Below, one piece after another: positions 1 to 64,000 of a stretch of 64,000 nucleotides of DNA. Source of the stretch: Bedellia somnulentella (lineage: Eukaryota; Arthropoda; Insecta; Lepidoptera; Bedelliidae); the NCBI GenBank assembly GCA_963576735.1, contig OY755198.1, forward strand, positions 7,502,001 to 7,566,000, given 5' to 3'. A model generated the notes under the pieces. That model saw only the letters and a program-made list of their open reading frames with translations. It was not told the DNA's origin and searched no databases. The position numbers and the translations under genes were made by a program. Within the stretch, counting starts at the first letter, position 1. The number at the start of each line of letters is the position of its first letter.

Positions 1-318
1 TGGTACTTTTCAGTGTATTTTGGTTAGATGGCACTTGCTAGATATCATCTTATCGGTTCAACTTATCAAATTAATAATTTATCATTTAAATATATTATCG
101 TTAATTCTAATTACGTTGATTGGTAGAGATTATCTATATAACTGTGTTTATGGAGCAAAATTTATAGTTCTTAATCTACCCTCACATTACTATAATATTT
201 GTACCAAAGAAGTTTCACTTCTAAAACCGATGTTTGATCGATATTGTAGATAGCCATAAGAATTAGAGCATGAAGGATTCGATATAACTTTGTTCAAGAT
301 TAGAACTACTCTTCACAT
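1..318. other. no gene seen
   Basis: AT-rich sequence with only short open frames of non-protein-like composition. It could be intron or 3' UTR of a gene to the left; nothing decides this. Confidence 0.4.
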
Positions 319-612
319 TGAGAACGATAATTACCATACTTATCTCTTCTAACCACTATTAAAATTTATTTCTATCTCGGTCACACGAAACGGATATTCG
401 TATTTTGTCATTTCTGATATATTAGAATACATGCTGGCATTCGACGAATCCAACGATACCGCCGTAGTTGTCGTTGATTTCTTTGACTAGAAAGTGCCAA
501 TGTTAATAATGTTCTATACATTTCAAAATCCGAATATTCGTTGCGTGCGAGGGAGATAGAAATAAATGTTAATATGGGTAGAAGAGATACGTATGCTAAT
601 TTTCGTTCTCGG
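319..612. repeat. fold-back (inverted-repeat) element
   Basis: Bases 319-382 are nearly the reverse complement of 550-612: GAGAACGATAATTACCATAC on the left matches the complement of the right arm ending CGTTCTCG. Pairing continues inward with a shared ATATTCG block. This is the shape of a MITE or palindromic DNA-transposon remnant. No target duplication was settled and no coding content is seen. Confidence 0.6.
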
Positions 613-2318
613 CGTGAAGGCTAGACCTCCAGTACTAGTGTTACACTTCTACATAGTAACTAGATGTAGAAAGAATATTTATATTGATTTCATAATGGCG
701 CGTAACTTATGTACAGATTTCTCCGATCCCATTTTTAGAGTAGAGTGCCATTTTTTCTTTTATTTCTATCGGTCTTGGTTGTTTGCTGTTAACACGTTTG
801 ACGAGTCTACATAGTTTTTTTTTGTTTATGTATTAAAAATATAGCCGTCTTTATTTTGAGTAGGTACTGAGTAATTGAAATAGTGATAGAACGAATGAGT
901 GAATGAAAATACTCTTCTATTTACTTTGAGTGTATATTTATTAATTATACCCAATATTATATCTTAGTTACATGCTTGGATTATTTATTACGATTGTTAA
1001 CGATGTAGGAAAACATATCGTCAGGAATTCCAGATATATTTCTTGTGACAGTATATTCTAATAAAATGGCGATTCTCTTTCCCTTTATCGCGTGCATATA
1101 TCTCCATACAAATGTGAATCCTTTGACTTGACTGTAGGTGACAAAAGGTCACATGATGTTTACAGCCTGCTGTTTTAAAAGATCTTAAAATCTTACTAGC
1201 TACAAAAATTATCGGAAACTTATATCAAATTCAAAATGTCGGTTTTTCTTTGGAGTTAAATACTTCCTAACTTTCATGCTACAATAATGTGTTTGCAAAG
1301 ACAAAAAGCAACAAGAAACTTAAAAAACGTAAGAACATTCGACATATTAAATGATAATTATTCTCTTATTAGTTAATCCAATCATAATTTTCACTACATG
1401 TTAGTCCGATATTCCAAATCAAACAGCATATAAAATGGAAGAAAGGTGATTAGATTACATAGCTGTTGTTTGTTCATACATACATACATACAGGATTATT
1501 TATTTTAACGTATCCAAATAATGACGTTTAAGTACAGCGTATCCGTAAAAATCAATTGCAAAAGTTAAATGGCGATGGATGGTTTGTTACAAAGAATTCT
1601 ATGTTTTTGTTTTCTATTTTATTTGTTTTCGTCAAACGTGTTATAAATTTCGCTTATATGTCTGTGATGGTTTCGATCTCACAACAGGCAGGGTGATTTA
1701 ATACATAATTATACTTTGTTTACGGAATTTGCTGTTGTATGCGTAACATAAATGTGTAATGTTAAGAAAATAATATATGAATAACCAAGTTTTGGTATTT
1801 TTTACAATAGATGTCGCTGACGTGCGTAACAAGTAACGCCATCTGTGTATTGTGCGAAGAAGCTCGTCTTTTTTTTAATTTTGACGATAGAAAAGAGTTT
1901 AAATATGTTGATGAATATAATAATTACAATTTTAAGTAAAATAGATGTGTAATTAATTTGTAAATACGAAATACTTAAATATTGAAGTTTTAGCGCTGTA
2001 TATTATATTTATATGGTAAATAATTACAATTTATGAACAGATAATAAAAAATATGTTTACGATTTATGCAGTTTTATTTTTTTCTTTTGTAGCAGAGTAT
2101 AATGCTTTTAAACCTTATTTCCATGTATGTACGCCGCCCTCCCTTCCAAAAGTAAGTAGATAAAAATTAATAAAAAAATCTAGTTAATTTCCCTGTAGCA
2201 TGAGACGTACATGAGGGAGAAGACCGTATCGATTGTCGGATCAAATTTTTCGTCTAATTAGTTGAATATTAATTAGACGTTAAGCTTGGAGAAAGGAGGC
2301 AGAATAGATATTGTTCTT
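613..2318. other. gene-free AT-rich stretch
   Basis: No supported exon, RNA gene or recognised repeat. A short imperfect palindrome (GATGTCGC...ACGCCATC) lies near 1810-1845 and several AATAAA-like strings are present; neither proves a gene end. Confidence 0.4.
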
Positions 2319-2770
2319 TAATGAGAGGTTTTCCTTTTTTTCTTTTTTTCTTCTTCCCTGTTCTCAGGATAGATGGCGCCAGACTTGCTATGTTACTGGT
2401 AGGAACGGAACGTCACACCGTTTTTCACACTTGGATGTAATGATATCGTAAAACGGAACGTTCATAAAAATGTTCTGATTTTAAAGTCTAAATAAATATC
2501 AGTTTAAGCCAAGATAGCCTAAAAGCAAATAAACAAAGACGGTATTTATATTTAACATTCTTTTTGTTGTTTTTACTCGCCAAAAAGATACTCTATGGTG
2601 GTGTGATGTGACACATGTTTTTAAAGTTGACATTGGCGAAATTATTGTGGCAACACGATTGAGGCCACAAGGAAAAAAATAAGTAAGTAACGTAGTTACA
2701 TCAACGCCATCTACAGAGCTCTAGGAAACTATGTTGTTTTTTTATTTCTCGAAAAGAAAACCTCTCATTA
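2319..2770. mobile_element. small TIR element (MITE-like)
   Basis: The ends are TAATGAGAGGTTTTC (2319-2333) and its exact reverse complement GAAAACCTCTCATTA (2756-2770). A second inverted pair, GATGGCG/CGCCATC, sits just inside. About 450 bp with no ORF, so non-autonomous. A TA or TTA target duplication is possible but not distinctive, so the superfamily is open. Confidence 0.5.
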
Positions 2771-3162
2771 TTAAAATATGTGATGTCACATGATATTCAG
2801 AAGTATTAGTACATCTGCCAACGGGTCTGATAAGCGGCGTGATATTAAAGTAATCAAATGACAATATTCCAACGCTTCAAACCGACTCGTTTTCAATTTA
2901 CATAAATATGTAATTAATCAATCAATATAGTTATGTGAAAGTCGTTCTAAATTTCTGTTAACGGTTGATGAGAGTTCGATTACTGACCTTAAGGACCTTT
3001 TAATATAAATAAGCATGTTTGGCACAAAACAATAACTTCAAAAAATCATTTTTATAAAATGACAACGTTGGCTCATGTCGAAAAATACAAGGGCGGAAGA
3101 GTGTAAAATTTTGGACACTTACAGTTTAAAAAGTCGAGTGCATGAAACTCAAGCACAAACAT
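2771..3162. other. no gene seen
   Basis: Unannotated AT-rich sequence between a MITE and a SINE; no exon or recognised repeat found. Confidence 0.35.
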
Positions 3163-3406
3163 TCACGCCGTATTTTAATCCCCCACGGGGATGGCAGAGC
3201 TACTAAATTTTCTGAATATCATGTGATATGTCACCTGCTGATCAGAGTACCCACGTTTTGATTGGAGAGTGTATTCACGTGATAGGGGGCAAGCCTATTG
3301 TCGTTTTGTACGAATAAACTGTCACATGACAAAGTAGACCTAAACCATGTGAATTTCCTCTCGATGGGTTTGCTCACCGTTACCAACCATGATAAATTAT
3401 TAAATT
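3163..3406 (-). mobile_element. family B SINE, 5'-truncated and diverged
   Basis: Reads on the minus strand from the CCATGATAAATTA body to the GGCGTGAAT end. The body markers are kept (the complements of CACGTGATAGGGGGCAGGCC and GTACGAATACACTGTCAC), but the tRNA head is missing. Confidence 0.7.
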
Positions 3407-3416
3407 ATCTACCTTA

Positions 3417-3534
3417 AAAAAGAAAAGATTGATGGATGTGAATGAAGCTAGAGAGGTTTGCCAGGATCGTACAAAGTGGCGATCGATAATCTCTGCCTAC
3501 CCCAATGGGAATTAACGGCTTAAAAATATGTATG
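3417..3534 (+). mobile_element. LINE-L 3' end fragment
   Basis: Starts AAAAGATTGATGGATGTGAA and runs through GAAGCTAGAGAGGTTTGCC to CTCTGCCTACCCCAATGGGA and a TATGTATG tail. In frame this is the last ~25 codons of an RTE/BovB-like reverse transcriptase (RLMDVNEAREVCQDRTKWR). It is a 5'-truncated insertion. The TIR element beginning at 3541 is inserted in its tail. Confidence 0.75.
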
Positions 3535-3823
3535 TATCTACCTTTGACTATGAACACTATAGACAAAGCGATGTTACGTCATCCATTTTAAAAAGAGAAG
3601 CCCTTATTTAAGTTCTTATATGTTAAAAAGAGACACAAAACTTTATTGTCATCTCTATCGCGTAACCCGTTTTGTTGATGTCACACTTTTAAATTGTGAC
3701 AAACAAAGCGTCGACTTGTGAGCGATTTTAGTTTTCTTTTGATTTTGAGAAAGATTTTATTCATTTGTATATTGTTATTGTGACAAAAGAGACTCCATTA
3801 ATTAAGTTATTGTTTAGTGAGGT

Positions 3824-4397
3824 ATGGTTGGGTGTAGCGTGCTTGGCTGCGGAAGCCACAGCGAAAAACACATCGAAGGATTGACTTTCCACAAGTGAGT
3901 GAGTTTTTTAATGTTTTTCTACAGATAAATACATAATAAATACATTGCGCGATCAGAAAAAAAGTGATTCAAATGTTAATTACGTTGAACTAGATTACTA
4001 GCATTTTCTTTAGTTATTTTGAGCAATTTTTTAATAGCATAACTTAAAAATATGCAGTATCTCAGTGTTCCCATAATTCACGTTTTCATCCTACCCTGTC
4101 GTTAGGGTAAAATTTTCAAATTAGTAAACTGATGTTAATGAGTGAGTATATTATGAATTTCGTCGCGCTATAGCGACGCTGAATGATTTCCAATTGTTAT
4201 CTACGGAATTAGTAAGTAATAAATTTGTTATATTTATTTAATTTCTTCGTATTCATTACAGTTTTCCTAAAGACCCGAATCTACGAGAAAAATGGATTGC
4301 TGCCACTGGAAGATGCAATTGGAAACCAACCAAATATAAAATACTTAGATGTACGAATACATCATCTTTTGAAAATGTGACTGAAATAGACGAATGA
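3824..4397 (+). CDS. THAP-domain protein, two exons, truncated domain
   Basis: The exons are 3824-3894 and 4262-4397. The donor is CACAA|GTGAGT and the acceptor TTCATTACAG|TTTTCC, and the joined frame gives 68 residues. THAP hallmarks are visible: MVGCSVLGCGSH with C4 and C9, LTFHNFPKDPNLREKWIAA across the splice, and GRCNWKPTKYK. THAP domains bind DNA through a C2CH zinc site. Here the final Cys-x2-His-Phe and the AVPTIF tail are replaced by RCTNTSSF before the stop, so the zinc site looks broken. AATAAA lies at about 4453. Most likely the 5' part of a P-like transposase; a host THAP gene copy is the alternative. Confidence 0.6.
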
Positions 4398-4467
4398 ATT
4401 CGAAATTTTCACACGAAACTGATTTTGTTTAAAGGTCAATAGTAAATAATGCAATAAAACTCATGTA

Positions 4468-4723
4468 CAAGTGTTGTAATCAAGCTTAAATTTTATATAA
4501 TTTGATTATAACAATAATCAATAAGTGAGTTCTTATCCAATAATAAATAGAAGGTACCTGATTCTTACATGATTATTTTATTTTTAACGTAACGGGGATT
4601 AATGAACTTTTTAGTTCACTAATCCCCATTACACGCTCCAATTTGTGTTAACGGGGATTTGTGAACAAAAAGTTCACTTATCCCCGTTGACGGGGATTGT
4701 CAACGGGGAAAAGTGGAATAAGC
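4468..4723. mobile_element. single end of a GGCTTATTCC-type TIR element
   Basis: Nearly identical to the right arm of the fold-back element at 44739-45640, from TGTTGTAATCAAGC to the terminal GGAATAAGCC. It contains the same AATCCCCGTT-type repeats, some in inverted pairs. It starts directly after the polyadenylation region of the THAP gene. No left end was found upstream, so it is either a truncated nested insertion or the surviving right end of the element that owned the THAP exons. Confidence 0.7.
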
Positions 4724-5050
4724 CCTTTAGATTTCACGGTGTATTAAACATCAGTATAAATGGTAAAATTAAACAAAAAAGATTGTATAATACTAGGAGC
4801 AAGTATGTATAATTATATGATTGCAGGAAATAATATAGTAAACAGTAAACCTTTACAATAAATAAAACGACGTAACAATAAATTGACGTAATCAATTTTA
4901 AATTAAAAAGTAGCTTTTAGAATGGTGATTATAGTATTTTGGGGTAATTGTTTTCTAGTGATCGCAACATTACAGGGAAAAATATTGCTATCTAAAAGAG
5001 GTACTCTCCCGTTGCATTATGACTCTGTCTATAGTGTTCATAGTCAAAGG

Positions 5051-5320
5051 TATCTACCTTAACTTATGAGTCTTCTAAAACTGACAGTCGATTTCGCTCA
5101 CTCTAGTTATAATGATTGAGCAAAATAGCGAAACACGTTTTTAATTTAATACAATAAGCAAGTTTGTAGTTACAACGAACACTATCGAATCTTTTATATC
5201 TATTCGAATTTTAAAAATCGTTTTTATGTCTCTGACTGACATGTCAATAAAACATTACTTTTTATGTATTCATATAAAATTATATTTTAAGATGATTCCC
5301 GTTTTGTAGTAGCAGACTTA
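5051..5320. other. no gene seen
   Basis: Short AT-rich stretch between the THAP-bearing element and the first family A copy; nothing recognised. Confidence 0.35.
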
Positions 5321-5550
5321 CATACATACATATACTCACGGGCATGAATCCCAAAAAGGGGTAGCCAGAGCTTTAGGGCTCGGAACTCCTCAGCCACATT
5401 TGGAAGATGGTAGAAATAAAGGTTGTTGGTGATGGGTCTCCAACCGCATCGCCCAAAATTCCCTTAAAAGCGCCAATACCGTCAGTCGCCTCTTACGTAC
5501 ACCCACCGGAAGAAATGGGGTAGTGTTATTCTAAGCCGACACTACACAGC
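5321..5550 (-). mobile_element. family A retroposon, near complete
   Basis: Minus-strand copy from the (TATG) tail complement CATACATACATATACTC to GCCGACACTACACAGC. It mixes s1 features (TACGTACACCCACCGG) with an s3-like AATGTGG. Confidence 0.85.
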
Positions 5551-5775
5551 AAAGTGACTAAGGGGTATGAGCTTTAATGTAATTGTTGAGTTATGTGGCG
5601 ACCCATCACTAATCGTCTTTTAATTTACAATCCTACACTCAATTTACAAAAGTGCATGAAGAAATTTTTGTCCTGCAAAATTAAATATCCGGTCATCGTA
5701 AATTGGATGGTTAGAACTCTGGCTACTTCGTTTTGAGGTTTAAAAAACAATTTAAGATTAAATATTACAACAATT

Positions 5776-5846
5776 GCTGTGTATTGTCGGCTTAGAATAG
5801 CACTACCCCTTTTCTTCCGGTGGGTGTACATAAGAGGCGACTGACG
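5776..5846 (+). mobile_element. family A retroposon, 5' piece only
   Basis: Begins GCTGTGTATTGTCGGC and stops after the AGAGGCGACTGACG block; the 3' two thirds is missing. Confidence 0.7.
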
Positions 5847-5894
5847 CACAGTGTGGTATTTAGACCTAAAACATGGCCAAAACTATTTTATGTG

Positions 5895-6090
5895 CTTAAT
5901 CACTTCTATTGGTGTTATTTAATACATATATACTATCACACCCATTTTCCGACGAGGGTGGGCAGAAACAACGATTCGCCATTTTTTTTTTATTTGCTTG
6001 ACTACTTCTGTTGGTGTTATTTAATACATACATACTATCATGACCATTTTCCGACGAAGATAGGCAGAAACAACGACTCCGCAATTGCTA
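5895..6090. repeat. two tandem ~100-bp units
   Basis: Two successive copies of a unit containing TTGGTGTTATTTAATACAT, ACTATCA, CATTTTCCGACGA and GGCAGAAACAACGA, separated by a T-rich spacer. The end of each unit resembles the minus-strand tail of LINE-L (ACTCACGCCATT...GGTAGGCAGAGACTATCGA), so this may be a duplicated, diverged LINE tail. Confidence 0.65.
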
Positions 6091-6620
6091 GTAAAGCAAA
6101 TCATTACTCTGAAATGCACTTTTCCTCCCTTGTGGGAATGCTTAAAGTTTGTGTTAGTGCTATTATGTTAAAAAACAAAAAAATATATACAATAAATATG
6201 TATAAATAAAAAGCAATTATTTCTGACAAACTCCATATATTTTACAAATTAAGATATGAGAATAGAAATGGTAGAAATATAACATTAAATTGAAACAAAC
6301 TAAAAAGATAAAATTATAAGAAAATAAAGCAGTTTTTTTTAAATAATGTTATATACAAAGTAAGATAAATTAACAATTCCAATATAATTAAAATAAACAA
6401 AGATCACATCCAGTAATAACAAAAAGAAACAAACAATAAAATGCTTCATTTAAAAATATACAAAAGATAAAGAAAAATTATAGAAATTAACTATCTGAAA
6501 GTGATCGTTACGATGTGAAATACCTATAAAATTTTATTTGTCACAACTGGACAAATTTACATTGGTAATGTCACTCTCACATAGTAAATCTAGCACATCT
6601 TTATATATATATTTTTTATT
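6091..6620. other. gene-free AT-rich stretch
   Basis: Very AT-rich. It would be the 3' flank of the minus-strand ORF at 6625-7262. Nothing else seen. Confidence 0.4.
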
Positions 6621-6624
6621 ATTT

Positions 6625-7262
6625 TTAATAGTTCTCATGCTCATGCAATATATATATTTTTTTATTATTTTTAACAGTAGATAGCCACTCAGTGTTATTT
6701 CTTTCGAATCTATCTTTGGTGTAACTTGCTGCTATCCATTTTGTCTTAAAATGGTGTTTGATAGCAGCAATTTGTCGCTTTATATTGTTAGTTCTGATTT
6801 CATCTTCAGAATACGAATTCAACAATTGATGTTCTAGAAACTTCAATTTTCCGTCAAAAGTTGATGCATTTGACTTTTTCATAATATCATATAATTCATT
6901 TCGAGTCACAAAGCTCAATCCCGAAGAACCTGTAGCCAAAAAATACAAAGTTTTAGGAACATGAAATTTTACTATGATCAGAGGCTATCAACAAAAAAAT
7001 CGCTAAAAATAGGGGGGGATTCCGGGGGAACCAATTCTTTTACAACTTTCTTCTGGACAGTCCACTCTACCAGATACAATAGTTTTCATAGCTTAATCGT
7101 GCTGAATCATATAACAAAAATACTCATTAACAAAAAAAACTAAACTTTTTTATATGAAATACTACTAGTTACATTTGGGCGCCCAGAAAAATATATATTG
7201 GGAAAATAATGAAAGAGAAAAAGTGTTTCGCATAATCACATACCTGGTTGAGAGATATCCAT
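6625..7262 (-). CDS. unidentified two-exon ORF, 107 residues
   Basis: Exon 1 is 7262-7244 (MDISQP plus one base) and exon 2 is 6929-6625. The donor reads CAACCAG|GTATGTG and the acceptor TTTTTTGGCTACAG|GTTCTTC on the minus strand, and the junction keeps frame to give MDISQPGSSGLSF. The remainder is charged and probably helical (NELYDIMKKSNASTF, RQIAAIKHHFKTKWIAASY, KDRFERNNTEWLS), with no membrane segment or signal peptide. I do not recognise the family. It stands alone between retroposons, so an accessory protein of a decayed DNA transposon is as likely as a small host gene. The clean splice and protein-like composition are the support. Confidence 0.5.
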
Positions 7263-7532
7263 CACAAAAACCACAAAAAAACTGATAAATCATAAAATAT
7301 CACTTGTTAAAAAATGAGAAATTGGAGAGCTTCGATTTATTACACGACCACTTCAAGCGAACTGCAACTTCCGAATGAGAATGCAGCGCACTGTTTCGAG
7401 TTAAAAACTTGTTCTTTTGCTATTGTTTGGAGCAACTACTTAACTTTAAAGGGATTAGTGATAAATTGTAGTTTGTAAACAATAGAGAAAAGCCTTTTTG
7501 TCCATGTTTTGGGGCTCAATACCACTCCGTGT

Positions 7533-7694
7533 GACGGTATTGGCGCTTTTAAGGGATTTTTGGGCGATGCGGTTGGAGACCCATCACCAACAACCTTTAT
7601 TTCTACCATCTTCCAAATGTGGCTGAGGAGTTCCGAGCCCTAAAGCTCTGGCTACCCCTTTTTGGGATTCATGCCCGTGAGTATATGTATGTAT
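7533..7694 (+). mobile_element. family A retroposon, 5'-truncated
   Basis: Begins within ACGGTATTGG and keeps GGTTGGAGACCCATC and the tail. Family B starts immediately after it. Confidence 0.8.
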
Positions 7695-7699
7695 ATTAC

Positions 7700-7975
7700 A
7701 ACATCTGTGTTAGCTCAGTGGGCAGAACCACCGCTTATTGTGCAGATTATTAGAGTCTAAATCCCGGGCCGGACCCACACCGTGAGAAAACCATCGTGAG
7801 GAAACCCACATGGTTGAAGTGTACTTAGTCATGTGACAGTGTATTCGTTCAAAACGTGAGCACACTGTCCTAACAAAAAGTGGCTACTCTGAACACCGGG
7901 TGACAATATCACGTGATGTCCAGAACTAATAGTGCCTTAGCACCTCAATTTGATCCCCTCAAGGGTGGATTTTCT
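7700..7975 (+). mobile_element. family B SINE, tRNA head present
   Basis: The head has a TTAGCTCAGTGGGCAG box A and a B-box-like TAGAGTCTAAATCCCGG, followed by the GTGAGGAAACCCACATGG body. The 3' end is diverged and lacks a clear TTATG tail. Confidence 0.75.
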
Positions 7976-8110
7976 AAAATTACCTTCTTAGTGCTCACTT
8001 ACATAATAAAGGACACCCCTGGACAAAAAATCAAGTTTCTATGTACAGTAGTTTTGGCTGTGCATTGATTCAGTCCATTCTGCGACAGTTTTATGAAATA
8101 TTATTAGAGA

Positions 8111-8350
8111 GCTGTGTAGTGTCGGCTAAGAATAGCACTACCCCATTTCTTCCGGTGGGTGTACGTAAGAGGCTGCTAACGGTTCTAAGTGATTTTTGGG
8201 CGATATGGTTGGAGACCCGTCACCAAAAACATTTATTATTACCAACTTTTCCCAAATCAACTTCCAAAAGTGGCTGAGGAATTTCTCATTCCAAAGGTCT
8301 GGCTACCCCGTTAAGGGATTTATAGCCGTGAGTATATGTATGTATGTATA
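8111..8350 (+). mobile_element. family A retroposon
   Basis: Complete from GCTGTGTAGTGTCGG to (TATG)n. The 5' half is s1 (TTCCGGTGGGTGTACG) and the 3' half is s2 (CACCAAAAAC, CTACCCCGTTAAGGG), so this is a mosaic. Confidence 0.85.
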
Positions 8351-8589
8351 GAAGATTAAATATTATATCACGTGTTGTATATATGATAACATGTACTGGG
8401 CCCTCACGGAGTATTTTAAATAAAATAAATATTGTCAGAAAAGATAACGATGATTTTGATCCAAGGTAAGCAAACAAAATACAAGCGTTCAACAATCATA
8501 ACAGAAAGAATAATAAGTAGAAAAATATACCTTTATCTATTAGTATTGTCGACGTTTGGTTTGGTCGTATAGAAAATATTTAAAAAGTA

Positions 8590-8830
8590 CATACATACAC
8601 ATACTCACGGCTAAAATCCCTAGAAGGGGTAGCCAGAGCTAAGGAATTAGAAATTCCTCAGCAACTTTTGGAAAGTTGAGTGGGGAAAAGATGGTAAAAT
8701 AAAGCTTGTTGCTAATGGGTCTCCAACAGCATCGCTCAAAAATCCCTTAAACGCCCAATACCGTTAGTCACCATTTACGTACACCCATCGGTAGAAACGG
8801 GGTAGTGCTATTCTAAGCCGACACTACACG
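8590..8830 (-). mobile_element. family A retroposon, s1
   Basis: Complete minus-strand copy ending GCCGACACTACACGG. Confidence 0.85.
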
Positions 8831-8894
8831 GATTTTCAAAAAGTAAAAATATGTTAAACCCTAATATAATATGTATTTAAACAAAATGTAAGGA

Positions 8895-9056
8895 GTTTCT
8901 TTGTTGCTTCTATTTACGAACACCTTCTACACACACTCTATTTGGTCTAGGTGTGTCCTCCGAGATCGTCCTCTACTCACATTACCTTCCACATTGGCTC
9001 TATAGATCTCTTTCACCAATTTACTGTCATCCATCCTATTGAGCTATGATGAACAT
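8895..9056 (-). mobile_element. LINE-L fragment
   Basis: Minus-strand piece of the RT C-terminus: the complement encodes residues like DDSKLVKEIYRANVEG followed by RGRSRRT and ends before the tail. Both ends are truncated. Confidence 0.6.
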
Positions 9057-9089
9057 ACACCATATTAATTAACATATACGTTAAGTTAT

Positions 9090-9338
9090 GCTGTGTAGTG
9101 CCGGCTTAGAATGTCACTACCCCTTTCTATCCACGGGTGTCGTAAGAGGGGACTAAGGGGATGGGGCTTTTTTAGGAGGTTTTTGGGCGATGTGGTTGGA
9201 AACCCATCACCAACGATACTTTATTTCTACCATCTTGTCCGCTATCAACTTCCTAATGTTGCGGAGGAGTTTTTTTAGCTCTGAAGCTCTGGCTACCCCT
9301 TTTAGGTTTTATGGCCGTGAGTATATGAATGTATGTAT
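9090..9338 (+). mobile_element. family A retroposon, s3
   Basis: Has CCACGGGTGTCGTAAGAGG, ACGATACTTTATTTC and CATCTTGTCC, the s3 markers, and a TATGAATGTATG tail. Confidence 0.85.
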
Positions 9339-9488
9339 ATACGTTAAGTGCCTCCTATATGATAATACAGTCGCTCAGGTCAAGTTGGTAAATAACTTTA
9401 AGGATGTGGCAGTAAATCCCATTATGCTAACTCTAAGATGCTAATATGCTTGTCTAAATGTGTCGAAAACCTGAATTCATAGTCAAAT

Positions 9489-9733
9489 ACATACATACAC
9501 ATACTCACGGCTATAAATCCCCAGAAGTGGTAGCCAGAACTTCAGAGCTGAAAACTCCTCGGCCACATTTGGAAGTTGATAGGGGAAAAGATGGAAGAAG
9601 TAAAGTATCGTTGGTGATGTGTTTCCAACCGCATCGCCCTAAAATCACTTTAAAAAGCCCCATACCCTTAGTCGCCTCTTACGACACCCGTGGGTAGAAA
9701 GGGATAAGGACATTCTAAGCCGGCACAACACAG
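9489..9733 (-). mobile_element. family A retroposon, s3
   Basis: Complete minus-strand s3 copy with the complements of GTGTCGTAAGAGG and of the ACGATACTTTA block. Confidence 0.85.
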
Positions 9734-9954
9734 CTATTTATACGTCAAAATACTTCTACGCATAAGAAAATTTTATTAGTCAAATTAGTCTAGCTGTTGT
9801 TTGTGATAAAAATATTATTTTTAAAAGCCAACAGCTTTCAGCGATTATTTTAATCAAATAGCCACTTATTTAGATTGTCTTTGTGTAGTTAACTAAATAC
9901 ATTATCTAGGAGACGCCTGTAGGTATAGATTACCAAGCATTAGCATCAGATGCT

Positions 9955-10330
9955 CCGTGTAGTGTCGGCTTAGAATAGCACTACCCCGTTTCTACCGATG
10001 GGTGTACATAAGAGGCGATTAACGGTATTGGGGCTTTTAAAGGATTTTTGCGCGATGCGGTTGGAGACCCATCACCAACAACCTTTACTTTAATATAATA
10101 ATAATAAAAAATCTTTATTGCACATCACAAAATAACAATTACAAAAAAAAAGATCGGTACAAAAGCCAAAGTACAACTGGCGGTCTTATCACTAAGAGCG
10201 ATCTCTTTCAGACAACCCATAACCCCAACCATCTTTTCCCCACTCAACTTTCCAAAAGTAGCTGAGGAATTTCTAATTCGTTAGCTCTGGCTACCTCTTC
10301 TAGGGATTTGAGCCGTGAGTATATGTATAT
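9955..10330 (+). mobile_element. family A retroposon, interrupted
   Basis: s1-type copy split after CCTTTACTTTA by a minus-strand LINE tail at 10093-10227, then resuming at ACCATCTTTTCCCC. Confidence 0.85.
10093..10227 (-). mobile_element. LINE 3' tail nested in family A
   Basis: Reading the minus strand: TCTGAAAGAGATCGCTCTTA, then GTGATAAGACCGCC, then CAATAAAGATTTTTTATTATT. The same tail type recurs at 62540-62725 (GGAAGAGATCGCTTTTAGCG) and carries the (TTA)n-type tail also seen at 36793-36830. A 5'-truncated non-LTR insertion. Confidence 0.7.
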
Positions 10331-10478
10331 AGCATCAGATTCGGTATCCATGGTATACTCATCTTCTTGTTTTATCTTTAGTCGTTTAGTTAGTTTTTGT
10401 CTTGCACTGCGTAGTACTACGTAGTAGAATCGTTACTATAGTAATAAGTAGCAATTACTACGGAAGTAGAAGTTATTA

Positions 10479-10727
10479 GCCGTGTAGTGTCGGCGTAGAA
10501 TAACACTACCCCATTTCTACCCGTGGGTGATCGTAAGAGGCGACTAAGGGTATAGGGGCTTATTAAGTGATTTTTGGGCGATGTGGTTTGAGACCCGTCA
10601 CCAAAAACATTTATTATTACCATCTTTTCCCCAATCAACTTCCAAAAGTGGCTGAGGAATTTTTCATTCCAAAGCTCTGGCTACCCCGTTAAGGGATTTA
10701 TAGCCGTGAGTATATGTATGTATGTAT
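10479..10727 (+). mobile_element. family A retroposon, s2
   Basis: Complete copy with TACCCGTGGGTGATCG, GCGATGTGGTTTGAG and CTACCCCGTTAAGGG. Confidence 0.85.
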
Positions 10728-10744
10728 TATGTAGAAGTTATTAT

Positions 10745-11072
10745 ATCTCTATGGATTATGAGACGGTTGTAATTATTATGGATAATGAGGAATGCTGAGG
10801 TTGTTTAGGCACTTACAGAGGGTAGTTAATTGGTAAAAGAGATTTAAAGCCAATGTGGAAGGTAATGTTAGTAGAGAACCTCGAACTCATTTGGACCAAA
10901 TAGAGGCAGGCAAAAGGCAGGTGTCCGAAGTATGAAGAATAAAAGAGCAATTAAGAAAAAAATGATGGATGTGAACGAAGCTAGAGAGGTTTGCCAGGTT
11001 GTACAATCGAGTACAAAGTGGCGATCGACAGTCTCTGCCAACCCCAGTGGGAACTTATTGTGTGAGTATATG
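10745..11072 (+). mobile_element. LINE-L 3' end fragment
   Basis: Plus-strand piece: TTAATTGGTAAAAGAGATTT, AGGTAATGTTAGTAGAGAAC, GATGGATGTGAACGAAGCTA, then AACCCCAGTGGGAA and GTGTGAGTATATG. It encodes a broken RT C-terminus. A short duplicated GTACAA interrupts the QDRT region. Confidence 0.75.
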
Positions 11073-11077
11073 TTTGA

Positions 11078-11333
11078 GCTGTTTGTAGTGTTGGCTTAGA
11101 ATAGCACTACTCCTTTTCTTCCGGTGGGTGTACGTAAGAGGCGACTAACGGTATTGGGGCTTTTTAAGGGATTTTCGGGCGATGCGGTTGGAGACCCATC
11201 ACCAACAACCTTTATTCTACCATCTTTTCCCCACGCAACTTCCAAAAGTGGCTGAGGAATTACTAATTCCCTAGCTCTGGCTACCCCTTCTAGGGATTTA
11301 TAGCCGTGAGTATATGGATGTATGTATGTATGT
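11078..11333 (+). mobile_element. family A retroposon, s1, inserted at a LINE-L tail
   Basis: Starts GCTGTTTGTAGTGTTGGC directly after the GTGAGTATATG of the preceding LINE-L piece and ends in a GTATG-rich tail. Confidence 0.85.
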
Positions 11334-11518
11334 AGATATTAGAGTTTTAATAAGTAGATAAGATCATGGTATAGTGCCAATGTATAGAGTCATCAATTTA
11401 CAATATAAATATTTGACGGATTGTATGACTTCTTATTGAATGTATGCCGGATACATTGTACTCACGTGACATTGATAAGGGCGATTACCGCTTTATGCGA
11501 TTATATTTTAGTAATAAC

Positions 11519-11759
11519 ATACATATATACATACATATACTCACGGCTATAAATCCCTTGAAGGGGTAGCAAGAGCTAGGGAATGAGACATTCCTCAGCC
11601 ACCTTTGGAAGTTGCGTGGGGAAAAGATGGTGAAATAAAGGTTGTTGGTGATGGGTCTCCAACCGCATCGCCCAAAAATCCCCAATACCGTTAGTCGCCT
11701 ATTACGTACACCCACCGTAAGAAATGGGGTAGTGCTATTCTAAGCCGACACTACACAGC
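11519..11759 (-). mobile_element. family A retroposon, s1
   Basis: Minus-strand copy with a short deletion at the AAAAGCCCC block. Confidence 0.85.
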
Positions 11760-11849
11760 AATTTAGTAATAAATAGAAGTAATTGAGTTTTTTCTCCCCA
11801 GCTGCAATATTAAAATACCTGAAAAGTATACTAATACTACATATCAAGC

Positions 11850-12200
11850 GTTCACGCCGTATTTCCCCGAAGGGGTTGGGAGAGGTACTAATACTTCTGA
11901 ACATCACGTGACATTATCACCTGTTCAGTGTTCAGAGTTCCCAAAGTTTGTTAGGACAGTGTGCTCACGTGATAGGGGGCAGGCCTATTGCCGTTATGTA
12001 CGAATACGCTGTCATACGACTAAGTAAACTTAGCCATGTGGGTTTCCTCACGATATTTTCCCTCGCCGTTTACAACCATGACAAATTAACCACACAATGA
12101 TGTCTTTAGAAAAGACAAATTGGTGTAGGTCCTCCCCGGGATTTGAACCCTAATCGTCTGCACGATAATCGGTTTTCCACCCACGAAGCTGTCACGGTTA
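11850..12200 (-). mobile_element. family B SINE, full length
   Basis: Minus strand from a tRNA-like head (TCGGGGAGG boundary, TTCAAATCCC box B) through the body to AACCCCTTCGGGGAAATACGG. Box A is mutated (GTGACAGCTTCGTGGGTGG). Confidence 0.8.
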
Positions 12201-12699
12201 CTATAGGTATACAGGTAGTTAAGTACCTGTAAAGTATGCTAATACTACGTAACATACGAAATAATTGTCACAAGAAAAGGCAGATTTATAGTTTTGCTTA
12301 AGATTTGAATTTCCTCTAATATTTAGTCGTAATTGCTTAATAATTCAAAAGAATAACAGTTTTGTAACCTTGTACACACATTAGACGAAACTTACACACG
12401 TGAGTTCAACAAAAACGACGTCACATCATGAATAAATTGTATAGGTCATGGTATGTAAAGTAATAATGTAAAGACGCATATTAAAACCATTTTAAAGAGT
12501 TAAAAGTCGCAAAACAAGAAAAATACAAAAATACGATAAGATACTGTGGTGGTACGTTACTTTGGAGACGAAAAAGATAAATTATAATATGAAATAACCT
12601 CAGCCGACCAGTTATCGTAGTGATAATGAATGTATTAAACTCTATAAACATAACACAATAGCGCCAGTACGATTTTGTTCATCGACAAATTCGCGCGCT
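12201..12699. other. no gene seen
   Basis: AT-rich; no recognised repeat. It would be the upstream flank of the candidate leader exon that follows. Confidence 0.35.
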
Positions 12700-12886
12700 T
12701 ACTCAGTTAAATTACTATCCGGCAAACTTACGAAGGTCACTTCCGAGTTCGCGAGTGATTTGACCAGTGGCGGTTTTAATTTGACCGCGTAATATTTGTG
12801 TTTTTTCGACTTTTAGAAAGGTGTGGATTCTAAGTTTTAGAGCCAACTTGCTCACTTTTTTTGGATCGCAGTGTTTTGGTTTACTG
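12700..12886 (+). promoter_or_regulatory. candidate start site and non-coding leader exon
   Basis: An arthropod-initiator-like ACTCAGTTA at 12701-12709 lies in a relatively GC-rich, non-repetitive patch, followed by about 180 bases ending in a strong donor, TTTACTG|GTATGT, at 12886. It would fit the 5' UTR of a plus-strand gene with a long first intron, possibly the one owning the exon at 32272. No transcript evidence. Confidence 0.25.
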
Positions 12887-13267
12887 GTATGTGTTATGTT
12901 ATGTCATGTGTTGCGCAATGTTTTTTTTATTAGACTTTTACATTGAGTTAAAATTACGTTCACTATAGAAGTAAGATTTTGCTAAATGTAGTATGAATGA
13001 ATTGATGGACAGCGACTTAATGACCTCACATCGGAGATGGGTCAGCATTGATACTACTCTTCTGAACGTCTCGTGTCATTTATGGCATTTGGTGATAAGA
13101 TTTCCCACTTTTTGTCTATCGGTAAACAGTGTGCCTCCTAAGTGTCGGACGTACAGTATGGATACTCAGTCACACGACTAATTTTAAGTCAACCGTATGG
13201 AGAATATTTAATTCCTGATATGTGTCAGTGAAGATTGGTATTCGAATTAAAACGTAATTCATACATT

Positions 13268-13315
13268 AAAACGTAAGTCATTAGTTCCCATTAGGGTAGG
13301 CAGAGACTATCGTTT
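13268..13315 (-). mobile_element. LINE-L tail scrap
   Basis: TTAGTTCCCATTAGGGTAGG followed by CAGAGACTATCG, the minus-strand LINE-L 3' end only. Confidence 0.55.
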
Positions 13316-13485
13316 TGAACTTGGTATGATCATGGCAAAACTAAAAATGTATAATTTATTTCAGTCAATATTTTCATTGATGCTCTTTATTACGCTGAAT
13401 TTTAATACTTCGGACGTCTGTCTTTTTAGAACAGTTGCTGTTGGGTTTTCGTCGTCTTTTTTACTAATACTTATTACCTAAGTGT

Positions 13486-13699
13486 GCTGTGTAGTGTCGG
13501 CTTAGAATAGTTCTACCCTAATTCTTCCGGCGGGTGTACGTAAGAGGCGACTAACGGTATTGGAGACCCATCACCAACAACCTTTATTTTACCATCTTTT
13601 CCCCACACAACTTCCAAAAGTGGCTGCGGAATTTCTGATTCCTTAGCTCTGGCTACCCCTATTAGGGATTTATAGCCGTGAGTATATGTATGTATGTAT
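13486..13699 (+). mobile_element. family A retroposon with internal deletion
   Basis: s1 copy lacking the segment between ACGGTATTGG and GGAGACCC. A near-repeat of TATTACCT on both flanks is a plausible target duplication. Confidence 0.85.
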
Positions 13700-13717
13700 A
13701 TATTACCTTAGAACAAC

Positions 13718-13973
13718 CAAGGTAGCTTAGTGGTTAGAACATGTGCTTATCACGCAGAGAGGCGTCTCGGTTCGATCCCCGAGTCGGGCCTACACCAATT
13801 TGTCTTTTCTAAAGTCATATGTGTAGTTAATTTATCATGATTGTTAACGGTGAGGGAAAACATCGTGAGGAAACCCATACGGCGATAGGCCTGCCCTGTA
13901 TCACGTGAGCACACTGCCCAAGCAACTAGTACCTCTGCCGACCCCTTCGGGATACGGGGAATACGGCATGAAC
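13718..13973 (+). mobile_element. family B SINE with distinct tRNA head
   Basis: The head is GTAGCTTAGTGGTTAGAAC...CGGTTCGATCCCCGAG, with an almost consensus box A and box B (GGTTCGATCC). The body follows with an internal deletion around the ACTTAGTCATGTGAC block. This head differs from the one in most family B copies. Confidence 0.75.
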
Positions 13974-14149
13974 TTTAAGTTTTAGTAGAGTTTACCTACG
14001 ATGTACATTATTTATGTATATCTGTAATTTAGCTTTATTTTGCATGAAAACCTCATGTGGGGATTATTACTAATAAATTAAGTCAGGTCAAGGTGTCGAA
14101 TATTTTTATTTGCTTAATTGATTAGTATGTGTATTTATTTGAACATTTA

Positions 14150-14400
14150 GCTGTGTAGTGTCGGCTTAGAATATCACTACCCCGTTTCTACCAATGGGTG
14201 TACGTAAGAGGCGACTAACGGTATTGGGGGCTTTTAAGGGATTTTTGGGCGACGCGGTTGGAGACCCATCACCAACAACCTTTACTTTACCATCTTTTCC
14301 CCACGCAATTTTCCAAAAGTGGCTGAGGAATTTCTTATTTCTTAGCTCTGGCTACCCCTTTTAGGGATTTACAGCCGTGTGTATATGTATGTATGTATGT
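14150..14400 (+). mobile_element. family A retroposon, s1
   Basis: Complete copy, GCTGTGTAGTGTCGG to (TATG)n, with GTGTGTATATG at the tail junction. Confidence 0.85.
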
Positions 14401-14718
14401 CTTAGAACCATTTTAACACCTCGCTCCCGTCATTCATCTGAATATTTTAATTGTTTAGTACAAGTGCAACAAAAAGTTTTCAGTACTATTTGACTTCTTA
14501 AAATGATAGTTCTGTAGTTTTCTAGTGACGACAGAAATTAACTGACCCGCTCATCTTGAATTCCTTTCTAACAGAATTATCACATATATTATTTATACAT
14601 CACTCGCAATGACAAACAAGTTTTATTTCCTAACTAGTTATTTAACTGCCAAGAGGTTTGATCAAGTCCAGTTGACTTCGAAAAAGAAGAAGGTTATATC
14701 GAATAGAATAAATCTTAA

Positions 14719-14937
14719 TGTGTAGTGTCGGCATGGAATAGTACTACCCCATTTATACCTGTAGATGATCGTATATAAAGCGACTAATAAGGTATAGGGT
14801 CTTTTAAGTGGTTTATGGGGAAACCCATCACCAACACCCTTAGTTTTACAATTTCTTCCCCACTCAACGTCCAAAGTGGCTGAGAAAATTTCTTATTCCG
14901 ACGCTCTAACTACCCCTTTTAGGGATTTATGTATGTA
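14719..14937 (+). mobile_element. family A retroposon, old and diverged
   Basis: s2-like (CTGTAGATGATCG) with many substitutions and a deletion at the GCGATGCGG block; the tail is reduced to TATGTATG. Confidence 0.75.
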
Positions 14938-15007
14938 GCGATTTTCTTTCGAGTTTTATGTTAGTTTAAAAAACAACCATGCAATAAGACCACATACTTT
15001 AAATATT

Positions 15008-15258
15008 GCTGTGTAGTGTCGGCTTAGAATAGCACTACCCCAATTCTTCCGGCGGGTGTACGTAAGAGGCGACTAACGGTATTGGGGCTTCAAAGGGATT
15101 TTTGGGCGATGCGGTTGGAGACCCATCACCAACAACCTTTATTTTACCATCTTTTCCCCACTTAACTTTCCAAAAGTGGCTGAGGAATTTCTGATTCCTT
15201 AGCTCTAGCTACCCCATCTAGGGATTTATAGCCGTGAGTATATGTATGTATGTATGTA
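15008..15258 (+). mobile_element. family A retroposon, s1, with target duplication
   Basis: Complete copy flanked by TACTTTAAAT on both sides (before GCTGTGTAG and after the TATG tail), a 10-bp target duplication showing retroposition. Confidence 0.9.
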
Positions 15259-15299
15259 CTTTAAATGTAGCTGAGACGTGCTACAACCAGTGTTAGGAA

Positions 15300-15590
15300 C
15301 CAAACATCGTGAGAGATAAGACATGGGTGAGTTACACTTAGTCATGTGACATTTTATTCGTACAAAACGGGGATAGTATTTCCTCCTATTACGTGAATGC
15401 AGTGTCTTTGAAGGTTTGGCAGAGTTACAAATACTTCTAAAAATCACGTGACAAACTGTTCCACACTCTCTGGCTGTTCATTATTGTCTAGATAATGGGG
15501 GTCAAATTAATTGCAGCTGTGCACGAATACGTTGTCACGTGACTAAGTATAACTCAGGCATGTGGGTTTCCTCACGATATGATTATCTAA
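15300..15590. mobile_element. two degraded family B pieces, opposite orientation
   Basis: 15300-15395 reads plus (ACTTAGTCATGTGACA...TTCGTACAAAACGG) and about 15405-15585 reads minus (GTTTGGCAGAGTTAC...CATGTGGGTTTCCTCACGAT). Both are diverged; the head-to-head layout gives weak self-complementarity. Confidence 0.55.
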
Positions 15591-15595
15591 TTTGA

Positions 15596-15843
15596 CATAC
15601 ATACATACATATACTCACGGCTATAAATCCCTTGAAGGGGTAGCCAGAGCTAAGGAATTAGAAATTCCTCAGCCACTTTTGGAAAGTTGAGTGGGGAAAA
15701 GATGGCAAAGTAAAGGTTGTTGGTGATGGGTCTCCAACCGCTCGCCCAAAAATCCCTTAAAAGCCCCTATACCGTTAGTCGCCTCTTACGTACACCCACC
15801 GGAAGAAATGGGGTAGTGCTATTCTAAGCCGACACTACACAGC
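15596..15843 (-). mobile_element. family A retroposon, s1
   Basis: Complete minus-strand copy; GCATTACACAGCA after the end partly repeats the terminal CTACACAGCA. Confidence 0.85.
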
Positions 15844-15909
15844 ATTACACAGCATTTATCTTATTTGAATTACAATAATTTGCGTGGTACACATTTAATA
15901 CTTACTTAT

Positions 15910-16065
15910 ACTAACGCCCGTTGTTCCCATTGGGGAAGGCAGAGACTGTAGATCGTCACTTTGCACGATCCTGACAAATCTCTCTGGCTTCTGTCACATT
16001 CATCATTCTTCTCATGCCCTTATTTTATTTTCTTGAACGCACTTATTTCAGGAAATGGTCCGATT
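15910..16065 (-). mobile_element. LINE-L 3' end fragment
   Basis: TGTTCCCATTGGGGAAGGC, then the complement of an EAREICQDRAKWR-like frame, ending in CTTGAACGCAC. Confidence 0.65.
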
Positions 16066-16192
16066 TTTCAGCGTTAGACAGCCCATTTATCTCTGATGAC
16101 GGTCGACTATAGGCTACATGTTATTCATTACCCTCAAACCAATAGCAGTAGAGTTTAATGATGTTAAGTTTTGAAATATACGGAGCAGATAA

Positions 16193-16444
16193 CATACATA
16201 CAGACATTCATATACTCACAGCTATAAATCCCTAGAAGGGGTAGCCAGAGCTAAGGAATTCGAAATTCCTCACTCAATTTTGGAAAGCTGAGAGGGGAAA
16301 AGATGGTAAAATAAAGGTTGTTGGTGATGGGTCTCCAACCGCATCGCCCAAAAATCCCTTAAAAGCTCCAATACCGTTAGTCGCCTCTTACGTACAGCCA
16401 CCGGAAGAAATGGGGTAGTGCTATTCTATGCCGACACTACACAG
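16193..16444 (-). mobile_element. family A retroposon, s1
   Basis: Complete minus-strand copy with CATACATACAGACATTCATA in place of the simple tail. Confidence 0.85.
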
Positions 16445-16628
16445 CTTAATAGCTGCAGATAAATAAATATTTATTTTATTTAAGAACAAATATTAACTTG
16501 CAGTAAAAATATTTCACTTTTGATCAAATATATACTTAATTATAGTGAGTGTGAAGAATGAAAGAATAATATAGAATAACATAAAAAGGGACAAAGCTTT
16601 GGAGCCTTCATAAAGTGGTAATTATAAC

Positions 16629-16795
16629 TCAAATATTCACGCCGTATATGAAGGGGTTGGCAGAGGTACTAATATTTCTGAACATCATGTGATATAGTCA
16701 TTTGGTGCTCAGAGTACCCACGCTTTGCTTGGACAGTGTACTCACGTGGTTTAGGCCTAAACAGTGTTCTATCCACTGAGCTATTACGGATACGG
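16629..16795 (-). mobile_element. family B SINE with internal deletion
   Basis: The 3' part (ATTCACGCCGTATATGAAGG) is joined directly to head sequence (CAGTGTTCTATCCACTGAGC) after CACGTGGTTTAGGCC; the middle ~170 bp is missing. Confidence 0.7.
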
Positions 16796-16837
16796 TTGTT
16801 GTTATAAAAAGTTTTAAAATAAAATAAATAAAGTTTT

Positions 16838-17095
16838 GCCGTGTAGTGTCGGTTTAGAATAGCACTACCCCATTTCTTCCGGTGGGTGTATGTAAGACGC
16901 GACTAACGGTATTGGGGCCTTTAAGGGATTGTTGGGCGTTGCGGTTGGAGACCCATCACCAACAACCTTTATTTTTACCATCTTTTCCCCACTAACATTT
17001 CCAAAAGTGGCTGAGGAATTTCTAATTCCTAAGCTCTGGCCACCCTTTCTAGGGATTTATAGCCGTGAGTATATGTATGTATGTATGTATGTATA
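16838..17095 (+). mobile_element. family A retroposon, s1
   Basis: Complete copy from GCCGTGTAGTGTCGG with a five-unit TATG tail. Confidence 0.85.
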
Positions 17096-17249
17096 GATAT
17101 AGTAAATAGTGTTGAAGTTACCCAATTTATTAAAAATATTTGTTGAGGCTTAACAAGCACAATCTTTAATTTTTAAGATTAGATTTAAGTCTCCTATGTT
17201 CCATAAGTTGATGCTTTTTTAAAATAAGCAGTTCAAATTTTATTTTAAT

Positions 17250-17470
17250 TTTATTTTATGCCGGGAGCGAGGACACCTCGGTGCATCAGCTTCACCCCGG
17301 GCTGGGTTACCCGAGGTTATTGATACTGAACCCAACGCCACGACTAGACTGCAACATATGAGGGCGGTGCATTGGCCTGCATTGTGCTGTTCACTATAAC
17401 GGTAGAAGTCGTTAGTCTACCAACCCGCAATTGGCCAGCGTGGTGGACTAAGGCCAAATCAGAATATATA
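17250..17470 (+). mobile_element. LINE remnant (RTE-type tail suspected)
   Basis: A GC-rich patch containing ACCAACCCGCAATTGGCCAG and CGTGGTGGACTAAGGCC, close to a 3' sequence common in lepidopteran RTE/SINE repeats (from memory). No intact frame. Confidence 0.4.
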
Positions 17471-17625
17471 GGGTAGGCTCAAGCTCCTTAGTAAGGTATA
17501 TTAGAGCTGTGAGGTGCTGTTCTGACATTTCCTAACCTTTGTACGTTTTTCCAACTCTCTTCTCGACCCCAACTTCGTGTGTTGGTGAGATGAGTGTGTA
17601 GTCAGGGGCATGGCTTTATCATAGA

Positions 17626-17869
17626 TACATACATATACTCACGGCTATAAATCCCTAGATGAGGTAGCCAGAGCTAAGGAATGACAAATTCCTCAGCCAC
17701 CTTTGGGAAGTTGAGTGGGGAAAAGATGGTAAAATAAAGGTTGTTGGTGATGGGTGTCCAACCGCATCGCCCAAAAATCCCTTAAAACGCCCCAAGTCCG
17801 TAAGTCGCCTCTTACGTACACCCACCGGAAGAAATGGGGTAGTGCTATTCTAAGCCGACACTACACAGC
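17626..17869 (-). mobile_element. family A retroposon, s1
   Basis: Complete minus-strand copy, GATACATACATATACTCACGG to CACTACACAGC. Confidence 0.85.
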
Positions 17870-17879
17870 TTTATAGCAG

Positions 17880-18317
17880 CTTACTACCGTATTTATGAGG
17901 TATTCTATTGTTTCCTCTATTGACTGGTGTCTGCAAGTCTAATTCGTGTGCCACTAACTCAGCTTAATTTGTAGTTTAGTAAGTCAGTAAAGGAAGGGCC
18001 GTCAAGTTTCCTTGGATAAAGATTTCAAACATTTTGCATACAAAAAACATTCTTAAGAGAAATATGTGTTATAGTTGAGAAGCTCTCTTGAATCTAAATA
18101 CATAATTTATTACGAGATGTAAGTTAATACTTGTCAGATAAACTCATGCCACTGAAAAATGCAGCTTTTATCGACGAAATTGGTTGATTTAGGGAAAGAA
18201 TTGATTCAAGAATTGCGCGGTTCAATGTTAAGTGGCCATCAAAGGCGCTCGACGTCATGATAGAAGGCGGGGCATCTGTTGTAACGGCCTTGACATATGC
18301 GATAAAAAGAGGTTATT
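17880..18317. other. no gene seen
   Basis: Unique-looking sequence between two family A copies; no exon or repeat recognised. Confidence 0.35.
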
Positions 18318-18318
18318 C

Positions 18319-18392
18319 ATACATACACATACTCACGGCTATAATCCCTAAAAGGGGTAGCCAGAGCTTCTGAATCAGAAAATTCTTCAGCC
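18319..18392 (-). mobile_element. family A retroposon, left part of split copy
   Basis: Tail and about 60 bases of a minus-strand family A copy, ending in CTTCAGCC, which is the target duplicated by the TIR element inserted at 18393. The rest of this copy resumes at 22894. Confidence 0.85.
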
Positions 18393-18544
18393 GGCTTATT
18401 CCGTTTATTCACCCTTGAAAAGCCACCCTAAGGCGGATATTCGGAAACGCGCCTCCTTCTATCCACCCTGAACGGGGTGGATAGCCGTGATTCATATAAT
18501 ATTTTTCTTCCGATTTTCCACCCTGCCTACGTACAGTCATTTAC
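18393..18544 (+). repeat. left terminal inverted repeat
   Basis: Pairs with 22746-22893. It holds four CACCCT motifs (about 18411, 18425, 18464 and 18519), possible subterminal transposase sites. The pairing includes GCCACCCTAAG, GGAAACGCG, ATCCACCCTGAAC, TTCTTCCGATTTT and GTACAGTCATTTAC, with small indels. Confidence 0.85.
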
Positions 18545-19259
18545 AGAAAAAAGACCTTAAGTTTTAATTTGTCACTTTTTTATTCGGGGTTACTTTCTTG
18601 TTGTGGTTTAATTTGTCACAACGGTCATTTTAAATGGTATTCGACCAAGTTCAACCCTACAGGTGCTTACCTGCAATTTAGATCTTAAGATTATATTACG
18701 CTAATAAGTAAGGAGTAAAATTGTTTGTTCCCTGATGCTGCATTATGCGCATTAAATTAAAGGGCCAATAAGAAGATTTCAAAATAGTATGGCATGTCTT
18801 TATTTTAATTAAGAATAAGACGTCGAATTGAAATTGACATTTACCATCGCGCGGGTTTTTAAATATTTTTAAAAATATTTAATTTACAAGGAGAGAAAAT
18901 TCAACCCGATGGAAGTGAAAATAACCATCTGATTGCGTTATACAAGTATTTTCGAACAGGAAAAGTAAAAGGATTGTATCATATTTTTCAACATTATAAA
19001 TTTAAAAATTTTCATTTAAATTGCAACAAACGAAGTATCTGACAGTTGCCAAGCAACGGGAAGAAGAAAAAACATTACCATAACAACCACAAAGGGAAAT
19101 CAAAGCTGATTGGATGTTGAAGAATGCTGGTGCAGAAAGCAGCATGTAGTGTCAAGTGTTTGTTTTATGAGATAGTGACGCAATGTCATGCGGCATCAGA
19201 CTATGTTTATTTTCATTTTTATAAAATAATTATTGTTTTGATACATTAATTTTATATTT
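18545..19259 (+). other. 5' region upstream of the RT ORF
   Basis: About 700 AT-rich bases inside the TIR element before the ORF start. GTTTTAATTTGTCAC recurs partly as GTTTAATTTGTCACAA near 18611. No second ORF, no recognised promoter, and no obvious LINE 5' border that would tell a nested LINE from transposon-own sequence. Confidence 0.5.
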
Positions 19260-22190
19260 ATGGTCATACCAACTAGCAATAATGTGCCCAGTTCGCAGAT
19301 CACGGCTACGGAAAATTTCAGTGTCGACTCAACAACATTAATATGTCCCCATTGTAGTCAACCACGGTCTTTTAAGGGGAAGAGGGGTCTAAACATACAC
19401 ATTTCGAAATGCCACCGTCTAACAACAAAGAACTCACCCTCTCCGCAACCTTCGTCATCCACGCACCCAATCAATGTATCAGTTTCGTCAGATACATTAC
19501 TTTGGGAAAAAATATCTTTATGGAAATCGTCCATCCCCATAATTAAACGGATTCCTCGGGGAGCTAGAGCTTGTGTTGCCAAATCCTTAGCCCAGACAGT
19601 AAAGGCCGTGGTTGAAAATAATGATTTTGAAAGTTGGCAAAGTTTTTTCGGTTTTTCATATGCAGTTTTAGCCATAAATAGAAATGAAAAGGATCGAAAT
19701 ATATCACTGACACACAAAATAAAGAGCAAATGTGTGTATCCGATTCCAGAGCCTATACTTCAAAATTCAAAATTAATTACAAATAAAAATATTAATTATA
19801 ATATTAAAAAAATTGAGACTAAATTAGGAGATGGGGACATAAAAGGGGCTGCACAAATGCTTTTTTCAAGCGACGCTGTGGCCCCTGATGACCAAGAGAC
19901 TTTGGAGTCTTTGAGAGCAAAACATCCACTCTCATCAGAGATGTCCAGGACGCCTGATGCTCCCGATTATACCGCTCACCCACCAGAAGCCACTCCAGCC
20001 GAGGTTCTCATTGCTATATCTTCTTTCAGAAACGGTTCTGCTGGCGGCCTCGATGGACTGACTCCTCAGCATTTCAAAGATTTATTGAGTGTTTCCGTCG
20101 GGGAAGCCGGCAGAATTCTTTTGGATGAGATAACGCATTTAGTTAATCTCTGCCTGAGTGGTAAAGTATCTCAAACCATCACAGATCTTTTATACGGGGC
20201 AAGTCTGTGTGCTTTGAAAAAGAAAGACGGAGGTATCAGGCCAATCGCTGTGGGAAACACTATCCGCCGGCTGGTATCCAAAATATGCTGTAAGCATGTA
20301 ACGGACATAAAAAACTACTTCCAACCTGTTCAACTAGGTTTCGGAACCAGCGGCGGCTGTGAAGCAGCTGTTCACAGTGTTCGTGCTTTCCTGCAGCATT
20401 GCCGAAGTGACGTTCTGTTGAAAGTGGATGTAAAGAATGCTTTCAACTCAGTTGATAGAGCCGCCTTGCTGGCTGCAGACAAAGAACAAACTCCAGCTTT
20501 ATACAATTACCTTTGGCAATGCTATAGCAAACCTACTAAATTGATCTACCGTGGAAAATTATTAAATTCATGTGTCGGTTGCCAGCAAGGTGACCCTCTG
20601 GGCCCAGCTATATTCAGTTTGGCTATACACCCACACATCAAAAACTTAGCCTCCAAGTTTAATGTGTGGTACCTGGATGACGGCACCATTGGAGGCGAGG
20701 CAAAACAAGTTATAAACGATTTGAAAACAATAATAGAAGAATTCAAAAAAATTGGTCTAGATTTGAATTATGAAAAGTGTGAACTGTATTTTGGCCCCGA
20801 TTTAAACAAAGAAACTGTTACAGAAATGCAATCAAAATTCAATTCATTAGCCCCAGGTATCAAAATTTTAAATTCGGCTTCGCTTCGCCTCCTAGGTGCC
20901 CCAGTTCTGGATGATTCTATTCCAAAATTTATAGCAGAAAAAAATTCTAAATTTCAGGAATCATCTTCTTTATTGGCACAACTTAACCCTCATGTAGCAT
21001 ATACAATAATAAAGTATTGTTTGTTTGTTCCAAAATTTACTTATGTACTGAGATGTTCTGGTTTATGGAGGCAAATCTCAGTCCTTTCGGACATAGACAA
21101 CGTGATTAAAAACACTTTGATCAAAATTCTCAACATTTCCTTAAATGAACGCTGCTGGACACAAGCCACGCTCCCAATACGGTACGGTGGTATTGGGATC
21201 CGCAGCGTTTCAAGTATAGCCTTACCAGCTTTCTTGTCATCTGGTTTTGCCAATTACAATCTTTTCTTAAGCATCATTAGTAAAGCTTTAAGTTCGGCAG
21301 AGATCATCGATCTCACAGATGCTAAGAAAGTTTGGATGGATATAGTTGGTCCTACTGTCAATGTTCCCATCAGTCTGGCATCTCAGAGGCAATGGGACGA
21401 GCCCCTCTGCTGTCAAGTTCAAGCAAATCTTCTTAGTTCAGCTCTTGACTTGGCGGAGCGGGCGCGTCTCTTGGCTTGCTGTGAGCCAGATTCTGGGCAT
21501 TGGTTGAGAGCATTACCATCGAGCAACCTCGGCACATTGCTAGACAGAGGCTCCTTTTCTTTAGCTATGGGTCTGCGATTGGGCACCAAAATAAATGAGA
21601 GACATCGCTGCCGCTGTGGAGTATTTGTCGATCAGTTGGGGCACCATGGATTATCATGTCGTCGTAGTGCTGGTCGCATACCTCGCCATGCTGCAATCAA
21701 TGATATTATCAGACGGGCCCTTACCACTGTCAACATACCAGCAATCCTGGAGCCATCAGGTTTGCTGCGGGACGATGGTAAGAGACCAGACGGAATGTCA
21801 TTGATTCCATGGAAGAATGGGAGGACGCTGGTGTGGGACGCTACCTGCGTCGACACGCTAGCGCCGTCTCATTTGTCGGGGTCTGCATCTAAAGCTGGCA
21901 CTGCGGCAGCTGAAGCTGAGGGTCTGAAGAGGCGCAAATATAGCAATTTAGCTGAGGAGCATTACTTCTCAGCTTTTGCTGTAGAGACTCTCGGTCCGTG
22001 GGGCCCAGATGCGCGTCGTTTTTTCAAAGAAATTTCGACGCGCCTGATCGAGGAATGCGGAGATCCGAGGGCTGGCGCATTCTTCGCTCAAAGAATCAGC
22101 TTAGCGATTCAAAGGGGTAATGCAGCCAGCCTTCTCGGAACCCTGCCACCAGGCGGCAGCGATTTCGAGAGTATTTTTTATATAATTTAA
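19260..22190 (+). CDS. reverse transcriptase with zinc finger and RLE-like endonuclease
   Basis: Intact 976-residue frame, probable RNA-templated DNA synthesis. An N-terminal C2H2-like finger lies at 29-52 (CPHC...HISKCH). RT motifs follow: KKKDGGIRPIAVG (320-332), QLGFGTSGGCEAA (358-370), motif A LLKVDVKNAFNSVD (386-399, D390), motif B CQQGDPLGPAIFS (441-453), motif C YLDDG (471-475), motif D near 500-510 and a LRLLGAP motif E. The C-terminus has a Cys-His cluster (C784, C786, H795/H796, C800) and a PD-(D/E)xK-like KRPDGM...LVWDAT (P843, D844, D860), the plan of restriction-like-endonuclease LINEs such as R2, R4 and NeSL. ATG 19260 precedes the finger. It lies within a TIR element. Exact clade not assigned. 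Confidence 0.85.
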   Translation: MVIPTSNNVPSSQITATENFSVDSTTLICPHCSQPRSFKGKRGLNIHISKCHRLTTKNSPSPQPSSSTHPINVSVSSDTLLWEKISLWKSSIPIIKRIPRGARACVAKSLAQTVKAVVENNDFESWQSFFGFSYAVLAINRNEKDRNISLTHKIKSKCVYPIPEPILQNSKLITNKNINYNIKKIETKLGDGDIKGAAQMLFSSDAVAPDDQETLESLRAKHPLSSEMSRTPDAPDYTAHPPEATPAEVLIAISSFRNGSAGGLDGLTPQHFKDLLSVSVGEAGRILLDEITHLVNLCLSGKVSQTITDLLYGASLCALKKKDGGIRPIAVGNTIRRLVSKICCKHVTDIKNYFQPVQLGFGTSGGCEAAVHSVRAFLQHCRSDVLLKVDVKNAFNSVDRAALLAADKEQTPALYNYLWQCYSKPTKLIYRGKLLNSCVGCQQGDPLGPAIFSLAIHPHIKNLASKFNVWYLDDGTIGGEAKQVINDLKTIIEEFKKIGLDLNYEKCELYFGPDLNKETVTEMQSKFNSLAPGIKILNSASLRLLGAPVLDDSIPKFIAEKNSKFQESSSLLAQLNPHVAYTIIKYCLFVPKFTYVLRCSGLWRQISVLSDIDNVIKNTLIKILNISLNERCWTQATLPIRYGGIGIRSVSSIALPAFLSSGFANYNLFLSIISKALSSAEIIDLTDAKKVWMDIVGPTVNVPISLASQRQWDEPLCCQVQANLLSSALDLAERARLLACCEPDSGHWLRALPSSNLGTLLDRGSFSLAMGLRLGTKINERHRCRCGVFVDQLGHHGLSCRRSAGRIPRHAAINDIIRRALTTVNIPAILEPSGLLRDDGKRPDGMSLIPWKNGRTLVWDATCVDTLAPSHLSGSASKAGTAAAEAEGLKRRKYSNLAEEHYFSAFAVETLGPWGPDARRFFKEISTRLIEECGDPRAGAFFAQRISLAIQRGNAASLLGTLPPGGSDFESIFYII

Positions 22191-22440
22191 TGTAGGTTAG
22201 GTTTTTCATATATTATAATTTTATTTTATTTTTTACCTGTATATATAGTTAAATGTGTAAATATATGTTAATTTATTGAATATGAATAAAAACCTAATAT
22301 TACGCTATTCATTTAACAATAAATATGAAATTAAAACTTCCCATCAATCAAACTGTATGTAGGATAGTAGGTATTTTTATCTAAAGTATTTTAATGTTCA
22401 TGAAGTTTCTTGCGCCTGTTTTGTGTTGTGTATGTTTCTA
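22191..22440 (+). other. 3' region of the RT gene
   Basis: Starts TGTAGGTTAGGTTTTTCATA after the stop. Similarity to the truncated copy at 33682-34003 continues to AAATGTGTAAATATAT (about 22267) and then ends. The remaining bases to 22440 have no recognised repeat. Confidence 0.6.
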
Positions 22441-22480
22441 TAAATGACTGTACTTGGGGTAAAAAATCGGAAGAAACTTA

Positions 22481-22729
22481 CATACATACATATATTCACG
22501 GCTATAAATCCCTAGAAGGGGTAGCTTAGCTCTGCTAACGAATTAGAAATTCCTCAGCCACTTTTGGAGGTTACGTGGGGAAAAGATGGTAAAATAAAGG
22601 TTGTTGGTGATGGGTCTCCAACCGCATCGCCCAAAAATCCCTTAAAAAGCCCCAATACCGTTAGTCGCCTCTTACGTACACCCATCGGAAGAAATGGGAT
22701 AGTGCTATTCTAAGCCGACACTACACAGC
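22481..22729 (-). mobile_element. family A retroposon with 40-bp target duplication
   Basis: Complete minus-strand s1 copy, with a small GCTTAGCTCTGCTAACG rearrangement. It is flanked by a 40-bp direct repeat (22441-22480 and 22746-22785) with one mismatch, beginning TAAATGACTGTACTTGG. It inserted in the inner part of the right TIR. Confidence 0.9.
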
Positions 22730-22745
22730 TTGGACTAAATACTAG

Positions 22746-22893
22746 TAAATGACTGTACTTGGAGTAAAAAATCGGAAGAAACTTATTATTATTAAATACG
22801 ATTATCCGCCTTGTTCAGGGTGGATTAAAGGACACGCGTTTCCCAGTATCTGACTTAGGGTGGCTGTTTTAGGGAGTATAAACGGAATAAGCC
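22746..22893 (-). repeat. right terminal inverted repeat
   Basis: Inverted partner of 18393-18544 ending GGAATAAGCC. The inner 40 bp was duplicated when the family A copy inserted. Confidence 0.85.
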
Positions 22894-23073
22894 CTTCAGC
22901 CAGTTATGGAAGTTGCGTGGGGAAAATATTGTAAAACATTTTTTTATGGTGATGGGTCTCCAACAGCATCGCCTAAAAATCACTTTAAAAGCCCCGATAG
23001 ACCTTTAGTCGCCTGTTTTGATCACCTATGAGAATAAATGTGTTAGTGCTATTCTAAGCCGACACTACGCAGC
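22894..23073 (-). mobile_element. family A retroposon, right part of split copy
   Basis: Resumes with CTTCAGCCAGTTATGG and ends CCGACACTACGCAGC; continues the copy begun at 18319. Confidence 0.85.
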
Positions 23074-23119
23074 AAAAAGTGATTATAAATTTTAAATAAT
23101 GGTAGATTGGCTATGATGA

Positions 23120-23212
23120 TCGATTTAGAGCAGCACTATCCCATTTCTACTCTCGGATATCATGAGAGATGATAATAGGTCTTTGGGGCTTTTTAAGTGG
23201 ATTTCAGTGATG
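23120..23212 (+). mobile_element. old family A copy, first half
   Basis: Diverged s2-like 5' half (TTAGAGCAGCACTATCCC...GGCTTTTTAAGTGG) ending TTCAGTGATGTGG, interrupted by the next feature. Confidence 0.65.
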
Positions 23213-23416
23213 TGGGTGTACGTAAGAGGCGACTAACGGTATTGGGGATTTTAAGGGATTTTGGGCGATGCGGTTGGAGACCCATCACCAATAACCTTTA
23301 TTTTGCCATCTTTTCCCTACTCAACTTTCCAAAAGTGGCTGAGGAACTTCTAGTTCCTTAGCTCTGGCTACCCCTTCTAGGGATTTATAGCCGTGAGTAT
23401 ATGTATGTATGTATGT
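23213..23416 (+). mobile_element. 5'-truncated family A copy nested in an older one
   Basis: Starts in GTGTACGTAAGAGG and runs to a full tail. The host copy has TTCAGTGATGTGG before it and TTCAGCGATGTGG after it, a 13-bp target duplication with one change. Confidence 0.85.
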
Positions 23417-23540
23417 TCAGCGATGTGGCTGGCGAGTCTGGCGACCCATCACCAGTCGTCCTTGTATTCTCTACTCAACTTCCAAAAGTTGCTGAAATTA
23501 TCCTATCCTAAATCTCTGGTAACATCTTTTTAGCATTTCT
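23417..23540 (+). mobile_element. old family A copy, second half
   Basis: Resumes at TTCAGCGATGTGGCTGGCG through GACCCATCACC and TTCCAAAAGTTGCTG to CTCTGGTAAC. Confidence 0.65.
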
Positions 23541-23587
23541 GAGGACATGTGTCGTAGGATGATTTGATGTTTAGGGATTAATCAGGA

Positions 23588-23761
23588 CTATATACTCATG
23601 GCTATAAATCTCTTAAAGGGGTAGCATATTTAGTGAGAAGATTGTAAACATGATGTATTGTTAAGGATAGGTCACCACTCCAGCCACACCGCCCAATAAT
23701 CACTTAAAAAGCACCAAAAAGAAGAATTGGTAGTGCTATTCTGAGCCGGCACTAAACATCT
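23588..23761 (-). mobile_element. family A retroposon, diverged
   Basis: TATACTCATGGCTATAAATC...CTATTCTGAGCCGGCAC, with several internal deletions. Confidence 0.65.
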
Positions 23762-23969
23762 AAATATATGTAGTTATGTCATTCTTATTTATTTAATGAA
23801 TAACAACAACGAATGTTAATAGAGTTGAAAATAAAAATGACACACATGGCCAAGCAATTGTTATAACAATAACATTAAGGAAAATTTATTACAAATTTCG
23901 AGTGTTGGGCTTGAAAGGAAATAAACGACAATTGAAAAAAAAAATATAGAAGAAATAGTGATACTTTGT

Positions 23970-24138
23970 GTGGGAGTCATGTTAGAGCGCACACTACTGC
24001 GGACTCACTCGCACATAGCAGCGTCTCACTCATATCCTACATCGCGGAGTGTAAATGTTTTTCGAGTTAAGCATAGATACAAATTATAAGTTGGTACACA
24101 GTAGGGTGTACTTGCCTTTATATCTTTGCTGTTCCCAC
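23970..24138. repeat. 169-bp dispersed element, copy 1 of 2
   Basis: GTGGGAGTCATGTTAGAGCG...GCTGTTCCCAC; the end GTGGGA is inverted at TCCCAC. The second copy at 49091-49260 is almost identical. No ORF; a short MITE is the simplest reading. Confidence 0.7.
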
Positions 24139-24183
24139 ACTTCTATACTATTCTTTATATTATATACTAACGGTTATTAATCT

Positions 24184-24262
24184 AAACCAGGTGACAATGC
24201 CACGTGATGTTCAGAAGTATTAGTACCTCTGCAAACCCCTTCGGGGATGTACGGTGTTAACG
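24184..24262 (+). mobile_element. family B SINE 3' fragment
   Basis: CCAGGTGACAATGCCACGTG to CCAACCCCTTCGGGGATGTACGG (read in two parts); 5'-truncated. Confidence 0.7.
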
Positions 24263-24284
24263 TCTGAGTTTTTGTTTTTTTTTT

Positions 24285-24480
24285 ATTAATCCCAAGAAGG
24301 GGTAGCGTGAGCTTCTATATTTGAAAACACTTAAGGCACTTTCGAAAGCAGTATAGAGAAAATCTTTTAAAATAAAAGATAAATGGTGATGTGTTTCACG
24401 CCACATCGCCCCACAATCACTTCAAATTCTTCAATACACATGGTCGCTTCTATGGTGTCTTGACAACCGCGGGAAAAAAT
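24285..24480 (-). mobile_element. family A retroposon, degraded
   Basis: AATCCCAAGAAGGGGTAGCG...GGCACTTTCGAAAGCAG...ATGGTGATGTGTTTC; s3-like spacing, heavily mutated. Confidence 0.55.
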
Positions 24481-24653
24481 ATAATAGCTAAATAGCTAAT
24501 TCATATTAAGCAATGATATTATTTATTGAGATAAAAAATGATAATTGCTCTTCAAAATACGTTTCTTTCACTAAAGACATCATAATCATCGGTTCAGCAA
24601 AAGACTCCTTCCGATATGTCTTATACAAAGATCTCCACGACGATCGGTCCTGG

Positions 24654-25106
24654 AGGTACATACATACACATAACATAACATAACATATACTCAAGGCTAT
24701 AAATCCCTAGAAGGGGTAGCCAGAGCTAAGGAATTAGAAATTCCTCAGCCACTTTTGGAAATAAAAGAAAAAAGAAAAAAAGAAAAGAATTTTTTTATTT
24801 AGCACACACATACAGTATTCAATGACATAATTTAAAGAAATGGTTTCGCTAAATTGGGCCCACAATCAGTAATTTCTGATTTGTGTATGGGTATACACAA
24901 AATCAGAACTGGTTTTCATTATGAGCCCTACATGGTGTTGACAGTACGTCAGCAGAAATGGAGTGGGGAAAAGATGGTAAAGTTAAGTTTGTTGGTGATG
25001 TCTCCCAAAAATCCCTTAATTTACCGTTACCATTACCGTTAGTCGCCTCTTACGTACACCCATCGGTAGAAACGGGGTAGTGCTATTCTAAGCCGACACT
25101 ACACGG
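24654..25106 (-). mobile_element. family A copy, interrupted; outer half of a dimer
   Basis: s1 copy whose tail is ACATACATACACATAACATAACATA. It is split near 24760-24954 by another insert and ends GCCGACACTACACGG. It abuts the next copy directly. Confidence 0.8.
24761..24954. mobile_element. insert of unknown class inside family A
   Basis: About 190 bp beginning with an A/G-rich run then TTTTTTTATTTAGCACACAC, later CTAAATTGGGCCCACAATCAG. It interrupts the retroposon between ACTTTTGGAAA and AAATGGAGTGGGG. Possibly a reversed 5'-truncated LINE tail. Confidence 0.45.
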
Positions 25107-25107
25107 T

Positions 25108-25344
25108 ACATACACATACTCACGGCCATAAATCCCAAAAAAGAGGTAGCCAGAGCTTCAGAGCTAGAAACTCCTCAGCCACATTTGGAAATTGATATGG
25201 GACAAGATGGTAGAAATAAAGCATCGTTGGTAATGGGTCTCCAACCGCATCGCCCAAAAACACTTTAAAAAGCCCCATACCCTTAGTCGCCTTAGGCACC
25301 CGTGGGTAGTAAGGGGCAGTGACATTCTCAACCGGCACTACAAG
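25108..25344 (-). mobile_element. family A retroposon, s3; inner half of a dimer
   Basis: s3 markers (complement of ACGATGCTTTATTTC, CACCCGTGGGTAG). It is joined head-to-tail to the s1 copy on its left. GGTCCTGGAGGT occurs before 24654 and after 25344, so one 12-bp duplication encloses both copies. Confidence 0.85.
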
Positions 25345-25445
25345 GTCCTGGAGGTTTACTCGTAAAATTTACAATGATAAATCAATGGTATCTTTTCTAA
25401 ACCCTATTAACATTTATTGCCGTCTCGTTCGCACGAAACAAAGGT

Positions 25446-25612
25446 TCGGCCCCCTGATTACGTATCTTTTGCGACTGTCGATTGTGTCGCAAGTTCCACG
25501 ATTGTCGCTGTCAATGTCATAAATTTGTACGGGATTTGACACTTTTGACAGCGACTATATTGCAAATTGCGACACAATCGCGGTTGCTAAAGATACATAA
25601 TCATGGGGCCGA
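25446..25612. mobile_element. palindromic MITE
   Basis: The arms TCGGCCCCCTGATTACGTAT and the complement of ATACATAATCATGGGGCCGA pair. Pairing continues inward (GATTGTGTCGCAA / TTGCGACACAATC; GTCGCTGTCAA / TTGACAGCGAC), so almost the whole 167 bp folds. Confidence 0.75.
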
Positions 25613-25877
25613 TTATTCAAACCATGAGGCTCAAGCCTACCCTATATAGGGTGATTTGGACAAGTGAGTACACACGGTATAACCAACATACTCCCACAAC
25701 AACATGAATCTAACGATACTTCCGTAGATTTTTGATGCTTGTATCATATTGCATAACATACATACATACATATACTCACGGCTATAAATCCCTAGAAGGG
25801 GTAGCCAGAGCTAAGGAATTAAAAATTCCTCAACCACTTTTGGAAAGTTATGCGGGGCAAAGATGTTAAAATAAAGG

Positions 25878-26333
25878 TTACTCATAAATAAAAGATGTTA
25901 TTAAAGGAAAGAAAAATCTCGACACTGGCGGGGTTCGAACCCGCGACCTTCGGGTATACGCCCCCGTCGCTCTGCCAACTGAGCTACAGTGTCAGTTGGC
26001 ATCCAGCGCGAAATTTCTCTATCCTTTGTTTCTTGTTTACACGTTCAAGTAGTGTTTGCGTTTCCTACCTCCGAATTTTAACTAATTCGGACGGCCACTT
26101 GTCTACCTTTTCAGATAGAATGCAAATGTTGGAAACGCCTAACTATCACATAATTTAATGTTTTTAGACATGAATTCCTCATGTGGGGATTATTACTCAC
26201 GACGGGGGCGTATACCCGAAGGTCGCGGGTTCGAACCCCGCCAGTGTCGAGATTTTTCTTTCCTTTAATAACATCTTTTATTTATGAGTAATAATCCCCA
26301 CATGAGGAATTCATGTCAAAAAACATTAAATTA
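25878..26333 (-). mobile_element. tRNA-headed SINE with an inverted second arm
   Basis: A 456-bp insert with an 11-bp target duplication (TAAAATAAAGG). The start (TTACTCATAAATAAAAGATG to about 25969) returns as its reverse complement at 26199-26290. A further inverted pair, GAATTCCTCATGTGGGGATT / AATCCCCACATGAGGAATTC, lies at about 26171 and 26288. The centre is unique. It looks like an inverted duplication of a SINE 3' part. Confidence 0.75.
25921..25993 (-). ncRNA. tRNA-like sequence, 73 nt
   Basis: On the minus strand GACACTG pairs with terminal CAGTGTC (7-bp acceptor stem). TAGCTCAGTTGG is a consensus box A, and GCGGG-TTCGAAC-CCCGC forms a perfect T arm containing box B. The anticodon arm is poor: CGGG/CCCG around an 8-base loop GGCGTATA without U33. 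So it is probably a SINE head rather than a working tRNA gene. Its 3' two thirds recur inverted at 26200-26248. Confidence 0.5.
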
Positions 26334-26504
26334 TAAAATAAAGGTTTTTGGTGATGGGTCTCCAACCGCATCGCCCAAAATCCCTTAAAAACCTCAATAC
26401 CGTTAGTCGCCTTTTACATACACTCACCGGAAGAAATGGGGTAGTGCTATTCTAAGCCGACACTACACAGCTATAATATATGCATATTGCATAAGTATCC
26501 ATAA

Positions 26505-26575
26505 AATCGTACAAAGTAACCATTGAGTCTCTCCCTAACCCTATGGGAATTAATGGCATGATTATATGTATGTTA
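26505..26575 (+). mobile_element. LINE-L tail fragment
   Basis: ATCGTACAAAGTAACCATTG, then CTCCCTAACCCTATGGGAATT, then ATGGCATGATTATATGTATG (given in pieces); plus strand, 5'-truncated. Confidence 0.6.
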
Positions 26576-26674
26576 TCCTTAAAATCCGTGTAAAAACATC
26601 TTTATGAGATAAATTACAGATGGTTAGAATGGAGTTGCCATCTCCATTTTTTAAGCCTAGGTTTTAAGGTAGAA

Positions 26675-26860
26675 TATATATACTCACACAATTAGTTCAT
26701 ATTGGAGTAAGCAGAGAAATTAATTGCCAGTTTGTAAGATCCTCGGAAACCTTGAGTTTCATTAAAATTCATCATTATTTTCATACATTCCCTTTGATTC
26801 TTCCGACTTTGCGCACCTGCCTTTTTGAGCACATCTTCTACTCATGTTTCTTTCAATTCA
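26675..26860 (-). mobile_element. LINE-L 3' fragment, diverged
   Basis: ATACTCACACAATTAGTTC...GTAAGCAGAG followed by the complement of the RLMDVNE and KKAGVRSM-type codons (GCGCACCTGCCTTTTTGAGC). Confidence 0.6.
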
Positions 26861-26879
26861 AATAAATAAACTATTTTAT

Positions 26880-27117
26880 ATATTCGTGTCTTTGTTGATA
26901 AACTCTTAAACGAAAGGGATCTTTGTTTGAACAAATTAGATCTTAGATAGAAACTGCAAAAGTTTTGGCAAAATTCATTTACGTCTATTTCTGTTATTAT
27001 CATCATCCAATCTTATCTATGTCCCCACCGAAGAAAGTGTGCCTTGAAAATGTTGATATGGCTCGAGACTCTATCACGATGCTCTAGCGTGGGTTGGCAG
27101 TCAATCTCTATGTATAA
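26880..27117. other. no gene seen
   Basis: AT-rich spacer without recognised content. Confidence 0.3.
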
Positions 27118-27450
27118 AAAAATGGTTGCCTGTAAAGTCGGTTTTACGGGCGAAGATTTTACGTGACAACGTCTTTTTCTCGGTAGAATATTTATTGATA
27201 TGAATATAACTAAATTGCACAATAGGAACAAGGAATTGAATGAAAATAAGAATTGCACAAATTTTAACTATAGAATTCTCTAGTGCTGCGCGCGCGGCAG
27301 ACCGATCATAGTTGAGTGGGAGAGAGACGCAAGGCATTCGGCGGGCCTCTCTCTCGTTCGGTGACTCACCGTAACGTTACCGGGCGTTACACTTTTTCAT
27401 AAAGTGACTCCCAGCCGCAACCTAATTTAAGACGTTGTCACGTCAAAAAC
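27118..27450. mobile_element. probable TIR repeat with GC-rich core
   Basis: ACGTGACAACGTCTT at about 27161 is matched inverted by AAGACGTTGTCACGT at about 27430. The block from TGTAAAGTCGGTTTTACGGG to CCCAGCCGCAACC resembles a dispersed lepidopteran repeat I know only from memory. No ORF of note. Confidence 0.4.
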
Positions 27451-27687
27451 GTTCCGTAACTGACTGACTTAATGACGAAAAGCGCACAACCTAAACCGCT
27501 AGAACCAGAGAGCTGAAATTTTGCCGGTATATAGTTTTAGTGCTTTAAATGTACACTATAATAAGAATTCCCTGAAATTCTTATGGAAACGGGAATGACA
27601 GGAAATTTAAGTTATATGAAAATTCTACTATTTCGATTGTATCATGTTAAACTCAAACTCTCATACTCAGCTCAAACTCAAGCTGAA

Positions 27688-27830
27688 AGTTCACGCCGTA
27701 TATCCCCGAAGGGGTTGGCAGAGATACTAGTTCTTCTGAACAACACGTGACATTGTCACTTGGTGTTCAGAGTGCCCACGGTTTGCTTGGACATCGTGGA
27801 CAGTGTACTCACGTGATATGAAATTTTATA
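27688..27830 (-). mobile_element. family B SINE 3' fragment
   Basis: TTCACGCCGTATATCCCCG to GTGTACTCACGTGATA; the head and middle are missing. CATCGTGGACAGTG is a short internal duplication. Confidence 0.75.
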
Positions 27831-28041
27831 TCATGTTGAAATTCGGAACATTACGAAAGGACTATTAAAAATTCTTACGCAAACCGACTTACAGGAGATA
27901 AAAGTAACTCCGCTATTCGGACGAAGTCGCGGGAAAAAGCTAGTTATCTTCCATTAGAATAGACCAGAAAAACTCTTGATTGCACATCACAAAATAAATA
28001 TTATCAAATATAGTTTCATAAGGCAAATATATATTTATTAT
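27831..28041. other. LINE scrap suspected
   Basis: Contains CTCCGCTATTCGGACGAAGTC followed by GCGGGAAAAAGCTAGTTAT, a LINE 3'-end remnant common in insects (recognised from memory). The piece is diverged. Confidence 0.3.
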
Positions 28042-28300
28042 ATGTTGTATAGTGTCGGCTTAAAATAGCACTACCCCATTTCTTCCGGTGGGTGTACGTA
28101 AGAGGCGACTAACGGTATTGGGGCTATTAAGGGATTTTTGGGCGATGCAGTTGGAGACCCATCACCAACAACCTTTACTTTACCATCTTTTCCCCACTCA
28201 ACTTTCCTAAAGTCGCTGAGGAGTTTTAAGTTCCTTAGCTCTGGCTACCCCTTCTAGGGATTTACAGCCGTGAGTATATGTTTGTATGTATGTATGTATA
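28042..28300 (+). mobile_element. family A retroposon, s1
   Basis: Complete copy (GTTGTATAGTGTCGG to TATG tail). Confidence 0.85.
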
Positions 28301-28536
28301 TTTATATTGTATGATAATCTATTATCTATACAAACAGATAAATTTATTCATACAATAAGATGTTAGGACAAGTGTTTCACAGTTGAAAAGATTATCTCTA
28401 GTTGTTTGACTCAAACATAAATTTACATATAGACAATACAATTTTTGCGTGTCCAATTGTTCAGTTAGCGAAGCTATGGAGTCCCAATTTATTGAAGAAC
28501 AATCCATCTTGGTTCTAAATGTTTAGCGGAAAGAGC

Positions 28537-28908
28537 ATAACATAAACATAACATAAACGATCACGCCGTTTATCCCCGAAGGGGTTGGCAGAAGCACCAA
28601 TACTTCTGAACTCACATGGCAGCGCCATCTAGTGTCCAGAGAAGGTACCCACGTTTTGCTTGGACAGTGTACTCACGTGATTCGGGGCAGGCCTATCGCC
28701 GTTTTGCACGAATACACTGTCACATGGCTAAGTACAACTCAGCCATGTGGGTTTCCTCACGATGTTTTCCCTCAACGTTAACAACCATAATAAATTAACC
28801 ACACATATGACTTTAGAAAAGACAAATTGGTGTAGGCCCGACCCAGGATTGGAACTCACGCCCTTCTGTTTTCGGGCGGGTGTTCTACCCAGACTATCAT
28901 GTAAAGCA
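28537..28908 (-). mobile_element. family B SINE, near full length
   Basis: Complement of the (TTATG)n tail (AACATAAACATAACATAAACG), then the body and a head with a mutated box B (GGATTGGAACTCACG). GCAGCGCCATCTAGTGTCCA marks a variant with a replaced ATGTTCAGA block. Confidence 0.8.
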
Positions 28909-29029
28909 TGTACAGAGTAAATTCATTTTAAATAGAAGTGAATCTAATAGTTATTTTCCTTAAGCCGCGTTTATATATGTGATACTCAATCTAAGCTGTT
29001 TTGTTGGAATATTGTAATCCAATTCGCAG

Positions 29030-29251
29030 TAAAGTGCCGACGTCGAATATCACTACCGCTTTTCTTCCCACGGGTGTAGTAAGATTTAAATGGTGACGCC
29101 GTTAAAGGCCCATCACCAACGATACTTTATTTCTGCCATCTTGTCCCCTATCAACTTCCAAATGTGGCTGAGGAGTTTCTAGCTCTACAAATCTTTGGTA
29201 ATTATGGGTATATTATATAAAGTATTGTTGCTAATGGCACTCCGACCACAT
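29030..29251. mobile_element. two s3 family A pieces, one cut by the next insertion
   Basis: 29030-29200 is a plus-strand s3 copy with an internal deletion. 29201-29251 (AAAGTATTGTTGCTAATGGC) is the left part of a minus-strand s3 copy that resumes at 29484. Confidence 0.65.
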
Positions 29252-29482
29252 ATACTCACGGCTATAAATCCCTTAACGGGGTAGCCAGAGCTTTGGAATG
29301 AAAAATTCCTCAGCCACTTTAGGAAGTTGTTTGGGAAAAGATGGTTTTAATAAATGTTTTTGGTGACGGGTCTCCAACCACATCGCCCAAAAATCACTTA
29401 AAAAGCCCCTATACCCTTAGTCGCCTCTTTAGATCACCCACGGCTAGAAATGGGGTAGTGTTATTCTAAACCGACACTACAT
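29252..29482 (-). mobile_element. family A retroposon, s2, nested
   Basis: Minus-strand s2 copy inserted in an s3 copy; ACCACAT lies on both sides (CGACCACAT and CAACCACAT). Confidence 0.85.
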
Positions 29483-29483
29483 G

Positions 29484-29590
29484 GCAACCACATTGACCAA
29501 AAACCACTTAAAAGCCCCATCAAGCCAGTAGCCTCTTACGACACCCGTGGGTAGAAAGAGGCAATGACATTCTAAGATGGCAGTACACGG
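29484..29590 (-). mobile_element. s3 family A copy, remainder
   Basis: ACCACATTGACCAAAAACC to ACATTCTAAGATGGCAGTAC, continuing the piece at 29201-29251. Confidence 0.7.
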
Positions 29591-29955
29591 GGACATAACA
29601 TAACATAAACGTTCAGGCCGAATATCCCCGAAGGGGTTGGCAGAGGTACTAATACTTCTGAACATCACGTGACTTTGTCACCCGGTGTTCAGAGTACCAA
29701 CGTTTTGCATGGACAGTGTACTCACGTGATAGGGGGCAGGCCTATCGCCGTTTTGTACGAATACACTGTCACACGACTAAGTACAACTCAGCCATTTGGG
29801 TTTCCTCACGATGTTTTCCCTCACCGTTAACAACCATGATAAATTAACCACACATATGTCTTTAGAAAAGACAAATCGGTGTAGGCCCGATCCAGGATTT
29901 GAACACTAGTCGTTTGCACGATAACCGAGTGTTCTACCCACTGGGCTATCACGGT
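29591..29955 (-). mobile_element. family B SINE, full length
   Basis: From the tail complement (ACATAACATAACATAAACG) to a tRNA head with CACTGGGCTATCACGG (box A) and a TTCAAATCC-type box B mutated to TTTGAACAC. Confidence 0.85.
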
Positions 29956-30480
29956 TTTACACGGGGACATCTTTTCTTATGTTATAGTACGGGAGCCCAA
30001 GAGGAGTTTTTGGGTGTTAATTAAGCCCGACAGAATAATATAAGGGAGGAGACCTTGCACCCTGTTACGAACGACCACCACTATATTAACCCTTTATATA
30101 GAAGGGTGCGTCTAGGGTAGCCAATCAGATTAATAAAAAAACACGATCCTCAAATTAATTCGAGCTCGTCAGATTAATAAAAAATAAGTTAATTACATGG
30201 AAAAAAGCGTCATTTTCAATATTCTGACGATTTGAACACGATATAAGAGAATAAGCGAGTTTGAAGATTTTGAAGCCCAGTAATATTTTTTTCTACGTTA
30301 TAAAATAGTAAACTATTAATTAAAAACAAAAATGAAAAACATGAATATTCCCTATTAGTTTGCAAACAAATATATACAAAAGTTAGAAATATGTTTTAAA
30401 TCGAGAAACACACGAAAATCGAAAACGAGCACAAAAACAGGATAAACGATTGGACAGCACCCAAACGTCACTTGAACTGT
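29956..30480. other. no gene; weak repeat traces
   Basis: CGTCAGATTAATAAAAAATA and an earlier AATCAGATTAATAAAAAAAC give a short internal duplication. Otherwise AT-rich with no exon. Confidence 0.35.
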
Positions 30481-30489
30481 TTTGTCAGC

Positions 30490-30600
30490 CTATCTATACT
30501 CACGACTAGCAATCCCAAAAAGGAAAGCCAGAGCTTAAAAATTTGAAACTCCTCAGGCATTTTTAGAGATCGAGTGGGGTAAATATGGCACAATAAAGGA
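30490..30600 (-). mobile_element. family A fragment, degraded
   Basis: TATACTCACGACTAGCAATCC to AAATATGGCACAATAAAGG; lacks the 5' half. Confidence 0.6.
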
Positions 30601-30624
30601 TGATTATAATAGAAAGGATGATAA

Positions 30625-30812
30625 TGCCGTGTAGTGCCGGCTTAGAATAGCACTACCCCGTTTCTACCGATGGGTGTACGTAAGAGGCGACTAACGGTAT
30701 TGGGGCTTTTAAGGGATTTTCGGGCGATGCGGTTGGAGACAAAAAATCTTTACTTCACCATCTTTTCCCCACTCAATTTCCAAAAGTGGCTGAGGAATTT
30801 CTAATAATTCTA
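30625..30812 (+). mobile_element. family A retroposon, 3' end missing
   Basis: s1-type GCCGTGTAGTGCCGG up to GAGGAATTTCTAAT, with a small deletion at CATCACC; no tail. Confidence 0.8.
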
Positions 30813-31473
30813 TAAAGTCTGATTTGATGATATTGATATGACATGAATAAAATATATGTTGGTGATTAGTTCATTGTGTTAAAATTTGATGTTTAATATT
30901 TTAATAATTTGTTGAACAATATGATGAAAAAATTGAATTGGAACATGCTTTGTTTTCATGAAAACCGTATAGGCTCCACTGGCATAACATACATGTGAAC
31001 TCATTATGTGTCTATATACGCGTAGCTTTAAGATCTGTAACTTTGATGTTTAACTTTTCATTTAAACATTATAGTTATTCAATAAAACTAAATAAACTAC
31101 ATTTATCCTGCGCGCGCGTTTTTTCTGTCCCTGTCATTCTCAGTAAATTTGACGTAAGAGTGAGCGCAATAGCTGCAAAATGCGGGAAGGCCCTTAACTA
31201 TCATTTAGGAAGCCCTCTATTTACTATTTGATAGTGCAGAGTGCTTTTTTTCTGTTTTCATGAAGTAAAATATACCGGTCGAATTGAGAACACTCCTTTT
31301 TTTGAAGTCGGTTAAAAATTGTCGTTAAATAGTAAATTTAAATTGTACACGAAAGTCAAGAAAAGTGCAATATTTATTATAACAAATTATTTTTAGCTCG
31401 CCTGTGAAATCAACACCTAGAGGATTTCAGCCAGCACCATTAAAATATATCATATGTAATTATGTCTAGGTAA
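30813..31473. other. no gene seen
   Basis: AT-rich; a frame at 30995-31231 is open but has no family resemblance, splice support or codon pattern that I would trust. Confidence 0.35.
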
Positions 31474-31690
31474 CTGCCTTGGTAGCTTAGTGGGAAAAGC
31501 ACAGCCTCCAATGCAGAGAGGCATAAGTTCAAACCCAAATCGGGCCTACATTTACAACCCCTTTTCTACAATCTTAAATGTACTAATTTATGATGGTTGT
31601 TACCGGTGGGCGCATAAATACTGAGAACAACATAGCAAAGTAATTCTTCATTATGTGACAGTGTATGGGTTAAAAGGTATAAATTACTGT
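31474..31690 (+). mobile_element. family B-like SINE with a third tRNA head
   Basis: The head is TTGGTAGCTTAGTGGGAAAA...AAGTTCAAACCCAAATCGGG, then a diverged body (TTATGATGGTTGTTACCGG). It runs straight into a LINE-L piece. Confidence 0.6.
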
Positions 31691-31860
31691 GCTCAAAAAG
31701 CCTGGCGTCCGAAGTATGAAGAATAAAAGAGCATGTATGAAAATATTGATGGATGTAAACGAAGCTAGAGAGGTTTGTCAGGATCGTACGAAGTGGCGAT
31801 CAATAGTCTCTGCCTACCCCAGTAGGAAATAATGGCGTGAGTATTTGTATGTAAGTGTAT
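31691..31860 (+). mobile_element. LINE-L 3' end fragment
   Basis: CTGTGCTCAAAAAGCCTGGC, GATGGATGTAAACGAAGCTA, CTCTGCCTACCCCAGTAGG, GGCGTGAGTATTTGTATG. The frame reads RLMDVNEAREVCQDRTKW-like with changes. Confidence 0.75.
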
Positions 31861-31959
31861 TTGAAAAATAACGAGTGAGTTGTTTGTATAGTTATATGTG
31901 TTTATATAGTAATGTGGATCTTTTATGTTATCCAATAAAGAATTTTTTTATTTTATTTT

Positions 31960-32250
31960 ATTTATTATAGTTAAGCCTACTAGTATCTTATATAATAACT
32001 AGCTGACCCGACAGATTTCGTACTGTCAAATTTGCTTATGACAAAGCTTAAGGCATTTTTCCAATACTCTTAGTTCAATCAGGCGTGAATATTTTATTGA
32101 TAAAAAAACTGTTATAAAAAGTATCCAATGTTATAATTTGGGTCATTATCTAGCATTCTGCCAAATTTCATTCATATACATTATGTACTTGAGGAGCCTT
32201 TTTGCCACAAACACACAAACATCTAAAATTTCTCATTTTTAATATTAATA
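31960..32250 (+). mobile_element. LINE 3' remnant ('CTAGCTGACCCG' type)
   Basis: AACTAGCTGACCCGACAGATT...GCCAAATTTCATTCATA, a 3'-end sequence I recognise from insect non-LTR elements. It would lie in the intron just before the exon at 32272. Confidence 0.4.
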
Positions 32251-32271
32251 GGATAATTGTTCGTTTTTCAG

Positions 32272-32376
32272 GAGGACTCTCGATCAGGCGTGATGATGGA
32301 AGAGATGCTGCCCATGATGAGGAGCCTCAGCCCCGACCCTGACACCCTGGAAGCTGTCAATCGGAAGTATAACCAG
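32272..32376 (+). CDS. internal exon of an unidentified gene
   Basis: A 105-base, phase 0-0 exon bounded by TTCGTTTTTCAG|GAGGAC and AACCAG|GTACTT. It encodes 35 residues, EDSRSGVMMEEMLPMMRSLS then PDPDTLEAVNRKYNQ. Its GC content is far above the flanks and it carries no stop in this frame. The helical, charged pattern could suit part of a spectrin-like repeat, but that is only an impression. The cncC start codon lies downstream, so it is not an obvious upstream exon of that protein. No partner exon was found in the window. Confidence 0.6.
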
Positions 32377-32639
32377 GTACTTTTACATTTGTTTGATACA
32401 ACGGAAGTTAAACTTCATTTGCATAAGTGGGAGCTTATGTAATATTCTCATATTTTAAAGGCACTGATTTAAAGAGGCAGTTGTATATAGCGGTTTTGGT
32501 AAGTTAAAAATTATAAATGGCACGTTTAATAACTAGATCAGCAGTTAAAACTAAGCAGTAAAGTAAACAAAAATGAGTAATAAAAAATAATGAAATGGAT
32601 CAGTGAATATATAATTGAGTAGGAAAATAATTAGGCATG

Positions 32640-32830
32640 CATATAGGCATGCATCAGGCATTTAGGGCTCGCTCCGCTGCGCTACGCTCGTTCGTTTTAT
32701 ACATAATCTAACCTAACCTAACCTAATTAAATGTGACCACCTCACTTTTCTTTGTCTCCAGGGGGCTTTCGCCCCCCGACCCCCCCAAGCAGGGGGGCTC
32801 TGCCCCCTGCACCCCCCGACATGCAAACAA
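32640..32830. repeat. GC-rich hairpins beside a (CCTAA)n run
   Basis: CTCGCTCCGCTGCGCTACG, then CTAACCTAACCTAACCTAA (32708-32726), then two C/G hairpins: GGGGGCTTTCGCCCCCC and GGGGGGCTCTGCCCCC. The CCTAA run matches the insect telomere unit (TTAGG)n on the other strand, about four units. No gene. Probably repeat-derived. Confidence 0.5.
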
Positions 32831-33396
32831 GCGAGCAAGTATACATACAAACAGGCATGCATCGTTACGATCTGCCGAACTATTTATCGAACTGCTCATT
32901 CCATCATTTTTACCGCCCATTTAATTATTGGACTACTCAATTATTTTTAGAATTGACATTGTATGATAAAATAACCGACTAATATATTTTTTATTACTGT
33001 CTATGTTTTACTGTCGCAATAATTATTCAACCGCCATTAAATTAAATAACTGCTCAATATGTTTTTCAACTAATCATACTCGTAACAACATCTCGAATTT
33101 TTAAATAACAGCTCAAAAAATTAATTCCCTATTTTAAATTAAGCTGTAAGTCCCCCAAAGAAAAGAAAATAAAATAAAAATAAAACATCGAAATTATCGT
33201 ATAGACATTTTAAACACTACTATACTAAACTAAAAAATATATTTTATTAGGTACTAGCTGAACCGGCAATCGTTGTTTCGCCATTTAAATTATTGCTAGG
33301 GAGTTTCAAGTCGATAAAACGAACTGTTAAGGGTGTACAACCCTTATTACTCAGGAGTATAAAAACAGTTATAAACCTATTCACAGACCTACCGAA
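32831..33396. other. no gene; LINE trace near the end
   Basis: AT-rich. GTACTAGCTGAACCGGCAAT at about 33252 resembles the LINE remnant at 31990. No exon seen. Confidence 0.35.
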
Positions 33397-33578
33397 TATA
33401 ACATAACATAACATAAACGTTCACGCCGTTTATCCCCGAAGGGGTTGGCAGAGGTACCAATACTTCTGAACTCACATGGCAAGCGCCATCTAGTTTCCAG
33501 AGAAGGTACCCACGTTTTGCTTAGACAGTGTACTCACGTGATAGGGGGCAGGCCTATCGCCGTTTTGTACGAATATGT
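33397..33578 (-). mobile_element. family B SINE 3' half
   Basis: Tail complement AACATAACATAACATAAACG through CCGTTTTGTACGAATA, then truncated. It carries the AGCGCCATCTAGT variant also seen at 28537-28908. Confidence 0.75.
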
Positions 33579-33681
33579 ATGCAAAATTTCTTTTAAATTG
33601 GTTGCGCCGTTTTGGAGGAGTTTGTGACACGTGAATTTTATATATTAGATATCTGTTACTTGGGTGTAAGTGCAAGATAGA

Positions 33682-34003
33682 TAGCTGAAGAGCATTACTT
33701 CTCAGCTTTTGCTGTAGAGACTCTCGGTCCGTGGGGCCCAGATGCGCGTCGTTTTTTCAAAGAAATTTCGACGTGCCTGATCGAGAAATGCGGAGATCCA
33801 AGGGCTGGCGAATTCTTCGCTCAAAGAATTAGCTTAGCGATTCAAAGGGGTAATGCAGCCAGCCTTCTCGGAACCCTGCCACCAGGCGGCAGCGATTTCG
33901 AGAGCATTTTTAATATAATTTAATGTAGGTTAGGTTTTTCATATATTATAATAATACATTAGTTTTTTTAAACTGTGTATATAGTTAAATGTGTAAATAT
34001 ATT
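33682..34003 (+). pseudogene. 5'-truncated copy of the RT gene
   Basis: Begins abruptly in TAGCTGAAGAGCATTACTTC, equivalent to about 21950 of the intact gene, and encodes its last ~78 residues (AEEHYFSAFAVETLGPWGPD ...) to the same stop. A few substitutions are seen (R to C, E to K, A to E), and part of the 3' UTR follows to AAATGTGTAAATATAT. The abrupt 5' end and shared 3' end are what target-primed reverse transcription leaves, so the RT gene or its relatives have moved by copying RNA. Confidence 0.85.
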
Positions 34004-34222
34004 TTTGTTGTAAAAAAAGTGAAAGATTATCCTAAAGTAACAAAATAACATGAGAAATATGAATGAAACAGCTCCAATTAATTTAATTATGAAGTAGCAA
34101 GATTAATACCTGATCGTAACCATTAAATTACATACATGATGTAAAACTTGCTTACATACCATGATAAGGATAAATCATAGATATATAACGCTTAACGTAT
34201 ACGAATACGAGTAATAGATGGG
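34004..34222. other. no gene seen
   Basis: AT-rich spacer; no TIR like that at 18393 or 22893 was found near the truncated RT copy. Confidence 0.35.
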
Positions 34223-34553
34223 TAACCGTGATAGCTCACTGGGTAGACCACTGCTTATCATGCATGATGAGAGTTCAAATCCCGAGTCGGGCCTACACCT
34301 TGTCTATTCTAAAGTCATATGTGTGGTTAATTTATCATGGTTGTTAACGGTGAGGAAACACATCATGAGGAAACCCACATGGCTTGTGTATTCGTACAAA
34401 AAGGCGATTGGCCTGCTCCCTATCACGTGAGTACACTGTCCTAGCAAAACGTGGTTACTCCGAATACCAGGTGACAATGTCACGTGATGTTCAGAAGTAT
34501 TAATATCTCTGCCAACCCCTTCAGTGACATACGGCGTGATCGTTTGAGTTGAG
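34223..34553 (+). mobile_element. family B SINE, near full length
   Basis: Head CCGTGATAGCTCACTGGGTAG...GAGTTCAAATCCCGAG, body, and CCAACCCCTTCAGTGACATAC 3' end. Confidence 0.85.
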
Positions 34554-34559
34554 TTTGAC

Positions 34560-35160
34560 TGATCCAGAAGCTCTGTCCACCGTGGTGTAAGATTAATGTC
34601 GTAACTAGTGGGTAACCCTGGCGCAACAACGTCGCGTCCTATAAAATGAGTTTATTTTGAAATTTTCCGACCAATCAAAGCGCAGCTCTTTTGAATTTCA
34701 AAAGATTTTTTCTGATTGCCCGGTTTAAAAAAATCCGACCAATCACAGCGCATCTCTGATCGACTAAAGTTTGCGCGCGCTTATGACACTCAAGCAAAGT
34801 CTATTTGGCCAAAATCGAAACTTTGAAATTCTGTAACAATTAACTTAATCCAGTAACATCAGATGTCTGAATTTTGTGCACACCACGGCCGCGAACTGTA
34901 CAAAACGATACCTGAACCAAATTTCTAGCTTAACTCATCGCGTCACAGGCTTCCGGGCAAGAAAGAGGCTTACAGAAATTTGACATCAGACTTATGTATT
35001 TTGTTATCGTTCATTTCAAAATTGATTTCGCATAGTTACATGTAAGTACTTATCGACAAGAATGTTTATCTATATGGTACAAAGATAAAAAACCGCGATA
35101 CTCTTTGTTATTGACTGTAAGACGATTGGCTTATTTTTAGTATTAGTTAAACAAGAAAAT
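34560..35160. other. no gene seen
   Basis: Contains a short repeat of TTTTTTCTGATTG / TCCGACCAATCA segments at 34660-34760; otherwise unrecognised. Confidence 0.35.
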
Positions 35161-35167
35161 CAAATGT

Positions 35168-35419
35168 GCTGTGTAGTGCCGGCTTAGAATAGCACTACCC
35201 CATTTCCTCCGGTGGGTGTACGTAAGAGGCGACTAACGGTATTGGGGCTTTTAAGGGATTTTTGGGCGATGCGGTTGGAGACCCCATCACCAACAACCTT
35301 TATTTTTACCATCTTTTCCCCACTATCATTTCCAAAAGTGGCTGAGGAATTTCTAATTCCTTAGCTCTGGCTACCCCTTCTAGGGATTTACAGCCGTGAG
35401 TATATGTATGTATGTATGG
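35168..35419 (+). mobile_element. family A retroposon, s1, long target duplication
   Basis: Complete copy. GTTAAACAAGAAAATCAAAT lies before it and GTTAAACAAAAAAATCAAAT after the tail: a 20-bp target duplication with one change. Confidence 0.92.
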
Positions 35420-35485
35420 TATGTTAAACAAAAAAATCAAATCCAACAAAATAATAAAAATTAAACAAACTTTATTGAGCAAAAT

Positions 35486-35686
35486 GCTGTGTAGTGTGTC
35501 GAATGGCACTACCCCATATCTGCTCGTCGGTGTTCGTAAGGTGTATTTAGTGATTTTTGGACATCGGCCTTTGGAGACCCATCACCAAACATTTATTTAG
35601 CAATCTTTTACAAAGGAATTTCTTATTCCGAAGTTCTGGCTACCCCTTCTAGGGATTAATAGGCGTGAGTATATGTATGTATGTAA
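35486..35686 (+). mobile_element. family A retroposon, diverged with deletions
   Basis: GCTGTGTAGTGTGTCG start, s2-like middle, short 3' body, complete tail. Confidence 0.75.
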
Positions 35687-35825
35687 ATTATTAATGTAGT
35701 CATATTTTATGGACATTTCAAACGGCAACAGGTGGTTGACCTGTTGCCGTTATCAATATCGACTTTAAATGGGAAAACAATATTAACTAGGTATTTCATA
35801 TTTGAGGTTTTTTACTCAAAATCAA

Positions 35826-35985
35826 ACGTCAACGCCAGGTACTAACACCAGGTGACAATGGCTCGTGATATTCAGAGTACCCACGTTTTTCTCGGAAAGT
35901 GTACTCACGTGATAGGGGGACAGGCCTATCGCCGTTTTGTACCAATACACTGTCACGTGACTAAGTACAACTTAGAAAGGAGTTT
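35826..35985 (-). mobile_element. family B SINE fragment, scrambled
   Basis: ACGCCAGGTACTAACACC then CAGAGTACCCACG...GGCCTATCGCCG; the 3' end is shortened and the head is missing. Confidence 0.65.
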
Positions 35986-36462
35986 TTTTTAATGTTTACA
36001 TTATTCAGATCTTTAGTACTTGCTGGTAAAGCGCAACAGATATAAATCATATTAGACAATATTCAGCTGTTAAATTTTACGATTCATGAGATAAAGCCTG
36101 GTGACGGACAGACAGACAGACAGACGTCGATGTTTCAGTATTAAAGTCTCGAGATAAAGTTAATAAAAAAAAGAATATTAAATATTTGTAAAAAATTAAT
36201 TTACAGTTAAATTGTACAGTACTATTCATGGTAAATATTTAGCTTAACATGCCCTCCAATTCTCCGAAATACGGAAGTATCACAACTTTCACAGAAACCA
36301 GCTGTTTCAAGCCTGTATCATCCAACCAAACTGAGTTAGGTCTTACAAATGAATTTTTTTGACCTCACACTCGGAAACTGAACCCGGGACCACCAGATTA
36401 TAAGCCAACACTCTTCCGCTACACCATGAAGGCATTAAGTCCAGTATAACAATGCGTTTAGG
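35986..36462. other. no gene; CAGA microsatellite
   Basis: GGACAGACAGACAGACAGAC near 36104. A tRNA-like CCCGGGACCACCAGATTATA...GAAGGCATT region near 36380-36430 looks SINE-like but is too diverged to call. Confidence 0.3.
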
Positions 36463-36795
36463 GTGATGTTGGGGCTGAGCCGTTTTTGCAGCGCATCAGG
36501 AATGTTTGCGGAGGCGAGAGTAGATGGGTTTCATGCAATAGTGCGAAAACGCATTGCCTCTCTGATGTTCCGAACGCGGGAAAGTCCCAACAGCATCATA
36601 AACGCATTAGCAAATAGACTCGATGACCCAGTTTTAAAACATTGGGTAAAGGCGTCCAGTTTTAATTAATTGTAATGTAATAAATATTTTAATTGTATAA
36701 TTGTATATAGATATTAGATATAATTGGTGTGCATACTAACATATTGATTAAGTTGTATTACTAACAAGAAATGGAACCATGTTCTGATAATAAAG

Positions 36796-36826
<31 letters not shown>

Positions 36827-36830
36827 TGAC
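36463..36830 (+). pseudogene. 3' end of a second LINE (RT C-terminus)
   Basis: Frame 36463-36669 ends in RKRIASLMFRTRESPNSII then ALANRLDDPVLKHWVKASS, typical of the C-terminus of non-LTR reverse transcriptases. A 3' UTR and (TTA)n tail follow (36793-36830). 5'-truncated. It differs from LINE-L, whose tail is TATG. Confidence 0.7.
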
Positions 36831-36840
36831 ATGCACTGGG

Positions 36841-37215
36841 AATAGCCGTGATAGCCCGGTGGGTAGAACACTCGGTTATCGTGCAAACGACTAGTGTTCA
36901 AATCCTGGGTCGGGCCTACACCAATTTGTCTTTTCTAAAGACATATGTGTGGTTAATTTATCATGGTTGTTAACGGTGAGGGAAAACATCGTGAGGAAAC
37001 CCACATGGTTGACTTGTACTTAGTCATGTGACAGTGTATTCGTACAAAACGGCGATAGGCCTGCCCCCTATCACGTGAGTACACTGTCCATGCAAAACGT
37101 GGGTACTCTGAACACCAGGTGACAAAGTCACGTGATGTTCAGAATTATTAGTACCTCTGCCAACACCTTCGGGGATATTCGGCGTGAACGTTTATGTTAT
37201 GTTATGTTATGTTAC
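36841..37215 (+). mobile_element. family B SINE, full-length reference copy
   Basis: Head GCCGTGATAGCCCGGTGGGT with box B GTTCAAATCCTGG, body with GTGAGGAAACCCACATGG and CACGTGAGTACACTGTCC, 3' end CTCTGCCAACACCTTCGGGG and a (TTATG)n tail. Flanked by ACTGGGAAT/ACTGGGATT. Confidence 0.9.
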
Positions 37216-37304
37216 TGGGATTAATATCATGACTGTGTATAGTGTAACCCAGATTTGAGACCAAGCTTCGCTATGAATCACTACTACGATTTCACGATAA
37301 TTAA

Positions 37305-37486
37305 AAATTCCTCAGCCACTTTTGGAATTTTTAGTAGGGAAAAGATGGTAATATAAAGGTTGTTGGTGATGGGTCTCCGACCGCATCGCCCAAAAAACCT
37401 TTAAAAGCCCCAATACCGTTAGTCGCCTCTTACGTACACCCACCGGAAGAAATGGGGTAGTGCTATTCTAAGCCGACACTACACGG
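37305..37486 (-). mobile_element. family A retroposon without tail
   Basis: Minus-strand s1 copy beginning inside AATTCCTCAGCCAC and ending GCCGACACTACACGG; followed by a short partial repeat, GCCGACCGACACTGCACGG. Confidence 0.8.
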
Positions 37487-37489
37487 CAT

Positions 37490-38349
37490 AGCCGACCGAC
37501 ACTGCACGGCATATAACAATGATGTAATTTAATAACATAATGTTACCCAAAGGTAGTTATTAATTTAATGCTATAATGTTTTTGTAAGATTAGTTTTTTT
37601 ATTGTTATCGTACACATGATGGTTCTTTATCATTGTCTATACATATTGTATAGTTCGGTGTGTTCTATACAAAGTAGACTGACAATCACTTAAGTATTGA
37701 TAATGACATAAACAATCGATTAGATTTCACGATAATATCATGTAAATGTGAGGCAATCAATAAAAATATATTAACAACACCATATGAGACGGAGTATCCG
37801 CATGTATCCGCAAAAAAATAGATTGAGGATAATGTAAGTAGGTACATAATTATACCACACTCATGTTATGTAAATAGCCTTGGACTCTGACCCCTGCCGT
37901 TGACGCGAGGACCACTATATATACCACGTAACGTCTCATCACCATGTCCATTAGATAGTGATAAAAAACTGAACAAAAAGTTGTTACTTGAAATAAACCT
38001 TAACTAAATTTGTCTTAGTTCAGCTACTCGATACAAGATGGCGCTATATTACAAACTCATTGCAGCTGTATCAATGATTTATTTTGTTCCATTACGTGAT
38101 TATCACGTCTAATCCAACCAATGCGTCATAATTTTTTTTACTGAATTTATAAGGTAGCGTAAATATATATTAAAGTGTTTAAACGGATTGTAGTTCGAAT
38201 TTTCTAAACTTTCCGATTTCAAGTGCGAAGTTCATTGAACTTTTAAATTTAGTTGGATATTCGGCAATATGTCATCCTTTTCTAGCGTATTGCGCCGTCT
38301 TATTTTCTTTATCATCATGACGTGTGCTTTTGATCGTGTGGTGTGATGT
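37490..38349. other. no gene seen
   Basis: Non-repetitive looking AT-rich sequence; upstream flank of the candidate leader exon. Confidence 0.35.
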
Positions 38350-38613
38350 GAAGTCAGTTGCAAATTGTTCGTTCCGTAGATAACCGACTATTATTTACGA
38401 TTTTCTTTTAAATAATTGTGTAATATACTATAATTGCCCCTCAATACACTTGTGAACTGAAGAAATAACAATTTCCTTGGATTCAGTGCCTTTTTTGTGT
38501 TAGTGGGTGTTGTGATATTGTATATGGTGATGACTTTTCGTCACGGTTGAAAAGTGCTCTTTTTCTGTATTTTCACAGTTTTTTCACTTTGGGACTGTTC
38601 CGTTAAGTGAAGG
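38350..38613 (+). promoter_or_regulatory. candidate start site and non-coding leader exon
   Basis: AAGTCAGTTGCAAATTG matches the arthropod TCAGT initiator. About 260 T-rich bases without repeats follow, up to GTTAAGTGAAG|GTAACA, a usable donor. If real it is a 5' UTR exon of a plus-strand gene. cncC is the next plus-strand gene, about 21 kb on, with a plausible acceptor at 59383. Speculative. Confidence 0.3.
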
Positions 38614-39837
38614 TAACACAGCAAACAATATTATCTTGGTACTACAGCAGTTTAAACATTTTAAACACTTGCACAGCAACATAACCTAACGCGTAGAGAT
38701 CTCTTTGTATAGGAATCGCATTATTTATATTATTTGAATTTTACGATATAGACGCTTACCTTTGACCTGTAATATTAAAACATACATCGATTCCTTATGT
38801 ATAATGAATGTCTAACGTGCAATCTTTTAAGATTCTGTTTAGATTGTGGTAAGTATTCCCGTAAAATAATCACGGGCGTTTATGCCTTTATGGCTGTTAC
38901 TGTAAATTTAAACATAGGAAAAGTTCCATGAATTCACCTTTGGTTTTGTTATGCAACTGGTTCGAGAAAAAACTGGAAAAATAACATGTTTTTTCATTTT
39001 AACAGTATAGAATGATAAAGAATCATGGGTGCTCCTTATCATTTCAATCAAATTAAAGTTTTAGATATTAAGTTAAGAGAGATACAGATTGAATAAGACT
39101 ACCACATTTGTCATAAAGATTTATAAACAAGGCATATAAGATGTGAGGGTCATATTAAGCCATAATCAATTTGTGATATAGTTGTGTGAGAAAAATTCTT
39201 ACAAGTAAATCATTTCATTCCATATTTCAAATTCTGTGTTTAAAAATTATTGTGAATTTTCTATCTTTCTTTTAAAAACAGCTATAGAATGCAAAACAGG
39301 TAGTCAGATGTTTCCCATTCTCCCTTTTTGGTTAACCAAAGGCGCAACATAATTAAATGGTACTGTTAAAAGTTAAATATGTTCAAGTACTTAAAAGACA
39401 TGGTCCTCTGGTATGATAAAGACTTTTGTCAAATTCAGAAAACAAATCAATATATGGCAATAGTGTCCTTGTCAATTTTGGTCATTACAGAGTTGTGGTG
39501 AAATATCTCTTTATGCCTATGTGATTTGTGCTCTTACTTGGCCTGAAATGCATATGAATCAATGGCTTAGCTTGGAATATCACTTCTCCATTGCTTCCTG
39601 TACCTGTTTGTGGCAATAATGGTATATGAGGGTTACTTATTGGTAGGTAATGTGGTGGGAAACTAAAAGTATCACCATTTATACCAAATACACATTCGCA
39701 TCTTAACTTGTTGATTCTTAGATGTTTATACCTGTGTTTTTAGGCATGTAGATTATCATGATAATTTCTAATGACCAGACTGCTGACACAGATACTAGAC
39801 TGTCTACTTGAATATTTAAATACAAAAGTATATGTTT
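38614..39837. other. gene-free intron-like sequence
   Basis: AT-rich, no exon or clear repeat; some diverged family A-like words (GAATATCACTTCTCC near 39577). Confidence 0.35.
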
Positions 39838-39955
39838 GTGAGTATTCAACCCATAATTTCCCATTGGGGTAGGCAGAGACTATTGATCACCACTTTGTAT
39901 GATCCTGGCAAATTCCGTTTACGTCCATCAATCTATTTGTACAAGGTCACGGGAA
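39838..39955 (-). mobile_element. LINE-L tail fragment
   Basis: GTATTCAACCCATAATTTCCC then CATTGGGGTAGGCAGAGACT and TTTACGTCCATCAATC. Confidence 0.6.
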
Positions 39956-40010
39956 GAACATGATAACTGAAAATATCTGAAAATCAATAGTTGTTTTAAT
40001 TGTAATGTAG
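39951..40010. mobile_element. remnant of the CCCGACGTTTCGAA fold-back element
   Basis: CACGGGAAGAACATGATAACTG joined to ATCTGAAAATCAATAGTTGTT; compare the full element at 48561-48924. The intervening part is deleted. Confidence 0.5.
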
Positions 40011-40046
40011 GATTGGGAAAGTCTTAGAAAATACTATACTTTGATG

Positions 40047-40285
40047 TTTTTTTTAGAGTGAATGAATGAAAGACATAAAGAGCCAATATGACCAGTGTTT
40101 GTAGAGGATATACACCCAAGATATTTGAAACCAGATTGAAAAATGTTCTTACAACGGCAGAATTCCTAAGCAAAAAGAATGAAAGACCATATATGATAAG
40201 AGTAAGAATGTGAGGAAAGCAAGAGAGAGAGGGGATTCATATTTTCTACCTACCCCAGTGAGAACAAAGGGTGTGGGTATAAGTA
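40047..40285 (+). mobile_element. LINE-L fragment, old
   Basis: AGAGGATATACACCCAAGA then AGAATGAAAGACCATATATG and TACCTACCCCAGTGAGAAC; traces of the RT C-terminus, badly mutated. Confidence 0.5.
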
Positions 40286-40440
40286 AGTTGTATTTCAAGT
40301 CCGTTCTAGTATGGATCCTAACAGTCTGTTCCTATATGATACTGCTTGGTTTTAAAAACTGGATTCATCAATCTTCATGTTTATGGTCACCTTTTCTAAA
40401 ACTTCTGTTTAATAGTATTATATGTTTGATTATATGATAT

Positions 40441-40595
40441 GTTGAATTTGGCGTCCATAGCACAGGCTCGACCTATTATGGCGTCAATGACCCTACTTAA
40501 ATATGCCTAACCTGGAACTTTGCTTTTGTTGTAAATTTTAGCTATAAAATGTATTAGGCATTTTGGAGAAATAAAAATTATTATTATTAAAAAAA
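40441..40595 (+). mobile_element. LINE tail with (TTA)n, probable
   Basis: TTGGCGTCCATAGCACAGGC to GGAGAAATAAAAATTATTA. The 3' tail type matches that at 36793, but no coding part remains. Confidence 0.4.
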
Positions 40596-40804
40596 ATATA
40601 TGATTATTATATGTTACGATCTTTCACATGTCTACTATGTGGAGCGAACTTTTTACAACTTCAGACGTGCAGTGTTGGTTAAAAAAAGCACACCCCATTT
40701 GCTCCTAGTAGGCTTGATTGAGATGAACAAGGGTTTTATTTGGGCAAGGACCAACTCAAAAAACAAACCAAGATTGAAAATATATTTTTTATCAAGCTTA
40801 TGAA

Positions 40805-40925
40805 CTGAAAAGAATAAGAGAGCATATGTATGAGAAGATTCATGAGGATATATTGTCAGAATCGTTGTTGCAATCAATAGTCTCTGCTCACCCCAACTGG
40901 AAATAATGGTATGATTCCACGACGG
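40805..40925 (+). mobile_element. LINE-L tail fragment
   Basis: AGAATAAGAGAGCATATGTATG, then AATAGTCTCTGCTCACCCCAA and GGAAATAATGGTATGA. Confidence 0.6.
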
Positions 40926-41436
40926 CTGAATGTGCCCTCCGAAGCAAGGAATCATCTTAATTTTAGAATAACCATGTATATCCAGCCTGCAGTATCCTAT
41001 CAAATTAAATTAAATCTAAAAAAAAAAGTTGTGTGTGTGTAGTACCCCACGGATATTATACCCGGGACCTCTTGATTATGATTTAAACTTACTACCACTA
41101 CATCTACTCAAACAGCTAAAAAAAAAAAGAGGCCAAACTGATAACCTTCTTATCGAAATAGTTTTTACTAAATTCCTAAAACCGACCAATGTCAAGGACA
41201 AAAAATATGGCGGTTGAATGTTCCCGCCATTCGCGTAACCTCCGCGCGCATCCACAGCATTCGAATTTGAAAATAGAATAACCTTGCTAGGGCGGTCGTT
41301 GCTTCTCTACGCGTCACGTAGAGTAATAAAACTCTGTGCTCGTGCCTATGCGAACTTTTTGGTTGAATTAATTATCTTATTAGATTAGGCATTAGAATGG
41401 TAATATGTATATTGATGAAAGAAATATAGATGCAAT
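40926..41436. other. no gene seen
   Basis: Contains GTGTGTGTGTAG and an A-rich run; AATATGGCGGTTGAATGTTC/GCCATTCGCG near 41206 is a short inverted motif. No exon. Confidence 0.35.
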
Positions 41437-41652
41437 ACATACATACGCTCACGGCTAGAAATTCCTAGAAGGAGTAGCCAGTGGTTGGGAATAAGAAATT
41501 CCTTAGCCAATTTTGGAAGTTGAGTGGAGAAAAAATTTCAATATAAAGGTTGTTGGTGATGGGTCTCCAACCGGATACCCTTAGTCGCCTCTTACGAACG
41601 TCCACGGGTAGAAATGGGGTACTGCTATTCTAAGCCGCTACAACTACACCGC
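41437..41652 (-). mobile_element. family A retroposon with internal deletion
   Basis: s2-like 5' half (ACCCTTAGTCGCC), s1-like 3' half; the segment between CCAACCG and GATACCC is missing. Confidence 0.8.
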
Positions 41653-41739
41653 TATAACTTCTATTGACTTAAATGCGGCCATTTAAGATGCACTGTTAAC
41701 TAAAAATAGAAAATGTGCTCAGAAAGAACCAAAACAAAG

Positions 41740-41892
41740 AATGAGTGCGTAGTGTTAAGAATAAAGAACATCTATATAAAGAGTTTATATACATGAAAAA
41801 CAATGAAAGGAATGTTGTGATGGTGTGGGTTTGGGTACATAGAGAGGATGGATGACAGTAAATTGGTGAAAGAGATCTATAAAGTAATAGAA
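41740..41892 (+). mobile_element. LINE-L fragment
   Basis: TGTGATGGTGTGGGTTTGG, CATAGAGAGGATGGATGACA and AGTAAATTGGTGAAAGAGAT, encoding a frame like RVGYIERMDDSKLVKEIY; truncated at the 3' side by a family A copy. Confidence 0.65.
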
Positions 41893-42140
41893 GTGCCGGC
41901 TTAGAATAGCACTACCCCATTTATTCCGGTGGGTGTACGTAAGAGGCGACTAACGGTATTGGGGGCTTTTAAGGGATTTTTGGGCGATGCGGTTGGAGAC
42001 CCATCACCAACAACCTTTATTTTACCATCTTTTCCCCACACAAGTTTCCAAAAGTGGCTGAGAAATTTCTTATTCCTTGGCTCTGGCTACCCCTTCTAGG
42101 GATTTATAGCCGTGAGTATATGTATGTATGTATGTATGTA
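41893..42140 (+). mobile_element. family A retroposon, s1, inserted in LINE-L
   Basis: Starts AAGTGCCGGCTTAGAATAGC (first bases missing) and ends with (TATG)5. Confidence 0.85.
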
Positions 42141-42544
42141 AAAATCAATGATTGGTAATCAGTGAAGAGAAAATAAATATTGTTTTACTTACTTACTTTA
42201 CGTAGTCCTTTAGCCTAGCCCTCCCAGATGTAGTCGTGAAGTTGTTTCTCAATCTGCCAGTTGAATGAACCGCTAATAAGCTGGCCAAATAAAGGTGTTG
42301 TAATGATTCAGTCAAATGATGTCACGCCGTATCGGTTTTTGTTAAAAGAAAATTGTTATTATTATATTTGGTTCCGTAGTTTTATGATATAACACAATTT
42401 AACTAGTGGCCCGCCCCTGCTTCGCATGCATAGTGAGATTTATCATAATGTATATATTTTGTTTCTTCTGAATATTGTAGGTTTGTATTTATGTATATAT
42501 TTTTTTAAATAGAATGGTTTCGAATACTGTTTATTATAGGTATT
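42141..42544. other. no gene; LINE trace
   Basis: AACTAGTGGCCCGCCCCTGC near 42397 is a LINE 3' remnant; otherwise nothing. Confidence 0.3.
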
Positions 42545-42797
42545 GCTGCGTTGTGTCGGCTTAGAATAGTACTACCCCGTTTCTTTCGGTGGGTGTTCGT
42601 AAAAGGCGACTAACGGAATTGAGGCTTTTAAGGGATTTTTTGGGCTATGCTGTTGGAGACCCATCACCAAAAACCTTTATTTCACTATCTTTTCCCCACG
42701 CAAATTCCAAAAGTGGCTGAGGAATTTCTAATTCCCTAGCTCTGGCTACCCCTTCAAGGGATTTATAGCCGTGAGTATGTACGTATGTATGTATGTA
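42545..42797 (+). mobile_element. family A retroposon, s1
   Basis: Complete copy; TTATAGG lies on both flanks (TATTATAGGTATT before, GTTATAGGCAAA after). Confidence 0.85.
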
Positions 42798-42799
42798 TT

Positions 42800-43274
42800 T
42801 ATGTTTTGTTATAGGCAAACAAACTCTCAATAAATCTTTTCGCTAAAATAAGTATTATAGTTTCGCTATGTAAAGACGGATTATAAATTATGTTAAAAAA
42901 ATAGTTTGAGCCAATTCTTAATACCTATTTGCTAATGAAAAATCCATCCAGTCCATATGTTTCAAACATTAGCCAGAACACACAGACAAACATAAAAAAT
43001 ACAAAATTGTGTTGGTTTATTGACCGTATTTAAATACATCCTTAGGCTCTAAATAATACATTTTGAGTTATCCGTATAAATAAAATAATATTATTTTCAC
43101 AAAATAACCATTTCTATTCATCGGAGTCCTCCAAGGAAGTAATTAAAAATACTTGTACTGGGAATGACCCGCTTCTTTCCTTACTTATCTTACATCTAAA
43201 CTTATGGTAGGCAATACGATAGTTAGTTTTGTTAAACCAAACTAAATAACTTTAAAGTACTAAATACAGTAATC
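42800..43274. other. no gene seen
   Basis: AT-rich spacer; ATTAGCCAGAACACACAGAC near 42970 may be a LINE trace. Confidence 0.3.
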
Positions 43275-43465
43275 GCTGTGTAGTGTCGGCTTAGAATAAC
43301 ACTACCCCATTTCTGCCGGTGGGTGTACGTAAGAGGCGACTAACGGTTTTGGGCTTTAAGCGATTTTTGGGCGATGCGGTTGGAGACCCATCACCAACAA
43401 CCTTTATTTTGCCATCTTTTCCCCACACAACTTTCCAAAAGTGGCTGAGGAACTTCTAGTTCCTT
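43275..43465 (+). mobile_element. family A retroposon lacking its tail
   Basis: s1 copy that stops after CTTCTAGTTCCTTA. TAAATACAG is present before the start and again just after the end, so it seems to have integrated without the TATG tail. Confidence 0.8.
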
Positions 43466-43527
43466 ATGTGTGTAATAAATACAGATTTGGTATTGCATTC
43501 AATACATATTAATGTAAAATGCATCTA

Positions 43528-43897
43528 CTAAACAACCGTGATAGCCCAGTGGGTAGAACACTCGGTTATCGCGCAAACGACTAGTGTTCAAATCCTGGGT
43601 CGGGCCTACACCAATTTTTCTTTTCTAAAGACATATGTGTCGTTAATTTATCGTGGTTGTTAACGGTGAGGGAAAACATCGTGAGGAAACCCACATGGCT
43701 GAGTTGTACTTAGTCATGTGACAGTGTATTCGTAAAAAACGGCGATAGGCCTGCCCCCTATCACGTGAGTACACTGTCCATGCAAAACGTGGGTACTCTG
43801 AACACCAGGTGACAAAGTCACGTGATGTTCAGACGTATTAGTACCTCTGCCAACCCCTTCGGGGATATTCGGCGTGAACGTTTATGTTATGTTATGC
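43528..43897 (+). mobile_element. family B SINE, full length with target duplication
   Basis: Nearly identical to 36841-37215. ATGCATCTACTAA flanks both ends (13-bp duplication), so this is a relatively recent insertion. Confidence 0.92.
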
Positions 43898-44119
43898 ATC
43901 TACTAAGGGTGGGCAAGATTGTGTGTACATAATATTGACACTGATCTCTAAAATCATTTTGCTCTCTTGAAATTGCGTAGGTTTGCTTAATATGAGCAAT
44001 CACAAAAGATTCTTAACCTTTCTTTGTTACAAACGTAGTTCCTTTATACATTGAATATTATTATACATTTTATTGCCTATGTGTAATTTTCTCTATGGTT
44101 AACAAATAAAGGAAAGTCT

Positions 44120-44323
44120 TCCTTTCTACCCACGGGTGTCGTAAGAGGCGACTTAGGGTATTGGGGCTTTTTATTGGATATTTGGGTGATGCGGTTGGAG
44201 ACCCATCACCAAAAAACTTTATTCTACCGTCTTTTCCCCACTCAACTTCCAAAAGTGGCTGAGGGATTTATAATTCCTTGGCTCTGGCTACCCCTTCTAG
44301 AGAATCATAGCCGTGAGTATATG
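44120..44323 (+). mobile_element. family A retroposon, 5'-truncated
   Basis: Starts CTTCCTTTCTACCCACGGG (s3-like) and continues s1-like to CCGTGAGTATATGTG. Confidence 0.8.
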
Positions 44324-44518
44324 TGAAAGTCGGTTTGTATTGAAGTGATTGGTGGAACAAGTTGATGAAAACTCCTTGTATACCCCTTACAATAAGCAAG
44401 AGACTGTAAACTAGAGCGATCTATAGGGGTGTAAGTTTCCATAGTTTCTAGGGAACATGCTCAATGAATCGAAAGTCATTTCTTTTATATAATATACTTT
44501 TATTGATACTACTATGTT

Positions 44519-45681
44519 GCCGTGTAGTGTTGGGTTAGAATAGCGCTACCCCATTTCTACCCGTGGGTGATCATAAGAGGCGACTAAGGGTATAGGGGCT
44601 TTTTAAGTGATTTTTGGGCGATGTGGTTGGAGACCCATCACCAAAAACGTTTATTTTTATCATCTTTTCCCCAATCAACTTCCAAAAGTGGCTGAGGAAT
44701 TTATCATTCCAAAGCTCTGGCTACCCCGTTAAGGGATTCGGGGGCTTATTCCACTTTTCCCCGTTGACAATCCCCGTCATCGGGGAAAAGTGAACTTTTT
44801 GTTCACAAATCCCCGTTAACACAAATTGGAGCGTGTAATGGGGATTAGTGAACTAAAAAGTTCATTAATCCCCGTTACGTTAAAAATAAAATAATCATGT
44901 TAGAATCAGGTACCTTCTATTTATTATTGGATAAGAACTCACTTATTGATTATTGTTATAATCAAATTAAATAAAATTTAAGCTTGATTACAACACCATT
45001 TATACTAAAATCAAAATTTTTACTATTATTTACGTTTCTTCGATAATGATAGAGCTGTTAATAACAAAACGTAAGTACAAACTATAAAATAATTAATAAT
45101 AATATATAATTATAAAAATAAATTTACCTAACACGCCTAACAAAAAAATTAATTAAAAAAGATACATTAAAACATAACATTCATAACATAATAAAATCAC
45201 ATTAAAACATAACAATTTAACTATTAAACTGTAATTGTAGGCAGTAAGAAATGTAAAATCACTTATTACTTGAAAGTATCTGTCTGTATTTTATTTTATA
45301 GTTTGTACTTACGTTTTGTTATTACCAGCACTATCATTATCGAAGAAACGTAAATAATAGTAAAAATTTTGATTTTAGTATAAGTGGTGTTGTAATCAAG
45401 CTTAAATTTTATTTAATTTGATTATAACAATAATCAATAAGTGAGTTCTTATCCAATAATAAATAGAAGGTACCTGATTCTTACATGATTATTTTATTTT
45501 TAACGTAACGGGGATTAACGAACTTTTTAGTTCACTAATCCCCATTACACGCTCCAATGTGTGTTAACGGGGATTTGTGAACAAAAAGTTCACTTTTCCC
45601 CGTTGACGGGGATTGTCAACGGGGAAAAGTGGAATAAGCCAAGGGATTTATAGTCGTGAGGATATGTATGTATGTATGTAT
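44519..45681 (+). mobile_element. family A retroposon, s2, split by a fold-back element
   Basis: 44519-44738 carries s2 markers up to CCCCGTTAAGGGATT; 45641-45681 resumes AAGGGATTTATAGTCGTGAG and the TATG tail. Confidence 0.88.
44739..45640. mobile_element. 902-bp fold-back TIR element, GGCTTATTCC type
   Basis: Arms of ~350 bp (44739-45088 and 45293-45640) are nearly perfect inverted repeats. The ends are CGGGGGCTTATTCCAC and GTGGAATAAGCC. An 8-bp target duplication, AAGGGATT, sits at 44731-44738 and 45641-45648. The arms hold several CCCCGTT/AACGGGG motifs. There is no ORF, so it is non-autonomous. The right arm matches 4468-4723. The terminal GGCTTATTCC and the 8-bp duplication match the RT-bearing element at 18393. 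Confidence 0.88.
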
Positions 45682-45721
45682 GATACTACTATATAGAACT
45701 AAGAAAGACAAAAAAGGTAAA

Positions 45722-45880
45722 GAAGGCGATAGGCCTGCCCCCTATCACGTGAGTACACTGTCCAAGCAAAACGTGGGTACCTACTTTGGACACTAGGTGG
45801 CGCTGTCACGTTGTTCATAAGTATTGGTACCTCTGCCAACTCCTTAGGGGACAAACGGTGTGAACGTTTATGTTATGTTT
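45722..45880 (+). mobile_element. family B SINE 3' half
   Basis: GGCGATAGGCCTGCCCCCTA to CGGTGTGAACGTTTATG; carries the ACACTAGGTGGCGCTGTCAC variant. Confidence 0.75.
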
Positions 45881-46182
45881 ACTATATAGAACATCGATTA
45901 TTTTATATTGAATATTATAATTGAAAAGTCTGATTTCAAATATTCGCTTTAAAACGCATTGTATTAATTGAATAAAACGCGATGTCGAATATTTATGTAT
46001 GAAATTAACACAATATTTATAATAAGCTTTTCTGTATCTAATTATCATAATTAACTAACTTAATGTCTTTTTCTAAACATTCCGTTACTTTATCGACCAG
46101 ATTCTTCGTTGTTTTCGACTAGAAGTGTCCTTTGACGTCAAAGTGGCCGCGTTTAAGTCGCTCAAAAGTTATATTGGAATTT

Positions 46183-46426
46183 ACATACATATACTCACGG
46201 CTATAAATCCCTAGAAGGGGTAACCAGAGCTAAGATATTAGAAATGCTTCAGCCACTTTTGAAAAGATGAGTGGGAAAAAGATGGGAAAATGAAGGTTTA
46301 TGGAGATGGGTCTCCAACCGCATCGCCCAAAAATCCCTTAAAAGCCCCAACACCGTTAGTCGCCTCTTACGTACACCCACCGGAAAAAAATGGGGTAGTG
46401 CTATTCTAAGCCGTCACTACATGGGC
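46183..46426 (-). mobile_element. family A retroposon, s1, with target duplication
   Basis: Complete minus-strand copy; TTGGAATTTA precedes it and recurs at about 46443. Confidence 0.88.
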
Positions 46427-46429
46427 TTT

Positions 46430-46954
46430 TTATATTTATTACTTGGAATTTAATATTGTTTTATTAGCTTAATAGATTAAAATATCTATATATTGTTTAA
46501 ATCTAGGACTAAGAAACTTAGGCCTGATCCTGACCATTTTACAATCTTTACCTACTTAAATACTATAAGTGGTTGAATGAGCAATGGCCATTTAATTGTA
46601 TAAAGAGAATCCTGTCAAAATAATAAAAACCAGCAATCTATAGTTGCCTTGTCGAATCCTAAAAGAAATAACAGCTTGAACATATGCAAATAAGTAGGTA
46701 CATATGACAATTTATCAGTAATACCTTCGATTCGTAATTACTTATCAAACAAAAACGGTCGTGTTATCTTCTGCGTATTATGACAGTGGGTGTCAGACAT
46801 TGACCCCGTTAGACAGGTTCGAGTCAAGATCAGGGCAATCTGAGAAATAGTTCTTATTTTTATTTATCTGCGAGTTTTTTTTGGAGCTCTGCCAAACTTA
46901 TGTTGGCGTTACTGTTTTTTGTGTTATGTTGGTAGTATTGATTTTGTTTTTGAC
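46430..46954. other. no gene seen
   Basis: AT-rich and non-repetitive as far as I can tell. Confidence 0.35.
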
Positions 46955-47195
46955 ATACATAGATGCATATTCCCACGGCTTTGAGTCCCATTGGGGTAGG
47001 CAGAGACTATCGATCGCCGCTTACGATACTGACGAACCTCTCTAGCTTCGTTCGCATCCATAAATCTTTTCTTACATGCTCTTTTATTCTTCATACTTCG
47101 GTGGCCTGCCTGTTTGAGCACACTCTATTTGGTCCAGGTGTGTCTTCCGTGATCGTCTTCTACTCACATTACCTTCCATATTGGCACTATAAATC
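46955..47195 (-). mobile_element. LINE-L 3' end fragment
   Basis: The minus strand encodes parts of the RT C-terminus, including KNKRACKKRFMDANEAREV, ending in a tail with TATGTATG-like remains. The C-terminal frame is partly open. Confidence 0.75.
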
Positions 47196-47198
47196 CCT

Positions 47199-47824
47199 TT
47201 TTAGGGTTCCGTAGCCAAATGGCAAAAACGGGACCCTTATAGATTCGTCATGTCTGTCTGTCTGTCCGTCCGTCCGTCCGTATGTCACAGCCAGTTTATT
47301 CCGAAACTATAAGAACTACATTATTGAAAATTGGTGCGTAGATGTATTCTGTAAACCGCATTAAGATTTTAAAATAAAATCTGAAAAAAAAACCAAAATT
47401 TTTAGGGTTCCCCATACATAGAACTGAAACTCAAAATTTTTTTTTTCATCAAACCTATACGTGTGGGGTATCTATCAAAAGGTATTTGAAAATGATGTTG
47501 AGGTTTCTTATATGATTTTTTTCAAAACTGAATAGTTTGCGCGAGAGACTTTTTCAAAGTGGTAAAATGTGTGTCCCCCCCCCCGTAACTTCTCAAATAT
47601 GGGCATGATAAAACTGAAAAAAATATATGATGTGTATTACTATACAAACTACTAACGAAAATTAGTTTGAATGAGATCTAGCCCGTAGTTCTATTTTTAA
47701 ACGTCATAAATCAAATTACTTACCTAATTTGGCTCCCATGATTTTCACACAAACGGGATTTTCTATATATATGATAGTACGGAACCCTTAGTGCGCGATC
47801 CGACTCGCACTTGGCCGGTTTTTT
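47199..47824 (+). mobile_element. lepidopteran GGGTTCCG dispersed repeat
   Basis: Begins TTTAGGGTTCCGTAGCCAAA, has a (TCTG)n(TCCG)n run, and ends CCGACTCGCACTTGGCCGGT. I recognise this as a very common repeat in Lepidoptera. The class is uncertain to me (a non-LTR 3' region is possible). A C11 run lies at about 47574. Confidence 0.75.
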
Positions 47825-47908
47825 ACAATATAATCTTTCACACCACACCTTTCACGTATCATTGTATTTATCACAGTGTTTTTTAATGAACAAGTACGTA
47901 TAGATACT

Positions 47909-48013
47909 AAACTCACGGCTTTAAGTCCCTGAAAGGGGTAGCCGGAGCTTCAGCATACGCATCAGCCACTTTTGGAAGTTGAATGGGTAAAAGATGGTTA
48001 AATAAAGGATGGT
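47909..48013 (-). mobile_element. family A fragment
   Basis: TAAACTCACGGCTTTAAGTC to AAGATGGTTAAATAAAGGATGG; the 5' half is absent. Confidence 0.65.
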
Positions 48014-48140
48014 CCGCGATGTATTTTTCTGTTTTTAGTATTTATTTTAAATTATTTAATCATGGCGATCCTAATCAGGATTATTTGATGAACCTATAAA
48101 ATTATCATATTGTCGCGGACTCTTGATAAGTGTACATATA

Positions 48141-48394
48141 TACATACATACATACATATGCTTACGGCTATATATCCCTAAACGGGGTAGCCAGAGCTTT
48201 GGAAATAAAATATTCCTCAGCCACTTTTGGAAGTTAATAGGGAAAAAGATGGTAGTAATAAATAATTGTTGGTGACGGGTCTCCAACCACATCGCCCAAA
48301 AGTTACTTAAAAAGCCCCTATACCCTTAGTCGCCTCTTACGATCACCCACGGGTAGAAATGGGGTAGTGCTATTCTAAGCCGACACTACACAGC
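48141..48394 (-). mobile_element. family A retroposon, s2
   Basis: Complete minus-strand s2 copy with a long CATACATA tail. Confidence 0.85.
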
Positions 48395-48560
48395 ATATTA
48401 TTTGATAAGTGCACAATCCTTAAATGAAATCGGTCCGTTTAAAGTGGGTCATAACATAATCGAGTATAAAGGAGTCGGTTACGTACATACATACAGGTGG
48501 AGCCAATATAAGCGTGTTAAAAATGAGTTAGTATTTTCTAAGATTTTCACGATTACACAT

Positions 48561-48924
48561 TATAATTAAGACAACTATTGATTTTCGGATATTTTAATCG
48601 CGTGTAATTACATTGTTTTTAAAGCCCGACGTTTCGAAAACTTTTCAGTTATCACGGTCACGGGAAGACTGAGATGTTATTTGTCATTATACAGTACTAT
48701 AAAATTATTAATACTAACTACCTTCACCAAATTTAAGTTACATTGCGTTTAATATTTGCTATGTACAGAAAGAGCTAATGTTAATAACTGCATAATGAAT
48801 GACAAATGACACCTCAGTCTTCCCGTGACCATGATAACTGAAAAGTTTTCGAAACGTCGGGCTTTAAAAACAATGTAATACCACGCGATTAAAATATCCG
48901 AAAATCAATAGTTGTTTAAATTAT
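48561..48924. mobile_element. fold-back element with CCCGACGTTTCGAA arms
   Basis: The arms 48561-48690 and 48793-48924 are inverted repeats with ATTGATTTTCGGATATTTTA, AAAGCCCGACGTTTCGAAAA and AGTTATCACGGTCACGGGAA (given in pieces). No ORF. A deleted relative lies at 39951-40010. Confidence 0.8.
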
Positions 48925-49090
48925 AAAAATGAGTTAATTCTATACCAAGCCATTACTTAGCTTACATATTATGTATATTATCTATTTAATTTATTATTCG
49001 TACTTGTAATGTCCTCAATGACTTTGCCGTGTTAGTAATTAAATGCATATAAAATGGCGCCCGGATATTTTTTGCTCAATTTGACGTTTT

Positions 49091-49260
49091 GTGGGAGTCA
49101 TGTTAGAGCGCACACTACTGCGGACTCACTCGCACATAGCAGCGTCTCACTCATATTCCTACATCGCGGAGTGTAAATGTTTTTCGAGTTAAGCATAGAT
49201 ACAAATTATAAGTTGGTACACAGTAGGGTGTACTGGCCAGTATATCTTTGCTGTTTCCAC
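49091..49260. repeat. 169-bp dispersed element, copy 2 of 2
   Basis: Almost identical to 23970-24138; both are preceded by TTTGT. The end is CTGTTTCCAC rather than CTGTTCCCAC. Confidence 0.7.
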
Positions 49261-49389
49261 AGATTTAATAAAAAATACGGATTAATCATTATCTAACTAA
49301 CCTAAACTACAAGCGTAAATGAAAATGTAGGGATTGGTTTAGTAGTTTGCACTTGAAAGCGTAACAAACTTATGTTCGTATTGCTTATA

Positions 49390-49495
49390 ATCACGTGATT
49401 TATTACCATTGGGATAGGCAGAAAAGAGACTATAGATCATCACTGTGTACGATTTTGAATAAAAGTTCAGATCCCTGACATTCTTCGACTAAAAA
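49390..49495 (-). mobile_element. LINE-L tail scrap
   Basis: ATTACCATTGGGATAGGCAG and GATCATCACTGTGTACGAT. Confidence 0.5.
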
Positions 49496-49514
49496 ATTTA
49501 ACATACATACAAAA

Positions 49515-49730
49515 TATCAAACATATAGCCAGAGCTTCAGAGCTAGAAACTTCTCAGCCACATTTGGAAGTTGATAGGGGAGAAGATGGTAGAAATAAAG
49601 TATCGTTGGTGATGTTTCTCTAATCGCATAGACCTAAAAACCAATTAAAAAGCGCCATACCCTTAGTTGCCTCTTACGACACCCATGGGAAGAAATGGGG
49701 TAGTGCTATTCTAATCCGACACTACACAGC
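49515..49730 (-). mobile_element. family A retroposon, s3
   Basis: Minus-strand s3 copy with a shortened tail side (ACATACAAAATATCAAACAT) and GCATAGACCTAAAAACC. Confidence 0.8.
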
Positions 49731-49841
49731 AATACTATACGTTCAATGAAACTGGCTGGGTACTCCAAGGTGTTACCACCTCTATGCGTCACCGAGCCTT
49801 ACATGTCTATGACACTCGCGGTACAAGCGTATAACTATATA
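49731..49841. repeat. 110-bp block next to an s3 copy, copy 1 of 2
   Basis: AATACTATACGTTCAATGAA...GCGTATAACTATATA, repeated at 53423-53532 with one or two changes and again abutting the 5' end of an s3 family A copy. It is either a 5' extension of the retroposon, a shared older target, or a local duplication. Confidence 0.7.
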
Positions 49842-50455
49842 AAGGGGTAGCGACTAGCGACATTTTAACATGTGAAATTGTTTTAAACATGATAAGATGA
49901 AGGGAGTTTCATGTTTAGTTAACGTGATAAGTTTTCGTGAACGATAAAACTAATAGCATGTACTTACATAATTTAAATTACTTTAGACATCTGTGGGTTT
50001 AAGATAAGGCCATATGGTTAAAGAACACAATCAATTCTGTTTCTCAATACATGCAAAATCTAAATATGTAGTTTCTGTTGCATACATTCCACATACTCAC
50101 GCCATTAGTTCCCACTGGGGCAGGCAGAGGCTAGTATCATTTACTCTCATTAAAACAATATGCTGTTTACATAATATAGATTGTTGTAAACTATGCTGAT
50201 AATTAGACAAAGTAAAGATGTAAAAAACATATAAAAACATGTTTTTGACATGAATTTAAACCTTTTAATGTATGTTTGTTTTGCCGCCAAGAGAAAGTGA
50301 ATAGAAAAGTGTATTTGTTACTTTCCTTGTTGAATTTTTATTAGCGCGCTCACATATGCGTAGATTTTGCGGTAATTAGCGATACGGTATGCTGGCCTTC
50401 ACGGTTTTTGGAATAGGCAGTGGTATAATTACATTTAACTGTAAACGACTTTGTT
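49842..50455. other. no gene; LINE-L tail scrap at 50085-50140
   Basis: CATACTCACGCCATTAGTTCC then ACTGGGGCAGGCAGAGGCTA is a minus-strand LINE-L tail. The remaining sequence is unrecognised. Confidence 0.45.
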
Positions 50456-50459
50456 TTAT

Positions 50460-50695
50460 GCCGTGTAGTGTCTATCTATCTACGCTGATACGGCTTAGAA
50501 TAACACTACCCCATTTCTACCCGTGGGTGGCTTTTTAAGTGTTTTTTGGGCGATGTGGTTGGAGACCCGTCACCAAAAACATTTATTATTACCATCTTTT
50601 CCCCACTTCCGAAAGTGCCTGAGGAATTTCTCATTCCAAAGCTCTGGCTACTCCGTTAAGGGATTTATAGCCGTGAGTATATGTATGTATGTATG
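50460..50695 (+). mobile_element. family A retroposon, s2, with 5' insertion
   Basis: GCCGTGTAGTGTC is separated from GGCTTAGAATAAC by TATCTATCTACGCTGATAC. GATCGTAAGAGGCGACTAAG is deleted after CCCGTGGGTG. Tail complete. Confidence 0.8.
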
Positions 50696-50702
50696 TTTCT
50701 AT

Positions 50703-50850
50703 GCTGTGTAACTTCAGCTAAGAAAAGCACTAACTTATTTGTTACCGCGGGAGGGTTTGCGGTTTTTTAGTTTTAGGGCCGGCATCAGCCCATCACTAAC
50801 ATTCTCTATTCAAGAATACTTTTCCCTCTCAGAATTTCTAATTCTGAAAT
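50703..50850 (+). mobile_element. family A copy, very old
   Basis: GCTGTGTAACTTCAGCTAAG...CATCAGCCCATCACTAAC; identified only by word order. Confidence 0.45.
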
Positions 50851-50869
50851 GGGTTGGGAGGAAAATTAA

Positions 50870-51425
50870 AAAAAGGTACTCACTTTTCGGTTCGTTGTAT
50901 ATTTTATAATTATTGGTATATTTTTGCGTCACTGTGTATCTTTTACTTTTTCCTTAAATACATACAATTAGTTTAATAATCTAAACTTGTTTAAACAAAA
51001 TTGTGCACATGCAACATTTATTCTGTGGAAAAGTTTGTTATGTTTTAGAATGCCGACGGAAACTCTTATATTTCGCAAATAACTACATTACATTTACAAC
51101 AATAAATTTCGCGCGTAATTAAGTGAAATTTTCTTGGCGCCAAAACATGTGTCCTCCCGCCGAAATAGCTGGCCATGTGTTTTTGTGTCGTTTTGATTTA
51201 AATGAGGTTTTATATGTTGCATCCGACCTCATTCGCTTCCCCGGTTGTATCTTTGTCTGCGCGCTGTTAAAAATATCATACTGCAATCTGCATTCTGCAA
51301 CCTAGTGACAAGATTATTTATAGAGTTTTGTAGCGAATGTTGACTGATATAGACTGACACGTGATCAAATGATCCCTGATGGATTAAAATCAGAAGTCCT
51401 ATTTGAAGTTAGTTTAGACCTCTAC
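50870..51425. other. no gene seen
   Basis: A frame at 51123-51305 is open but not protein-like to me; no repeat recognised. Confidence 0.35.
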
Positions 51426-51429
51426 TCAT

Positions 51430-51700
51430 ACTTAGAGTACCCACGTTTTGCTTGGACAGTGTACTCACGTGATAGGGGGCAGACCTATCGCCGTTTTGTA
51501 CGAATACACTGTCACATGACAAAGTACAACTTAGCCATGTGGGTTTCTTCACGATGTTTTCCCTCACCGTTAACAACCATGATACATTAACCACGCATAT
51601 GACTTTAGAAAAGACAAATTGGTGTAGGCCCGACCCTGAATTTGAACCCTCATCGTCTAAAAGATAAGCGGTGTTCTACCCACTGAGCTAGCACGGTTGT
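51430..51700 (-). mobile_element. family B SINE, 3' end missing
   Basis: Minus strand, from the tRNA head (complement CCGTGCTAGCTCAGTGGGTAG, box B TTCAAATTCAGG) to CAAAACGTGGGTACTCT. Confidence 0.8.
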
Positions 51701-51706
51701 TTCTTA

Positions 51707-51956
51707 CATACATACATACATATACTCACGGCTATAAATCCCTTTACGAGGTAGCCAGAGCTTTGGAATGAGAAATTCCTCAGCCACTTTTGGAAGTTGA
51801 TTGGGGAAAAGATGGTAATAATAAATGTTTTTGGTGACGGGTCTCCAACCACATCGCCCAAAAATCACTTAAAAAGCCTCTATACCCTTAGTCGCCTCTT
51901 ACGATCACCCACGGGTAGAAATGGGGTAGTGTTATTCTAAGCCGACACTATAGGGC
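51707..51956 (-). mobile_element. family A retroposon, s2, with target duplication
   Basis: Complete minus-strand s2 copy; ACGGTTGTTTCTT occurs before the tail and after the 5' end (13 bp). Confidence 0.9.
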
Positions 51957-51987
51957 AAAACGGTTGTTTCTTCTGTATTATAAGTTA

Positions 51988-52240
51988 GCTGTGTAGTGTC
52001 GGCTTAGAATAGCACTACCCCAGTTCTTCCGGTGGGTGTACGTAAGAGGCGACTAACGGTTTTGGGGCTTTTGAGGGATTTTTGGGCGATGCGGTTGGAG
52101 ACCCATCACCAACAACCTTTATTTCACCATCTTTTCCCCACACAACTTCCAAAAGTGGCTGAGGAATTTCTGATTCCTTAGCTCTGGCTACCCCTTCTAG
52201 GGATTTATAGCCGTGAGTATATGTATGTATGTATGTATAA
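51988..52240 (+). mobile_element. family A retroposon, s1
   Basis: Complete copy; TATAAGTT flanks both ends. Confidence 0.88.
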
Positions 52241-52522
52241 GTTTAAATAAGTATTTCTCCTAATAGTTCTCTTGAAGTACAACAAATCATAGGAAAAGGA
52301 AACAACACTTCATGATAAGAATTGTAAATGATTGCGCAAGTGATTTTGTTTAAGTCTCGTTTGATACGAATATTCTGGTAATAACATTAATCGAGTGTTA
52401 TATAAACCATAATTTTATACGCGATCCAATCAACACAACAGTCTTAATCACTGTTTTTGTTTGAGACTCCATAACTTTGGTTATCAACTAGATTATTATG
52501 ACAAGAGGTATTTGAGTTGAAC

Positions 52523-52900
52523 TTACATACATATACTCACGCCGTTGGGGTAGACAGAGACTATCGATCGCCACTGTACGATCCTGGCAAACCTTACTGA
52601 TTTCGTTTGCATCCATCAATCTTTTCATACATGCTATTTTATTCTTTATACTTCGAATATGCCTTTTTGAGCACATTCTTTGTTAAATCTAAATGAGTCC
52701 TCCGAGGTAGTACTCTACTATCAGTATATTCCACATTGGCTATATAGATCTCATACACCAATTTACTAACATCTATCCTCTCTATGTGCCCAAACCATCT
52801 CAACATTCTTTTTTCTATATTTCTTACAATATTATCTTTCACACCGCACTTTTCACAAATCACACTATTTCTCACTCGATCACATAACCTAACATTACAA
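52523..52900 (-). pseudogene. LINE-L reverse transcriptase C-terminus, longest copy
   Basis: The minus-strand frame 52875-52639 reads EKCGVKDNIVRNIEKRMLRW then FGHIERIDVSKLVYEIY, the C-terminal end of RTE/BovB-like reverse transcriptases. It continues, frameshifted, into KNKIACMKRLMDANE and the tail (ACCCCAACGGCGTGAGTAT). Truncated on the 5' side, so non-functional. It best defines the LINE whose tail families A and B share. Confidence 0.8.
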
Positions 52901-53239
52901 ATGTTTACAATTTAGTTGATAATCCATTCTTTAGATATTTAATTCATATAAATGAACTTCTTTAACGAAAATGGCGCGAGAAAACCATATGGCGGACGCC
53001 ATTTTAAAAATAGGCATAGACAAGAAGGCAACCTTATTCGTCAATTAACCTCCTTGCTACTCAAAGAAGGTAGCATAAGGAAAACGAGTTGGATTGCAGT
53101 TGTTCAATGTTGAGTTGTATAGAAATGATAAGTTGTTGCTATCTGCGGTCTGTGGTTTATTCATGGCCTTTTTAAGCGATTGTGTGAAGCATTTAGGCAT
53201 CGCTATACATTTAAAGTATATTTTATACTTATTCATATA
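52901..53239. other. no gene seen
   Basis: Contains AAAATGGCGCGAG...GGACGCCATTTT (52969-53008), a short inverted pair; otherwise AT-rich. Confidence 0.35.
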
Positions 53240-53422
53240 ATACATACATATACTCACTGCCATTAATCCCGAAAAGGTAGGTAAAAGTACAGTATCGTTG
53301 GTGATGGGTCTCGAACCGCATCGCCCAAAAACCACTAAAAATGCTTCATACCCTTAGTCGCCTCTTACGATCACCCATGGGAAGAAATGGGGTAGTGCTA
53401 TTCTAAACCAACACTACACAGC
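53240..53422 (-). mobile_element. family A retroposon, s3, with internal deletion
   Basis: ACATACATATACTCACTGCC, then a deletion after CCGAAAAGGTAG, then s3 to CCAACACTACACAGC. Confidence 0.8.
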
Positions 53423-53532
53423 AATACTATACGTTCAATGAAACTGGCTGGATACTCCAAGGTGTTACCACCTCTATGCGTCACCGAGCCTTACATGTCT
53501 ATGACACTCGCGGTACAAGCGTATAACTATAT
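53423..53532. repeat. 110-bp block next to an s3 copy, copy 2 of 2
   Basis: Matches 49731-49841; see that entry. Confidence 0.7.
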
Positions 53533-53581
53533 AATACCTAATTTATTCATATACATATGCGAATACAACTATAGTTATTGT

Positions 53582-53650
53582 CGACTACTGTCAGCTTAGA
53601 AAGGTATTGCACGATTTATCCCGTGGGTGTGACATGAGGCAATTATGGGC
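53582..53650 (+). mobile_element. family A 5' scrap, old
   Basis: GACTACTGTCAGCTTAGAAA...ATCCCGTGGGTGTGACATGAGG. Confidence 0.45.
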
Positions 53651-55129
53651 TTACTGCTTTGTTTTCTTTCATAAGAGATCCTCGTGTTTTCTCAACTCAT
53701 ACTTTATGAGAGCTTTTGATTTATATGCTTATATTCCGTATATATTCATTTATTTTTTAGTTGTATGCGTTTATACTATTCAAAATTGTGACAGTTGTTT
53801 TGTTTTTTTTAAGTGGTATGTCTTGTACTGGCTCAAAAGGTCTAGAAACCAGGGTCGTAAAACAATAATGATATGTCTTGCAAGTCAGATGTATGTATCT
53901 TGATTTAGGACTGATTAAAGTCTGATTCTCATTGAAAATTGTTTAAGTCTCCTCGACTTTTAGCCAGTATCTGCACTATGGGCAGTCATTTATGTATATC
54001 TTTTATACTTGTCACCATGACCGAAATCGGACTGATAGATCATCATGTATATCTTGTAAAAGTGCCTGCTTCAGCGACTACCAAATTGTTCTTGTTGCTA
54101 TCATACTTGTCGTTTTATAATAAATAGTTTATGAATTTCTCCTTGTAGAGAATTCATAAATTCTCCCTGATTAAAAGTAGAACAATGTTATTCCGAGATT
54201 CCGCGGACTAACATATCTATAAACCAGTCTATATATAACTTGACCGATTTGGTATAAGGTCTTTCAAATATAGGTTATCTATACATATGGTAGTTAGTTG
54301 CAACTGGTATTCAACCTGCTTGGACTTAAATGGGAATGTCGGTGGATTTTAATACGGCCATGTTTGGCTTTGTCGCCATAGGATATATTGTGATCATGTT
54401 AAATTCTTCCTAGCTAAATGTATCGGTTGGCCTTATTTTTTTAAATTTTATTTTTTTACTAGTGGATCGTCCCAGCTTTGCACGGGTAGCGTTGTTTTTT
54501 TAAATATCTGAGGTTTCTTTCTTCAGTCACTGCTCAAGCATTGTGAAATTCAGCGCAATGTTTTCAATTTATTAAATTTATAGCAATCCCTAAACAGTGT
54601 AGTTTGGTGATTTTAAATGCGCTTTGATGAACGGTTCAGTATTTCCGTTTAATAGCTAATTTTTAAATAAAACGATATGAAGTATTTATAACAATCTAAA
54701 AAATAAATCATTTCATTACGTGATGTAGAATGCAACTACTGGCGCCATCTAGTATGTTATATGTAAATTAGTAAAGATTTGGTTTTGGTCACGGGCGCGG
54801 TGGCTTATTTTATGTATAATTTCGGTGTTTGTCTACCGATTTCTATGATTCTTTTTTTATTGAATAGGAATGTTACCTTTTTTAAATTAGGGATGAGTGA
54901 GAGGTTTACAAACGTAAGAGTAAACAAATATAATCAGAATGTTCCGAACTGCTAAGCTATCAGGAATTACACGTGTTATTGTGAGTCAACCGTAAAAGAT
55001 AGACATAAACTGTTGAGGATTTTTTTTTAGATAATTTTATGAAGAATATTTCCGTCACACATGATTTCTATGTAAGTTTAACCATTGAGGCTGCACACGC
55101 GACGGAAGCTTAAAAAATGGAGTAACTTC
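53651..55129. other. gene-free stretch
   Basis: No exon supported. TTATGAATTTCTC/GAGAATTCATAA near 54130-54155 is a small hairpin. TACTAGTGGATCGTCCCAGC near 54460 is a LINE 3' remnant. Confidence 0.35.
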
Positions 55130-55345
55130 TCCCGTTTTCCCAAAATTTCCCATAATTCCCCTTTACTACTCTGCTGGAAAGTATACAAAAACCTGCGCAG
55201 GTGTATGAAGAATAATTGTACCAAGTTTCGTTAAAATCCGTCGAGTAGTTTTTGTTTCCATAAGGAACATACAAACCGACAGACAGACAGACAGACAAAA
55301 ATTTTACTGATTGCATTTTTGGCATCAGTATCGATCCCTAATCAC
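55130..55345 (-). mobile_element. LINE 3' remnant with CAGA run
   Basis: TTTCGTTAAAATCCGTCGAG then a GACAGACAGACAGACAGAC run and GCATCAGTATCGATCCCTAA; resembles the 'tgacccg' LINE tails elsewhere in the window. Strand inferred weakly. Confidence 0.4.
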
Positions 55346-57129
55346 CACCTGATGGTTATTTTGAAAATATATTTCATGTACAGAATTGACCTCTCTACAG
55401 ATTTATTATAAGTATATAGATTAGGAACATCAACAGCGACATAAGTAATAATACACAGTTAATAATAGAAATCAAGTTAGGCCAATAACAGATATTCACA
55501 GATGTGCAGAAAACATATCTTACAATAATAAAGTTTAAGTAAATGTCTGTACTTATATTAATTCTAATTTGTTCTCTTTAATTTGTTCAAAACATTTATT
55601 GTCTTGGTGGTAAAGCGGGGTACCCAGTTTAACAGATCTTTAGGTCTAGTACAGGGGCCCTTGCAACTTGTTTGAATGCTCTGTATTGAACTGATAAAGA
55701 TATTTTATTATTATTTTATTTATTTTATAATCTTGTTTTAACGCTACATTTGATGAGCCTAGGACTTATAGAAAATTACTACAAGCTAATAAACAAATTT
55801 TCAACAAAGGTTTTTTTTTACAGCAAGTAGCTAACAAATACAATACAATTTAAAGAGGAAATAAAAAAGATATTAACAACAATATTTAAAGCAAAAATGT
55901 TTTCATCCACGTTATCTCAAGGGTGTGTGTATGCGCATATGTGTGTATGTGTGTGTGTGTGTCTGTGTGTTTCAAACAAATAAAATCTGTGACATATAAT
56001 AAGGCATATAAGAATGTATGTGTTATTATTTATACTCATATAATGTATTTAAAGAATTAAAAAGTACGTCCATTACAGCTTTCCTGAATGCGCATCTACT
56101 TAGATTGAATAAATCTAAATCATGGAAGTTTTTATTATAGTTGGATAAAATACAACTAAAAGGAGCGTTCGGAGAAAAAACTATTTATGGTATGGCGAGT
56201 CCTATATGATGGCATGTTAAGTCTAACCTGTGCAAGTAAGTTTGGGTTATCCAAACGACCATTGATTATATCATGTAGAGCGGTAAGGTCAGTTTAATTA
56301 CGGCGATTCTCTTATCTTAACATTTATGAAAGTTCTTGGTCTTAAAATTGAAGTGCCGTACAAAAATATGTTGTATTCTTTCAATCAAATGTTTGTATTT
56401 AATGTACTGGGGGGACCAAACACTTGAGGCGAACTCCAAAATACTGCAAACATAGGCATAATAAACCGTCTGTATACATTAAGGGTCATCAAACGATTCA
56501 CAAGTCCTCAATACAAAGCCCAGATTTTTAGAAGTCCAGTTTTTTTCTTAACTACATTGGCATAGAAAAGTTACAAATGTTTTGCCTTCCTTTAATTGTA
56601 AAATATCCGTTTTTTGGCATCCTACATTAATTCTATTGAAAATTGCTTCTCATGCATTATAACAAAAAGAACAATTACAGCATCGTGAACACTGAGAAAG
56701 GGCTGTTTTAAGTGCAAGAAAAATTAGGTAAATTCATGTATCCAGCCGACGAGTCTGGATATTAGAATGTAATATATTTGCCAGTCAATTCAATAATCAA
56801 ACTGCAAACGGGAAAGCGATTACAGCGAACCCACACAATTGAGTTTTTAATTAGAAATGACTTCAAATTACGAACAGTTTTGTCACAAACCTTTTTTTAC
56901 CTTTACCACTGGCCAATGAACCATGAACTCTGCGGAGGTGCGTAGCAATAAAAAAACAACCGGCCCCAATGGCGCGGAAAATGGCGAAAAACTCGACTTG
57001 TCAGTTGTCAAACTGGCTTTACACATGATTGGCAAGAATAACACGATGTAATAATATAATGAAGTTTAACTTTGTAGGACGTTTAATTATAGTTTACAAG
57101 ATGCGGCTTGGGACATACATACAAATGGA
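55346..57129. other. gene-free stretch with a GT microsatellite
   Basis: GTGTGTATGTGTGTGTGTGT (about 55940-55975). No exon seen. A GC-richer patch with GGCCCCAATGGCGCGGAAAA and CTTGTCAGTTGTC (56960-57010) could be a promoter, but support is thin. Confidence 0.35.
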
Positions 57130-57243
57130 TACATAACTTTATTTCCACCATCTTGTCCCCAGTATCAACTTCGAGCTGAGGAGTTTCTACCTCTTAGGCT
57201 CTGGCTACCTCTTTTAGGGATTTATAGCCGTTAGATATGTATA
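57130..57243 (+). mobile_element. family A fragment, s3
   Basis: ACTTTATTTCCACCATCTTG to ATAGCCGTTAGATATGTAT; the 5' half is missing. Confidence 0.7.
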
Positions 57244-57719
57244 TCTATATATTAAAGGAATTCATCGAGTTCTCAAATCGTTAACCTTCAGTGGGGATCG
57301 AACCTGTACCTTGTCGACTATCTTTCTCTATGTTCAACTATATTAGTGCAAAAGTTGGTGTAACGTCTATTTGTGTTAGTCACTTACTAATAATGCAAAT
57401 GAGTGGTCGTGCTATTCACAGTCGACGCGAAACAATAAATTATTAATATGTCAATAACCTCATAACATGGATTCTTTATATCATTGAAGTGACCCAACGC
57501 TTAAAAAGATGGATTTAAGCCAATATTAAAACCAGTTTAGCTAGATCTATGCATTTTAATTTTTTCTTCAAAGTTTAGGGTCAAGATATATTGGACCCGA
57601 AATTCTGTTTTGATGAATTCTCAGAACGCAGATGCATATTTTAAATAGATTTTTATGTTTGTTTATTGACATTGCAACTACGTTCTTGTGATCGATCATC
57701 ACTTACATTTATTTATATA
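57244..57719. other. no gene seen
   Basis: Short AGTGGGGATCGAACCTGTAC near 57291 is tRNA/SINE-like (complement of a box B) but isolated. Confidence 0.3.
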
Positions 57720-57721
57720 CT

Positions 57722-57970
57722 AACGCCATAAGCGTGAGCGCATTGACACGAGCAAACATCGCGAGGAAACCCACATGGCTGAGTTTGACTTAGTCATGTG
57801 ACAGTGTATTCGTACAAAAAGGCGATAGGCCTGCCCCCTATCACGTGAGTACACTGTCCATGCAAAACGTGGGTACTCTGAACACCAGGTGACAAAGTCA
57901 CGCGATGTTCAGAAGTATTAGTACCTCCGCCTATCCCTTTGGGGTTATTCGGCGTGAGCGTTTGAGCCTT
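57722..57970 (+). mobile_element. family B SINE, 5'-truncated
   Basis: Starts near GAGCAAACATCGCGAGG and runs to CCTATCCCTTTGGGGTTATTC and GGCGTGAGCGTTTGAG; no TTATG tail. Confidence 0.8.
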
Positions 57971-58307
57971 TGATTTAGTACCACACTGGCCTAATAGATG
58001 AAGGACTAATTAATTGCGGTTAGTAGTGGAACTACATTTTCGATCCGTTTCAGTAAGAGATTGAGTCTGAATCTCTGTCTACCCCTTTTAGGGTGTTTCA
58101 ATGTGTTGGTAATCGGCAAGAGAGCATTTTTAGCCATCATTTATATTTCATTGCAATCTCATATGGTATTGCTATTTTATTAATCTGAAAAGGATTTTTA
58201 ATGTCCCGCTTTATTACAATAAAAAGAATCTTAATATGTAGTTGTGACTCAGTAACGAAAATCTTCAAAACATATCTGATCCCCCACATATACACGTACC
58301 TGCCCGG

Positions 58308-58579
58308 TTAGTACGAGCGGTGTTTAAACTAGTTATCGCGTGGGATAAAGCAGCCATCTCTTACACACTTACTTAGTATCGTATACTACCATCTCATTCT
58401 AACCGTTATCGTGTCGATAAAATAGCGCTCGTGCTTGCCCTTCAGGAGGCCTAGCACGAGCGCTATTTACCGTCACGATATCTGTAAGAATGAGATGACA
58501 GTACAAGATACTATGTAAGTGCGAAAGAGATGGCTGTTTTTTACCTCGCGATTTCTAGTTAGAAGGTCGCTCGTACTAG
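58308..58579. mobile_element. 272-bp palindrome upstream of cncC
   Basis: Arms TTAGTACGAGCG and CGCTCGTACTA at the ends; inner pairs GCAGCCATCTCTT / AGAGATGGCTG, CATCTCATTCT / AGAATGAGATG and AGCGCTCGTGCT / AGCACGAGCGCT flank a short CCCTTCAGGAGG centre. Almost all of it can fold. A MITE-type insertion about 1.1 kb before the cncC start codon. Confidence 0.75.
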
Positions 58580-59383
58580 CTATGCTGGCTTCAAATCGAT
58601 TTATTTGTCTTATGTTTGCCAAGCACGTCTAACTCGGTATGTAAATAGTGCAAAGTTTGAATTCGATACTATTCAGAGGTTATTGACTTCTTAGATTTGT
58701 TAATTACTAAATTCTCTTTGTTGCGTCTATTTAAAGTATACATAATGATAAAATATCGATGATGTCGTGTGTCCGGCGATATATGCGTTCTAAAAATGAT
58801 TTCTTTGTTCACGAAAATGAGTGAAAATTGCATATGACATTACGAAGGCCATTCGAGATTTAGCCGCGCGTGCCATGACCTGAGAATCGACCAATATAAC
58901 TTGACCCATACCTGCTTGTTTCACGATGTTATTCATAGCTCTTTTCGAATGGCGTCTGTGAGACGTAATATATGAAATGAACGCATCTTTTCGCAGTCTG
59001 TTTAGAAACTCTGGACGGAGCGCGCGGGAAAATGAACGCGACATAAACAAAGAACTTTGTTCGGATTCGAAATTTGAAATTTTAATTTATTAGTTTCGAG
59101 CTCCGAAACTCTTTGGTGTCTAAACTTTTTGTGATGTTTTTGACGAACTACATAGTTTTTTAGGTTTTGTAGTATTATAGATTTATAATAGGACAGGTCA
59201 AAGGTATTAGGAATAATGCGATTCACATTGTTTTAGATACTTAACATATGTTTAGTAAACAATTAAACCATTACGAATACGCGCGCATTACACCTATTGT
59301 TCGGTTTTTAAGTGGTATTCAATTCATTTTTAATTTGACTGCTGTTGAACCAAGGTATACGAACTTTTTAGTGTGTTTTTTAG
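58580..59383. other. upstream region of cncC
   Basis: No recognised repeat. It may hold promoter sequence for the leader that follows; GGAGCGCGCGGGAAAATG at 59016 is a GC-rich spot. TTTTTTAG at 59376-59383 could serve as an acceptor. Confidence 0.35.
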
Positions 59384-59397
59384 GAAAGTGATTCAGA

Positions 59398-59454
59398 ATG
59401 AGCGGGAAAATTATTTTCACTCGTTTTAAGACAATGGCCGAAAATCGACGGTGA
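59398..59454 (+). promoter_or_regulatory. upstream ORF 1
   Basis: ATG in CAGAATGAGC; 18 codons (MSGKIIFTRFKTMAENRR) then TGA. Confidence 0.4.
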
Positions 59455-59468
59455 CGTTACTCCTCAAA

Positions 59469-59540
59469 ATGTCTCCTGATAAGCGCAAAAGGAAGTGCAT
59501 CCTTCAAGTGTCGCGAAATACAAAAAGCGGAGAACATTAA
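59469..59540 (+). promoter_or_regulatory. upstream ORF 2
   Basis: ATG in CAAAATGTC, a favourable context; 23 basic codons (MSPDKRKRKCILQ...) then TAA. Confidence 0.4.
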
Positions 59541-59570
59541 AACTGAAAAACTGAAAACATTCTGTGTGAT

Positions 59571-59588
59571 ATGATCTCAATATTATAA
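59571..59588 (+). promoter_or_regulatory. upstream ORF 3
   Basis: Five codons (MISIL) then TAA, 65 bases before the main start. Confidence 0.35.
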
Positions 59589-59653
59589 GTGCTCAAAGTA
59601 TTTTAAGTTAGACTATTTCGAATTTCAAATCAACCATAAATATTAAAGCGAAA

Positions 59654-60709
59654 ATGATTGCTCTGAAAAAGTTATATGGTGATGAGTTACTGCGGTTGGC
59701 ATTAGTGTTGAGTCTGTTGAAGAATCCGAGCGACCACTTGGAAGCTGAGACGCATCAGCTGATGGCAGGCCTTCATATATCCAACGGAACAGACTGGGCT
59801 TATGACAACGAGCCCAGAACCCTCATACGACCAAGATATGTCCACCCGAAATCCTTGGATAACATTCTTATCAACGAAAGGGAGCTGTTTGAAGAATTGA
59901 ATTCTTTAGGAAGATATTCCAATACGTATTTAAACAATGAACGATCGTGGATATCCAACTCACCGGTATTACATACATATGTAGTTAATAATGTGACGAC
60001 CGAACCAGTAGCGAGTCCGCCGACGGAACAACCGGTGGATTCGGAAGTCGTCAACGATTCGGTTTCGGGTGATGATAATGTCGCACAAGAGGTCAAAGTA
60101 GAAGATACAGAAGACACAATAGTAGAAGCTGTAGTCACTCTTTCTCCTTCGTTCTTCGAAAATAGAACAGAGACGGATATCTTTGCTGAAATCGCTTCGA
60201 GAACGTTCGATGTTAACGAGTTTCTGGTGAATCCTGCAGACATGATTAAGAAAGAGAATGATGTTACGGTCAAGGAAGAGCCGATGGATTTGTATGACGA
60301 TAATGCGGTTGATAACTTTGTGCCGTATATCAATGAGAAGTCCGACAATTTCCTAGATGAATCTCCATCGGTTTTTGACCAAAATATGGCGGATTTGAAA
60401 GAATACGCTGATTTTCTTGATGATGTCACAGATTTGAAGACCAATTTTGAATATCTGGACAACAAACAAGAGGATCTAGAACAATATCTTCTAGAAAATA
60501 CTCCGTTAGATTCTGAAGTCTACAATTTAGCTCCGCTGTTCGATGAGGAATTGGTTTTGGATGTGAAGAGGGAAAGAGCTAGCACGAGTTTTACTTCAGC
60601 AAGTTCTAGTGGTGTGAGCGAGATGGAGAATATGTCTGTTGGTTCTGAGGTTGATATCAAGATGGAGCCAGACGAGGGTCATCATTCTGGTGATGAGCTT
60701 ACTCAGGAG
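59654..60709 (+). CDS. cncC: cap'n'collar long isoform (CncC), first coding exon
   Basis: Encodes the first 352 residues of the bZIP regulator of oxidative and xenobiotic stress genes (NRF1/NRF2 relative). The N-terminus matches NRF1/CncC: MIALKKLYGDELLRLALVLS with a hydrophobic segment at ~11-23 (an ER anchor in NRF1), then YVHPKSLDNILINERELFEE (62-81) and LNSLGRY. The middle is acidic, with SUMO-type motifs around K148 (VKVE), K207 (VKEEP) and K336 (IKMEP). The Neh2-like Keap1-binding region, CNC domain and bZIP are not here. The exon ends phase 0 at CTCAGGAG|GTAAGTG; the window frame runs six codons into the intron. The start AAAATGATTG is the first in-frame ATG. Confidence 0.88.
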
Positions 60710-60964
60710 GTAAGTGCTTTTATATGTTAAAGTAGAAACGACCTTATTGCGATGCACTTAAAGTCCCGTTTGGTTGAACTCATGATGTGTTATTTTAATG
60801 TCTCATATTTTTGCGAATTTTGAAGGGTCAGCGTCAATATTGTGGTTCTTGTTTTTTTTATTAATGTGTTATTATATCTTATGTTTCATCGACGTCACTC
60901 AGTTGATAAGTGTAAAAGTGTATCTCTCATAGCCAATAATAATGTGCGTATAATGTCCAAGTCA
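60710..60964 (+). other. start of cncC intron
   Basis: Follows a strong donor, GTAAGTG. No second exon is found before the window ends; the intron is filled with the retroposons listed below. Confidence 0.6.
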
Positions 60965-61159
60965 TACATACATACATATACTCACGGCCATAAATCCCAA
61001 AAAGGGGTAGCCAGAGCTTCAGAGCTAGAAACACCTCTGTCACATTTGGAAGTTGATAGGGGAAAAGATGGTTGAAATAAAGTATCGTCGGTGATGGATC
61101 TCTCAGGACACCCGGGGGTAGGAAGGGGTAGTAACATTCAAAGCCGCCACTACACCTGC
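60965..61159 (-). mobile_element. family A retroposon, s3, with internal deletion
   Basis: CATACATACATATACTCACGG, s3 body to GTGATGGATCTC, then a jump to AGGACACCCGGGGGTAGG and AAGCCGCCACTACACC. Confidence 0.8.
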
Positions 61160-61182
61160 TAAAGTCACTTTCAGTGTTATAC

Positions 61183-61355
61183 ACACATACATATACTCAC
61201 GCCATTAGTTCCCATTGGGGTAGGCAGAGACTATCGATCGCCACTTTGTACGATCCTGACAAACCTCTCTAGCTTCGTTTACATCCATCAATCTTCTCAT
61301 ACATGTTCTTATATTTTTCATACTTCGGACGCCTGCCTTTTTGAGCACACTCGCT
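61183..61355 (-). mobile_element. LINE-L 3' end fragment
   Basis: ACATACATATACTCACGCC, CCATTGGGGTAGGCAGAGAC, TATCGATCGCCACTTTGTAC; the complement encodes RLMDVNEAREVCQD-like residues. Confidence 0.75.
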
Positions 61356-61410
61356 ATTTCAGTGTAATACCTACTATTCCATTAGCTACTATTATTATTA
61401 CTATTAGATG

Positions 61411-61700
61411 AGTAGTGTCGGCTTAGAATAGCACTACCCCATTTCTTCCGGTGGGTGTACGTAAGAGGCGACTAACGGACTTGCGGCTTTTTAAGGGATT
61501 TTTGGGCGATGCGGTTGGAGACCCATCACCAACAACCTTTATTCTACCATCTTTTCCCCACTCAACTCCCAAAAGTGGCTGTGGAATTTCTAATTTCAAT
61601 ATACTCACGCCATTAGTTCCCATTGGGGTAGGCAGAGACTAATGATCGTCACTTCGTACGAATAGGGATTTATAGCCGTGAGTATATGTATGTATGTATT
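61411..61700 (+). mobile_element. family A retroposon interrupted by a LINE-L tail
   Basis: s1 copy from GTAGTGTCGGC to GGAATTTCTAATTTC. Then 61600-61660 is a minus-strand LINE-L tail (ATATACTCACGCCATTAGTT). Then AGGGATTTATAGCCGTGAG and the tail. Confidence 0.8.
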
Positions 61701-62059
61701 TACCTAGTATTCCAGGGTCTTAACAATTAGTACATATATTTTTCACGCCCAGACAAATAATAAAATGGCGGAATTCCGAAAAGTCTGCTATCCCCAAAAT
61801 ATTCCACTCAAAAACAACGTTTCAGTATTGAATTACAATTTCAAATTACCCGCGACGCGTCGGGTCAGTAAATAAATAATTCATTGTTTTTTTTTTAGTG
61901 AAAAAAAGTGAATTTTCACATTAAGAAGCGTGTAGATTTGGTGCGAAATAGACGTAGAATTTAACGAACAAATACATACGTAATCCCAAGTAAGGAATGG
62001 CCAGCTCTTCCTAACAAACAATGGCATAGGTATCTAATTATGTCGCCCGAATAAAAATA
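61701..62059. other. no gene seen
   Basis: ACCCGCGACGCGTCGGGTCA near 61850 is the complement of a LINE 3' remnant; otherwise AT-rich. Confidence 0.35.
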
Positions 62060-62164
62060 CACATACATACATATACTCACGGCTATAAATCCCTTAACGG
62101 GGTAGCCAGAGCTTTGGAATGATAAATTCCTCAGCCACTTTTGGAAGTTGATTGGGGAAACGAC
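62060..62164 (-). mobile_element. family A fragment, s2
   Basis: ACATACATATACTCACGG to GAAGTTGATTGGGGAAACGA; the 5' half is missing. Confidence 0.75.
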
Positions 62165-62169
62165 AGTAC

Positions 62170-62300
62170 AGAGTTTAAAGGAGTCGGTTACATACATACA
62201 TACAGATGAAGATAATGTAAAAAGCAGAGGTTTTCGCAGATCGTACAAAATGACGATCGATAGTCACTGCCCAGCTCAGTATGAACGAATAGCCTGAGTA
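62170..62300 (+). mobile_element. LINE-L tail fragment
   Basis: GCAGATCGTACAAAATGACG, ATCGATAGTCACTGCCCAGC and GCCTGAGTATATG. The preceding AAGGAGTCGGTTACATACAT also occurs at about 48470. Confidence 0.55.
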
Positions 62301-62539
62301 TATGTCTTTTTCATTTCTTCAAACCAATACAATTAAAAATAATTAACAATTACTTTTAATTGAGGCAAAACATTCTGTGTATTTGCACTAGCGAACTAGG
62401 CCACAACTCAGCGTTTAAGTAATGCTAAATAGCAGAAAAATTCTGCTGATGCGTTTGATTTTGAAAAATAATACTGATGAATTTGGCACTTGACCTGAGA
62501 AGGTAAACATTAGTACATATATACTAACTAACTAGTTAG

Positions 62540-62725
62540 TTTTAAAGTAAGCTTGTTTTGTGCATCTACCCAGATAACTAGTTTTCCGATCACACCTTCC
62601 AAAGGTTGTCTGGAAGAGATCGCTTTTAGCGATAAGACCGCCGATTGCACCTCACTGTAAATTGTATGATAATTTCTTTTGTAAATTTGTGTTTGATGTA
62701 CAATAAAAAGTTGTTCTATTCTATT
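62540..62725 (+). mobile_element. LINE 3' tail
   Basis: AAAGGTTGTCTGGAAGAGAT, CGCTTTTAGCGATAAGACCG, CACTGTAAATTG, then CAATAAAAAGTTGTTCTATT. Same family as the nested insert at 10093-10227. Tail (TTCTA)n. Confidence 0.7.
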
Positions 62726-62938
62726 CTATACTCACGGCTATAAATCCCTTGAGGAAGTTTATAGCCGTGAGTATAGCTGCCAGAGCTAGGGAATAAGAAA
62801 TTCCTCACCCTTTTTTGGAAGTTGCGTGGAGAAAAGATATTGAAATAAGGGTTCTTAAAAAGCCCCAATACCGTTAGCCGCCACTTACGAACCACGGGAA
62901 GAAATGGGGTAGTGCTATTCTAAGCCGACACTACACCG
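62726..62938 (-). mobile_element. family A retroposon with an inverted tail
   Basis: Begins with a perfect 19-bp hairpin: 62726-62744 (CTATACTCACGGCTATAAA) and its reverse complement at 62758-62776. It then continues as a minus-strand copy to CCGACACTACACCGC with a deletion. Confidence 0.75.
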
Positions 62939-63471
62939 CGTAATGTATACTTATGTATTGAAAAATATTTGCTTGTGATTTTTACGATGGGTTCCCAATT
63001 ACACCGCGGAACAATGATTCGACGTAGCCTCAGTACCCTTAATTCCCTTGTACGACAGCCTCAAGAAGAGAAGTAGTGTTATTAATTTATACTGAAAAGA
63101 TCGTTCACATGATAAATATTTTCATTTTCAGTACGTATCATTAAGTTATGTCAATATATCCGAGATAACAAAACCCAGGTATTTACTTGTTTCGTCATGT
63201 GAATAACGAAAGATTAGACTCCACTAGTATGTTATTTTTACTACATACATTTTCACGGCTCAACAAGTACAACTTTGCAATAACAAATTGGATAGGAGAA
63301 CAAAGGCAAATTGATAGAAAAGTTTATAATCATTTGTAATGGTCGGGCATAATTAGAAATTCTTCACCGACAAAAAGTTAAAGCGCTTTACAACAGTAAT
63401 GGTGGCTTAAGATAGCTCTACGCCAAGCAATCCCGTATATTTTGAATTTGGAGGTTTTAATTCATTATTAT
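62939..63471. other. no gene; faint family A words
   Basis: CAGTACCCTTAATTCCCTTG and GACAGCCTCAAGAAGAGAAG (63028-63075) follow family A word order weakly; no exon. Confidence 0.3.
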
Positions 63472-63730
63472 GCTGTGTAGTGTCGGCTTAGAATAGAACT
63501 ACCCCATTTCTTCCGGTGGGTGTACGTAAGAGGCGACTAACGGTATTGGGGCTTTTAAGGGATTTTTGGGCGATGCGGTTGGAGACCCATCACCAACAAC
63601 CTTTATTTTTACCATCTTTTCCCCACTATCATTTCCAAGAGTGGCTAAGGAATTTCTAATTCCTTAGCTCTGGCTACCCCTTCTAGGGATTTATAGCCGT
63701 GAGTATATGTATGTATGTATGTATGTATGT
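63472..63730 (+). mobile_element. family A retroposon, s1
   Basis: Complete copy with a six-unit TATG tail, very close to the copy at 35168. Confidence 0.88.
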
Positions 63731-63744
63731 ACATTTAGATATGT

Positions 63745-63810
63745 CTTATTCCCATTGGGGCAGCCTGAGACTATCGATAGCGAATTTGTACGATCCTGAC
63801 TACCTACTTA
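63745..63810 (-). mobile_element. LINE-L tail scrap
   Basis: TTATTCCCATTGGGGCAGCC followed by TGAGACTATCGATAGCG. Confidence 0.55.
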
Positions 63811-63847
63811 TTACGAACGCTTTAAATGTCTTACTTATATTATTACA

Positions 63848-64000
63848 TATACATACATACATACATATGCTCACGGCTATAAATCCCTAGAAGGGGTAGC
63901 CAGAGCTAAGGAATTGGAAATTCCTCAGCCACGTTTGGAAAATTGAGTTTGGAAAAGATGGTAAAATAAAGGTTTTTGGTGATGGATCTCCAACCACATC
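63848..64000 (-). mobile_element. family A retroposon, cut by the window end
   Basis: CATACATACATACATATGCTC to GGTGATGGATCTCCAACCAC; the 5' end lies beyond the window. Confidence 0.85.

Follow-up and report, generated by a model that had tools for sequence, protein, structure and literature searches.

Anatomy of the composite element

The window, a 64,000-nucleotide stretch of the Bedellia somnulentella genome (contig OY755198.1), contains an element with terminal inverted repeats (TIRs) that encloses a reverse transcriptase (RT) gene (Table 1). The borders are exact, as the sequence-only reading had described: the same 8-bp word is present at both, GGCTTATTCCGTTTAT is read inward from each end, and the inverted arms can be aligned over ~150 bp at 78% (BLAST). 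Homology to the TIR family continues inward beyond these 150 bp, up to 18703 on the left and from 22297 on the right. In a family A repeat copy at 51985-52236, the parts matched by the left flank (18315-18392) and by the right flank (from 22904) lie next to each other, thus a family A copy has been split at the 8-bp duplication, which had also been read correctly. A second family A copy interrupts the right arm, and a direct duplication of 40 bp lies on either side of it (22441-22480 and 22746-22785). This interruption, the deeper TIR homology and an 11-bp repeat around the RT block are details absent from the first reading.

Table 1. Features of the composite element and a second LINE copy (window coordinates)
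Feature	Position	Strand	Basis or remark
8-bp target duplication of outer element, left copy, CTTCAGCC	18385..18392	.	8-bp duplications also in other copies
Outer non-coding TIR element (MITE), left part	18393..18703	+	matches L013 bases 1-319, 85%
11-bp target duplication of LINE insertion, left copy, ATATTACGCTA	18693..18703	+	empty-site comparison
Extra sequence, 122 bp, between left 11-bp duplication and LINE 5' end	18704..18825	+	no match to other LINE copies or MITE
Non-LTR retrotransposon (LINE) of RLE type, full length	18826..22292	+	shared 5' start and 3' end; ends approximate by a few bases
ORF, 976 codons: N-terminal zinc finger, RT (YLDD), C-terminal zinc-binding motif, putative PD...D restriction-like endonuclease	19260..22190	+	
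11-bp target duplication of LINE insertion, right copy, ATATTACGCTA	22297..22307	+	empty-site comparison
Outer TIR element, right part, ending at family A insertion	22297..22480	+	matches L013 309-511 and L012 468-654
Family A repeat within right arm	22481..22745	.	40-bp direct duplication on both sides
Outer TIR element, right end	22746..22893	+	arm alignments and comparison with L013 and L012
8-bp target duplication of outer element, right copy, CTTCAGCC	22894..22901	.	identical to left copy
Second copy of same LINE, 5'-truncated, outside TIR element	33682..34005	+	possible 11-bp duplication (10/11 identical)

A first-look search of the genome returned 1580 candidates for the TIR family, and the closest other copy is 92% similar to the element in the window. 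The 22 other fetched copies with paired ends are 380-762 bp long, compared with 4.5 kb for the composite in the window, and 15 of them carry perfect 8-bp duplications. With its TIRs, duplication of fixed length, high copy number, short length and lack of coding sequence, the outer element is a non-coding, non-autonomous TIR transposon (MITE) of a high-copy family. Duplications of 8 bp occur in hAT, P and other superfamilies, to one of which the element may belong.

The only long gene is the intact ORF that had been noted before, with 976 amino acids counted from the first ATG (982 codons from stop to stop) and a runner-up of 372 codons in the ORF list. It contains an RT domain (PF00078, E 2.6e-26), and R2 proteins are its best matches among solved structures, both by sequence search and by Foldseek. 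The R2 profile is matched over positions 229-910 of 957 (E 4.2e-21), and the profile and fold matches extend through the C-terminus of the ORF. All of 63 sequences have the YLDD aspartates, C784/C786/H796/C800 and D844...D860, and nearly all have C29/C32/H47/H52 and P843. The zinc finger, YLDD and PD...D motifs recognized by the sequence-only reading are thereby supported, and the C-terminal part is, by resemblance, a putative active endonuclease. RLE-type LINEs are organized in this way, with zinc finger, RT and restriction-like endonuclease in a single ORF.

Empty sites and the ends of the LINE

The RT block is enclosed by an 11-bp direct repeat, a short internal target duplication of the kind that had been proposed as a check. 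Such a repeat is weak evidence alone, as Markov resampling of the two 100-bp flanks gave a shared word of at least 11 in 34 of 2000 pairs, and it becomes convincing because it is placed exactly at the junction of an empty site. The intact 616-bp relative L013, which has a perfect ATTTTACT duplication, matches the left part of the MITE with its first 319 bases and the right part with bases 309-511. The overlap of 11 bp is the repeated word, of which L013 holds one diverged copy and the window two. L012 (762 bp, perfect ATCACATC duplication) is likewise contiguous across the LINE junction. These empty sites are relatives located elsewhere, not the present locus without its LINE. In the 5' search, seven MITE-only matches terminate at 18700-18703. 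A placement of the RT exactly between CCCTAYAGGT and AACAAT of a 563-bp MITE was rejected because the intervening sequence is present in both L012 and L013.

The borders of the RT copies themselves were estimated from the best 40 of 1525 3'-end candidates and the best 40 of 469 5' candidates, a selection that favours near-identical copies. The 39 other scored 3' copies, 98-100% identical, terminate at window 22288-22306, and none of these 39 extends beyond 22306. In 20 fetched junctions the common end ...GAATATGAATAAA is followed by sequence that diverges among copies, as judged by eye. At the other end, 32 other 5' matches were scored; 27 of them begin at 18825-18836, and none of the 32 reaches the MITE part. 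A first estimate from the 11-bp repeat, which set the RT block at 18704-22296, was dropped since the other copies begin near 18825; 18704-18825 is therefore a separate 5' piece. One of the 20 loci placed by that earlier 5' boundary has a 59-bp LINE match, from which nothing firm follows about truncation. The nearest other copies are 100% identical to the LINE in the window, and the genome contains 13 or more further full-length frames that are uninterrupted and 99-100% identical.

The target duplications of the LINE copies were scored by the best match between 5' flank and 3' flank (20 copies fetched, 6 dropped). A score of at least 11 was reached in 8/16 copies compared with 6/240 mismatched control pairs, while at a score of at least 8 as many as 73/240 control pairs pass as well. 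A count of 6/16 remains when two doubtful cases among these eight are set aside, namely C2:3669685, which is A-rich, and C3:1655021, which lies inside the LINE's own end. The family thus combines dispersed copies, a constant 3' end, 5' truncation and target duplications, and has no TIRs or LTRs of its own. The RT block is a member of a dispersed LINE family of the RLE type and is R2-like by profile and fold.

Nested insertion and its alternatives

The whole structure is best explained as a nested insertion, a LINE inside a MITE inside a family A repeat, with a probability of roughly 96%. A MITE of the high-copy family would have entered a family A repeat and generated the 8-bp duplication. A full-length RLE-type LINE would then have inserted in the middle of the MITE by target-primed reverse transcription, generating the 11-bp duplication, and would have carried a foreign 122-bp piece at its 5' end. 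The MITE is probably older than the LINE insertion, in keeping with 100% identity to the nearest other copies for the LINE and 92% for the MITE. The apparent contradiction of an RT inside TIRs resolves into two elements, with the empty site preserved in sequenced relatives. With a LINE nested in a MITE, the combination that the sequence-only reading had called unusual becomes ordinary, as the empty site and the independent LINE copies indicate, and no new kind of element is involved.

That reading had offered two possibilities. Under the one, a TIR transposon adopted the RT as its own gene and gave rise to the short MITEs by internal deletion, which is in line with the intact outer duplication, TIRs and ORF and with the ends that the MITEs and the window element have in common. 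However, L013, with its one diverged word, runs through the junction without a break, the scored RT copies elsewhere have constant ends of their own without TIRs, and BLAST with the RT block, a check that the sequence-only reading had proposed, found the RT in none of the 27 other fetched TIR loci (L002-L028). RT copies with constant ends and no TIRs, RT-free TIR relatives and a LINE-type duplication are what had been named in advance as signs of a simple nested insertion, and adoption of the RT is improbable in the extreme. Of the other possibility, a LINE that uses such transposons, a single landing in a MITE remains, and regular targeting is not supported. Specific targeting of this MITE family could be suspected from an insertion located within a repeat and from four of the five RLE clades being mostly target-specific, but the fifth clade, HERO, includes many non-specific elements (both from PMC4640811). 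Furthermore, 77 small loci taken near other RT copies gave no MITE match (20 are at mispredicted 5' positions, leaving 57 true junction pieces), the 39 other scored 3' ends (best 40 of 1525) show no excess in the MITE, and the 20 fetched 3' flanks are, by eye, unlike each other; we regard such targeting as very unlikely.

The composite might also be mobile as a unit, with the MITE transposase carrying the LINE as cargo. With both outer ends and the 8-bp duplications in full, the element may still be recognized, and the RT gene of such a TIR transposon would then spread both by cut and paste and by retrotransposition. Yet no second composite copy was found among the scored candidates (best 40 of 1525 and best 40 of 469), the right arm is interrupted, and the length far exceeds that of the 22 paired copies, so that there is very little chance of such mobility.

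Against the nested insertion counts the position of the 11-bp duplication 122 bp upstream of the usual LINE 5' start, which requires an added 5' extension, and none of the 32 other scored 5' matches (best 40 of 469 candidates) has a comparable one. The gap of four to six bases between the usual 3' end and the right duplication also counts against it. Elsewhere in the genome the 122-bp piece is matched once (89% over 102 bp), and the 1001 bp fetched around that match contain neither LINE nor MITE. Perhaps the piece is a co-transcribed 5' extension or came from a template switch.

Relation to known elements

Some RLE LINEs target repeats. Tx1L, which has another endonuclease type, targets Tx1D in Xenopus regularly. 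The present LINE resembles Tx1L in Tx1D in lying inside a TIR transposon, but is one insertion among differing sites. With the R2 structures of Bombyx mori, Taeniopygia guttata and Platysternon megacephalum it shares an N-terminal zinc finger and an RT followed by a C-terminal endonuclease. R2, however, occupies one fixed rDNA site, whereas the present LINE is dispersed, and the different flanks of the 20 fetched 3' junctions (by eye) do not fit the fixed 28S rDNA site of the R2 clade.

Another likeness, by description, is to the non-site-specific R2-like BLAG elements, which according to PMC7650587 are 3.2-3.7 kb long with one ORF, 5'-truncated copies and foreign 5' sequence, the last explained by transcription from host promoters. 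Each BLAG copy has a unique 3' environment (section 3.3 of that source), as do the 20 fetched LINE junctions. The BLAG families have 3-6 copies each (same source), in contrast to 1525 first-look candidates for the present LINE. An R2-like LINE that lacks site specificity and has many near-identical copies is a by-product of this analysis and is relevant to how RLE LINEs persist when they have no fixed target. Related unnamed RT proteins are 40-64% identical to the ORF, and their named sources are nearly all Lepidoptera (Epargyreus, Mythimna, Plutella, Cydia and others; best 120 of 866 matches). The 22 that were aligned share the zinc finger, YLDD and the C-terminal motifs, but these proteins are mostly filed as uncharacterized or hypothetical.

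Nested insertion and its empty site

The segment that the sequence-only reading took for a reverse transcriptase (RT) gene carried inside a TIR element is an R2-like, non-site-specific LINE nested in a MITE (see table). RT copies with constant ends and no TIRs, together with an empty TIR element and a LINE-type duplication, the case named as evidence against that reading, were all found. Identity reaches 100% with the nearest other LINE copies, over their scored parts, and 92% with the nearest other TIR copy; judging from these best-scoring candidates, the LINE probably entered later than the MITE.

The description of the outer element holds. CTTCAGCC is duplicated exactly at its borders, GGCTTATTCCGTTTAT stands in inward orientation at both ends, the break in the split family A copy falls at the CTTCAGCC duplication, and the inverted-repeat arms of ~150 bp are 78% alike. 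Searching the 549-Mb assembly with the TIR query returned 1580 first-look candidates (best other match 92% among 40 scored). Among 27 other fetched loci of the family (L002-L028), paired ends were located in 22, giving lengths of 380, 426-437, 552-567, 615-616 and 762 bp; the 8-bp duplication is perfect in 15 of these copies and mismatched or unlike in the other seven. End pairs were sought and none located in L002 (which contains N), L008, L016, L019 and L025. Recurrence of the RT was not borne out, the RT block matching 0 of the 27 loci by BLAST. The outer element belongs to a short TIR family, a MITE.

An empty site is provided by L013, an intact 616-bp relative. Its bases 1-319 align with window positions 18393-18703 and its bases 309-511 with 22297-22480; the 11-bp overlap of the two alignments is ATATTACGCTA, the LINE target duplication, present twice in the window and as a single diverged copy in L013. 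L012 (762 bp) and L013 retain the piece beside the insertion point, which the 563-bp MITE class lacks. Seven MITE-only matches in the 5' search end at query 156-159 (window 18700-18703). The 11-bp repeat taken alone is not decisive, since a shared word of at least 11 arose in 34 of 2000 resamplings of the two 100-bp flanks.

A second family A copy, absent from the earlier description, interrupts the right arm and is bracketed by a 40-bp direct duplication (98%), which would be unusually long for a target duplication. Family A, ~255 bp long, recurs dozens of times across the 64-kb window, in full or in part and in both orientations.

Features of the window
Feature	Position	Remark
MITE	18393-22893	
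CTTCAGCC	18385-18392, 22894-22901	8-bp duplication
LINE	18826-22292	ends approximate
RT/endonuclease ORF	19260-22190	+ strand
ATATTACGCTA	18693-18703, 22297-22307	
Low-copy piece	18704-18825	122 bp
Second family A copy	22481-22745	22441-22785 with 40-bp duplication
Second LINE copy	33682-34005	5'-truncated
Open frame	59612-60730	372 codons; overlapping 239-codon frame on opposite strand; 0 Pfam matches at E 0.01

Copies and target duplications of the LINE

The 3' search (query 22100-22440) returned 1525 candidates, of which 40 were scored, the window and 39 others. All 39 are 98-100% identical and end at 22288-22306; two more short reverse matches adjoin listed copies. GAATATGAATAAA ends the LINE in 20 of 20 fetched 3' junctions, with unlike sequence beyond (by eye). 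An extra GAGCTATAT tail, perhaps a subfamily or 3' extension, follows in four (L049, L050, L053, L060), and it is through this similar tail, not through the MITE, that these copies reach 22302-22306. When the best 40 of 469 candidates from the 5' search (query 18545-19260) were scored, 27 of 32 other RT matches started at 18825-18836, four began later and one began 24 bp earlier. The MITE was sought beside other RT copies and matched 0 of 77 small loci, 20 of which were placed by a wrong predicted 5' boundary. Among the 47 scored of 4083 protein candidates, 13 other full-length stop-free frames are 99-100% identical, and 14 more matches (96-99%) lack at least 87 N-terminal residues; at least two of these (C3:1655692, C8:3604122) are not simple truncations, because the LINE 5' end is still nearby. 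Related LINE subfamilies appear at 71-78% among the scored matches.

Both flanks were fetched for 20 LINE copies. Six were dropped (five without a LINE end in the 3' stretch; C5:7214111, whose 5' start was not located), and the remaining 14 were compared together with the two window copies. Comparing the two flanks of each copy gave a top match score of at least 11 in 8 of 16 copies vs. 6 of 240 mismatched pairs, and of at least 8 in 15 of 16 vs. 73 of 240. Clear duplications are AGTTATGAACACT, GATTGTACAGA, AATGAAAACGT, AGCAAGATTAT and, in the window, ATATTACGCTA. C2:3669685 (A-rich) and C3:1655021 (match within the LINE's own end) are doubtful cases among the eight high scorers; the match of C6:16013827 (score 10) also lies within that end.

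The 5' piece and the encoded protein

A 122-bp piece separates the left ATATTACGCTA from the usual LINE start. Its single other genome match (C5:15607302-15607403, 89% over 102 bp) lies in 1001 bp (L126, C5:15606700-15607700) from which both LINE and MITE are absent. No known RNA family at the LINE 5' end reaches its gathering score. The piece may be a foreign 5' extension brought by a co-transcript, or may reflect a template switch. For BLAG of the German cockroach, a foreign 5' extension via a co-transcript is proposed (PMC7650587, section 3.3).

The window's longest frame spans 982 codons from stop to stop, and counting from the first ATG confirms the 976-codon ORF. Pfam finds RVT_1 alone (E 2.6e-26). 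By sequence, the closest solved structures are R2 retrotransposon proteins (single-sequence E 5.7e-8; E 4.2e-21 with a 63-sequence profile, covering positions 229-910 of 957). Across the 63 sequences the YLDD aspartates, the C-terminal zinc-binding residues and D844...D860 are invariant, and the N-terminal zinc-finger residues nearly so. With the AlphaFold2 model (mean pLDDT 89.1), R2 structures are the top matches in Foldseek; by Z in VIA-align, three LINE-1 ORF2p rows outrank R2, while the alignment to R2 covers more residues (697-754 vs. 507-664 for ORF2p).

Related proteins number 866 at E ≤ 0.001, and the sources of the best 120, where named, are nearly all Lepidoptera. One close relative (P0093), from a 26-kb contig assigned to the plant Castilleja foliolosa, is perhaps insect contamination.
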